IMG/VR virus record: IMGVR_UViG_3300030098_002707
Span: 1-36,737 of that record
Length of the DNA stretch: 36,737 nt
Strand: one strand, 5' to 3'
From: a virus
Part shown: positions 1-36,737 of the stretch, piece after piece
Layout: every line of letters begins with the position of its first letter
Position numbering within the stretch: position 1 is the first letter of the stretch
Notes under the pieces: generated by a model
Told to the model about the DNA's origin: nothing
The model's database searches: none
The model's input: only the letters and a program-made list of their open reading frames with translations
Translations under genes and position numbers: made by a program

Positions 1-698
1 CGGAAACAATGAGGGCAACTGAAAGGATGATAGCATTAGGTAGTGAAAGGCCAAAGTCAAAATTAAGAGACATTGAGTTTAGCATTAATAAATTAGGAAA
101 GGTCTTGTATAACTTGTCTAAGGGTCACTATACATACAAGAAGATATTTAGACTTGCACAGCCTAACAATAACATTACTGAGGTAATGGCTAATTTTTAC
201 ACGGATGTTTCCAATGCGGTCTTGGACTTGAAAAAAGACAAGCACATATTAGACCAGCATGACATAAGAATTGAATCTGGTTCTACGATGCCTTCTAGTA
301 AATATGCAGAGCTTGCTGTTTACCTAGAGGCTTTCCAGATGGGAATAGTAGACCGATATGAAGTATTAAAGAAAAATCCAGAACTGTTTGATAAGGAGGG
401 CATCATGAGAAGGACGGAAGAGAAACAACTGATGCAACAACAAATACAGGGAATGGAAGAACAAATAAAGAATTTGCAAGGTGACTTGCAGACTGCACAA
501 AGAGAATCTGTCAGTGACAGAAAGAGAGTCGAAGTTGAAAAATTCAAGTCAAGGCTTGCTGAAGTCAACTCCGAATCTAAGGCTGATAGAAGAGTGCAAC
601 GTGGTAAACTAGAAAACGAGGTGAAGCTAGAGGTGGAGAAATTGTCCAATAATCTCAAGGAAGTACAGAGAAAGGTCAGTTCTACTCCCGAAGCCTAG
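1..698 (+). CDS. Portal protein, C-terminal part (5' truncated by window edge)
   Basis: The frame is open to the left edge (codons in phase with position 3), so this is the end of a longer gene; the ATG at 9 is internal. The segment 'GSTMPSSKYAELAVYLEAFQ' followed by 'FDKEGIMRR' is typical of the C-terminal part of phage portal proteins, where a mobile helical region follows the crown. The last ~90 residues are a charged, glutamine-rich coiled coil. The portal is the dodecameric ring at the capsid vertex through which DNA is packaged and ejected. It sits 17 nt before the scaffold gene, the usual portal-scaffold-capsid order. The role is inferred from motif and position; the N-terminal clip and wing cannot be seen. 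Confidence 0.8.
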   Translation, partial: ETMRATERMIALGSERPKSKLRDIEFSINKLGKVLYNLSKGHYTYKKIFRLAQPNNNITEVMANFYTDVSNAVLDLKKDKHILDQHDIRIESGSTMPSSKYAELAVYLEAFQMGIVDRYEVLKKNPELFDKEGIMRRTEEKQLMQQQIQGMEEQIKNLQGDLQTAQRESVSDRKRVEVEKFKSRLAEVNSESKADRRVQRGKLENEVKLEVEKLSNNLKEVQRKVSSTPEA

Positions 699-715
699 AC
701 ATCTAAGGAGAATCT

Positions 716-1501
716 ATGTCAACACTAGAACAACAGGAAGTAAACGTCCAAAGTGAACAACCCATTAGCAATGAGGGGTTCGTGGAAGATATCGTGAACG
801 AACAATCCGTTTCTGAAGAAGCGGTAGTTCCCCAAGAAGAGGTGCAAGAAACAATCTCTTCAGTAGACTATGAAGCTGAGGCTAAGAAGTTTCAATCCAT
901 GTATGATCGGTCTCAGGCCGAAAATGCAAGATTGCAACAAGGTGCTCAGATATTACAACTACTGGAGCAAAGACCTGATCTCGTACAAGCCCTTGAGACC
1001 GGTATGGCTAATCCTCCCTCTCAACAACAGAGTGGGCCAAAGGTCACGGCGGATGATTTTAATCCTTGGGATGCCTTTACGAATGATGGCTCTGAGTCAA
1101 GTAAGTACGTTAATCAAAAGATAAATAGTACTGTGGAACAGATAGTATCAGAAAGGCTTGCCCAGCAACAGCAACAGATGCAGTCTCAAATGCAAATGCA
1201 GAACACTGTGAATGAATTACGTGGAACTTATCGGATGTCAGATAATGACATTCAAGATTTTTTACAATTCACCACTAAACCAAAAGAGCAGGTAGGTTTG
1301 AATAACTTAGTAAAGCTCTGGCAAATGCAAAATGGACAGTCTGTTGCTAACAACGATACAATGGAAGCGGTAAATGCGGCCAAGCAAGCTCCTAGAACTG
1401 CTGGTGTGTTACAAGGGCAATCCCCTGACACACCCAAGAATGATGCTGACAAGGTATTTGATAGCATAATGGGTACTGGAGCGGGTTCTGCATTGCCGTA
1501 A
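716..1501 (+). CDS. Capsid scaffolding protein
   Basis: A 261-residue hydrophilic protein. The first ~50 residues are strongly acidic, the middle is glutamine-rich (a run of Q and M around residues 145-160), predicted mostly helical, and the C-terminal ~60 residues are more mixed. It lies directly between portal and major capsid genes, the standard place for a scaffold that directs procapsid assembly and leaves before or during packaging. The start has an AAGGAG ribosome site a few bases upstream (707-712). No protease motif is seen, so it is probably a plain scaffold and not a scaffold-protease fusion. The call rests on position and composition; scaffold sequences are poorly conserved. Confidence 0.75.
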   Translation: MSTLEQQEVNVQSEQPISNEGFVEDIVNEQSVSEEAVVPQEEVQETISSVDYEAEAKKFQSMYDRSQAENARLQQGAQILQLLEQRPDLVQALETGMANPPSQQQSGPKVTADDFNPWDAFTNDGSESSKYVNQKINSTVEQIVSERLAQQQQQMQSQMQMQNTVNELRGTYRMSDNDIQDFLQFTTKPKEQVGLNNLVKLWQMQNGQSVANNDTMEAVNAAKQAPRTAGVLQGQSPDTPKNDADKVFDSIMGTGAGSALP

Positions 1502-1531
1502 ATAATAACCACATAACACAAAGGTAATAAA

Positions 1532-2905
1532 ATGGCAATATCATATAATACAGGCACTTTAAAGTCTAGTGATGTTACTGCTACTACCTCTGATGCTTCT
1601 GTAGGCCAAAGACCGGATAGGAGACGGATATTTAATTTTGGAGACCGTGTTGCTGAATTAGCACCGGAAGAGTCTCCATTTTTTGTATATCTGTCTAAGG
1701 TTGCTAAGGCACCTACTGATGATCCAGTATTTCGATACTTGGAAAATCGTAACAAGATCAATTTTACCGATCGCTCTTTTTTAGTAAAAGGTGCTGTTGG
1801 TACTGTTGCCGCTGGATCTTCATACAGTTTTACTGTTGATACATCTGGTGGTGCGGCGGTTGAATACTTGTTAAAAGGTATGGTGTTTATTGTTCAGACA
1901 GTTGACAGGACAGGAGACGCAGGTATTGGACATGCAGTAGTCAGAGTTGATTCAGCAATTACGCACGGATCAAGTGATAGTAGCTTCACTGGAAAAGTAA
2001 TAGACTTGTCAAATTCAAATGTATCTGGATATAATTCAGTTGCAGATAACGACACTTGTCAAATCATCGGTACTTCTTTTGAGGAAGGTTCTGGTTCTCC
2101 AGATGTTTTTTCAACTGAGCTAGAAGATGGATATGGGTACACTCAGATCTTCAAGACAGCCGCTGAAATGACTAACACTGCATACGCAACTCGCTACAGA
2201 GGATATGCAGATGAATGGAGTCGTATCTGGGCTGATAAGCTTCGAGAGCATAAGGTTGACATTGAAAGAGCGATGCTCTTCGGTCAAAAAGCTCGTCAAG
2301 GCGGTATTCAGTACACGGAAGGTCTAGTAGGTCACATCTTGAAAAATGTTAACCCTACGGTTAACGATGCGGCTTTTAGTTATTCTTCAGGTAGTGCTTA
2401 CTACAGAAGTGTAGCTCAGGCAGAGATGACATATGACAGATTACTAAGTGACCTTGAAGTAATTTTTGACCCTGCAAGAGGCGGAGCAAACGATAAGTTA
2501 GTTCTTTGTTCTCTTCCGGTAATTACTTACTTTAACAAACTTGGTGATGGTGCATTCCTTGATGCGTCCATGGGACATGGTAGTAATAACTATAGAGTAG
2601 ACATGACAAGTCGCGATGGTGCGTTTGGACATTCCATCATGGTTATTGATACTATCCACGGAAGGCTTAATCTTGTTAAAGAGCCGTTGTTCAGAGGAAT
2701 CGCAGATGGATTCATGCTAATGGCTGACATGAGTCAGGTTGCTTATCGTCCGTTGATTGGAAATGGAATAAACCGTGATACACAGGTTCAAACCAATGTT
2801 CAGTCCGCCGATGAGGACTTGAGGAAAGACATGATCTTGACCGAAGCCGGTCTTGAAGTTACTCTTTCTGAGTCTCATGCCTTAATTAACCTAGAAAACG
2901 ATTAA
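1532..2905 (+). CDS. Major capsid protein
   Basis: A 457-residue protein following the scaffold gene. Its N terminus (residues ~25-70, 'FNFGDRVAELAPEESPFFVY') and the central 'DIERAMLFGQKARQGG' around residue 245 resemble the HK97-fold capsid proteins of SU10-like and N4-like phages. A beta-rich insertion lies at about residues 80-200. The C-terminal half carries 'RVDMTSRDGAFGHSIMVIDT' and ends in a conserved-looking segment before 'LEND'. Hundreds of copies would build the icosahedral shell. Start ATG at 1532 is preceded by AAAGG (1519-1523). Order portal-scaffold-capsid makes the role nearly certain; family assignment within the HK97 fold is less sure. Confidence 0.9.
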   Translation: MAISYNTGTLKSSDVTATTSDASVGQRPDRRRIFNFGDRVAELAPEESPFFVYLSKVAKAPTDDPVFRYLENRNKINFTDRSFLVKGAVGTVAAGSSYSFTVDTSGGAAVEYLLKGMVFIVQTVDRTGDAGIGHAVVRVDSAITHGSSDSSFTGKVIDLSNSNVSGYNSVADNDTCQIIGTSFEEGSGSPDVFSTELEDGYGYTQIFKTAAEMTNTAYATRYRGYADEWSRIWADKLREHKVDIERAMLFGQKARQGGIQYTEGLVGHILKNVNPTVNDAAFSYSSGSAYYRSVAQAEMTYDRLLSDLEVIFDPARGGANDKLVLCSLPVITYFNKLGDGAFLDASMGHGSNNYRVDMTSRDGAFGHSIMVIDTIHGRLNLVKEPLFRGIADGFMLMADMSQVAYRPLIGNGINRDTQVQTNVQSADEDLRKDMILTEAGLEVTLSESHALINLEND

Positions 2906-2913
2906 GGAGTTGA

Positions 2914-3417
2914 ATGATGGCTAGAGGTTCAAAACTAAATAGTTCAAGTGGTAATTACGATGCTAAAGTTGGAGGAATGAAGCAGTTAACTGGCAGTATT
3001 ACATTAACAAATGATGATTCTGGTAGTTTATTTGCTTTAAACTCTACTTCTGCATTAACAGTGACCCTTCCCACAGATGCTAACTGTGACATTGGGTGCC
3101 ATTACAAGTTTATTGTGCAAACAACAAACGACAATGCGTACACAATATCAACAGGCGATAATGCTGACAGTGGCGGGGATGATTTCGTTGGTGGTGTAAT
3201 ATTAGCTTCTACAACAGCGGGTTACGGCTTTGCTGTTGTCCCAGCGGCTAATGACTGTAATATCATCTTAGATGGTAATTTAGCAGACACTGGCGGTGAA
3301 AAAGGTTCATGGATAGACGTTACTAAAATCACAGCAGACGAATGGATGGTGCAAGGCTGTGTTTATAGTGATGATGCTGACACAGATGGAACTGCACTGT
3401 TCACAGACACTGATTAA
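2914..3417 (+). CDS. Probable head decoration or other virion protein
   Basis: A 167-residue acidic, glycine/aspartate/threonine-rich protein with predicted beta structure throughout and no catalytic motif. Proteins of this style follow the major capsid gene in many aquatic phages and are often capsid-associated. AAGGAG at 2904-2909 is four bases from the first ATG (2914) and seven from the second (2917), so translation may begin at 2917, giving 166 residues. Gene order suggests a role on the capsid surface, but the sequence alone does not prove it. Confidence 0.55.
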   Translation: MMARGSKLNSSSGNYDAKVGGMKQLTGSITLTNDDSGSLFALNSTSALTVTLPTDANCDIGCHYKFIVQTTNDNAYTISTGDNADSGGDDFVGGVILASTTAGYGFAVVPAANDCNIILDGNLADTGGEKGSWIDVTKITADEWMVQGCVYSDDADTDGTALFTDTD

Positions 3418-3442
3418 TAATCCGAATACATAAGGATAACAG

Positions 3443-3493
3443 TTTTAGGTACTGTAGGGGTTATCAATAAAAGGTGACCCCTAAAACCTAAAA
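3443..3493 (+). promoter_or_regulatory. Two-tier RNA hairpin covering a ribosome-binding site
   Basis: In the 85-base gap after the decoration gene, TTTTAGGT (3443-3450) pairs with ACCTAAAA (3486-3493), and inside it AGGGGTTA (3456-3463) pairs with TGACCCCT (3475-3482, one G-U). The unpaired inner loop is 11 nt. The outer right arm overlaps the AAAGG ribosome site (3491-3495) of the next gene. The stem could lower expression of the zinc-ribbon gene, or protect or process the mRNA 3' end of the capsid transcripts. There is no U tract, so it is not an ordinary rho-independent terminator. Confidence 0.6.
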
Positions 3494-3502
3494 GGATTAA
3501 AA

Positions 3503-3703
3503 ATGAATAAATGCGTACATTGCAAAAAAAATAATAAAGAGAATTGGTTTTACTGTAAGAGTTGTGGTAAACGAGCTTCTGAAAGTAAGTTTACTACTAA
3601 CATGTGGATGACTTCTCAGATGGGAAAAAGAACGGATGTTGAGCTTTCCATGCAGAGCATTGATCAAAACATTAATGAGATGAACAGGAGAAGAAGTGCC
3701 TAG
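3503..3703 (+). CDS. Small zinc-ribbon protein
   Basis: A 66-residue protein with two CxxC knuckles near the N terminus (CVHC at residues 4-7 and CKSC at 18-21), spaced as in a zinc ribbon. The C-terminal half is polar and probably helical. It sits among virion genes, so it may be a minor structural or assembly factor, but its partner is unknown. AAAGG lies 7 bases before the ATG and is partly held in the upstream hairpin. Its stop overlaps the GTG start of the next gene by 8 nt. Confidence 0.7.
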   Translation: MNKCVHCKKNNKENWFYCKSCGKRASESKFTTNMWMTSQMGKRTDVELSMQSIDQNINEMNRRRSA

Positions 3704-3983
3704 TAAAAAAGATTCTAGACTTTCAAGGGTTGGTGTTTCTGGTTATAATAAGCCAAAGCGAACCCCTAATCATCCCAAAAAAAGTCATGTTGTCGTAGCA
3801 AAGGTAGGTAATAAGATAAAAACCATACGCTTTGGTCAGCAAGGGGTAAGGGGTGCAGGTAAAAACCCTAAGACAGCAAAAGACAAAGCAAGGCGTAAAT
3901 CGTATTATGCTAGACATAATGCACAAGACCCCAAACCAAGTAAGTTATCTGCAAGGTACTGGAGTCATAAGGTAAAGTGGTAA
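3696..3983 (+). CDS. Basic phage protein of the 'PSKKD...GYNKPKRTP' type
   Basis: A 95-residue, very basic protein (many Lys and Arg). Conserved-looking blocks are 'GVSGYNKPKRTPNHPKKSH' near the N terminus, 'KTIRFGQQGVRGAG' in the middle and 'LSARYWSHKVKW' at the end. Similar small basic proteins are frequent in aquatic phages and some large DNA viruses; the function is not established, though DNA or RNA binding or virion packaging is plausible from charge. Start is GTG at 3696 with AGGAG at 3686-3690, overlapping the preceding gene by 8 nt; translation is likely coupled. Confidence 0.75.
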   Translation: MPSKKDSRLSRVGVSGYNKPKRTPNHPKKSHVVVAKVGNKIKTIRFGQQGVRGAGKNPKTAKDKARRKSYYARHNAQDPKPSKLSARYWSHKVKW

Positions 3984-4147
3984 TGAATAAAAAAGTAAAA
4001 GCTCCTAAAGGTTATCATTGGATGAAAGCTGGTCGTGGTTATAAATTAATGAAGAATCCTTCTACTGGGTACAAACCACATAAAGGTGCTAGTTTAATGG
4101 CTAGTTTTAAGGTACAAATGAAACACGTAGGTGCTAAGAAAAAATAA
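3983..4147 (+). CDS. Small basic protein, 54 residues
   Basis: A short gene starting at the TAATG overlap with the preceding basic-protein gene. It encodes a 54-residue Lys-rich protein with 'APKGYHWMKAGRGYKLMKNP' near the start and 'HVGAKKK' at the end. The GYHWM-type opening is common in tiny proteins next to the 'PSKKD' protein in other aquatic phages. The pair may act together in the virion or bind nucleic acid; this is inferred from charge and linkage only. Codon use and the overlap support it as real. Confidence 0.7.
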   Translation: MNKKVKAPKGYHWMKAGRGYKLMKNPSTGYKPHKGASLMASFKVQMKHVGAKKK

Positions 4148-4180
4148 AGAAAATAGCGGGAAAAGTAAGAAGAGCATGAA

Positions 4181-4627
4181 ATGGCAACATTAAAAGTAAA
4201 AATACAAGAAGATATATTAATTGATAATCAAGATTATGGTTCCAAGAGAATTTTGGAAATTGCTAGTATTAATGAAGTAATGAAAAGAATTGTTACGTGT
4301 GCCGCTAGTCAGACTACTACCATAGCTGTGTTTAATTCAAATGCATATGGAGCGGCTGGTGCTGTAGATATTGAAGATTCAAAATATATTAGAGTAACAA
4401 ATTTAGATGGGTCTAACGCTGTTGAGTTAGCCGTAGTGGGTGCGGCAACATTATATCAAGTAACATTAAGTGCAGGTCAGAGCCATGTTCTTGGCAGTGC
4501 TGATGGTTTAATGTTATCAGAGGCCGATACGAGTCCAAGTTTTGGAACAATGGCTGACCTAGGAAGTATTCAAGTCAATCCCGGTTCTAATGCCGTGGAT
4601 GTTGAAATTTTCATAGCGAGTGCATAA
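4181..4627 (+). CDS. Virion structural protein (unknown role)
   Basis: A 148-residue, alanine-, serine- and valine-rich protein of predicted beta structure, without cysteines in catalytic arrangements. The 'SKYIRVTNLDGSNAVEL' and 'YQVTLSAGQSHVLG' segments look like a compact beta domain seen in many phage virion proteins. Ribosome site is weak (AGAAGAG before the ATG). Its stop overlaps the next ATG (TAATG), so it is coupled to the following connector-region genes. Confidence 0.6.
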   Translation: MATLKVKIQEDILIDNQDYGSKRILEIASINEVMKRIVTCAASQTTTIAVFNSNAYGAAGAVDIEDSKYIRVTNLDGSNAVELAVVGAATLYQVTLSAGQSHVLGSADGLMLSEADTSPSFGTMADLGSIQVNPGSNAVDVEIFIASA

Positions 4628-5382
4628 TGGCAACATTTGAAGCACAGGTAGAGGGATTAACAAGCTTGGCAATAGATGGAAGTAGTGCTCCTACACAAGC
4701 TGAACTAACTCAGTTCCTTACAGATGGTGCGGCTGAGGTATTGAATAGTCTACCTAGGTCTTTGCTCCCTCTTTGCTCTTCTTCTACCAGTTTTACCTCC
4801 GGAAGCCCTAATACATTAAATACGGGTAAGGTATTGAATGTTTTTAGAAACGATGGAGAAATATCTCAACCTTGCAGAAGAATATCTGCTTCTGACAAAG
4901 GCAGGGCTACTGACCCAGAAGAAATGATGTATGCAACGGCTACTGACCCTGTGTATTTCATAGATAACAATGCCTTAGATGTTCTTCCGGCTGGCGGCTC
5001 CTGTTCTTACTCAGAGGTTAATTACTCAGCGGTAAGTTATGCTGATAGTAATATTAGTGCCTTTCCAGATGAGGCTGAGTACCTTGTTGTTTTATACGCA
5101 TCAGTTAAGGCCTTGCAAAATGTAATGGCCAATATGGATAGTTCTATAGTTCATTCAGACCAAGATGGTTCTTATTCTGCTTCGTCTGCTAGTTCACAAG
5201 GTTGGGAAAAAGTAAGAGATTATCTTCATTCTGGTGAAGATACTGAAATTTCCAATGCAAGTTTGCAAGCATTGTCTTCAGAAATGCAACAATTTGTCAT
5301 TGAATATCAATGGAGGGAAAAACAACAAGTTAAATTACAGGCAGATTATGATAATGGTATTACAAAGCTGAAGGAAAATTAA
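4627..5382 (+). CDS. Probable head-completion / connector protein
   Basis: A 251-residue protein. The first ~100 residues include a conserved-looking 'LTQFLTDGAAEVLNSLP' helix; the middle 'DEAEYLVVLYASVKALQ' is a strong amphipathic helix; the last ~60 residues are a charged helix ending 'DYDNGITKLKEN'. Position after the capsid genes and before the fibre suggests a head-to-tail joining role, by analogy with gene order in other short-tailed phages. Starts and ends in 1-base TAATG overlaps with its neighbours. Confidence 0.5.
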   Translation: MATFEAQVEGLTSLAIDGSSAPTQAELTQFLTDGAAEVLNSLPRSLLPLCSSSTSFTSGSPNTLNTGKVLNVFRNDGEISQPCRRISASDKGRATDPEEMMYATATDPVYFIDNNALDVLPAGGSCSYSEVNYSAVSYADSNISAFPDEAEYLVVLYASVKALQNVMANMDSSIVHSDQDGSYSASSASSQGWEKVRDYLHSGEDTEISNASLQALSSEMQQFVIEYQWREKQQVKLQADYDNGITKLKEN

Positions 5383-5732
5383 TGGCAATTCATTCTTTAA
5401 CTGTTAAGCAAGTATTGAGTAGGGTTAGACAAGTTTTTCCAGATGCTTCAGAGGCGTATGTAATTTCCTTAATCAATGATGCATTAAATGAGCTTGGTCA
5501 ATATTCGCAAAAGTCAATGTCTGCAAAGATAGACATAGTTGCAGATCAAATGTTTTACGACTTATCAGACAGTGCTAAGGATTCATCAAATAACGAAATG
5601 GGAATTAATAAGATATACAGAGTAGACATAATGGATGATGATGGAGACTATATTCAGGTGCCAAGAGTTTTAGATGGTGAACCGTTAATGTTTGATAACT
5701 CATCTGAATCTGCAATAGAGGAGCCTTCATAA
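5382..5732 (+). CDS. Small virion/connector-region protein
   Basis: A 116-residue acidic protein. The N-terminal ~45 residues ('VKQVLSRVRQVFPDASEAYV' then 'INDALNELG') resemble the helical start of phage head-tail joining proteins that line the portal exit. The C-terminal half contains many Asp and Ser and 'INKIYRVDIMDDDGDYIQVP', a beta-type segment. Translation is coupled to both neighbours by TAATG overlaps. Function is inferred from location and this helix-then-beta pattern. Confidence 0.5.
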   Translation: MAIHSLTVKQVLSRVRQVFPDASEAYVISLINDALNELGQYSQKSMSAKIDIVADQMFYDLSDSAKDSSNNEMGINKIYRVDIMDDDGDYIQVPRVLDGEPLMFDNSSESAIEEPS

Positions 5733-6160
5733 TGGCTAGTAATATTAAATACCCTGAAGATAGAGTCAGGTACTTCATACGAGGTGACCATATTGGAGTC
5801 ATAAGTAATTATGATTCTGATGGGGAATCGAGAACTGGTAGAAAGTCTTGGCAGGCAATAGATCATGCGATTACCAATGGGATGTTGATTCATTATTATG
5901 GAAACCCTAAAAAGGTAAACACCATAACGGATACTCTTGACATAGATAATCTTTACCATTCTGCAATCGTTGATTATGTAAAAAAATGTCTTTACATGGA
6001 TAAGGCTGGTACGACTAAGGATGTTGGGATGATGCAAGGATATATGTCCATCATGGCAAAGCATGAAAGAAAATTTGAAATGGCTGTAAAAAAATATGGT
6101 AGTAAAAAATTAAGCAAGACGGGGGGGACTAGGGCAGTTGTACCTCCTAACATGACATAA
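5732..6160 (+). CDS. Small virion-region protein, unknown
   Basis: A 142-residue protein starting at a TAATG overlap. The first half has beta character ('RYFIRGDHIGVISNYDSDGE'); the second half is helical with 'SAIVDYVKKCLYMDK' and 'MAKHERKFEMAVKKYGSKK'. Helical segments of this style (small residue count, then Met/Lys-rich helix) are seen in phage connector proteins. No enzyme motif. It ends the first coupled run of head genes; a ~100-base gap with a promoter follows. Confidence 0.5.
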   Translation: MASNIKYPEDRVRYFIRGDHIGVISNYDSDGESRTGRKSWQAIDHAITNGMLIHYYGNPKKVNTITDTLDIDNLYHSAIVDYVKKCLYMDKAGTTKDVGMMQGYMSIMAKHERKFEMAVKKYGSKKLSKTGGTRAVVPPNMT

Positions 6161-6192
6161 AAGATTGATTATGTGTAAGGTAGGTCTGTAAA

Positions 6193-6220
6193 TTGACATA
6201 CATGTAATTGTAACTATATA
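6193..6220 (+). promoter_or_regulatory. Sigma70-type promoter before the fibre gene
   Basis: A perfect TTGACA (6193-6198) is followed after 16 bases by TATATA (6215-6220), 40 bases before the fibre start codon. Between them lies the 8-base palindrome TACATGTA (6199-6206), which could be an operator. It is the only clear -35/-10 pair of this type I see in the late arm, and it is unlike the GGAAC-type promoters of the leftward arm. Confidence 0.55.
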
Positions 6221-6259
6221 GATGCTTTTAAGCGGTGGTGGAGGAATATAGGATAAATC

Positions 6260-8344
6260 ATGGCAGATATAAATAAATTCACCGCAAAAGAAGTATTAAA
6301 TAAAGTACTTCTCGATTCTTCAGGCGATGCTGTTGTCGCTTTTTCACACACTTCACAAGAAGCCTTAAATGCGGCTTTAGACACTACGAATAACAGATTA
6401 AACATTAGTTTAAAAGGTGGTACAATAGATGGCGATGTTAGCATAACTGGCGACTTAACCATAACCGGAAGCAGTACTTATACATATGATGAGCAAATTG
6501 ATGGCCAATTATGGTTAAAAGATTCTACTGCCAGTAGTTCAACTCAAGGTGGGCATTTAAGATTATTTAGTGACGATGGTGCGGCCATGGCGGCTGGTCA
6601 TAGATTGGGGGTCATAGAATTTGCTGGAGCAGAAGATGCCTCTTCTACCATAACAGTGGGAGCTAGGATTGAAGCTCTAGCTGAGTCTACATATACATCT
6701 TCTGAAAATGGTTCTGCTTTATTGTTTTATACTACGGATGGCAATGCTTCTCAATCTGAGCAAATGAGAATAACATCGGATGGTAATATAGGCATAGGAG
6801 AAAGCTCAAGTGTAGATAAGAAAATTCATATTAAATCTTCTTCATCTGGTGATGGTATTACATTAGAACAAGCCAGTACTGGTTCTAATACAATAAGATT
6901 TGAAGCAAATAGCAGTGCATTAAGAGCATTAATTGGTACTGAAGATAGTGATGGTGGTTCGATGTTTACTAATGCTTCAGGTTACGCTATTTCCATTAGG
7001 TCTGAAGCTAAAATCCATCTTGGGACTGGTGGTGATAACATAAGAATGACACTTGATGATAATTCCAGAATCTCACTTTCTAATAATGATTCTGCTGGCA
7101 CTGGTGGTTCAGATAGTACAAGTGGTGTAACATTATTAGGTTATGGTGCTGGGAATAATATTGCTTCTGGTGGTATAGATAATTCATTTTTTGGACACGG
7201 AACTGGGAATAGAAACACGACAGGCGAAAAAAATTCTTACTTTGGTAATTTAGCTGGGTTTGGCAATGCTACTGGAGACTATAATACCTATGTTGGCTAT
7301 GGTTCTGGATGGGGAGTAGCTACCAATAACAATAGTAACAATACTGGTGTAGGTTTTGAAAGTTTAAAAGCCATAACGACAGGCGGTAATAATGTAGCGG
7401 TTGGAGCTAGTTCTTTGAGCTTAAATGAGGATGGTAGTCACAATGTAGCTGTTGGTTTTCAAGCTCTTAGAAAACTTGGCGATACTGCGAATAATAATAT
7501 TGGTATTGGCACAAATACATTAGAAAATATTACAGCAGATGGCATTGAAAATTGTATTGCCATTGGGTTTGAAGCGATGCGAGGTGAGTCAGGTTCTACA
7601 ACTGGAATTAATGGTAGCGTTGCAATTGGATATAGAAGCTTGGATGAAATCACTTCAGGGGCCGCAAATACAGCCGTAGGTTATCAATCTGCTGATTTAA
7701 TAACGACTGGTTCAAATAACACAGTAGTAGGTTATGATGCAGAAGTTTCAGCAAATAGTGCTTCTAATCAAACTGTAGTAGGTAAAGGAGCAACAGGGCA
7801 AGCAGATAACTCAGTAACGCTTGGTAATGCAGATGTGACCGCTGTTTACATGGCACAAGATAGTGGTGCTTTAGTTCATACTGCTGGTATTCAATTTCCA
7901 GCTACATTTTCTGGAAATGCTGGTGCAAATGTATTAGACGAATATGAAGAAGGAAGTCATACTGCAACATTAACTTGTAGTACAAGTGGAACTGCGGCTC
8001 TTGATGGTAGTAATAATGAATTGTCTTATGTAAGAATTGGAAGTAAAGTAACAGTTAATGGATTGCTTGCCGTAGTAGCAAGTGGAACTAGCAGTCCATC
8101 TGGGTTTTTTAAAATTAGCTTACCATTTACGATTTTAGAGAAAGCTGAGTTATCTGGAAGATGTAGTGCATCTGTAACTATTTATGGTTCAAATGCCGAT
8201 GTACAAGGATTTGTTGCACTTGGAGTTGAAGATGAAGCATTTCTTAGAGTTTACAGAGGTGACGCAACATCATTAGTAAATGATTCAGCTAATGCACTAC
8301 AAGATGGTACAAGTATTGCAATAAGTGTAACATATTTTGTATAA
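6260..8344 (+). CDS. Tail fibre / receptor-binding protein with YadA-like repeats
   Basis: A 694-residue, Gly/Ser/Asn/Thr-rich protein. The N-terminal ~150 residues carry 'GDVSITGDLTITGSSTYTYD', a pattern common at the base of phage fibres. From about residue 295 to 530 there are many degenerate ~14-25-residue units with the core NxAVGxxAL or NTxVGYxA, the signature of YadA-head left-handed beta-rolls, which trimerise. A C-terminal domain (about 545-694) opens with 'NVLDEYEEGS', a receptor-binding type end found in many aquatic phage fibres. It probably forms a trimer that touches the host surface. GGAGG and AGGA lie upstream of the ATG, and a promoter sits 40 bases away. Confidence 0.8.
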   Translation: MADINKFTAKEVLNKVLLDSSGDAVVAFSHTSQEALNAALDTTNNRLNISLKGGTIDGDVSITGDLTITGSSTYTYDEQIDGQLWLKDSTASSSTQGGHLRLFSDDGAAMAAGHRLGVIEFAGAEDASSTITVGARIEALAESTYTSSENGSALLFYTTDGNASQSEQMRITSDGNIGIGESSSVDKKIHIKSSSSGDGITLEQASTGSNTIRFEANSSALRALIGTEDSDGGSMFTNASGYAISIRSEAKIHLGTGGDNIRMTLDDNSRISLSNNDSAGTGGSDSTSGVTLLGYGAGNNIASGGIDNSFFGHGTGNRNTTGEKNSYFGNLAGFGNATGDYNTYVGYGSGWGVATNNNSNNTGVGFESLKAITTGGNNVAVGASSLSLNEDGSHNVAVGFQALRKLGDTANNNIGIGTNTLENITADGIENCIAIGFEAMRGESGSTTGINGSVAIGYRSLDEITSGAANTAVGYQSADLITTGSNNTVVGYDAEVSANSASNQTVVGKGATGQADNSVTLGNADVTAVYMAQDSGALVHTAGIQFPATFSGNAGANVLDEYEEGSHTATLTCSTSGTAALDGSNNELSYVRIGSKVTVNGLLAVVASGTSSPSGFFKISLPFTILEKAELSGRCSASVTIYGSNADVQGFVALGVEDEAFLRVYRGDATSLVNDSANALQDGTSIAISVTYFV

Positions 8345-8378
8345 AGGATATTATACTGGAACTAACAAGGAGTAAATA

Positions 8379-8621
8379 ATGGCTTTAGAAAAGAAAAAAA
8401 CGTATGATTATGAGGTTCGTGGAAAACATAAATGTATTCAAGAACGATGCAGAACTTCTATTGAAGAAGATGGTAAGGAAATATCATTTTCATACCATAG
8501 AAAAGCATTTATGCCAGATGCAGATGTAAGTGCTGAGTCTGATGAATTAAAGGCAATGGCAAATGCATTGTGGACAGATGATGTTAAAAAAGCGTATGAA
8601 GATTTTAAAAAATCAGAATAA
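8379..8621 (+). CDS. Small protein downstream of the fibre
   Basis: An 80-residue charged protein with a Cys pair in 'KCIQERC' (residues 18-24) and an acidic, helical C-terminal half. The AAGGAG ribosome site sits in a leader (8359-8381) that is nearly identical to the leader of the next gene. Short proteins of this type often follow fibre genes in aquatic phages; a chaperone or attachment role is possible but unproven. Confidence 0.55.
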   Translation: MALEKKKTYDYEVRGKHKCIQERCRTSIEEDGKEISFSYHRKAFMPDADVSAESDELKAMANALWTDDVKKAYEDFKKSE

Positions 8622-8642
8622 TTAACTAACAAGGAGTCAATA

Positions 8643-8855
8643 ATGGCCAAAGAAAAAAACAATGAACAAAAGCCAGTTTTGAATCTCGATGATAAGGAAT
8701 ATGTAATTGAGGATATGACAGATTATCAAAAGGCAATATTGGAAGACATAAATAATTACCAGATACAAATCAATAGGTTAGATAGATGGAAGGCTGGTCA
8801 AGTTCATGTTCTTCGTGAATCTTTAAAAGCGGAAAAAGTTGAAGTAGAAGTATGA
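8643..8855 (+). CDS. Small coiled-coil protein
   Basis: A 70-residue protein with an acidic centre and a predicted helix from 'MTDYQKAILEDINNYQIQIN' to the C terminus, which carries heptad-like spacing and could form a coiled coil. It is preceded by the same AACTAACAAGGAGT leader as the gene before it and overlaps the start of the next gene by 4 nt (ATGA). Probably a minor structural or assembly component; no family recognised. Confidence 0.55.
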   Translation: MAKEKNNEQKPVLNLDDKEYVIEDMTDYQKAILEDINNYQIQINRLDRWKAGQVHVLRESLKAEKVEVEV

Positions 8856-9301
8856 TTATAAGAAGGAGCAGTCAGGGTTATCGAATTAGGATTCATAGAA
8901 ATACAACCCCCGGTATAACTCGTGTAAAAACTTATCCAGATGGAACTAAGGAAACTCTGACTTATCCTTCGTCTTATGATTATTTTGTAGATGTAGATGG
9001 TGAAGTTGTTAAAAAGTCTAATAGTTTTAAGGTTATTGAAGAGTTTTATGTAGATGAATGTGCGAAGAAATATGATAATGGTCATGGTAGATTGCTTGTT
9101 GGTAAACATCACGTTGTTAATGGAGTAGCGACAAATCAGTCTGATTATCCTACGATGGACAATACTAAGGCCGAGATACAAGATTTTTATGATAAGAGAG
9201 GTATTTCTTATGGCTCCAGTGAAACAAAGTCAGAGCTTTTGACAAGGATTGTTTCTCAAACAAGTGGTGCTCAGGAAGTATCAAAACATGTAAGGACATG
9301 A
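8852..9301 (+). CDS. Virion-region protein with C-terminal HeH/SAP-like motif
   Basis: A 149-residue protein that starts at an ATGA overlap. The N-terminal ~65 residues are beta-type and basic. Residues about 108-133, 'TKAEIQDFYDKRGISY' followed by 'TKSELLTRI', match the pattern of the helix-extension-helix (HeH/LEM/SAP-like) motif that many phage structural proteins carry and that can bind DNA or protein. Function is not known; the motif assignment is by eye and the domain is only ~30 residues. Confidence 0.55.
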   Translation: MIIRRSSQGYRIRIHRNTTPGITRVKTYPDGTKETLTYPSSYDYFVDVDGEVVKKSNSFKVIEEFYVDECAKKYDNGHGRLLVGKHHVVNGVATNQSDYPTMDNTKAEIQDFYDKRGISYGSSETKSELLTRIVSQTSGAQEVSKHVRT

Positions 9302-9302
9302 T

Positions 9303-9494
9303 ATGGAAAAAATAATAGCAATATTAATGGTTTTTCTTTTCCTATCTGGTTCTGTTCCTTTGCTGTATTCAATGGATTTGGATAATAGAGCTGGAATGGA
9401 AGAAGTAAAGAAGAAAAAGAAAAAAGGCAAGAAAATCACTAAGGGTAAGAAAAAGAAAAAAGGGTTTTTTTCAAAAGTGTTTGGTTCTAAGTAA
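9303..9494 (+). CDS. Small exported or membrane protein with Lys-rich tail
   Basis: A 63-residue protein. Residues 4-20 are hydrophobic ('IIAILMVFLFLSGSVPLL'), a signal peptide or membrane anchor; the tail has two runs of lysines, so the C-terminal half is strongly basic. One base lies between the preceding stop and its ATG, and its stop overlaps the next ATG (TAATG). It could be a membrane-acting late protein (holin-like accessory) but nothing specific shows this. Confidence 0.6.
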   Translation: MEKIIAILMVFLFLSGSVPLLYSMDLDNRAGMEEVKKKKKKGKKITKGKKKKKGFFSKVFGSK

Positions 9495-9802
9495 TGAGTT
9501 TATACAAATACACTGAGAAAGAAGCATCTAATCTTTTAATAGGTCAGAATGGTTTTGATGTTATTGGAGAACACGATACTACTGTGGTTAATCCAGACAC
9601 AGGTTCTTGGATAGCAATACAAGCTCTCGGTAAGGATTCTAGTGGGACTACTGAATTTTTAAAAATAAAAGTTACTTGTAACATAGGTGATTCCATTGAT
9701 TCTTTTGTTAATCTAATTCCCGGTGAAATATTATATGGTAATTTTAGCGGAATTGTTAACCACACGGATTCTACAGCGGTATGCATAGCTTACAGAGGAT
9801 AA
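9494..9802 (+). CDS. Small beta-rich virion-region protein
   Basis: A 102-residue protein coupled to the previous gene by TAATG. It has alternating beta strands, including 'DVIGEHDTTVVNPDTGSWIA' and 'IKVTCNIGDSIDSFVNLIPG', typical of a small beta sandwich. Similar short proteins occur in tail/virion regions of aquatic phages. No motif gives a function; structural role inferred from position. Confidence 0.5.
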   Translation: MSLYKYTEKEASNLLIGQNGFDVIGEHDTTVVNPDTGSWIAIQALGKDSSGTTEFLKIKVTCNIGDSIDSFVNLIPGEILYGNFSGIVNHTDSTAVCIAYRG

Positions 9803-9823
9803 GAAGAACCGCTCGAATAAAAA

Positions 9824-9853
9824 GAAGGATTGCTTCGATGAAGAAGCTCCTTC
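9824..9853 (+). promoter_or_regulatory. Hairpin over the start of the 26-residue ORF
   Basis: GAAGGA-TT-GCTTC (9824-9836) pairs with GAAGC-TCCTTC (9843-9853) through an 11-bp stem with a two-base bulge and a 6-base loop. The AAGGA ribosome site and ATG (9838) of the short downstream ORF lie in the stem and loop. There is no following U tract, so it looks more like a translational control or RNA-processing element than a terminator. Confidence 0.45.
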
Positions 9854-9918
9854 CTTTAAAAGAAAAAGGGCTATGGGTTAAGATAAAAACTTTTATCATG
9901 AAGTTAATCAAGAAGTGA
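9838..9918 (+). CDS. Possible 26-residue basic peptide
   Basis: A short ATG ORF with AAGGA eight bases upstream. The peptide starts 'MKKLLPLKEKGLWVKIK' and ends 'MKLIKK'; it is amphipathic and very basic, as in small membrane-active peptides. Its stop overlaps a GTG (GTGA) that begins another short ORF. At this length chance cannot be excluded; the ribosome site and the fact that no other gene fills this stretch support it moderately. Confidence 0.35.
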   Translation: MKKLLPLKEKGLWVKIKTFIMKLIKK

Positions 9919-10034
9919 ACAAGACAATTAAAAAGTTGAAAAGTGGTGATTTTAAAGTACTATATGAAAACATTAGCAAATCTTATGATATTCCTATTCG
10001 TTATGTTTTTATTCACAAACCTGCTCGGCTGTGA
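9915..10034 (+). CDS. Possible 39-residue protein, GTG start
   Basis: Begins at a GTGA overlap with the preceding 26-residue ORF and contains 'IKKLKSGDFKVLYENI' and 'YDIPIRYVFIHKPARL'. It has no good ribosome site of its own, so it would depend on coupling. It overlaps, in another frame, the lipoprotein ORF that starts at 9964. Both may be translated, or only one is real. No family recognised. Confidence 0.3.
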   Translation: MNKTIKKLKSGDFKVLYENISKSYDIPIRYVFIHKPARL

Positions 10035-10071
10035 TGGTGGCTGGTCGGTATGCGGATGGGAGGTAAAGTAA
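9964..10071 (+). CDS. Tiny lipoprotein (35 residues)
   Basis: An ORF with a full lipoprotein signal: a Lys after the start Met, a long hydrophobic stretch (residues ~7-20, rich in F, L and M), then the lipobox LLGC at residues 20-23. The mature part after the Cys is only 13 residues (DGGWSVCGWEVK after Cys). A lipid anchor would place it in the outer or inner membrane. It could be an entry-exclusion factor or a spanin-like subunit, but it is far shorter than usual Rz1 proteins and no partner Rz is seen. The ribosome site is weak. Confidence 0.45.
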   Translation: MKTLANLMIFLFVMFLFTNLLGCDGGWSVCGWEVK

Positions 10072-10072
10072 A

Positions 10073-10198
10073 TTGAACGAGGCTAAGGAAAGTTTCGTTA
10101 GGAGTCAAGCTGTGCTTATGCTTGTAAGGAACGTGTCAAAAGCTGGCATTGAAAAAAGAATCATTAAAAGGTTCTTGAAGTGCGTAAAAGGCAAATGA
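10073..10198 (+). CDS. Possible 41-residue basic protein, TTG start
   Basis: A strong GGGAGGT ribosome site (10058-10064) precedes a TTG at 10073. The protein is helical and basic: 'NEAKESFVRSQAVLMLVRN' then 'GIEKRIIKRFLKCVKGK'. Its stop TGA overlaps the ATGATG start region of the next gene. The ribosome site and tight packing between the lipoprotein ORF and the next membrane-protein gene support it, despite the rare start codon. Confidence 0.45.
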   Translation: MNEAKESFVRSQAVLMLVRNVSKAGIEKRIIKRFLKCVKGK

Positions 10199-10527
10199 TG
10201 GATACTACTGCTTTATTAGATGCCTATGGAACCTTGGGGGCAACGGGGATGATTTCGTTGTTATTTGGCTTCATGATAACAAATTTAATTAAATCTCAGT
10301 CAGCACAAAATGAAAGTCTTGATAAGATTTCAGTTGATATTGCAAAGGCAGAAGGTACTACAAACAATGTTGAAGGAATACTTTTAAAATTACTTGATAG
10401 AATACAACGTGAGTCGGAACAGCAAAATGATGAAAGGAATAGGCGGCACGAATCCATGATGAAAGAAATAGATGACCTGAGTGACAAGGTAAGTTATTTA
10501 TCTGGAAGAATCAATGGCAGGAATTAA
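10198..10527 (+). CDS. Membrane protein with coiled-coil tail (holin/XhlA-like)
   Basis: A 109-residue protein from ATG 10198 (ATG 10195 and GTG 10180 are alternatives; AAAAGG at 10186-10191 favours 10198). Residues ~11-33 form one membrane segment ('GTLGATGMISLLFGFMITNL'), followed by a long heptad-type polar helix ('EGILLKLLDRIQRESEQQND'). One N-terminal membrane segment plus coiled coil is the layout of small phage lysis/hemolysin-XhlA-type or membrane-anchoring proteins. It begins a run of three such genes. No endolysin is next to it. Confidence 0.55.
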   Translation: MDTTALLDAYGTLGATGMISLLFGFMITNLIKSQSAQNESLDKISVDIAKAEGTTNNVEGILLKLLDRIQRESEQQNDERNRRHESMMKEIDDLSDKVSYLSGRINGRN

Positions 10528-10696
10528 AATAGATTTGAAATTCGCATTTAATATTTTAAGTCTGGTTGGAGCATTGATATATGGGTGGTATCAGATGGAG
10601 ATGAGAATAGCGACAATAGAAATGAAAATAGAAAATTATGACAAAGTCTCTAAATTGAGAGATGAAATTACAGAGCTTAGAAGTGTCAAAAGATAA
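10514..10696 (+). CDS. Small membrane protein with coiled coil
   Basis: A 60-residue protein overlapping the previous gene by 14 nt. One membrane segment near the N terminus ('FAFNILSLVGALIYGWYQM') is followed by a charged helix with heptad spacing ('IATIEMKIENYDKVSKLRDE'). The same membrane-then-coil layout as its neighbour suggests they work together, perhaps as hetero-oligomeric membrane components in lysis or DNA entry. Confidence 0.5.
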   Translation: MAGIKIDLKFAFNILSLVGALIYGWYQMEMRIATIEMKIENYDKVSKLRDEITELRSVKR

Positions 10697-10898
10697 AGAC
10701 ATATATGGAATGATGGTAAAGTTTGACGAGCGTCAAAGAACCATATTTAACATGTTGGCAAGGGTGGAAAAACATTTGGAAAAACTAAATGGAAAAGTTG
10801 CTCAACACGAAACTGATCTTGCTAAGATGCAAGTTTGGGGTACGGTTGCAGTGGTTTCTTTTCCAATAATCGTAAACGTAATAATGAGGATAATATAA
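10662..10898 (+). CDS. Coiled-coil protein with C-terminal membrane segment
   Basis: A 78-residue protein if started at ATG 10662, or 71 residues from the in-frame GTG at 10683, which would shorten the 35-nt overlap with the previous gene. A polar coiled-coil region ('LARVEKHLEKLNGKVAQHET') is followed by a C-terminal membrane segment ('VWGTVAVVSFPIIVNVIMRI'). The order is the reverse of the two preceding proteins, so coils could pair while both ends sit in a membrane. Ends at a TAATG overlap with the next gene. Confidence 0.5.
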   Translation: MKLQSLEVSKDKDIYGMMVKFDERQRTIFNMLARVEKHLEKLNGKVAQHETDLAKMQVWGTVAVVSFPIIVNVIMRII

Positions 10899-11122
10899 TG
10901 GACATTAAATCAATGTTAGTTAAGCTTGCAGAAGCTCAAGCAGAGAAGTTACAAGAAGAAGCGATGGATCATATCACTTCAGATGACTTTAATAAGATGC
11001 TTGCTACTAAAATAAATGAAAAAGTAAATCTTCCATGGATCAATGAAGAGAAAGAACAAGAGCTTTTTGAAAAGTTGGTAGATGTAATGACAGACATGTT
11101 GAAAGGCGTTTTTAAGAAGTAG
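10898..11122 (+). CDS. Small acidic helical protein
   Basis: Starting at the ATG at 10898 (TAATG overlap, AGGA just upstream) gives 74 residues; an upstream in-frame extension to 10835 would run inside the preceding gene and is unlikely. The protein is highly helical and charged ('LVKLAEAQAEKLQEEAMDHI') and ends with a basic 'GVFKK'. It has no membrane segment. It follows the three membrane/coil genes and may be part of the same small complex. Confidence 0.5.
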   Translation: MDIKSMLVKLAEAQAEKLQEEAMDHITSDDFNKMLATKINEKVNLPWINEEKEQELFEKLVDVMTDMLKGVFKK

Positions 11123-11127
11123 TCATA

Positions 11128-11523
11128 ATGCCTAAAAGATTATATACAATTCGAGACTGGTCTGGTGGAATGAATAACAGAAGAGATCCTAGGGATCTTT
11201 CTGATAATGAGTTTTCATACATTATAAACATGTCTATTGATTCGCTTGGTAAGTTAAAAACCGTTGGTGGTTTGTATTCTAACTTAGCTGACTCTGATGG
11301 TGACACATCTAGTTCTCCACTAACTCAATACATAGTAAATAGAACTGCTGGGATAAGTGGAGCTGGTGGATATGGATTGTTTTATTTTGAGTCAGATCAT
11401 AGCGGGTCTTCTGAGCAGGTTTTAACTGACTTGACAATCGGAACCAGTAATGGTAATATTAGCTTCGTTCAAGTAAAGTCTACTACAGACACACCTGCTA
11501 ACGACCCCCTACTTCCAATATAG
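11128..11523 (+). CDS. N-terminal fragment of P22-gp10-like virion protein
   Basis: A 131-residue protein with 'YTIRDWSGGMNNRRDPRDL' and 'GKLKTVGGLYSN' at the start, typical of the N terminus of P22-gp10-like or similar tail/stabilisation proteins. It ends at a TAG (11521-11523) and the next 1035-residue ORF continues in the same reading frame after only three codons. The natural protein is probably one chain of about 1170 residues; here it is split or read through. A weak ribosome site precedes ATG 11128. Confidence 0.6.
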   Translation: MPKRLYTIRDWSGGMNNRRDPRDLSDNEFSYIINMSIDSLGKLKTVGGLYSNLADSDGDTSSSPLTQYIVNRTAGISGAGGYGLFYFESDHSGSSEQVLTDLTIGTSNGNISFVQVKSTTDTPANDPLLPI

Positions 11524-11532
11524 GATACAGGA

Positions 11533-14500
11533 ATGGCTACACCCTCACAGAATTACATGTTGTTAAAAGGCGGTACGAATAGTTCTAACAGTACTATTTA
11601 TACTTCTGATGATTCTAATACTCAAAATGCTATTAAGATTGGTGATACTATTAAAATAACTGGTACCGCTAATAATAATGGAGTATTTACAGTAACTGAC
11701 ATCACAACCGATGGAACCGCTCTTGGTAGCAATGGCGATGTTTATTATTCCTTAAAGGGTGCGGCAATAGCGAATGAGTCAAGCAATACAGATAGAAACC
11801 TTGAGATAGAAGTCGTAAGGGCACCGGGTGATAAATTAGTAGCCCTTGGAGATGTGGACAATACTGGAAACATAGATGTTTGGTCAAATAACAATACCAC
11901 TGATTATGTTGGAACAAGTCCGGGTAGTGCAGATGGCTGGACTATATCAGCGATAAGCCCAACATTGGATGGCGATGATGCTAAATACATTTATCATTTT
12001 ATAGATGAGGCATTAAGGGTTTGTAATATTAACGAACAGAATACAAGCATCATAAAGTGGTATGGGTATATTCAAAGACAGCAATTCAGTCATAAATATG
12101 GCTTGACTTTTTCTGGTTGGCAAGAGCATCCTAATACGTTAGCTCCTCCAAAAATAGCAACTGATGTTACGTTTTGCTATGTAAACTCTCCTGCTGTTGG
12201 AGCCAGCGGTGGTACAAACCCCACTCTTGGAGATGATCCTCATGCCAACGATGAAGCAACAAATTATTACAGTGAGTCTAGAGGCGTTGCTAGGGCAAAG
12301 AAAACCAGTACTAGCGATCTAAGAATTAAAGCCGATAATGGGAATATGGCTGACATGCTTTCAGATACTCAAAAGGCTTTTTTACTTGATGTCTTAAATG
12401 ACAATGACAGTCTTTTTGATTTTGGTGGAAACACATCTGATGGTGATGGCAATATGGAGGATGTTGTATCAAAAGGTTTTATATGTACTAATTCTGGTTT
12501 TGTTGTTAATAGCGGTGCTGGAAGATTAACAAATTCTACTAATAATAAAGGAACAGCGTATTTAAGATTCATAACGGAAATCGGTAAAAAGTATCAGGTA
12601 GGATTTGACTTACTTAGTAGTAGCAATGCTAACGGTAGTGTTTCTTTAAGTGCTAGTACTACTTACGGATCCGCTACGTCTGGGGCGATTAGCTCAAGCG
12701 GTGTTGAGAATTGTACCTTAACCTCATCGTTCACTGCAACAGCAACCACTTCTTATTTACACCTAAGAGTTGAATCTAACACAAATACCGAATATGCAGA
12801 CTTTGACAATCTTACAATAAGGAAAATAGATCAGTTTGTTTTTGAAGATACTAACCCAACAGATGTGCTAGATCAGTGTACTGTAGGCGAGGTGATAACA
12901 ATAGACGAGGCACTTGGTACTTTTCCGAAAGAATTTTTATTTTGTACTAGGATTTCTGGTGGTGCTGGAGGGCCAATGAGTTATTCAAGGGCTTATGGTG
13001 GGAAATTAACTGGTACTGCACCAGATGTTTATGCTCAAGATGATACACCAATTATTGAAAGAGGATTAGGTTTTAACATCGGAGTGACAGATGGAACAGC
13101 AACGGGGTCTTGGGAGGCTGGCACATATGAATTTTATCAAACATTCGTTTATGAAAATCATCAAGAGTCCTTACCTTTGCAAATGGGAGATGGGGATGAT
13201 GGTTCAAACTTAGCCGCTGGGACACACGAGTCATCTGGTAATTTAGCATTGAGGGTTTCAGTATATGCTGATGTTGCGTATAGTGGTAGAGTTGTAGGTG
13301 GGAGGATTTATACAAGATTAAGCGGCACTGATAATGAATTAATATTATTAGTTGATATTGACATTGTTAAAGGCGTAAGAACAACTATTGACGGTGATCA
13401 CGTTCCTTGGCAATATGAGACTGGAAAAGGATATTATGTTGTTGGCGATGCTAGTGGAAATTCATCAAGGCCCAATATCGATACATACAATACTATAAAT
13501 GGATATAGCCCAGAAGCACATTTTAATGCGTTAGGCGGTAGGAATGAAAGTTATAAATGTTCTGTGGTTGCTAACCGTAGAGCCTTTATTGCCAATGTTA
13601 AGTTAAAAGGGGCAAACATAGAGTTGCAGAAATACGGTGATAGAATCATGTATAGTGAAATTAATAAATTTGATACATTCTTACCTCACAACTTTATAGA
13701 TGTTTCTAAGGGTGACTATGGAGAATACACAGCATTAGAGTCTTTTGCTGATAGGTTATTGGCCTTTAAACATAATTTAGTACATGTAATAAACATAGCA
13801 AGTCCTAGTGTGGCAAATTGGTATTTAGAAGATACTATAAGGTATTACGGGGTTAATCATCAGTTTAGCGTTGCAAAAACAAACAATGGAATAGCTTGGG
13901 TTTCAGACGATGGATGCTATTTATACGATGGTCAATCCGTTAGGAACTTGATAGATAGGAAATTAGCGGTAAGTCAAGCATCATATACTGGCACAAGTGT
14001 AACTTGGCAAGATTGGTATAGAGGAACAGCGTTTTTAAAAGATGTAATGCTTGGTTACGATGCAATGAGTAATTCTTTGGTGATGTTACGAAGTCCTTCT
14101 GATGGAACAAATAATTCAAATACCGGATGGATATATGACTTTGATACAAGAGGATGGGTATATCACGATGCAATATTTACCAATGATAAAAGCTATACGA
14201 ATTTTACCACAGATTGGAATAATAATTTAACAGTTGGGCAAGAGGGTAGCAGTAGCGATATTGAGTTTAAAAAGTTTTTACCTGTTTCAAAAACAGCAAC
14301 AGGTCAAGAATTTGTAACAAGAGACATTGATTTTAATGAACCCGGATTAGTGAAAAAGATATATAAGGTAATTGTTACGTACAAATCAGATGGTGCTGAA
14401 ACAACTCCTTTCTCTTATGCTGTTGATGGTAAACAAAATTTTTCAGGAGATGGTGGTGGTACATTTACTGGCAATCTTGTAGATACCAGTAATAAATGGG

Positions 14501-14640
14501 ATGTGGTGACCTTGACACCTTCTTCAATTATATCATGCCAAAGCATTCAAATAAAGTTTGATGCTCCTAGTACAGGTATATTTGAAATTAACGACATGTC
14601 AATTCAATACAGAGTACTTGGGGTTAAAGAGGTCACGTAA
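11533..14640 (+). CDS. Large P22-gp10-like tail/virion protein, main part
   Basis: A 1035-residue beta-rich protein. The N terminus holds 'IGDTIKITGTANNNGVFTV', a small inserted beta domain. Later blocks include 'ALRVCNINEQNTSIIKWYGY', 'YTALESFADRLLAFKHNLVH', and 'NNGIAWVSDDGCYLYDGQSV', which resemble beta-propeller blades of stabilisation-type (P22 gp10-like, T7 gp12-like) tail proteins that close the tail tip. It lies in frame with the 131-residue ORF before it, separated by TAG GAT ACA GGA. AGGA at 11522-11525 offers an independent start seven bases away. Coupled to the next gene by TAATG. Confidence 0.65.
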   Translation: MATPSQNYMLLKGGTNSSNSTIYTSDDSNTQNAIKIGDTIKITGTANNNGVFTVTDITTDGTALGSNGDVYYSLKGAAIANESSNTDRNLEIEVVRAPGDKLVALGDVDNTGNIDVWSNNNTTDYVGTSPGSADGWTISAISPTLDGDDAKYIYHFIDEALRVCNINEQNTSIIKWYGYIQRQQFSHKYGLTFSGWQEHPNTLAPPKIATDVTFCYVNSPAVGASGGTNPTLGDDPHANDEATNYYSESRGVARAKKTSTSDLRIKADNGNMADMLSDTQKAFLLDVLNDNDSLFDFGGNTSDGDGNMEDVVSKGFICTNSGFVVNSGAGRLTNSTNNKGTAYLRFITEIGKKYQVGFDLLSSSNANGSVSLSASTTYGSATSGAISSSGVENCTLTSSFTATATTSYLHLRVESNTNTEYADFDNLTIRKIDQFVFEDTNPTDVLDQCTVGEVITIDEALGTFPKEFLFCTRISGGAGGPMSYSRAYGGKLTGTAPDVYAQDDTPIIERGLGFNIGVTDGTATGSWEAGTYEFYQTFVYENHQESLPLQMGDGDDGSNLAAGTHESSGNLALRVSVYADVAYSGRVVGGRIYTRLSGTDNELILLVDIDIVKGVRTTIDGDHVPWQYETGKGYYVVGDASGNSSRPNIDTYNTINGYSPEAHFNALGGRNESYKCSVVANRRAFIANVKLKGANIELQKYGDRIMYSEINKFDTFLPHNFIDVSKGDYGEYTALESFADRLLAFKHNLVHVINIASPSVANWYLEDTIRYYGVNHQFSVAKTNNGIAWVSDDGCYLYDGQSVRNLIDRKLAVSQASYTGTSVTWQDWYRGTAFLKDVMLGYDAMSNSLVMLRSPSDGTNNSNTGWIYDFDTRGWVYHDAIFTNDKSYTNFTTDWNNNLTVGQEGSSSDIEFKKFLPVSKTATGQEFVTRDIDFNEPGLVKKIYKVIVTYKSDGAETTPFSYAVDGKQNFSGDGGGTFTGNLVDTSNKWDVVTLTPSSIISCQSIQIKFDAPSTGIFEINDMSIQYRVLGVKEVT

Positions 14641-15329
14641 TGCCTTTAAGTGATAGAGACATAAGAAAGGTAATTAATACCAAGGAAGCTTCAATGGAGT
14701 TTGATGGCATTCCTTCCTTAAACGGAATGCTTGAAGGGCAAACAGCCATACAAAAAAAATCTAATACTCAGTTAGCGATTTACAAAAAGAAATTTGGAAA
14801 GATATGGAAGTCATACATGTCTGCAAATGGAAATCAAGTTGTTGATGAAGAGCTTACCACGAGAATATTAAAATATACTAATAAATTCATAGATTATAGA
14901 TTATTTAAACATAGTTTTACTGATGACTTGCCGAATACTAAAATATATGTTCCTTGGCAAGGCCCAGCAGAGCAAGCTACATTACTTGAGCCTAGGAGTG
15001 GTTATTTGTCTCCTTTTAAGATGACTTGTCATAAAATATTTTTTAGGACTCCAGCTATTGACACTGTTGCTACGGATATCGTTTTTGGAATAGATAAGAT
15101 AGATAGTGGAGATACTACAATAGATTCAATATGTACTTACGATGCTACTGCTAACTGGAGTAGCAATTCTAATTTTATTATTTATGAGTCAGATTGGAGC
15201 AGTGCTCCGATAGTGGAGTCTGGAGATTTGGTTGGGATAAGTATTCAAGCTGATAACACAAATATTGTTACTTCTGAAAAACATTTTCATATGACATCAT
15301 TATGGAGAACAGAGGTAGAAATAGGATGA
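14640..15329 (+). CDS. Virion protein, probable tail component
   Basis: A 229-residue protein coupled to the preceding large gene by a TAATG overlap. The N-terminal ~85 residues are helical and charged. The C-terminal half is beta-rich, with 'IYVPWQGPAEQATLLEPRSG' and 'YLSPFKMTCHKIFFRTP', blocks often found in aquatic phage tail proteins that follow the gp10-like gene. It probably sits on the tail or fibre assembly. Specific function unknown. Confidence 0.5.
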   Translation: MPLSDRDIRKVINTKEASMEFDGIPSLNGMLEGQTAIQKKSNTQLAIYKKKFGKIWKSYMSANGNQVVDEELTTRILKYTNKFIDYRLFKHSFTDDLPNTKIYVPWQGPAEQATLLEPRSGYLSPFKMTCHKIFFRTPAIDTVATDIVFGIDKIDSGDTTIDSICTYDATANWSSNSNFIIYESDWSSAPIVESGDLVGISIQADNTNIVTSEKHFHMTSLWRTEVEIG

Positions 15330-15359
15330 AAAATTTATTAAATTCAAAGGAATCATACC

Positions 15360-16718
15360 ATGGATTATAATTCTAATAAATCAAAAGGCTACATGCCAAT
15401 AGCTTCTGGAGCAAACATGACCGGATATTACATGGGTGGTTCTTCTAACTTAATGGATATGATGCAGACTGGTGGTCAGGCTACTAAAGGTGGTGCCTTA
15501 CTTGCACAGGCTCGACAAAGACAATCAGATCAACGCAGTCTGGAAAGAGCACAAAGGGCAGAGGCTGAAAGGCAAAAGAAAGGCGGTCTTTTTGGAACTG
15601 TCGCTGGTCTTGGTGGTGGTCTTTTAGGAGCGGCTTTAGCACCTTTGACAGGAGGGGCTAGTTTGGCTTTGGGAGCAGGTTTGGGAACTGCGGCTGGAAC
15701 TTTCTTAGGTGAAAGCTTAGGTGCTGGTAAATCAAAAAAAGTAGACCGTTCTGGCACCGTTTACGGTCAAGAACAATTTAGGGATGTAGAACAGGCTAGT
15801 AGAGACTATACAAAGGGGAAACTAGAAAGAGCTTTAGCGTCTGGTGGAAAGGCGGCGTTGAGTGCGTATGCTTCTCCGGGTGGAGGAATATACGGAAAAG
15901 TCTCAAGGGATGTTGATTCTTATGGATTACTTGGAAAAGGAAGAGGGTTCCTAACAAAAACATTTACTTCTCCAAGCTTGCCCGTTGCACCTAATGTAGA
16001 AAGAATAACAGATTTATCAAGCATAGCTGGTGAATTAGTAGACCCTAGTGCTAGTGCTAAAATATTTGACCCTTCTTCTATTTTTCCTGAGTCTACTTAC
16101 AATCCAATGGCATCTGTTTCGGGGCCATTATTGGCAAGTGGTAGCTTTTTAGGAGGTATGCAAGACGGTGGCCTTGTTGAGTATCAGTATGGAGGCGGTG
16201 TAGGGAACATACAAAGTATTTTAAATCAGGCTGGAATGACAACGACTCCTGAGCAGTTAGCACTGTTTGAGCAGTTTGACGACACTGCCTTAAATCAATT
16301 AGCTAAAGGATTGCAGGATAATCTACTTTCAGGAACGCAACAAGCCGCACAACAACAAGCTGGTGCTGGGTTTGCTGGTTCTGGTGCAGTACAACAAGCA
16401 CAAGCACAGCAAAGAGAAAGAGCAATGGAAGATTTAACCTCTGCACAAGAACAAGCGGCTAGGGATTTTGAGTCGCAAACATTGGGTCAGGCGGCTCAAA
16501 TGATACAAGAAGGAGCAGAGTTTGGTGGTGTTAGGGAGGAACCTCAGTTTGAACAGGCTCCTACGGAAGAAGCTGGATGGAGCCCTCCTCAGAATCCACA
16601 GCAAGGTGCTACCTACGCTTTTAATAATCAAAACTGGATATGGGACGGCTCTAATTGGGTAATTGGTGAACAGTTTACATACGACATGGATTCGTATTAT
16701 GACGACCTCTACGGTTAA
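15360..16718 (+). CDS. Gly/Ala-rich internal virion (ejection-type) protein
   Basis: A 452-residue protein. Residues ~45-75 are a charged helix; residues ~75-120 are a hydrophobic Gly/Ala stretch with glycine-zipper spacing ('GLGGGLLGAALAPLTGGASL') able to enter a membrane. Residues ~320-385 are Gln/Ala-rich helix. The end has 'NNQNWIWDGSNWV', a Trp-rich WxWxGxxW block common at phage virion protein ends. Together with the two genes that follow, this fits a set of ejection proteins that open a path for DNA through the host envelope, as T7 gp14-gp16 do. Ribosome site AAAGGAA. Confidence 0.6.
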   Translation: MDYNSNKSKGYMPIASGANMTGYYMGGSSNLMDMMQTGGQATKGGALLAQARQRQSDQRSLERAQRAEAERQKKGGLFGTVAGLGGGLLGAALAPLTGGASLALGAGLGTAAGTFLGESLGAGKSKKVDRSGTVYGQEQFRDVEQASRDYTKGKLERALASGGKAALSAYASPGGGIYGKVSRDVDSYGLLGKGRGFLTKTFTSPSLPVAPNVERITDLSSIAGELVDPSASAKIFDPSSIFPESTYNPMASVSGPLLASGSFLGGMQDGGLVEYQYGGGVGNIQSILNQAGMTTTPEQLALFEQFDDTALNQLAKGLQDNLLSGTQQAAQQQAGAGFAGSGAVQQAQAQQRERAMEDLTSAQEQAARDFESQTLGQAAQMIQEGAEFGGVREEPQFEQAPTEEAGWSPPQNPQQGATYAFNNQNWIWDGSNWVIGEQFTYDMDSYYDDLYG

Positions 16719-16731
16719 AGGAGTATTATAA

Positions 16732-17676
16732 ATGGCTAACGGCCCTAGAACCATATACAGTAGAAGACAGAGACTGGCTCCCGGTCAGTACGACACACCC
16801 CTTGCAGACTTTTTACGGAACTTGCCAGATTATTTTAATCAATATCAGCAAAACCAATTAGCACTTGAAAGGCAAAAGATACAAACTAAAAGATATGAGG
16901 ATGCACAGAAACAGCAAGAGTTTAGAAATGATATAAGTCTTGCTAATTTACTTGACGGGTCTTCTCAGACTAAGTTTTTAAAAAGTTCTAAAGACCCAAG
17001 ATTGCAAAATATAGGTAACCAAAGAGAGTCTAGTGAAAACACATTTCAAGAGATTTTAAACTCAGGAAATATGTCTGAATCTGATATTGAAAACATTAAC
17101 TTTTTTAAAGAGTCATTAAACGATCCAAACATAAGAGGAAACAAAGAAAGAGAGAATCAAATAAAATCTCAAATTAAAACATTACAAGATAAAAGCTTAC
17201 TGCAATCTTTAGAAAGTAGTATAGGAGACAGAGAGGACAATGCTCTTAAAATAATAATGGCGAAGGGTAAAAGTGGAGATGTCTCTGGTGCTTATGAAGA
17301 TTTTTTAGAGTTTGAGAAAAAAACAATTAATAGAAAGAGAAAAACAGCTAAAGGTAGAGATAATGTTTTAAGATATGTTGATGATGGTACTCCTGTTTTT
17401 AGAAACATACCAATGACAGCAACGCCAAGTGCCCAAGTAGAATATGTTCAAACAGAGCTTAAAGAAGTGAGAAGATTGCTAAGGACAAAAGATAAAAATT
17501 CAAAAGAGTATCAGGATTTACTTGATAGGGAAAAGGATCTGGTTAATAGGGCAGATGTTCTTAGCGGAATAAACAACCAGCAATCTGATTTATTTAATAA
17601 TAATTCAAGATTTTTATTTGAAGCTGATCCCTCACCCGCAGAGAGTTCGGCGGCAAGGATTAAAATTGATTATTGA
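16732..17676 (+). CDS. Coiled-coil internal virion protein
   Basis: A 314-residue, Lys/Glu/Gln-rich protein with long predicted helices ('QNQLALERQKIQTKRYED', 'VEYVQTELKEVRRLLRTK'), and no catalytic motif. A good AAAGGAG site precedes ATG 16732. Its stop overlaps the start of the 1760-residue protein (TGATG). The helical nature and place between two ejection-type proteins suggest it is a middle ejection protein, by analogy with T7 gp15; homology is not visible. Confidence 0.5.
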   Translation: MANGPRTIYSRRQRLAPGQYDTPLADFLRNLPDYFNQYQQNQLALERQKIQTKRYEDAQKQQEFRNDISLANLLDGSSQTKFLKSSKDPRLQNIGNQRESSENTFQEILNSGNMSESDIENINFFKESLNDPNIRGNKERENQIKSQIKTLQDKSLLQSLESSIGDREDNALKIIMAKGKSGDVSGAYEDFLEFEKKTINRKRKTAKGRDNVLRYVDDGTPVFRNIPMTATPSAQVEYVQTELKEVRRLLRTKDKNSKEYQDLLDREKDLVNRADVLSGINNQQSDLFNNNSRFLFEADPSPAESSAARIKIDY

Positions 17677-20600
17677 TGGCACTAGAATCCTTAAAAAAAT
17701 TATACAATGGAGTTTCTTCACAGCAAGTTGACATTGGAGATTTTGACACGTTCAAATCTAAAATGCAATCATCGGAATCTAGACGTAAATTTTACGATCA
17801 GGTTTCTGGACTGGGAATAGATATAGGTGATTATGAAACATTTGAGTTAAAGGTATCCTCACCTTCCCCCTCCGTTGATGTCAATGAGTTTTTTGTTGAC
17901 CCTAATGATTCCTTGAATCAACAAGATTCTTTTAAACAAAGTATTTATGATTCTGTAAAACGTCAAGAAAACAGTATTGCTACAAACAACCCCTATGGCG
18001 TAAATCTTCCTAGAAAAAAATCTAATGTAGATAAGATAGCAAGTTTAGGCGGTAAAGTCATGGAAGGAAGCCAGACTCTTCTTGAGTTTGATAGTCTTGA
18101 TAACGGATTGCAAGTTGGAGAAGAGATCATTGATAATATCCTTAGTCAAACAAACAATGACCCATCTAAGTTTTATTCTAGCTATTCTGGATTACCTGAA
18201 GATAGCCCAGAAGTAAAATCTTTTGTAGAAATATTTAATGAACAAAGACAAAAATACACTCCTAAGCAAGAAACAAATTTAGATAGAATTATTAGGGCAT
18301 TAGAGCAAGGAAAACAAAATCCACAATACATAATGAAAACTGCATCTGAGCCAGATGCAGTAGACAGATTAACAAAATCAGCAACTCCTCTTCCTAAATT
18401 TGTAATGGGTATTCCTACTTCTGAAATTACTACAGCTCAGGTTAAAAGAAGAGAGCGATTGACTCCAAAAGAAATAGCACAGGCTCAAAACAAATTATTT
18501 TTACAAAGGGAAATAGCAAAAGAGAAAAAGAAAGGTTTGAGTGAGCGTGATGCTTATAGAAAAGTTGTGTCCAGTGCTGGTGGTACCCCACCAAGTGTTG
18601 TAGATCTTGCTATGGAAAAATCTATTACGGGTGCCGTTTTCAGGATTATGAATTTAAATCAAACGGTAATGTTGGATGATTATCCACAGGCAGAAATAAA
18701 AGAAGTAAGTGACATGGTTTCTTTGGATTTTCTAGAGCAAGTAGTTTCAGGTGCTGTTGCGATGGTTATGCCTGTTGATGCAATGCTATTTGGTTTAGGG
18801 GGTAAGGCTGGTGCAAAGGTTGGTCAAAAATCTATTGAAGCATTACCCCAATTAAAAAGAATTTCTAAGTTTGCAGATGAGGCCGCAAGGTTAGTATCGA
18901 AAGGGACAAATACTCCACTACCTCAAGTTAGGGTTCTTGCAAAAGAGGCCGTTCATAGAATGACTGGTGGTGCAGGAGGGTTTGGTGCATTTGATGCTGG
19001 TAGGAACATAGTAGATCAGATAGAAAATACAGGTGAGATTGATGTTGTTGAGGCTTTAGAAGCCACTTTAAAAGGTATGGTCATTGGTGGTAGTGTTGGT
19101 TCATTGGGTTTTGCTGGTGCTAAAGCTGGAAATCTTATTGGAAGTAAGACCTCTAAAGCTGGTGAGTTTTCGGCAGAAGTTTTTGGGTTGGGAACAGTTG
19201 CTCCGGTTATTGAAGGTGAGCCTATAACAAAACAAGGTTACGTTGAGGCCGCTGGCACCATTATAGGTTTAAAGTTTTTAAAGCAATTTTCTGCTGAAAA
19301 TCAAAGAAGAATTACCGAATCTTTAGGTGAGGAGATTCAAAGAAGAACCGAGCAATCTGGAAAGAGAATGGATGAAGTTGCTAATGAGATTGGTGATAGA
19401 CTAAAAACTTCTTTCGAGTTGGCAATAGAAGGCAAGTCCCCAGAAAAATCTAGAAGTGTTATGATAGATAAGGGCATGGAGTTTGACTTGTCTGTAAAGA
19501 AAACTGAAAAGCCATTAAGTGAAGACCCTTCAAGGCCTTTAAGGGTTACAGATGTTTTAGTTTCTGAAAAGGTTGTGGGATTAAAAGGTGTAAAAGAACC
19601 CGGATCGGTAGAGTACACACCTAGAAATCAAACTAGACCAGAAAGAATGCAAATAGAATCTGACATTAGAAGACTGGCATCTGATATGAAAACTCTTGAA
19701 AAGAATGGTGCTCAACAAAAATTGTTAGATGACATGCAAAATAGCATTGATGCTAAGGTTGCAAAATTAAATGAGATTGCCGTTGAAAGAAAAGATATTG
19801 AAAACTTGTTCACGCCCCCAGAAGTATTAAAACAAACGCAAAGAGAAGTTGTTTCTACTGAGCAGGTGGCAAAAGATGTTGTAGAGAGTAGATTGCAATT
19901 TCAAGGAAGAGTAAAGGGTCTTGAGTCTCAGTTAGCAAGTAGGGATAAAGCAGAGCAAAAAAGGTTAGAAGCCTATTTGAAAGAAAAAGATATATACAAT
20001 AGACCATTTGAACCTAATCCATTTTTAGAAGTTCCTTTACACCCCGCAGACGCAGGTCGGAGAGTTTTAGAATCTATACAGTCTCCCAAGCAAACTGTTC
20101 AACAGTTACCAACAGAAAAAAAGTTAAAGGGATTTGAAATTCAAAAAGAGTTTACTGACTTAGATTTAACTGTAAAGGCGAATGAAACGGCATTGCAAAA
20201 TCCAAACTTAACTCCAATGCAAAAACAAAGACTCGAAGCCTCTAATCAAAAAGCAAAAGAATTGTTAAGAGATACTCAGGATAGGGCCAATATAGAAGGT
20301 TTAGAATTGCAAATGTTCATGGGCGTGCCAACTCCTTCTATATTAAAAAGCTTATTTGGTTCTAGTAAAAAGAGACCGAGGGCCTTGCGAGAACAAGAGG
20401 TAGAAAGGCTGTACAATCAAGCTATAAAAAGATTAGATAAAAAAATAGAAAATGAGGGTGTTAAGGTTGAGACACAGAATCCAGTATCTGTTGAACCTAT
20501 TAGACCTCAAGGGTTTGGAGAAAAGGTGTATAATGTTTTCTTTTCCGACCTAATAGAAAGGACTGCAAATGTAGGAACACAAACCTCCATACAGGCCGCT

Positions 20601-22958
20601 GAATCTGGCAGAAGAGCCATAGATATAACAAAAGAAACGTATGGTAGACTAGCACCCACTCTAGATGTTATTTTAAAACAAAGTGGTAAGATGTTTGGGG
20701 CTGAAGGCAAGGCTGTTAGAGAGCTATCTGAGTTTGTAGAAGTTGATGTTGGTGCTGGTAACAAAGTGTTAATGTCTAATTTACATGCTGGCATAGAAGG
20801 ATACCCGGTTAAGCTATCTAAAGAAGCTAAAAAGCAAATAGAAAAAATTAAAGACCTCATAGAAGAAAGGGGTAAAATCTTTGAGGAAATAGGACTAATG
20901 CAAGAAGGTGCTGATGGTAAAATAAGACCTTTTAAAGTAATTGGTAGGAATATTGCTCCTAGAATAATGTCTGGTGAATTTTATACCATTATACAGCGAG
21001 GCCCAAATACAAAATCAAATGAGTATAACATACTCGTATCTGAGTTCGCTAAAGCAAATGGTGCTACAGAAAAACAAGTAAGAGATTACTTTAATGAGTT
21101 CCGTGATAACTTTACAGGTTCTGGTGGATTAACATTGCAAGGGGGTGTCCCTGCAAGTAGACCAACAAGAACTACTCAAGCAGAGCACAGTAGAAAATGG
21201 AAACATATACCGCAAGCAATCAAGGTAGGTAAAGATTTAATTCCGATAGTAGAGTATAGACCTTTTGAATATGCAAGAAGATTAGTGGAGACTGGATCTA
21301 GTCGTGTTGGGGTTGCAAAAGTTTTTGGTCAAGAGTTAGCGGGAACAAGCACAATAAATAAAATAAAAGAACAGTTAAGCAATGAGGGTGTTTCAGTTGT
21401 TGAATTTCACGAAATGATAAAAGGATTAAGCGGTGTGCCAATAGAACCATCACTGGTAATTGGAACATCCAAGGGCGTTAGGGCTATAAATGCAACCTAT
21501 GATGTTTTAAAAACAACATCTTTATCTGCATCGGCTATACCAAACTTAGGTGAGTTTTTAGGCAGTACTAGAAGATTTGCTGGTACTGCTGGGTTAGCAA
21601 AAGCATTGTTTGATTTAAAACTAGGGCTACCAACAGCTAAGGCAAAGCAATTAGAGGCTTACTTGGATAGTATAGGTGCAATAACTAAAGACATAGCAAA
21701 CTTTTCGATTGATCCTAATAGGCCAGTATCTTCTTTTATTAGGGCATTAAATGAAGCCCAGAGAAGTGCGTTTGTTTATAGGTATATGAACCAACTTCAA
21801 GAAGCAACGGCGGCTGTAGTTGCCTTCAACAAAGTAGAGACATATAAGCAAGGCAAGGGAAAAAACATAGATAAAATATTTTTAAGAGAGATGGGTTTTT
21901 CAAGAGAAGATGCTAGGCTAATGGTAAGCGGAAACGCACCTCAAAGGTTGTATGACGCTTTAATAAGAAGGGCACCCGCACACTTAACAGGTGGTGCTCA
22001 AAGAGTTGGTGAACAATCTAGGGCTGAATCAAGTAGAATATTTAAAGCCTTGACTGCATTTGAAACCTATGCTCAGATGAAGATAAGATCGTTGAACAGA
22101 GTTGCAAAGACATACGGCACAGTTACAAGGGAAGCTTTTGCAGAAAGAAACTATGGTAAAGCTGTAGATGCACACAGGGCTTTGTTAAGTGAGTTTTACG
22201 GTCTTGCAATATCTGGTTTGACGGCTCAATTTGCACTGTCTTATTTTTATGGAGGAGAGGATAATGTTGAAATTAAATACAATGAAGCAAAAGATGACCC
22301 ATTTAGGGCTTTAATAGATGCTTGGACATATACTGCTTTTGGAGGGATATATGGTCAAATATTAAAAGCTACGGGAGGAGATGTTGGCATAGACAGATTG
22401 TATCCAATAACAGTAATGAGAGAAACAGTTGGAGCCGTTACTGGCACAGGTAGGTACACATACGATGAAGGTATGGATCGTGCTATTAAGTTTGGAGAAA
22501 GGTTCGCACCTGCTAACAAAGCTTTTAAAAATGCTTTAGTAACTGTTGGGTTGGGAAGTCCGGAAGCTAGAAAGTCAGACAATGCTATTCGTGCTTACTA
22601 CAGATGGAAGATAGAAAATAAGTATGGTGGAAAATACACTTCGGTACCAGATGAGAATATAAAGAAGTTTAGAACTAATATGATAAAAGCATATGAGGCT
22701 TTCAGAAAACAAAAACCAGAGCGAGAAGTTTATCAGTTACTTATGAAGGCTGTTACTGAATCTGGTAAAGACTTATCAAGTGTTTCCAGCTCATTAAATG
22801 GTAAAAGGTTATTAACAAAATCTAAAATAGCACCCGGTGCTGGTGATGAAGAATTTACCAAAAGAAAAAATGAGCTTAAAAAAAGAATTGGGCAAGAAGC
22901 TTATAACAGATTGGTCATACATGATGAATTGCTCAGTCTTATCGCAGAAGACTTTTAA
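17676..22958 (+). CDS. Giant internal virion / ejection protein (1760 residues)
   Basis: ATG at 17676 overlaps the preceding stop (TGATG). The N terminus has two tandem copies of a motif, VDIGDFDTFKSKM and IDIGDYETFELKV, seen at the start of many large phage virion proteins. A hydrophobic Gly/Ala segment lies around residues 355-385 and another around 440-490, followed by long coiled coils (residues ~600-960). The C-terminal third contains 'EHSRKWKHIPQAIKVG' and a membrane-like 'FYGLAISGLTAQFALSYFYG' at about residue 1510. The size and position recall T7 gp16 ejection protein, though no lytic transglycosylase motif is evident. It ends three bases from the convergent leftward arm. Confidence 0.65.
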   Translation: MALESLKKLYNGVSSQQVDIGDFDTFKSKMQSSESRRKFYDQVSGLGIDIGDYETFELKVSSPSPSVDVNEFFVDPNDSLNQQDSFKQSIYDSVKRQENSIATNNPYGVNLPRKKSNVDKIASLGGKVMEGSQTLLEFDSLDNGLQVGEEIIDNILSQTNNDPSKFYSSYSGLPEDSPEVKSFVEIFNEQRQKYTPKQETNLDRIIRALEQGKQNPQYIMKTASEPDAVDRLTKSATPLPKFVMGIPTSEITTAQVKRRERLTPKEIAQAQNKLFLQREIAKEKKKGLSERDAYRKVVSSAGGTPPSVVDLAMEKSITGAVFRIMNLNQTVMLDDYPQAEIKEVSDMVSLDFLEQVVSGAVAMVMPVDAMLFGLGGKAGAKVGQKSIEALPQLKRISKFADEAARLVSKGTNTPLPQVRVLAKEAVHRMTGGAGGFGAFDAGRNIVDQIENTGEIDVVEALEATLKGMVIGGSVGSLGFAGAKAGNLIGSKTSKAGEFSAEVFGLGTVAPVIEGEPITKQGYVEAAGTIIGLKFLKQFSAENQRRITESLGEEIQRRTEQSGKRMDEVANEIGDRLKTSFELAIEGKSPEKSRSVMIDKGMEFDLSVKKTEKPLSEDPSRPLRVTDVLVSEKVVGLKGVKEPGSVEYTPRNQTRPERMQIESDIRRLASDMKTLEKNGAQQKLLDDMQNSIDAKVAKLNEIAVERKDIENLFTPPEVLKQTQREVVSTEQVAKDVVESRLQFQGRVKGLESQLASRDKAEQKRLEAYLKEKDIYNRPFEPNPFLEVPLHPADAGRRVLESIQSPKQTVQQLPTEKKLKGFEIQKEFTDLDLTVKANETALQNPNLTPMQKQRLEASNQKAKELLRDTQDRANIEGLELQMFMGVPTPSILKSLFGSSKKRPRALREQEVERLYNQAIKRLDKKIENEGVKVETQNPVSVEPIRPQGFGEKVYNVFFSDLIERTANVGTQTSIQAAESGRRAIDITKETYGRLAPTLDVILKQSGKMFGAEGKAVRELSEFVEVDVGAGNKVLMSNLHAGIEGYPVKLSKEAKKQIEKIKDLIEERGKIFEEIGLMQEGADGKIRPFKVIGRNIAPRIMSGEFYTIIQRGPNTKSNEYNILVSEFAKANGATEKQVRDYFNEFRDNFTGSGGLTLQGGVPASRPTRTTQAEHSRKWKHIPQAIKVGKDLIPIVEYRPFEYARRLVETGSSRVGVAKVFGQELAGTSTINKIKEQLSNEGVSVVEFHEMIKGLSGVPIEPSLVIGTSKGVRAINATYDVLKTTSLSASAIPNLGEFLGSTRRFAGTAGLAKALFDLKLGLPTAKAKQLEAYLDSIGAITKDIANFSIDPNRPVSSFIRALNEAQRSAFVYRYMNQLQEATAAVVAFNKVETYKQGKGKNIDKIFLREMGFSREDARLMVSGNAPQRLYDALIRRAPAHLTGGAQRVGEQSRAESSRIFKALTAFETYAQMKIRSLNRVAKTYGTVTREAFAERNYGKAVDAHRALLSEFYGLAISGLTAQFALSYFYGGEDNVEIKYNEAKDDPFRALIDAWTYTAFGGIYGQILKATGGDVGIDRLYPITVMRETVGAVTGTGRYTYDEGMDRAIKFGERFAPANKAFKNALVTVGLGSPEARKSDNAIRAYYRWKIENKYGGKYTSVPDENIKKFRTNMIKAYEAFRKQKPEREVYQLLMKAVTESGKDLSSVSSSLNGKRLLTKSKIAPGAGDEEFTKRKNELKKRIGQEAYNRLVIHDELLSLIAEDF

Positions 22959-22961
22959 CTT

Positions 22962-23153
22962 TTAGCCCTTTCGTAAAGCTTCCTCTGCGTATTCTGTAAG
23001 TCCTTGCTTGCTCCAGAAGTCAGACAATTTCTGAAAGTAATCTTTTCTTGATATTCTACCAGTCATTAATTTATTTATGAGACTCATTAATTCCTGAACC
23101 TCTTCTTCTTCCATAATCTGGTCTTCCTTTGAAAACTCATCTAATATATCCAT
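22962..23153 (-). CDS. Small acidic protein at the convergence point
   Basis: A 63-residue protein, acidic and helical ('EEEEVQELMSLINKLM'), then 'ISRKDYFQKLSDFWSKQG'. It ends three bases from the stop of the giant rightward gene, so both arms meet without an intervening terminator. It overlaps by one base the stop of the previous minus-strand gene (TAATG), so the two are coupled. No family recognised. Confidence 0.55.
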   Translation of the reverse strand: MDILDEFSKEDQIMEEEEVQELMSLINKLMTGRISRKDYFQKLSDFWSKQGLTEYAEEALRKG

Positions 23154-23455
23154 TATCTTTTTCTCCTTAGTATTAATTCACTGTATTCTTGGTTTTTATT
23201 TTTAACATATGTTGACCTTTGGCTTTTGCTCATTTCCAACCAACAATCCGGAAGTGACGAAACCCTTCCATCAAAACTACTTGCAACCCCACAAAACTCT
23301 TTTTCCTGATCATCGAATTTGCCAGTAATTGGGTCATATGTAGAAAAACCACAAAAAGAACACGATTTACCTGTCTTACTACAAATTTCAAACATCACCC
23401 TTAAAAAACCCCCTCTAATCTTCCGTATCTCGCCGTAAAATAAATTATTCGACAT
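23153..23455 (-). CDS. Cysteine-rich small protein
   Basis: A 100-residue protein with C24, C31, C34 and two further cysteines (FCGVA, DCWLE). 'CSFCGF' looks like a metal-binding knuckle, and the arrangement could hold zinc. The gene lies downstream of a terminator hairpin, so it may have its own weak promoter or be read by readthrough. The ribosome site is poor. Function unknown; a small metal-binding accessory protein is all that can be said. Confidence 0.5.
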   Translation of the reverse strand: MSNNLFYGEIRKIRGGFLRVMFEICSKTGKSCSFCGFSTYDPITGKFDDQEKEFCGVASSFDGRVSSLPDCWLEMSKSQRSTYVKNKNQEYSELILRRKR

Positions 23456-23481
23456 AACTATTGCCTAAAAATAAACCATTG

Positions 23482-23507
23482 AATAAGGGGGCCGTAGCCC
23501 CCCTATT
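23482..23507 (-). terminator. Rho-independent-type terminator with UACG tetraloop
   Basis: Read on the minus strand, AATAGGGGGGC-TACG-GCCCCCTTATT forms an 11-bp stem (one G-U) closed by C(UACG)G, a very stable UNCG-type tetraloop, followed by a U-rich stretch. It lies just after the stop of the 23519-23731 gene. On the plus strand the same stem has an A-C mismatch but may still stop late transcripts that run past the convergence point. Confidence 0.7.
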
Positions 23508-23518
23508 ATTGATTGAAC

Positions 23519-23731
23519 CTAAAAAGGGCTATCGCTCTTCTTATATGGTTCTTTTGTTTGTCCAGCCAAGTACCTGTTACCGTTTTTGTCTTGGTTTATC
23601 CATAATGAAACATCTCTTTTTGTTCCATCAAAGATTCCGGTACCAGTGTAATCAGGTTTTTTATCACCATCTTTCTTGTACTTGTTTTTCCACAGTTTAA
23701 AGCTGTGGTCTTTTTCTTTGTATTCGGGCAT
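23519..23731 (-). CDS. Small DUF736-like phage protein
   Basis: A 70-residue protein. 'KKPDYTGTGIFDGTKRDVSL' then 'WINQDKNGNRYLAGQTKEPY' matches the pattern 'YTGxxxxxGxxYxxSxWxxxxKxGxxYxxLxxK' of a small OB-like domain common in phages and plasmids (DUF736-like). In other phages such proteins lie near replication/recombination genes and may bind nucleic acid. It is the last gene before the terminator of the leftward transcript. Confidence 0.6.
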   Translation of the reverse strand: MPEYKEKDHSFKLWKNKYKKDGDKKPDYTGTGIFDGTKRDVSLWINQDKNGNRYLAGQTKEPYKKSDSPF

Positions 23732-23756
23732 TTATAGCCTCCTATTTATGGGCAGG

Positions 23757-23969
23757 TCAATTCAATGTCTTTTTTAACCAACCAAAAGACATTTCTTGTT
23801 TGTCATCTATTTTATAAGAATTGACCCAACCCGTTCTTTGTTCATATTTTAAGCGTAACTCCTTTAGTCTTTGATGGGCCGCTCCGTTTTTCTGAACCAC
23901 TCCATTTTTTAAAAGTGATTCGTAGTAATATATTAGCCCTCTAAGTCCAAGCTTTAAAGTGTTATCCAT
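23757..23969 (-). CDS. Small helical protein, unknown
   Basis: A 70-residue protein with two helices ('GLRGLIYYYESLLKNGVV' and 'HQRLKELRLKYEQRTGW'), basic, without cysteines. Its start overlaps the stop of the resolvase-like gene by 8 nt. It probably forms part of the recombination operon but has no recognised domain. Confidence 0.55.
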   Translation of the reverse strand: MDNTLKLGLRGLIYYYESLLKNGVVQKNGAAHQRLKELRLKYEQRTGWVNSYKIDDKQEMSFGWLKKTLN

Positions 23970-24291
23970 CTGCCATTTCCTTCATTATTGTTAGTATGTT
24001 AATAAAGTATTCATAGTCCAGTACAATATATGGTTTACCACGATCCTCACGAATGACCACCCCTTCCTCATGTTTCTCAGGTTTCATCCACTTGGCTATT
24101 CTTACACGTCTTTTACAACCATAATAATGTCCTTCTATTTCTATGTCTCCTTTTTCATGCTGTGCTCCACCTCTATCTCTGTTATAGGCCTCAAGTCCTA
24201 TTTCCCTTGCCATTCTCACAGCCTGTCTTTGTAATTCCGCACCCCGTTGCCGTGCTCTTTTACCACGTTTTACATTTTTTGGATTCTTCAT
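23962..24291 (-). CDS. Holliday-junction-resolvase-like (restriction-fold) protein, degenerate catalytic site
   Basis: A 109-residue basic protein. 'RGGAQHEKGDIEIEG' holds the Gly-Asp (G48 D49) of the PD-(D/E)XK fold, and 'YYGCKRRVRIAKW' (residues 56-68) aligns with the ExK strand, but the usual Glu is a Gly (G58-C59-K60). 'GVVIREDRGKPYIVL' matches the following conserved strand in phage resolvase-type proteins. The protein may have an altered active site, be inactive, or use another acid. It would act at branched DNA or during recombination. Starts at an ATGA overlap with the small zinc-ribbon gene. Confidence 0.65.
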   Translation of the reverse strand: MKNPKNVKRGKRARQRGAELQRQAVRMAREIGLEAYNRDRGGAQHEKGDIEIEGHYYGCKRRVRIAKWMKPEKHEEGVVIREDRGKPYIVLDYEYFINILTIMKEMADG

Positions 24292-24458
24292 GTTGCAAGC
24301 CTTAATCTACTATTTATTTTCTTTATGAAACATCTGGGACACCTCTTAAACAATCTCTTGGAATTATCCCAATGTATCTTATCACATTTAGGACATTCAT
24401 ATAAATACTCTATGAGGTCGTACCCATTCACTGTTTTCTTTCTCGTGACATCACGCAT
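24288..24458 (-). CDS. Small zinc-ribbon protein (56 residues)
   Basis: ATG at 24458 overlaps the stop of the preceding minus gene by 8 nt and its TGA overlaps the ATG of the resolvase-like gene (ATGA). It encodes 56 residues with two CxxC knuckles: 'YECPKCDKIHWDNSKRLF' then 'KRCPRCFIKK'. The spacing between knuckles (about 17 residues) is zinc-ribbon-like. The product is basic. Tight coupling on both sides strongly supports a real gene; it could help load or target the neighbouring nuclease. Confidence 0.7.
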   Translation of the reverse strand: MRDVTRKKTVNGYDLIEYLYECPKCDKIHWDNSKRLFKRCPRCFIKKINSRLRLAT

Positions 24459-24696
24459 CGTTTATCACCGATGCTTCTACCAGTATTTCTTTATCGCTAA
24501 CCGCTTCTGCCATGGCACCGTTTTCCTTATCTACCATTTGGTCTTTAATTCTTTGCATGTCTTTTAATAGACTGAGATAAGGGCCTCTGTAATTCTGAAG
24601 CTCCTTACTTTGCAATGCTATCTTCAGTGCGTTAATGTGTACCTCTACCTCTTGCTTAGAGTACCTTATCAATGCAGTACATGAATATTCTTTCAT
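24451..24696 (-). CDS. Unknown protein of the recombination operon
   Basis: An 81-residue protein with a helical, charged centre ('EVEVHINALKIALQSKELQN') and an acidic end. It overlaps both neighbours (4 nt with the PD-(D/E)XK gene and 8 nt with the zinc-ribbon gene). No motif recognised. Genetic linkage suggests an accessory role in DNA metabolism. Confidence 0.55.
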   Translation of the reverse strand: MKEYSCTALIRYSKQEVEVHINALKIALQSKELQNYRGPYLSLLKDMQRIKDQMVDKENGAMAEAVSDKEILVEASVINDA

Positions 24697-25175
24697 AATA
24701 ATTCACTTCCCTCCTTAAATGGCAGGTAAGCATTTGTCCTTACGACACTTCCTCCATTTATTGTTTTTTGTGTTCTAGTATTCCTTACGTCAAAGTCAAA
24801 TAAAAAGTTCCCATGTTTATCTGTTATTTTCCAATACATTACTATTTCATCCTTTATTAAATATAAGAAACCAATATATGGAACTCGTAACATTTCTGAA
24901 AGTCGTTTACCATCCATGATCTTATCAAATGTCACAAGCCAAGAGCCAAAGTTTCGTAACTCCATCAGACTTAAATCTCTACATTTAGACTCGAAGATAC
25001 CTGACAGTTCATTGTTTTTTATAATAATACCATCTACCTTAGCATCTGTATTCTTATTCGTTTCTATCAACATTGAGTTTTTCTCATGGGTATTACACAT
25101 GCTGTTTCTAATCCTTTCTAGCATCTTTCTTTCGTACTCTAATGATTTTTGCCCTCTTTCAGTAAGAATATCCAT
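24693..25175 (-). CDS. PD-(D/E)XK superfamily nuclease
   Basis: A 160-residue protein. 'TDAKVDGIIIKNNELSGI' followed by 'FESKCRDL' gives D48 and E62-S-K64, the catalytic D...ExK arrangement of this fold. The C-terminal part is beta and helix, with 'PYIGFLYLIKDEIVMYWKIT' as the following strand. Size suggests a single-domain nuclease, like phage recombination or resolvase nucleases. It overlaps its neighbours (1 nt with the upstream gene, 4 nt downstream), so is made with the Cas4-like and resolvase-like proteins. The exact substrate cannot be given. Confidence 0.65.
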   Translation of the reverse strand: MDILTERGQKSLEYERKMLERIRNSMCNTHEKNSMLIETNKNTDAKVDGIIIKNNELSGIFESKCRDLSLMELRNFGSWLVTFDKIMDGKRLSEMLRVPYIGFLYLIKDEIVMYWKITDKHGNFLFDFDVRNTRTQKTINGGSVVRTNAYLPFKEGSELL

Positions 25176-25651
25176 TAGAATGGCACCGGTGACTTTTCAA
25201 CTAACTGTATGACCCTTGCTACAGAATAATGTATTTCAGAGTCTAAGTCATTCATGAATTTCTTAGTAAATACATCTATTAAAACCTTTGCATTTTTTAT
25301 GTCTGTCAAGTGAAGGTAGGGTAGTTGCCCACCCTTACCCTCTTCTCTTAGGAGTTGCATTATGGAAAGAAATTTTGCGAAACCCCAATTCTTTCCATGT
25401 TGATAAGAATGCCCTTCAACTTTCTTATATCTAAAAACCCCGTTGTCCTTTACGAAACACCCTTCAAATTCAGGATGTTCACCTACGTCCAGAAGATACT
25501 GAGGTTTGAAAACATCTGCCACGTACTTACCAAATTTCATGTTTTCAGACACCTCCATTCCTGTTATCACCGCAGTGTACCTACCAACTGGAACAGACCG
25601 CTTGAACTGACTGTCGTCAAAAGGATAAAACGCATCTCCAACATCAATCAT
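25175..25651 (-). CDS. Possible phage ssDNA-binding-type protein
   Basis: A 158-residue protein. 'FKRSVPVGRYTAVITGMEVS' then 'MKFGKYVADVFKPQYLLD' is the layout (Px-G-Y-x-A-x-I and FGKxxADxFxPxY) seen in DUF669-like or recombination-associated phage proteins that bind single-stranded DNA. The middle holds 'YQHGKNWGFAKFLSIMQLL'. It lies between nuclease genes, so an SSB-like partner role is likely, but this is an inference from fold layout and context. Confidence 0.45.
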   Translation of the reverse strand: MIDVGDAFYPFDDSQFKRSVPVGRYTAVITGMEVSENMKFGKYVADVFKPQYLLDVGEHPEFEGCFVKDNGVFRYKKVEGHSYQHGKNWGFAKFLSIMQLLREEGKGGQLPYLHLTDIKNAKVLIDVFTKKFMNDLDSEIHYSVARVIQLVEKSPVPF

Positions 25652-25653
25652 TT

Positions 25654-26100
25654 TTAGAAATGTTTCATTGTTGCTATCTTATCAAGACAAGCTTGTAAGT
25701 TATCAACGGTAATATTTCCCTGCTTTAATTGATATAAGACCTTATTCTTATCCTTTTGCCCTAGGGATTTTACTGCCTTATCAATAGTTGTCTTTACATA
25801 ATCCTCATCGGTCTCTTCTACTTTTTTACCTTCAAACGTATCAACGATGGCATCTATCAATTCTCCATTAGACAATGGCTTACCCTCCGGTTCCCCATCT
25901 TTTTTCTCACTCTCCTTCGACTGTTTTAATATATCCTTGATACCATCATATCCATGTATGATGAACTGAACCCATTTCTCCATCAGCCTCATGTTCTCCT
26001 CACTGAGTTCCATTCCGTTTCCAAAGGCTTCTACTGCAATACCATGCCGTATCTTACCTTCTGTTATTTTATCCCAATCGGGTTGTTTTTGATCGCTCAT
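25654..26100 (-). CDS. Unknown acidic protein of the recombination operon
   Basis: A 148-residue acidic protein. 'PDWDKITEGKIRHGIAVEAF' near the start is a block found in phage genes beside recombination proteins; a long acidic linker (residues ~63-95) follows, then a small helical domain ('KVLYQLKQGNITVDNLQACL'). Separated by two bases from the next gene and overlapping the previous one by 4 nt. Might be an adaptor that joins nuclease and SSB-like proteins. Confidence 0.5.
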   Translation of the reverse strand: MSDQKQPDWDKITEGKIRHGIAVEAFGNGMELSEENMRLMEKWVQFIIHGYDGIKDILKQSKESEKKDGEPEGKPLSNGELIDAIVDTFEGKKVEETDEDYVKTTIDKAVKSLGQKDKNKVLYQLKQGNITVDNLQACLDKIATMKHF

Positions 26101-26369
26101 TCTGATTCTCCTTTACTTTTTCTTTTAATGTCTTTTATTCTTGGAAGCCTAAAAGTATCTTTTTCATTTGGGTATATTCTATCTCTAAGCTTCACAGCTT
26201 TAAAACGAAGCTTATCTATCTCTTTTTCTAATGTGGTATTTATTGTCCTTTCAGCATCTGTAGGGTCTCTCAACATCAGTAATTCCATAGGAATATTTAC
26301 AGCACAAGCAATAAACAAATCCTCATACGTTCTAATTAATTTCTTTATTTCCTGATCTTTGTTCTTCAT
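26097..26369 (-). CDS. Small helical protein of the recombination operon
   Basis: A 90-residue, charged, mostly helical protein ('KEIDKLRFKAVKLRDRIYPN'), overlapping both neighbours by 4 nt (ATGA). The N terminus has 'LIRTYEDLFIACAVNIPMEL'. No motif. It directly follows the Cas4-like nuclease gene in the transcript. Confidence 0.55.
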   Translation of the reverse strand: MKNKDQEIKKLIRTYEDLFIACAVNIPMELLMLRDPTDAERTINTTLEKEIDKLRFKAVKLRDRIYPNEKDTFRLPRIKDIKRKSKGESE

Positions 26370-27094
26370 AAATCATCTCCTTTCTCTTTATATCCACCTC
26401 CACAAACCTGATAGAAGTTGCAGTACTTGGGATTACATTCCCATTTATACACTGGTGCAGTTCCAAGTTCGATAGGCGGATTACCTGTTTCAAATCTTTC
26501 GTTTACATCATACCAATATTCTTGTGCTCTTTTAATATATGATACTGGTATGACCTTTTCTCTCATTCTTGAATTATCCTTGTTATAGTATAATAACGCA
26601 AGTTTCTTTAGTTTGTTCCCATATTCTTTTTCATACCACCATCCATATGTTCCTAGCTGTAAATTATAATTTTCTGCCGCATGAGGGTCTGGGTTCCTAC
26701 CAAATAAAGTTCTCCACTTCCAAGCATTACAAGTTTTAATGTCGTATAACGCATTATCCTCAACAATGATCACATCAAAGAACCCACGAACATTCACATC
26801 CGGAAGTCTTATTTCTTTTTCTATCATTATTTGAGAGCCATTGCTATCTGCATAATCCCTAAGAGCATCTTGAATATCTTCGTGTACTAAGTCTCCCAAC
26901 CTAAACAATCTTAGTGTATCATCCCCTATTTCTCTTGGCTCTACGTTGGCAACGTGTTGGAAATAGTGTTTCCTCATGCACATCCCAGAAGAAGAAGCAT
27001 GGAACCATTTCTCATGCCCCTCATACCTCTTTTTCCTATGGGCCTCGTTACCCTTTCTTAACCATTGATGGTATATCTTTTCTATGTTTAACAT
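26366..27094 (-). CDS. Cas4-like / RecB-family nuclease with Fe-S cysteines
   Basis: Started at the ATG at 27094, where AAAAGG is six bases upstream; an in-frame ATG at 27100 has no room for a ribosome site. The 242 residues show, counting from the longer start, C41 in 'SSSGMCMRKHYF', H73 in 'GDLVHEDIQ', D109 in 'GFFDVIIV', D120-x-K122 in 'ALYDIKT', Q148 in 'YNLQLGTYGW', and three C-terminal cysteines, C222, C227 and C233. This is the Cas4/AddB-type PD-(D/E)XK layout with four cysteines for a 4Fe-4S cluster. It likely degrades or resects DNA ends in phage recombination. No CRISPR array is present. Confidence 0.8.
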   Translation of the reverse strand: MLNIEKIYHQWLRKGNEAHRKKRYEGHEKWFHASSSGMCMRKHYFQHVANVEPREIGDDTLRLFRLGDLVHEDIQDALRDYADSNGSQIMIEKEIRLPDVNVRGFFDVIIVEDNALYDIKTCNAWKWRTLFGRNPDPHAAENYNLQLGTYGWWYEKEYGNKLKKLALLYYNKDNSRMREKVIPVSYIKRAQEYWYDVNERFETGNPPIELGTAPVYKWECNPKYCNFYQVCGGGYKEKGDDL

Positions 27095-27207
27095 CCGCAT
27101 CCTTTTCCCGTGGGAGGAAGGGCAGGCCCCAGTGTAGTGTAGTTGTGGGTATGGCTGGAAACAAATGGAGCTTCAAAACCAACCAATGCCTGCCCTATCT
27201 TATTCAT
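27088..27207 (-). CDS. Possible 39-residue protein before the Cas4-like gene
   Basis: ATG at 27207 overlaps the stop of the preceding gene (TAATG), and the frame runs 39 codons to 27088, overlapping the start of the Cas4-like gene. The peptide starts 'MNKIGQALVGFEAPFVSSH' and ends 'GKGCGC'. Coupling geometry is like that of real genes here, but the peptide has no known relative, and the same stretch holds a long inverted repeat, so it may be only a leader. Confidence 0.35.
   Translation of the reverse strand: MNKIGQALVGFEAPFVSSHTHNYTTLGPALPPTGKGCGC
27119..27196 (-). repeat. 9-bp inverted repeat in leader of the Cas4-like gene
   Basis: AGGGCAGGC at 27119-27127 and its complement GCCTGCCCT at 27188-27196 could close a 60-nt loop just upstream of the Cas4-like start codon. 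The GC-rich arms stand out in an AT-rich region. It could control access to the nuclease gene's ribosome site or mark a processing site. Confidence 0.45.
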
Positions 27208-27407
27208 TAATTATTATACTCTAATACGCTTTTATCTTTAGAGAATAGCGTAATCTCAATAGTTTCACCGGAAACTGTCTTGACATGCATTGTCTTAAAG
27301 TATTTATTATGGGGGTTTATAGAGTCTAACTTGGTAGTCTCTTCTATCTTAACAGATTCTACTTCATGTATGTTAACTTCTTGACCGATTCCTAATTGTA
27401 AGTTCAT
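27207..27407 (-). CDS. Small beta-rich protein
   Basis: A 66-residue protein with alternating strands ('VESVKIEETTKLDSI', 'MHVKTVSGETIEITLFS') and no cysteines. AAAGGAA precedes its ATG. It overlaps the preceding gene by 35 nt and the following short ORF by one base. The small beta fold is suggestive of a DNA-mimic or binding adaptor, but no family is recognised. Confidence 0.5.
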   Translation of the reverse strand: MNLQLGIGQEVNIHEVESVKIEETTKLDSINPHNKYFKTMHVKTVSGETIEITLFSKDKSVLEYNN

Positions 27408-27615
27408 GTTGTTCCTTTCTTTGTTGTTCTTCTGCCCACTTGTCTAACTCAGTAAGCTCTTCTGCTTCTGCCCTTTGAACGTGTTCAAGTGCACGTTTAA
27501 GGCCTAATATCTCAGCAAAGTAATAATCGTTAGATGGTGTATCACTCCACTGCTTCTCCACTTTCTTTATCTCCTTATTTATCTTGTATTTTAATTTGCT
27601 CAACACCGTGAACAT
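27373..27615 (-). CDS. Small helical protein under promoter P7
   Basis: An 80-residue charged, helical protein ('IKKVEKQWSDTPSNDYYFAE', 'RAEAEELTELDKWAEEQQRK'). AAGGAG lies 7 bases upstream of ATG 27615, and a GGAAC-type promoter lies 27-57 bases upstream. It overlaps the next gene by 35 nt. First gene of a short operon that could also feed the Cas4-like genes. Function unknown. Confidence 0.55.
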   Translation of the reverse strand: MFTVLSKLKYKINKEIKKVEKQWSDTPSNDYYFAEILGLKRALEHVQRAEAEELTELDKWAEEQQRKEQHELTIRNRSRS

Positions 27616-27641
27616 TGCTTCTCTCCTTACTTGTTGTTTTC

Positions 27642-27672
27642 ATTATACGCCTCATTAGTTTATTTGTTCCCT
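27642..27672 (-). promoter_or_regulatory. Phage promoter P7 (GGAAC-type)
   Basis: On the minus strand AGGGAAC (27672-27666) is followed by TATAAT (27647-27642), the first base of each box 25 bases apart. A G directly precedes TATAAT. It lies over the end of the HNH gene and before the 27615 start. It is the most divergent upstream box of the set. Confidence 0.6.
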
Positions 27673-28155
27673 CTTTTTTTTATATTTTTCTATAGCCTCT
27701 CTTGAGTACTTCTTATAGTTAAATTGTTTATGGGTCTTTATCTGGTGACAATTTCTACATCTTATCTTACACTTATCTATTTCTTTCTTGATCGTGTCCC
27801 ACTTATATCCATTGCGTACAAGAGAGCCTACTCCTTCAGAGCGGTTACGTATTCTTTTCTTTACCCCTTTTACATGGTCAAATTCCAAAACTCTATGGTC
27901 GTTATTACCACAGTCAACACATCCATGAATAAAATATTCAAATAATATCTTTTCATAGTGTATCTTGTTTAACCGGTCTCTTCTTTCTCTCATTGTCTTT
28001 AATCTGCTTTTTCTATTTTTTACATACCAATTATTATTGTGATAACTCTTTTGACATTTCTTACACGAGTATTGTTTCTTATCCTTCTTAGAGTTGTTAG
28101 CATAGAACTCCCTGAGAGGTTTTTTTCTTTTGCATGTGGCACACTTCTTTGGCAT
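27655..28155 (-). CDS. HNH homing-type endonuclease
   Basis: A 166-residue protein. N-terminal zinc ribbon: 'CATCKRKKPLREFYAN' and 'CKKCQKSYHNN'. The HNH core is 'CVDCGNNDHRVLEFDHVKG' with 'CKIRCRNCHQIKTH', giving two CxxC metal pairs plus the EFDH and NCH parts of the HNH site. Freestanding HNH genes in phages usually act as mobile homing endonucleases. No Shine-Dalgarno is seen before its ATG, unlike its neighbours, which fits an insertion. Its C-terminal end overlaps promoter P7. Confidence 0.8.
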   Translation of the reverse strand: MPKKCATCKRKKPLREFYANNSKKDKKQYSCKKCQKSYHNNNWYVKNRKSRLKTMRERRDRLNKIHYEKILFEYFIHGCVDCGNNDHRVLEFDHVKGVKKRIRNRSEGVGSLVRNGYKWDTIKKEIDKCKIRCRNCHQIKTHKQFNYKKYSREAIEKYKKKREQIN

Positions 28156-28180
28156 ACACTACGCTGTAAGTTACTAATTA

Positions 28181-28816
28181 TCAACACTTAATACCACTGA
28201 AATTTTTTACGACTTCCTGACATAATTCAACTGGTAGTATCCCTCTTTCATAAGAACCTTTTAATCCTTGCGTACCAGTTCTACTACCCCTCGGTGCTCT
28301 TTCGTGATGACAGTCTGGGTTTCCGTTCTTACACATCTCTCTTGGAATCCATGATTCATCATTTGTCCATATGTCGGTGGGTTTCATGCGAATATCACCG
28401 TACTTACAAAAAGAAATAGTATTCCTAATTGGAAGGTCTTTGACGACTGGTAATTTTCTCAGAAGTCCTCTAGGGTTTTCAAGATACCAAAAGTCAGGTT
28501 GGAAATACTCCATTATCTCCAATGTTTTTTTTACCAGAGCTAAACCAATATATGCCTTAGATGTTTTTGGTATGTAAGCCCTATGTCCACCTTGCCAATG
28601 ATAACCAATGGAGGCCACACTAAAAGTAGTACAAGGCGGTGAGGCCCACACCACATCAGGCTTAAAGGGAATCTTTTGCGGAGTCACATATAGTAGGTCT
28701 TCTACCATGTTAATCCCTTTGTTGTCCACGATGTCAATGGTGTAGGTCTCGTGCCCGTGCTCCTTGGCTGTTCTTGAAAAAGTACAAGACCCTGCAAATA
28801 ACTCCAAGACCTTCAT
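28181..28816 (-). CDS. DNA cytosine-5 methyltransferase (1)
   Basis: Started at ATG 28816 (TAATG overlap) for 211 residues; an upstream extension to 28966 would only read the preceding gene in another frame. Motif I 'VLELFAGSCTFSR' (SAM binding), motif IV 'WASPPCTTFS' with catalytic Cys62, and 'YLENPRGLLR' (ENV-type motif VI, Glu113). A C-terminal target-recognition part is short. Such enzymes protect phage DNA from host restriction. Whole length is small for a C5 MTase but motifs are intact. Confidence 0.85.
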   Translation of the reverse strand: MKVLELFAGSCTFSRTAKEHGHETYTIDIVDNKGINMVEDLLYVTPQKIPFKPDVVWASPPCTTFSVASIGYHWQGGHRAYIPKTSKAYIGLALVKKTLEIMEYFQPDFWYLENPRGLLRKLPVVKDLPIRNTISFCKYGDIRMKPTDIWTNDESWIPREMCKNGNPDCHHERAPRGSRTGTQGLKGSYERGILPVELCQEVVKNFSGIKC

Positions 28817-29046
28817 TACTTCTCTTCCTCTAGGGTCATCAATTCCTTTGCGAAGTGTATGGCATCTATCATGAATGAGTAAGGATATAAACCCCTCTCC
28901 TCTTCGTTCATCCAGTTCGTCTTTAAGAGTATGTCTTGAGCAAACTTTTCTCCATTTACATAACACTTAACTGCCAAGCATTTTCTATGCTTTCCAGAAG
29001 CCAAGTCTTCTTCTCTTATTAGTTCGTACCTTCTTTCTGTTTTCAT
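28816..29046 (-). CDS. Small protein before the methyltransferase
   Basis: A 76-residue acidic protein, with 'ASGKHRKCLAVKCYVNGEKF' then 'FMIDAIHFAKELM', a small alpha/beta layout. GGGAGGT is a strong ribosome site before its ATG. It ends in a TAATG overlap with the methyltransferase gene, so the two are coupled. No known family; perhaps an adaptor or inhibitor. Confidence 0.55.
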   Translation of the reverse strand: MKTERRYELIREEDLASGKHRKCLAVKCYVNGEKFAQDILLKTNWMNEEERGLYPYSFMIDAIHFAKELMTLEEEK

Positions 29047-29068
29047 TTGTTACCTCCCTTTAAATTTC

Positions 29069-29139
29069 TGGCTCAACATTTTTTGTTTTATGATTTCATG
29101 TCAATATTTGAAATTCTAACAAAGTAACTTGTTGAGCCA
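29069..29139 (-). repeat. 10-bp inverted repeat around the 45-residue ORF end
   Basis: TGGCTCAACA at 29069-29078 is the exact complement of TGTTGAGCCA at 29130-29139, with 51 bases between. Each copy is followed on the plus strand by a run of Ts. One arm lies inside the end region of the small ORF, the other in the leader of the next gene. A hairpin or protein site are both possible. Confidence 0.5.
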
Positions 29140-29225
29140 TTTTTTGTGTGCCGTTTCTTATTATAATGCTCACCATCATATAGGTTAGGTGCTTTGTTCA
29201 ATATACTTTCTAGCTGTTCATTCAT
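29088..29225 (-). CDS. Small protein (45 residues)
   Basis: ATG at 29225 overlaps the preceding stop (TAATG), giving a 45-residue protein with 'LESILNKAPNLYDGEHYNKK' and 'SYFVRISNIDMKS'. Part of its reading frame uses a 19-base copy of the -10/leader region of promoter P1, so the gene end may have been shaped by a duplication. Weak case on sequence alone, supported by overlap. Confidence 0.45.
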   Translation of the reverse strand: MNEQLESILNKAPNLYDGEHYNKKRHTKNGSTSYFVRISNIDMKS

Positions 29226-29605
29226 TAGTTGCTCCTTTTTAAAAGTCTATCTAGTTCAGCTTGATACTTCTTAGGCACTTTCCAACCATAGTGATCCGAA
29301 GGTAAAATCTTTCCAGTTCCATTTTCTATCTGAGCATAATCACAATCCCAATCATCATGTCTTGAGCTCCATCTCCAAACCTTCATTTCTAAATTCCCAA
29401 AAGCATCTTTACCATTATCAAATACTTCATTAAGATTAACCTCGGTAAACTTTCTCTCCTTTGCAAAAGGAACATCTTTACCAAAGCGGTTAAATAAATG
29501 TTTCAACTCATCAGCAAACTCTGGATCAGAATCTTCGTAGTAACCATCTTTATCCATTGAATACCAAAGGATGCTCCATTCATAAGCTCTTCTTTCTTGT
29601 TTCAT
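29225..29605 (-). CDS. Unknown protein under promoter P1 (126 residues)
   Basis: Start moved to ATG 29605, where AAAGGAG is seven bases upstream; an in-frame extension to 29641 runs into the promoter leader. Trp- and Tyr-rich ('YEWSILWYSMDKDGYYED', 'MKVWRWSSRHDDWDCDYAQI') and acidic. The aromatic and acidic content may mean a compact binding domain. Directly behind promoter P1. No family recognised. Confidence 0.6.
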   Translation of the reverse strand: MKQERRAYEWSILWYSMDKDGYYEDSDPEFADELKHLFNRFGKDVPFAKERKFTEVNLNEVFDNGKDAFGNLEMKVWRWSSRHDDWDCDYAQIENGTGKILPSDHYGWKVPKKYQAELDRLLKRSN

Positions 29606-29661
29606 TACACATCTCCTTTTTTTATGTTTTTGTTTTGGCATTTTTATTTGTGCCGTTTCTT

Positions 29662-29692
29662 ATTATACGCTCCAAGTTTCAAAAAGTTCCAA
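29662..29692 (-). promoter_or_regulatory. Phage promoter P1 (GGAAC-type)
   Basis: TTGGAAC (29692-29686) then TATAAT (29667-29662), with the same spacing as the other copies, followed by AAGAAACGGCAC. The upstream side is A/T-rich. The sequence from the -10 box onward is duplicated at 29147-29165. Confidence 0.75.
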
Positions 29693-29693
29693 A

Positions 29694-30293
29694 TTAATTT
29701 TTCTCGACTAATTCAATTATGTACTTTCCAATCTTGGGATCTACACTATTTCTAATTATCTGATCTTTTCTATGTTTTGTCTTAAATCCTCTAAGGTCAA
29801 ACACTCCAGTAACAGAAGAACCTCTTTGATTATGAGTTAGTTCATCCTTCATCTCTCTGTAAGGGATGGGAAAATTTGACCATATTAAATGTCTTCCCAG
29901 TTTTTGAGTAGGTTTTACAATGGGTTCGTAGTAAGGCTTTACATTTTCCACAACCCACTTTATATTGGTATTCTTGGTAAAGTTCTGTAAAAAGATTATT
30001 TCTGCCCATAACTGCATGTCTGGCATGATCGCATCGTAACTTCCAGATTTACTAGCCATCATCCTAACCTTTGAATGTGACTGGCATGGAGGACTGCTCC
30101 AAATCATGTCAAAACCTCTCCAATTCCTTGCTAAATAATCATGGGCATCTCCTACCACCATTTCATCATCAGGGAAGAAAGTAGAGTATATTTCTGCAAT
30201 CTCTTGGTTGTTCTCTACGGCTACCACCTCGTGAGAATCAGACCAATCCTTACGATTTCCACCAATTCCAGAATATAAATTCAGTATTTTCAT
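29694..30293 (-). CDS. DNA cytosine-5 methyltransferase (2)
   Basis: A 199-residue protein with motif I 'ILNLYSGIGGNRKDW', motif IV 'IWSSPPCQSHS' (catalytic Cys70), and 'KWVVENVKPYY' (motif VI, Glu116), plus 'LTHNQRGSSVTG' near motif VIII. It is shorter than bacterial Dcm enzymes but has the full catalytic set. Its ATG directly follows the preceding stop. It differs clearly from the enzyme at 28181, so the phage may protect two sequence contexts. Confidence 0.85.
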   Translation of the reverse strand: MKILNLYSGIGGNRKDWSDSHEVVAVENNQEIAEIYSTFFPDDEMVVGDAHDYLARNWRGFDMIWSSPPCQSHSKVRMMASKSGSYDAIMPDMQLWAEIIFLQNFTKNTNIKWVVENVKPYYEPIVKPTQKLGRHLIWSNFPIPYREMKDELTHNQRGSSVTGVFDLRGFKTKHRKDQIIRNSVDPKIGKYIIELVEKN

Positions 30294-30587
30294 TCATTCT
30301 TCCTCTTGATTAAAATGATATACTTCTACATGGGTATTGCAGTCGTAGTTAGAACAAGTAAAATTGGATGCGATACCTTCCTTGTCCTCGTCTAGCATGA
30401 CTTCTTGTATGTCGTGGTCTCCACCCCAGATCAACTCAGAGTCACAATGCCAACACCTAAACCTTTGTAAGTCATTCGGATCGTGTGATGCAATCAATCT
30501 CTGTAATCTTTTTATCTTCTCTTCTCTTCGTTCCACCATTTGTTCATACTTTAAAACTTCCAACTGCAATGCCATGTAATCTTTCAC
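30294..30587 (-). CDS. Zinc-finger phage protein (97 residues)
   Basis: GTG at 30587 gives a GTGA overlap with the preceding membrane-protein stop, and GGAG lies six bases upstream; the longer ATG frame to 30692 would overlap that gene almost fully. After a coiled-coil ('KYEQMVERREEKIKRLQR') comes 'CWHCDSELIWGGDHD' and 'FTCSNYDCNTHVEVY', a CxxC...C-x4-C pattern common in phage zinc-ribbon proteins. Function unknown; nucleic acid contact possible. Confidence 0.65.
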   Translation of the reverse strand: MKDYMALQLEVLKYEQMVERREEKIKRLQRLIASHDPNDLQRFRCWHCDSELIWGGDHDIQEVMLDEDKEGIASNFTCSNYDCNTHVEVYHFNQEEE

Positions 30588-30715
30588 TTCCCTCTCCAGT
30601 CCTGTATCGTATAGATGATCATCGTAAAAACAAAAACCACCATTGTCAAGGCAACCAATCCCATTGAAACAATGAAAAAATTTATTGCCCATTCAGCTAT
30701 GTCAATTAATATCAT
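30584..30715 (-). CDS. Small membrane protein (43 residues)
   Basis: ATG at 30715 overlaps the preceding stop (ATGA) behind a strong GAGGAGG. The protein has one long membrane segment ('FFIVSMGLVALTMVVFVFTM') and a short C-terminal tail ending 'QDWRGK'. Its TGA overlaps the GTG of the next gene. With the membrane protein at 30712 it forms a pair of coupled small membrane genes. Possible roles include envelope interference, but nothing specific. Confidence 0.65.
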   Translation of the reverse strand: MILIDIAEWAINFFIVSMGLVALTMVVFVFTMIIYTIQDWRGK

Positions 30716-30951
30716 TCCTCCTCCTCATAAGACTCGATCATGTCTTGTATCTCAGGGTTATCATCAGACATTATGTATAGAGAGGCCATGACGATGTCTT
30801 GTTTTTCCTCTACCTTTTGTAAATGTACTCTCATCTTTACATTAGTATAGATGAAAGTAATGCAAGTGATTGCAAATACAACCATCATTAACCACCAAGC
30901 ATTCTTCTCGTCCATCGTAAACATTTCCCAAGTATAATATAACATTTCCAT
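30712..30951 (-). CDS. Small membrane protein (79 residues)
   Basis: Start placed at ATG 30951 (TAATG overlap, GGAGG upstream), not the upstream in-frame ATG at 30987. It has one membrane segment ('NAWWLMMVVFAITCITFIYT') and then a charged cytosolic helix that ends in a run of Glu. Coupled to the second small membrane gene at 30584. Function unknown. Confidence 0.6.
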   Translation of the reverse strand: MEMLYYTWEMFTMDEKNAWWLMMVVFAITCITFIYTNVKMRVHLQKVEEKQDIVMASLYIMSDDNPEIQDMIESYEEEE

Positions 30952-31127
30952 TACTCCTCCACCTGCTTTGCTCGTTTCAAGAACCAAGACTCTACAAGGT
31001 CAACCATTAACTGAGTATTTATCCCATGTTCTTCCATGATCATTTCCAACTCACGATCTACTGCTTCGTCTAAGTCAGGAAACACCAACTCTGCTAATTT
31101 GTCAAATACTAATTCGTTCTCGTTCAT
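30951..31127 (-). CDS. Small acidic helical protein (58 residues)
   Basis: Start placed at ATG 31127, with AAAGGAG upstream and an ATGA overlap with the preceding gene; the upstream ATG at 31169 lies inside that gene. Acidic and helical ('AELVFPDLDEAVDRELEMIM'). Stop overlaps the next ATG. No family. Confidence 0.55.
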   Translation of the reverse strand: MNENELVFDKLAELVFPDLDEAVDRELEMIMEEHGINTQLMVDLVESWFLKRAKQVEE

Positions 31128-31312
31128 TTTTTTCTCCTTTGTTGTTTGTTGTTTTTTTCTAACCACCATCCGTTTTCGTGGCGACTAAGGAACTCATTCC
31201 TATCCTTGAGGTACTTCTTGTTCTGTAACACGTCTCCTTGTCCATATATCCATTCCCTTAACATTCTTTCCTTGTTTCTCTTCGTTATTTCCTCTTGTTC
31301 CTTACTGCTCAT
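31124..31312 (-). CDS. Small basic protein (62 residues)
   Basis: A 62-residue, very polar and basic protein ('KEQEEITKRNKERMLREWIY', ending 'NNKQQRRKK'). ATGA overlaps at both ends couple it to its neighbours. Basic end could bind nucleic acid. Unknown. Confidence 0.5.
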   Translation of the reverse strand: MSSKEQEEITKRNKERMLREWIYGQGDVLQNKKYLKDRNEFLSRHENGWWLEKNNKQQRRKK

Positions 31313-31404
31313 TTTTTTACTCTTCTCTTGTACTTCCTCTTTCTCTTTGGTTTTACGACCTTTGGTTCTTCTCCAAGAATTATCCTAGAGATCAACTCTG
31401 TCAT
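31309..31404 (-). CDS. Very small basic protein (31 residues)
   Basis: ATG at 31404, inside the end of the preceding gene, opens a 31-codon frame whose TGA overlaps the next ATG (ATGA). It starts 'MTELISRIILGEEPKVV' and has a strongly basic Lys/Arg end. It fills the only gap between two coupled genes, which supports it, though the length is small. Confidence 0.4.
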   Translation of the reverse strand: MTELISRIILGEEPKVVKPKRKRKYKRRVKK

Positions 31405-31747
31405 TTTCGTGAACTTGCTCATTTACATCTCCTTTTTCTTTGTATGTTCTTATCATGGCTACCAATAACAAAAGATAGTTAATGATATCCATTATCCTTC
31501 CTTCAATGCTTTCAGAATACTCTCTGCCATCCTTAAAGTAGTTAAAAAGGCTACTTGTATGCTTCATTAAATATACGGAAAGTACCTGCATCGGAGATAG
31601 CCCCAAAGTTTTTCCAATACTTTCAAAGTTCCATAGAACATTGGATTCGTGGTGTCCCTCCGTGTACTCAATCCGTTTATCATCTGAAAGTTTTAAGGAT
31701 CTTGAAAGAAACTCTTCTCTCATTAATTGAAATTTCTTAGCGTTCAT
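31385..31747 (-). CDS. Phage protein of nucleotide-metabolism (MazG/DUF1599-like) type
   Basis: A 120-residue protein. 'EYTEGHHESNVLWNFESIGK' then 'LSPMQVLSVYLMKHTSSLFN' and 'ESIEGRIMDIINYLLLLVAM' have the N-F...I...K and D-x-x-N-Y layout of small helical proteins found in phages near nucleotide-modification or MazG-like genes. They may act on nucleotides. The call is by pattern and the family name is tentative. Confidence 0.5.
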   Translation of the reverse strand: MNAKKFQLMREEFLSRSLKLSDDKRIEYTEGHHESNVLWNFESIGKTLGLSPMQVLSVYLMKHTSSLFNYFKDGREYSESIEGRIMDIINYLLLLVAMIRTYKEKGDVNEQVHENDRVDL

Positions 31748-31765
31748 CTATTTGTCTCCTCATAA

Positions 31766-31978
31766 TTATTTTACTGTGAATCTCACACCATGTCTCGTGT
31801 TTACCATCTTTACCTTTTCCCACCTATGATGACTTTTACAATATAGATTCAATTCCTTGTTATAGGTAGTTATTTTTTTATTGTATTGATGTGCGTACTT
31901 ATCGTCATCCATTATCCTATGTGAGGAAGTAGATACCATGCAACTACAACAAATGATAAGTAATAAAATATACCTCAT
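31766..31978 (-). CDS. Small exported protein
   Basis: A 70-residue protein with an N-terminal hydrophobic segment (residues 3-16, 'YILLLIICCSCMVS') acting as signal peptide or lipoprotein signal; 'ICCSC' offers possible lipidated Cys. The mature part is basic and His/Tyr-rich ('YCKSHHRWEKVKMVNTRHGV'). It could sit in the periplasm or on the membrane. Its ATG directly follows the preceding gene's TAG. Confidence 0.55.
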   Translation of the reverse strand: MRYILLLIICCSCMVSTSSHRIMDDDKYAHQYNKKITTYNKELNLYCKSHHRWEKVKMVNTRHGVRFTVK

Positions 31979-31979
31979 C

Positions 31980-32156
31980 CTACTGTCCCATTTCTATTCT
32001 TTTGCCGATGTTTAAGTCTACTCTGTCAGATATAGTATCATCCACAAACTCAATAGGTGCTATCTCATCTCCTACATAATCATATGTTCCATAGACATAT
32101 ACCGGTAAATCGGGGTTGCATTTTTCTAATCGTTTAATTAAGTCCTTTACCCTCAT
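31980..32156 (-). CDS. Small phage protein, 'KVKDLIKRL' type (58 residues)
   Basis: Start placed at ATG 32156, with AAGGAG upstream; the longer frame to 32210 would overlap the preceding gene. 'MRVKDLIKRLEKCNPDLPVY' is a pattern repeated in the gene at 33230. The remaining part is acidic and beta-type. The family is common in phages; function not known. Confidence 0.6.
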   Translation of the reverse strand: MRVKDLIKRLEKCNPDLPVYVYGTYDYVGDEIAPIEFVDDTISDRVDLNIGKRIEMGQ

Positions 32157-32157
32157 A

Positions 32158-32295
32158 TTATTCTCCTTTTTTTTCATTGGATATGGCATGCTTACTCCTT
32201 TCCTTATCACGCTCTAATTTTTTCTTAGTCTCTTCCAAGTATCTTTTTGTTCTATCGTAACCCATTTCGGTTACCAGACCTTTTATTTTACCCAT
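32158..32295 (-). CDS. Small basic helical protein (45 residues) under P6
   Basis: ATG at 32295 has AAGGAG five bases before it. The 45-residue product is helical and basic ('GYDRTKRYLEETKKKLERDK'). It is the first gene after promoter P6 and ends one base before the next start. Function unknown. Confidence 0.6.
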   Translation of the reverse strand: MGKIKGLVTEMGYDRTKRYLEETKKKLERDKERSKHAISNEKKGE

Positions 32296-32314
32296 TGCTT
32301 CTCCTTTTTTATTA

Positions 32315-32345
32315 GTTATACGAGGTTAGTTCGTATTAGTTCCAA
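32315..32345 (-). promoter_or_regulatory. Phage promoter P6 (GGAAC-type)
   Basis: TTGGAAC (32345-32339) and TATAAC (32320-32315), same spacing as the other copies, G before the -10. A/T-rich upstream. Starts the 32295 operon. Confidence 0.7.
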
Positions 32346-32351
32346 TTTATT

Positions 32352-32783
32352 TTAATAATTTTCATATTGATTAAATGCCCCCTTTGTACTTCTAGTTAAT
32401 TCTGTCGGTCTTGTAATTGTGTAGTTCTTGTCAAAACCATTGCTTATATAAAACATTTGATTATATTTTTTTAAAGTTCTTTTGTTTATCTTTTCTTGAA
32501 TGGAAACAATAAACTTAAATCCATTTTTTGTTTTACGAGCGTACAAATTAGACTTCTTATGTCCATTATGATATGCCTTATAAATAGGAACTGATGATTT
32601 GCTTTTATAATACTCATTAGGAAATTCTTTACTAATATCATCTTCATAATTTTTATTCCTATACAACACCCATGTAGAACCCGTATAAAATTTCATAAAT
32701 GCAGATTCTTTTTTTCCTTTCTTAGCAGGGAACACATCCCCAATATTTACATGTCCATATTCATTTACTTTTACTAATACCAT
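32352..32783 (-). CDS. Unknown basic protein (143 residues)
   Basis: A 143-residue Lys/Tyr/Asn-rich protein with beta character ('VNEYGHVNIGDVFPAKKGKK', 'GFKFIVSIQEKINKRTLKKY'). The first ~30 residues look like a small beta barrel. AAGGAGG upstream of its ATG. Ends just before promoter P6. High Lys and no cysteines. May bind nucleic acid; no family recognised. Confidence 0.5.
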   Translation of the reverse strand: MVLVKVNEYGHVNIGDVFPAKKGKKESAFMKFYTGSTWVLYRNKNYEDDISKEFPNEYYKSKSSVPIYKAYHNGHKKSNLYARKTKNGFKFIVSIQEKINKRTLKKYNQMFYISNGFDKNYTITRPTELTRSTKGAFNQYENY

Positions 32784-32794
32784 TATATACCTCC

Positions 32795-33214
32795 TTAATA
32801 GTTTTGATGTCCATGTAATTCCATGTGGCAGTTAGCACAAAGGACAATACACTTCTTGATCTCATCAAATATCTTTTTAAGTCCGAATCCATCCCTTACC
32901 ATGTTCCCCACGTTGGCTTCTTTCGTATGGTCGTGATGATGGAATTGTAATGCCCACGTAGAAAACTTCTTACCTCTTGATTTCTGAGAGTAACCACAAC
33001 TTCCACAACTCAGTTGTTCCTTATACTCTCTTACCTTTCTAGCTTTCTCCATTCTTCCGTTAGGTGTTTTCTTTTTGTGATCCCAATAGCATCCATGTTT
33101 TGTACAGTAGTATCTTCTGTATGGATTCCCTGATTTGTCAAACATACCCGTTTTAGCAAACTCTGATAAATCCATGCTGACATTACATCCCTTACATGTT
33201 CTTGTTTCTGTCAT
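32795..33214 (-). CDS. HNH endonuclease (second)
   Basis: A 139-residue protein. N-terminal zinc ribbon 'CKGCNVSMDLSEF' with 'YCTKHGCYWDHKKK'; HNH core 'CGSCGYSQKS' and 'LQFHHHDHTKEANVGNMV', then 'CIVLCANCHMELHGH'. Spacing and 'MVRDGFGLKKIFDEIKKC' resemble 'LVRNGYKWDTIKKEIDKC' in the HNH gene at 27655, so the two are related. Probably a mobile endonuclease. It sits in an operon between unknown small genes. Confidence 0.8.
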   Translation of the reverse strand: MTETRTCKGCNVSMDLSEFAKTGMFDKSGNPYRRYYCTKHGCYWDHKKKTPNGRMEKARKVREYKEQLSCGSCGYSQKSRGKKFSTWALQFHHHDHTKEANVGNMVRDGFGLKKIFDEIKKCIVLCANCHMELHGHQNY

Positions 33215-33229
33215 TTTATTTGCTCCTTT

Positions 33230-33418
33230 TCATACGCTTGTTAATAGTCTTACCTCGCCCTCTATTTCATATCCACTAGAGCCAGTTTCATGCTCTTCTA
33301 CATTCTGCACCCAATAATTATAAAAATCCCCAGAACTGTCTTCAATATCTGCAACTACGACCAACAATTCCTTATTTTTAATTTTCTTTAGTTTTTTAAT
33401 TAGTTCTTTTACTTTCAT
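33230..33418 (-). CDS. Small phage protein, 'KVKELIKKL' type under P5
   Basis: A 62-residue protein beginning 'MKVKELIKKLKKIKNKELLV', a paralogue of the gene at 31980. The rest is acidic with 'VQNVEEHETGSSGYEIEGEV'. AGGGAG precedes ATG; promoter P5 lies just upstream. Stands first in its operon. Function unknown. Confidence 0.6.
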   Translation of the reverse strand: MKVKELIKKLKKIKNKELLVVVADIEDSSGDFYNYWVQNVEEHETGSSGYEIEGEVRLLTSV

Positions 33419-33439
33419 TTTTTACTCCCTTGTTTACTC

Positions 33440-33470
33440 ATATAACTACACATCTAATTAAAAGTTCCAA
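33440..33470 (-). promoter_or_regulatory. Phage promoter P5 (GGAAC-type)
   Basis: TTGGAAC (33470-33464) and TTATAT (33445-33440), same spacing; the -10 is the weakest copy. Followed by GAGTAAACAAGGGAG leading into the 33418 start. Confidence 0.65.
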
Positions 33471-33490
33471 TTTATTTTTAATAATGCACA

Positions 33491-33712
33491 TCAGCAGGTA
33501 CTACAAACACTTTTTGGTCTTGATATTTTTGTTTTATTTTTATAAACAGTTCCACAAACTAAACAAGTGTTTTCCCATATTGGACTTGTCCACTCGCATG
33601 GTGTACAATACTTATAAGAATCATATTCCAATTCTCCTTTGTTTACAGCTTTCAAAACTGCATCTTGTCCATGTTTTTCATATATTTTATATGCCTTTTG
33701 ATAATTGTCCAT
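33491..33712 (-). CDS. Small zinc-finger protein (73 residues)
   Basis: A 73-residue protein with 'YCTPCEWTSPIWENTCLVCG', two CxxC pairs 14 residues apart, as in phage zinc-ribbon proteins, and a final 'VCSTC'. The N-terminal half is a helix ('YQKAYKIYEKHGQDAVLKAV'). TAATG overlap with the preceding gene. Function unknown. Confidence 0.65.
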   Translation of the reverse strand: MDNYQKAYKIYEKHGQDAVLKAVNKGELEYDSYKYCTPCEWTSPIWENTCLVCGTVYKNKTKISRPKSVCSTC

Positions 33713-33897
33713 TACTCTTCCTCCTTTTTTGTTTCTTCTATTTCCTTAAGGTACTCAAGTACATCATCTATACACTCACCTATTGTATACTCTGTACCAT
33801 CATGGTCTTTTGGTAGCGATTTTATGTCTTTAGGTATACTCCTTTTGATATCTTCCATGTCGCAAATGGCTGATGTTAATTTATCCATGTCAATCAT
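33712..33897 (-). CDS. Small acidic protein (61 residues)
   Basis: A 61-residue protein, helical and acidic ('ECIDDVLEYLKEIEETKKEE'), coupled to both neighbours by TAATG. Its end and the end of the gene before share the same GAGGAAGAGTAATG junction, perhaps an old duplication. Function unknown. Confidence 0.55.
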   Translation of the reverse strand: MIDMDKLTSAICDMEDIKRSIPKDIKSLPKDHDGTEYTIGECIDDVLEYLKEIEETKKEEE

Positions 33898-34214
33898 TAC
33901 TCTTCCTCCCCATCATGTTCTCGTATTGCCTCTTGTCGATCTTCCCAGAGATATTCAGCCACCTCATGGAAATTGACCTCTTTTACAGAACTATTTACCA
34001 TGTCTTGTATAAAACCATGTACATTATAAGGATGATCAATAACATCATCAGCCATATCTTCTGCCCACGATTCTAACTTTTTAGATAAATCGTATTCATT
34101 CTCAGAACCAAAGGCAAGTTCTAGAGCATGGCTATAATCCTCTTCTTCGTTTGTGATCCACAAATTAAAATTCCAAGTTTCATAATTTGTCCATCCGTTG
34201 TATTTATTACTCAT
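33897..34214 (-). CDS. DUF7249-like phage protein (105 residues)
   Basis: A 105-residue acidic protein opening with 'SNKYNGWTNYETWNFNLWIT', a Trp/Asn-rich block found at the start of many phage early proteins of unknown function. The remainder is helical and acidic. First gene after promoter P2, with the tRNA-like RNA gene directly upstream on the same strand. Name is by pattern and tentative. Confidence 0.6.
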   Translation of the reverse strand: MSNKYNGWTNYETWNFNLWITNEEEDYSHALELAFGSENEYDLSKKLESWAEDMADDVIDHPYNVHGFIQDMVNSSVKEVNFHEVAEYLWEDRQEAIREHDGEEE

Positions 34215-34240
34215 TTGTTACTGCTCCTTTTATTGTTTGC

Positions 34241-34275
34241 TTACTTATTATACTACATTCTTAAAATAAAGTTCC
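34241..34275 (-). repeat. 35-bp direct repeat, copy A (partner 34455-34489)
   Basis: Starts with ttacttattatactacatt on the plus strand, and ends with AAGTTCC; the middle differs at several places. It holds most of promoter P2. Copy B lies 214 bases away and holds most of promoter P3. Together they flank the tRNA-like RNA gene. Confidence 0.7.
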
Positions 34276-34277
34276 AA
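34247..34277 (-). promoter_or_regulatory. Phage promoter P2 (GGAAC-type)
   Basis: TTGGAAC (34277-34271) and TATAAT (34252-34247) with the shared spacing. It lies directly after the end of the tRNA-like RNA gene and starts the 34214 operon. Confidence 0.75.
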
Positions 34278-34282
34278 ATTTG

Positions 34283-34452
34283 TGAGCCGAGGAGGAGTCG
34301 AACCTCCGATTATTATTCTACCCTTTTACCCATTTTTAAGAGGGGCAACAAGGCTCTATTCCTTACGCTCTGTCCAATCTTAAATTGGCACACTCTACTT
34401 CTAGAGTCTTTCACACATTTCCATAGATTTACTTTTCACCTTGTATCGGCTC
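34283..34452 (-). ncRNA. tRNA-like RNA gene of 170 nt (possible reduced tmRNA-like or undescribed RNA)
   Basis: 5' GAGCCGA (34452-34446) pairs perfectly with TCGGCTC (34290-34284), followed by discriminator A; no CCA is encoded. The T arm is canonical: GGAGG (34307-34303), loop TTCGACT, CCTCC (34295-34291). Between these are: a D-like region with GG at RNA positions 13-14 (the tmRNA position), a 6-bp hairpin ACTCTA-GAAG-TAGAGT (34407-34392), a 5-bp hairpin CCAAT-TTAAG-ATTGG (34388-34374), and TAAGG-AATAGAG-CCTTG (34365-34349). No standard anticodon arm or D stem fits. Promoter P3's -10 ends 9 bases before the acceptor stem, so transcription begins near it. Start by ribosome is not expected. 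Confidence 0.7.
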
Positions 34453-34454
34453 TA

Positions 34455-34489
34455 TTACTTATTATACTACATTATTTTTTAAAAGTTCC
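34455..34489 (-). repeat. 35-bp direct repeat, copy B (partner 34241-34275)
   Basis: Same opening ttacttattatactacatt and same AAGTTCC end as copy A. It covers promoter P3. The pair brackets the 170-nt RNA gene and may have come from duplication or recombination that made the RNA a movable unit. Confidence 0.7.
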
Positions 34490-34491
34490 CA
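34461..34491 (-). promoter_or_regulatory. Phage promoter P3 (GGAAC-type) for the tRNA-like RNA
   Basis: TGGGAAC (34491-34485) and TATAAT (34466-34461), shared spacing, then AGTAATA and the acceptor stem GAGCCGA at 34452. A transcription start 6-8 bases after the -10 would fall at about 34453-34455, almost exactly on the RNA's 5' end. Confidence 0.75.
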
Positions 34492-34522
34492 TTTATTTTT
34501 ATTTTTATTTATTTTTTCTCCA

Positions 34523-34549
34523 AAAGGGGATGCATTACACACCCCCTTT
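34523..34549 (-). promoter_or_regulatory. GC-rich hairpin after the 34562 gene
   Basis: On the minus strand AAAGGGGGTGT-GTAAT-GCATCCCCTTT is an 11-bp stem with two G-U pairs. It lies 12 bases past the stop of the 34562 gene. It has no following U tract, being A-rich instead, so it may protect a 3' end or be a weak terminator. Confidence 0.5.
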
Positions 34550-34561
34550 AATTTCTGTAAG

Positions 34562-34756
34562 TTAGTTTACTTTCTGTACTTTGTATCCGTACTCAGAACC
34601 CACATAATTTATATGCTTTGATGTAGTTACAGACCACCACCCAAGAGGGGTAATTGTTCTGTCTCTGTGGTTTATCTCTGCTACTCTCGTATCATAACTA
34701 TATACTGCATTTTCTGTTGCTCTGAGGTTTTGTTTGTATTTGTCAAATGTTCTCAT
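34562..34756 (-). CDS. DUF8033-like small protein (64 residues)
   Basis: A 64-residue basic protein with 'RTITPLGWWSVTTSKHINYV', a block seen in many small phage early proteins, with a beta layout. AAGGA lies upstream of the ATG. It is the last gene before the hairpin and the RNA gene. The family name is tentative; function unknown. Confidence 0.6.
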   Translation of the reverse strand: MRTFDKYKQNLRATENAVYSYDTRVAEINHRDRTITPLGWWSVTTSKHINYVGSEYGYKVQKVN

Positions 34757-34759
34757 GTT

Positions 34760-35080
34760 TTATAGTCCTTTTTTTAGTTCGTTAATTTGCCAATCAATTT
34801 GATTTTGAAATTCTGTCTTTTGTGAATCCTCTGCAACTTTTGCAAGGGTTGCAATTAATGAGGGTATGTCTTCAAGAAGGAAAAATAATTGAGCATCACG
34901 TTCGTTTGAAGCGTCTTTAACTCTGCCAATGCTTATTATGTTTTTTCCTTCGTCTGTGTTTTCGCATACCTCCATATTTTGCCAAGGGGATAACCCTTCA
35001 CCATCCCAAAGCCGAGCCTTTACAGGTTTCCTATTACTTCCAAAACCCGATTTAATTTTTGTACTATTTACTCTTTCCAT
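34760..35080 (-). CDS. Unknown protein (106 residues)
   Basis: A 106-residue protein. N-terminal 'RKPVKARLWDGEGLSPWQNM' is beta-type; the C-terminal ~45 residues are helical ('LFFLLEDIPSLIATLAKVAE') ending 'INELKKGL'. GGAG upstream of ATG. Probably an early accessory protein. No family recognised. Confidence 0.5.
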   Translation of the reverse strand: MERVNSTKIKSGFGSNRKPVKARLWDGEGLSPWQNMEVCENTDEGKNIISIGRVKDASNERDAQLFFLLEDIPSLIATLAKVAEDSQKTEFQNQIDWQINELKKGL

Positions 35081-35112
35081 TTTATTACTCCATTTTTTTG
35101 TTTTGTTTCTTG

Positions 35113-35307
35113 TTATTTATTCGGTTTGATGTACAACGGGTAAATATGAAATAAATATTTTCTTCTTGTGCATATTTCGACATCTAATCCATAGCCGAAA
35201 ATTCTCAACTCAAACCAAGCAGAAAACAATGCAGTTTCTGTTGAAGAATTAAACCCTAAATTAAACTCAAAATTCCCGGTGTGTATGTTTTTATAGTATC
35301 TTGACAT
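35113..35307 (-). CDS. Small beta-rich protein (64 residues) under P4
   Basis: A 64-residue protein, aromatic and beta-rich ('HTGNFEFNLGFNSSTETALF', 'FELRIFGYGLDVEICTRRKY'). GGAG precedes its ATG and promoter P4 lies just upstream. First gene of its operon. Function unknown. Confidence 0.55.
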   Translation of the reverse strand: MSRYYKNIHTGNFEFNLGFNSSTETALFSAWFELRIFGYGLDVEICTRRKYLFHIYPLYIKPNK

Positions 35308-35331
35308 TTGTTTTTTCTCCGTTTGTTTATT

Positions 35332-35362
35332 GTTATACTCTCCGATTTTTGGAAAGTTCCAA
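35332..35362 (-). promoter_or_regulatory. Phage promoter P4 (GGAAC-type)
   Basis: TTGGAAC (35362-35356) and TATAAC (35337-35332), shared spacing; G before the -10. Starts the 35307 operon. The -35-side box overlaps the stop end of the 35364 gene by a few bases upstream. Confidence 0.7.
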
Positions 35363-35363
35363 A

Positions 35364-35603
35364 TTATTTTAATATTTTTTTAGCTTGTAATATTCCCTGC
35401 TTATTACCACCTGCCATAATTAACAATTTGACTGCATTATCTAGTCCTAATTGAGACTTAAAACTAGTTAGCAAGGGTAAGTAAGCCCCATAATTATTTT
35501 GGGTCGTATACGGCTTTTTTTCTGCTTTGTTTACTAGTTCAATTAATTCGCTACTAATAGAATTAAATAAACTTTTTAGATATTTATTTGTAATGGATTG
35601 CAT
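35364..35603 (-). CDS. Small helical protein (79 residues)
   Basis: A 79-residue, helical, basic protein ('KYLKSLFNSISSELIELVNK', 'LGLDNAVKLLIMAGGNKQGI'). AAGGAA lies upstream of the ATG. It is two genes from the edge and downstream of the Gp88-like gene. Function unknown. Confidence 0.5.
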   Translation of the reverse strand: MQSITNKYLKSLFNSISSELIELVNKAEKKPYTTQNNYGAYLPLLTSFKSQLGLDNAVKLLIMAGGNKQGILQAKKILK

Positions 35604-35622
35604 GATTTTATTTTCCTTTTTA

Positions 35623-36390
35623 TTATTGCTTAACTATAAATGAATTATTTTTTAATAGTTCTTTTTGCATGTTTGCTTTGGACATTTTCGCTCTTAGTCC
35701 TACGATCACATTTTCCCCATCGTTTTCTTTTGTTCTTAGGTCGGTTTCATCCCCATCAATTACTTTTATCCCATTATATTCTTTTGGTAAATCTGTTTTT
35801 GAGTCAAATACCATTGCAACGTTGTAACCTTTTTTAATTTGGTCTTTTGTTGTTTTGGTTTGTCCAAAATGAGAATAAGTCAAAGAATAATTTGAAGGGG
35901 TTTTTCTGTTTGGGATTTTTGTATAATCATAAAATTGAACATTTGGGAACAATTCAAAGATTGTTTTGTTACCCATTGATTTAATTTTGATATTTTCCCA
36001 TTTAATATCACTATAAGCGTTTAATCTAAATGTAGGTATGAATCCGTAATGTTCACTATATAAAACGGCTTTTGTAATATCCTCAACTAACTCATTTAAA
36101 AAGTTTTCCCTATCCTCAAAAAATCTCTTAGTCTTTTTAATTCTAGAATTAATTACATTTGGATAACTTCCGTTTCCGTTTTTGCCGACACACAATTTTG
36201 AGCAATTACTTTTTTTATCATTGTTTTCATTTGTACTTAGTTTGTTAGCAAATGGACAAACATTATATCCGCTTATATCACTATGAGATAAGCTTAAATA
36301 ATATGAATGTACTTTTAATTTGAGATTCTTTTTAGCCTTATAGTTTTGTAATGGGTTGCTTAATAATTTTCCGTAATAATTTTTAGTCAT
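35623..36390 (-). CDS. Gp88-family phage protein
   Basis: Start placed at ATG 36390 with GGAG upstream (a TTG at 36402 is in frame). 255 residues. 'LSHSDISGYNVCPFA' with two more cysteines ('NCSKLCVG') forms a Cys-rich N-terminal site. 'FRLNAYSDIKWENI' then 'NVQFYDYTKIPNRKTP' and 'YSLTYSHFGQTKT' match the Gp88 pattern (R-x-N-x-x-S-D-x-x-W, F-Y-D-Y-T-K). The family's biochemistry is not settled; a metal or Fe-S site is suggested by the cysteines. Follows a partial adenine methyltransferase gene. Confidence 0.65.
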   Translation of the reverse strand: MTKNYYGKLLSNPLQNYKAKKNLKLKVHSYYLSLSHSDISGYNVCPFANKLSTNENNDKKSNCSKLCVGKNGNGSYPNVINSRIKKTKRFFEDRENFLNELVEDITKAVLYSEHYGFIPTFRLNAYSDIKWENIKIKSMGNKTIFELFPNVQFYDYTKIPNRKTPSNYSLTYSHFGQTKTTKDQIKKGYNVAMVFDSKTDLPKEYNGIKVIDGDETDLRTKENDGENVIVGLRAKMSKANMQKELLKNNSFIVKQ

Positions 36391-36453
36391 TTTTTGCTCC
36401 AAGTTTTATTAATGATTGTATTATTATATACTATTATTATTTTTTATATTATT

Positions 36454-36737
36454 TTATTTAATATTTCTATTATCCATTATACAAATCATTAATGGTTTAA
36501 TATATCCCATACTTTTAGGGTCGTCTTCACTTCCATCATCTGCTCCAAATCTAAAACCTTTAGTTCCTTTCTCTAAAAATCTAATCTCAACATTATCTCG
36601 CTTATACAAATATCTATGAAAATATCTTGTATGAGTAGATGCTGGTAATAAAAAAACATATAAACCTTTGCTGTTATGTGCTTTTTCAACAAACTTCCCA
36701 ATTTTACCATCAAATAAAGGATGAATATATCCAACTT
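36454..36737 (-). CDS. Phage Dam-type DNA N6-adenine methyltransferase, C-terminal part (cut by window edge)
   Basis: The frame runs open from the right edge (93 codons in phase with 36735) to the stop at 36454-36456. 'GYIHPLFDGKIGKFVEKAHN' then 'LYVFLLPASTHTRYFHRYL' and 'VEIRFLEKGTKGFRFG' match the end of phage DNA N6-adenine methyltransferases (PF05869-type Dam), where LLPxxTxTxYF and EIRF are conserved. The catalytic NPPY-type motif lies outside the window. Would modify adenines in phage DNA, likely to avoid host restriction. Confidence 0.65.
   Translation of the reverse strand, partial: VGYIHPLFDGKIGKFVEKAHNSKGLYVFLLPASTHTRYFHRYLYKRDNVEIRFLEKGTKGFRFGADDGSEDDPKSMGYIKPLMICIMDNRNIK

Follow-up and report, generated by a model that had tools for sequence, protein, structure and literature searches.

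An in-frame stop codon in a putative phage nozzle locus as a probable boundary between two genes

Does an in-frame stop codon between two virion reading frames interrupt one gene, or does it mark the border between two? The question is raised by the window, which spans positions 1 to 36,737 of IMG/VR virus record IMGVR_UViG_3300030098_002707. In this DNA an ORF of 131 aa is followed in the same frame by an ORF of 1035 aa, with TAG GAT ACA GGA between them, exactly as the initial annotation had described. That annotation offered three options, namely readthrough to a fused chain, gene fission with re-initiation, and a CAG-to-TAG sequence error. It had also taken TAG to be an ordinary stop here, and we found that TAG terminates the ORFs at 3703 and 11122 as well. 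The features of the locus are as follows.

11128 to 11523, plus strand: small gene, putative N-terminal nozzle piece, 131 aa (ATG start; TAG stop at 11521-11523)
11521 to 11535, plus strand: junction of TAG, 9-nt spacer and ATG (direct reading; junction census)
11533 to 14640, plus strand: large gene, putative remaining nozzle with propeller and C-terminal part, 1035 aa (ATG start; TAA stop)
11533 to 11820, plus strand: head domain of the large gene, within an insertion absent from 785-aa relatives (alignment A5)
12331 to 12834, plus strand: jelly-roll-like, glycosidase-accessory-like domain inserted in the large gene (VIA-align; jumps in tblastn matches)

Relatives of the pair were collected from viral contigs. 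The large protein as query identified 79 loci with sequence identities of 34-66%, and extra relatives were gathered with single-chain and small-gene queries. The resulting census drew on 140 loci and held 79 distinct junction sequences, the window included; some of the 140 loci were re-fetched copies of one contig, and some of the distinct sequences came from close strains. The split was conserved, recurring at the homologous position in all 79 distinct junctions. The small ORF lay directly 5' of the large ORF in every split relative and was 127-160 aa long in nearly all of them (one, of 214 aa, carried an extra module), and the large gene began at the homologous Met in nearly all. L146, L041 and L079 appeared broken elsewhere in the gene, but with indels resembling assembly errors. 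In L146 (positions 786-3384) the nozzle gene was broken near 1130 and the adjoining proteins equalled those of L145, which looks like an assembly fault.

The nozzle, a hexameric β-propeller protein of short-tailed phages, shuts the tail channel and opens it at a later stage; in the podophage virion it sits as a hexamer on the adaptor ring. The joined chain was modeled with AlphaFold2, a Gln standing in for the TAG codon solely for the purpose of folding. The first run gave a pLDDT of mostly 75-92 over joined-chain residues 280-1170, and a second run was worse. The best 20 Foldseek matches of the model in the PDB were all phage tail or virion chains (E-values 3e-13 to 8e-6), with SU10 as the top match and cyanophage A4, crAss001, Pa223, VP1, P22 gp10, GP4, Sf6 and T7 among the others, at low TM-scores of 0.15-0.18 by query length. 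Structural overlays with VIA-align placed model residues 232-1170 on residues 66-521 of the VP1 nozzle (8zkm_E; Z-score of 12.3, with domain shifts giving an rmsd of 13 Å over the whole), residues 232-1169 on residues 66-513 of the Pa223 nozzle, and residues 234-1056 on residues 62-435 of GP4 (8jov_A; Z-score of 10.4 and rmsd of 4.1 Å). Many unrelated β-propellers scored as high as the nozzles in VIA-align, because the propeller dominates the comparison. Given these equal scores and the low TM-scores, it is the Foldseek ranking, together with the match over the propeller plus C-terminal part, that supports the identification as a nozzle. The predicted model contained the β-propeller and the C-terminal platform of the solved chains, the two elements by which we recognized a podophage-nozzle fold.

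Across the propeller and C-terminal part, the predicted fold of the large protein matched P22 gp10 (8eap_D; E-value 1e-8), the Sf6 gp8-type chain (7sg7_S) and the VP1 and Pa223 nozzles. In contrast, the P22 gp10 and Sf6 gp8-type chains are single chains of ~470-520 aa, whereas here ~1170 aa are divided between two genes and include several extra domains, and sequence similarity of these chains to the window proteins was undetected. The initial label of P22-gp10-like was borne out by fold but not by sequence, with no match in the PDB, Pfam or annotated phages. In particular, Pfam returned nothing for the small or large protein, the sole PHROG hit, to 'head protein', was weak and fell in the head domain, PDB sequence searches gave three chance-level matches and no other, and neither tblastn against 50,697 annotated phage records nor a search of genome contigs gave a match. 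The single-chain relatives described below matched 'internal virion protein' phrog_511. SU10 gp17 and T7 gp12 likewise have a platform, a seven-bladed propeller and inserted domains (PMC9509320, PMC6702177), but each is a single chain with no second polypeptide, unbroken at the place of the split. This single-polypeptide trait of known nozzles, which does not define the fold, was absent from the window and from all 79 distinct split junctions, each of which has two ORFs.

Among other genes of the window, the major capsid protein (1532-2905) showed 23-28% identity to Roseobacter phage CRP-810, Microcystis phage Mel-JY34, Caulobacter phage Kuura and others, and no isolate closer than these was found for it. 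Nozzle candidates of CRP-810 and Mel-JY34, reached through the capsid protein, failed the profile match. Additionally, a 694-aa tail spike/fibre-like protein (6260-8344) had PHROG matches to tail spike proteins, and its similarity to annotated phages was confined to the middle part, 27-43% of its length among the records listed.

The split lies at the N-terminal edge of the head domain, which showed a weak match to PHROG 1236 'head protein' (E-value 3e-5). Further along the chain, the jelly-roll-like domain (model residues 402-568) overlaid on EndoMA1 with a Z-score of 12.5 and an rmsd of 2.6 Å over 135 residues, and on GH101 with a Z-score of 10.5. It was present in near relatives (L001-L015) and missing from many others, and tblastn matches skipped large-protein residues ~286 to ~433 in many relatives. 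The glycosidase accessory domains that it resembles in the model are probably carbohydrate-binding, and given its patchy presence the nozzle of these phages may carry an exchangeable sugar-binding part. We also observed a module of ~65 residues at varied positions (L139:1835-2038, L020:6235-6417, L123:1972-2178 and L162:3757-3957), which looks like a domain moving between sites; the L139 copy lay inside the small gene, and none was seen in the window's nozzle.

More distant, single-chain relatives were found as well (L066-L074, many of L081-L123, L137 and L145). Their L067, L123 and L137 groups are sequence homologues of both pieces (~30-33% identity) but differ in having one ORF of 770-854 aa. 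The small-protein profile aligned with residues 1-83 of the single chain (hhalign probability 98.9%, E-value 3e-17), and the large-protein profile aligned with the part beyond this match (E-value 5e-116). In alignment A5, joined-chain residues ~96-233, comprising the small-protein tail, the junction and the large-protein head domain, lay mostly opposite a gap in the 785-aa single-chain forms. The L067 group is a single chain without this loop insertion, whereas L137 and L145 (854 aa) are single chains with an insertion of their own in the same loop; hhalign revealed no homology between that insertion and the head domain, and only a flanking GDK motif aligned.

When a maximum-likelihood tree was built from the C-terminal region that the forms share, the two-gene forms fell on one side of a branch with support of 100/99, and the L067-like and L137-like single-chain groups both on the other. 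The tree is unrooted and either state needs one change, so that two ancestral genes could have been fused later in the single-chain groups. This order of events is improbable, as two separate single-chain groups stand on the far side of the branch and the structurally matched nozzles are all single chains. For the latter reason, fission is the likelier direction of change.

The overlays on solved nozzles begin at nozzle residues 62-66, and model residue 232 corresponds to large-protein residue 97, the end of the insertion; nothing in the large protein therefore corresponds to the opening 60-odd nozzle residues. The small protein showed conserved blocks in alignment A6 and a variable C-terminal tail. 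Its part of the model had a pLDDT under 50 in both AlphaFold2 runs, in the first possibly as a result of misaligned fragments. The variable tail, the existence of a separate gene and the models, in which docking was not obtained, would suit a small protein that had left the nozzle for a role of its own, such as a chaperone or another virion part. We consider this departure unlikely, since the large protein lacks the start of a nozzle chain, since the small gene matches the missing part in the single-chain relatives, and since the small gene is always found directly upstream of the large one. Our preferred reading is instead that the small protein remains part of the nozzle. The small gene would give ~93 conserved residues, equivalent to the N-terminus of the single-chain relatives, and a short tail; by analogy with SU10 and T7, these ~93 residues would make the initial strands both of the platform and of blade 1 in the propeller. 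The large gene would supply the remaining nozzle, and the two chains would fold together as one nozzle subunit. Blade 1 of the SU10 and T7 propellers is completed by an N-terminal strand together with C-terminal strands (PMC9509320, PMC6702177). With the counterpart of the single-chain N-terminus encoded by the small gene, this analogy places the break most likely within or beside blade 1.

The sequence of the junction itself drifted freely. Across the 79 distinct junctions the stop was TAA in 61 and TAG in 18, never TGA, and the frame phases 0/1/2 were occupied 34/5/40 times, that is, 34 junctions in frame and 45 out of frame. The distance from stop to start ranged from -1 to +29 nt: TAATG, with a 1-base overlap, occurred 22 times, spacings of 0, 1, 2 and 3 nt 12, 4, 13 and 11 times, respectively, and a spacing of 12 nt nine times, with the rest up to 29 nt. 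L001 and L004, whose small proteins are 90% identical, had a TAATG overlap in one and a 12-nt in-frame spacer in the other; L169 and L171 had spacers of 12 and 11 nt, a difference of one nucleotide; and in L209 two successive stops, TAG TAG, preceded the ATG. Judged from these sequences, the split itself is beyond chance, and the shared frame in the window is about what chance would give (34/79). Same-point splits with unrelated junctions were the outcome that the initial annotation had set beforehand as refuting when it proposed an alignment of homologues, and they are what we found.

These counts bear directly on leaky or programmed readthrough of TAG, by which some nozzle chains would be fused. 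A full chain could be made in the window and at the 34 junctions where the ORFs share a frame. However, most stops are TAA, L209 would require passage through two stops, 45 of the 79 junctions put the two ORFs in different frames, and spacer length and sequence differ even between close relatives. Such drift of the junction frame is incompatible with conservation of any mechanism that depends on a common frame. Moreover, a readthrough gene should have its downstream ORF in frame across relatives and lack a start of its own, whereas the ATG of the large gene is conserved and in the window is preceded by AGGA 7 nt upstream. We regard readthrough as very improbable, and readthrough confined to this one phage keeps a residual chance. 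A sense codon turned into TAG by sequencing or assembly error has in its favor the in-frame position and nothing more and is hardly credible, because the split recurs at one homologous place across relatives whose junctions are unrelated, the small ORF ends where its homologues do (131 aa against 127-160 aa in nearly all of them) and the large ORF begins at a homologous Met.

Of the three original options, fission is the one upheld by homologues split at the same place with unrelated junctions, and the other two fell. We assign a probability of about 0.82 to the reading that the window carries two real genes, derived by an old fission of a nozzle gene that was cut in a loop insertion near the propeller start, which are translated by coupled re-initiation and whose products assemble together. 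Stop and start overlapped or were at most 5 nt apart in 64 of the 79 junctions (TAATG in 22, 0-5 nt in 42), as expected of a coupled pair; the window has 9 nt ('gatacagga'). The AGGA that the initial annotation had placed at 11522-11525 is present and overlaps the TAG stop. The window junction resembles the other gene borders of its operon, where TAATG occurs, for example, at 4627, 5382, 5732, 9494 and 14640. Set among the junctions of the relatives, its in-frame TAG is just one form of a two-gene border whose several forms replace each other freely. Coupled re-initiation is the most likely mode of expression, because stop and start lie as close as at operon borders in 64/79 junctions and AGGA spans the stop in the window. 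Ribosomes ending the small gene would restart at once on the large gene, and this would keep their products at roughly matching amounts, as would be required for a nozzle of six plus six copies. In bacteria and archaea, overlapping gene pairs are documented to use coupled termination-reinitiation (PMC6728339).

For annotators, an in-frame stop between the halves of a virion gene is here a real gene boundary rather than an error or a pseudogene, and it is the out-of-frame relatives that decide this. The comparison suggests that a group of uncultured phages on metagenome contigs makes its short-tail nozzle from adjacent small and large genes. No isolate, annotated phage or paper with a two-chain nozzle was found, which is weak evidence because the literature covered was open-access. 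A bolder and doubtful extension is that the two-chain propeller occurs throughout a widespread uncultured group and that the break is kept for a function, for example easier opening or straightening of the nozzle; free loop ends at blade 1 might ease these movements during DNA ejection compared with a closed chain. If the fission reading is true, this nozzle would provide a naturally split β-propeller within an essential machine, as well as a clear-cut instance of a gene divided at the site of an insertion.
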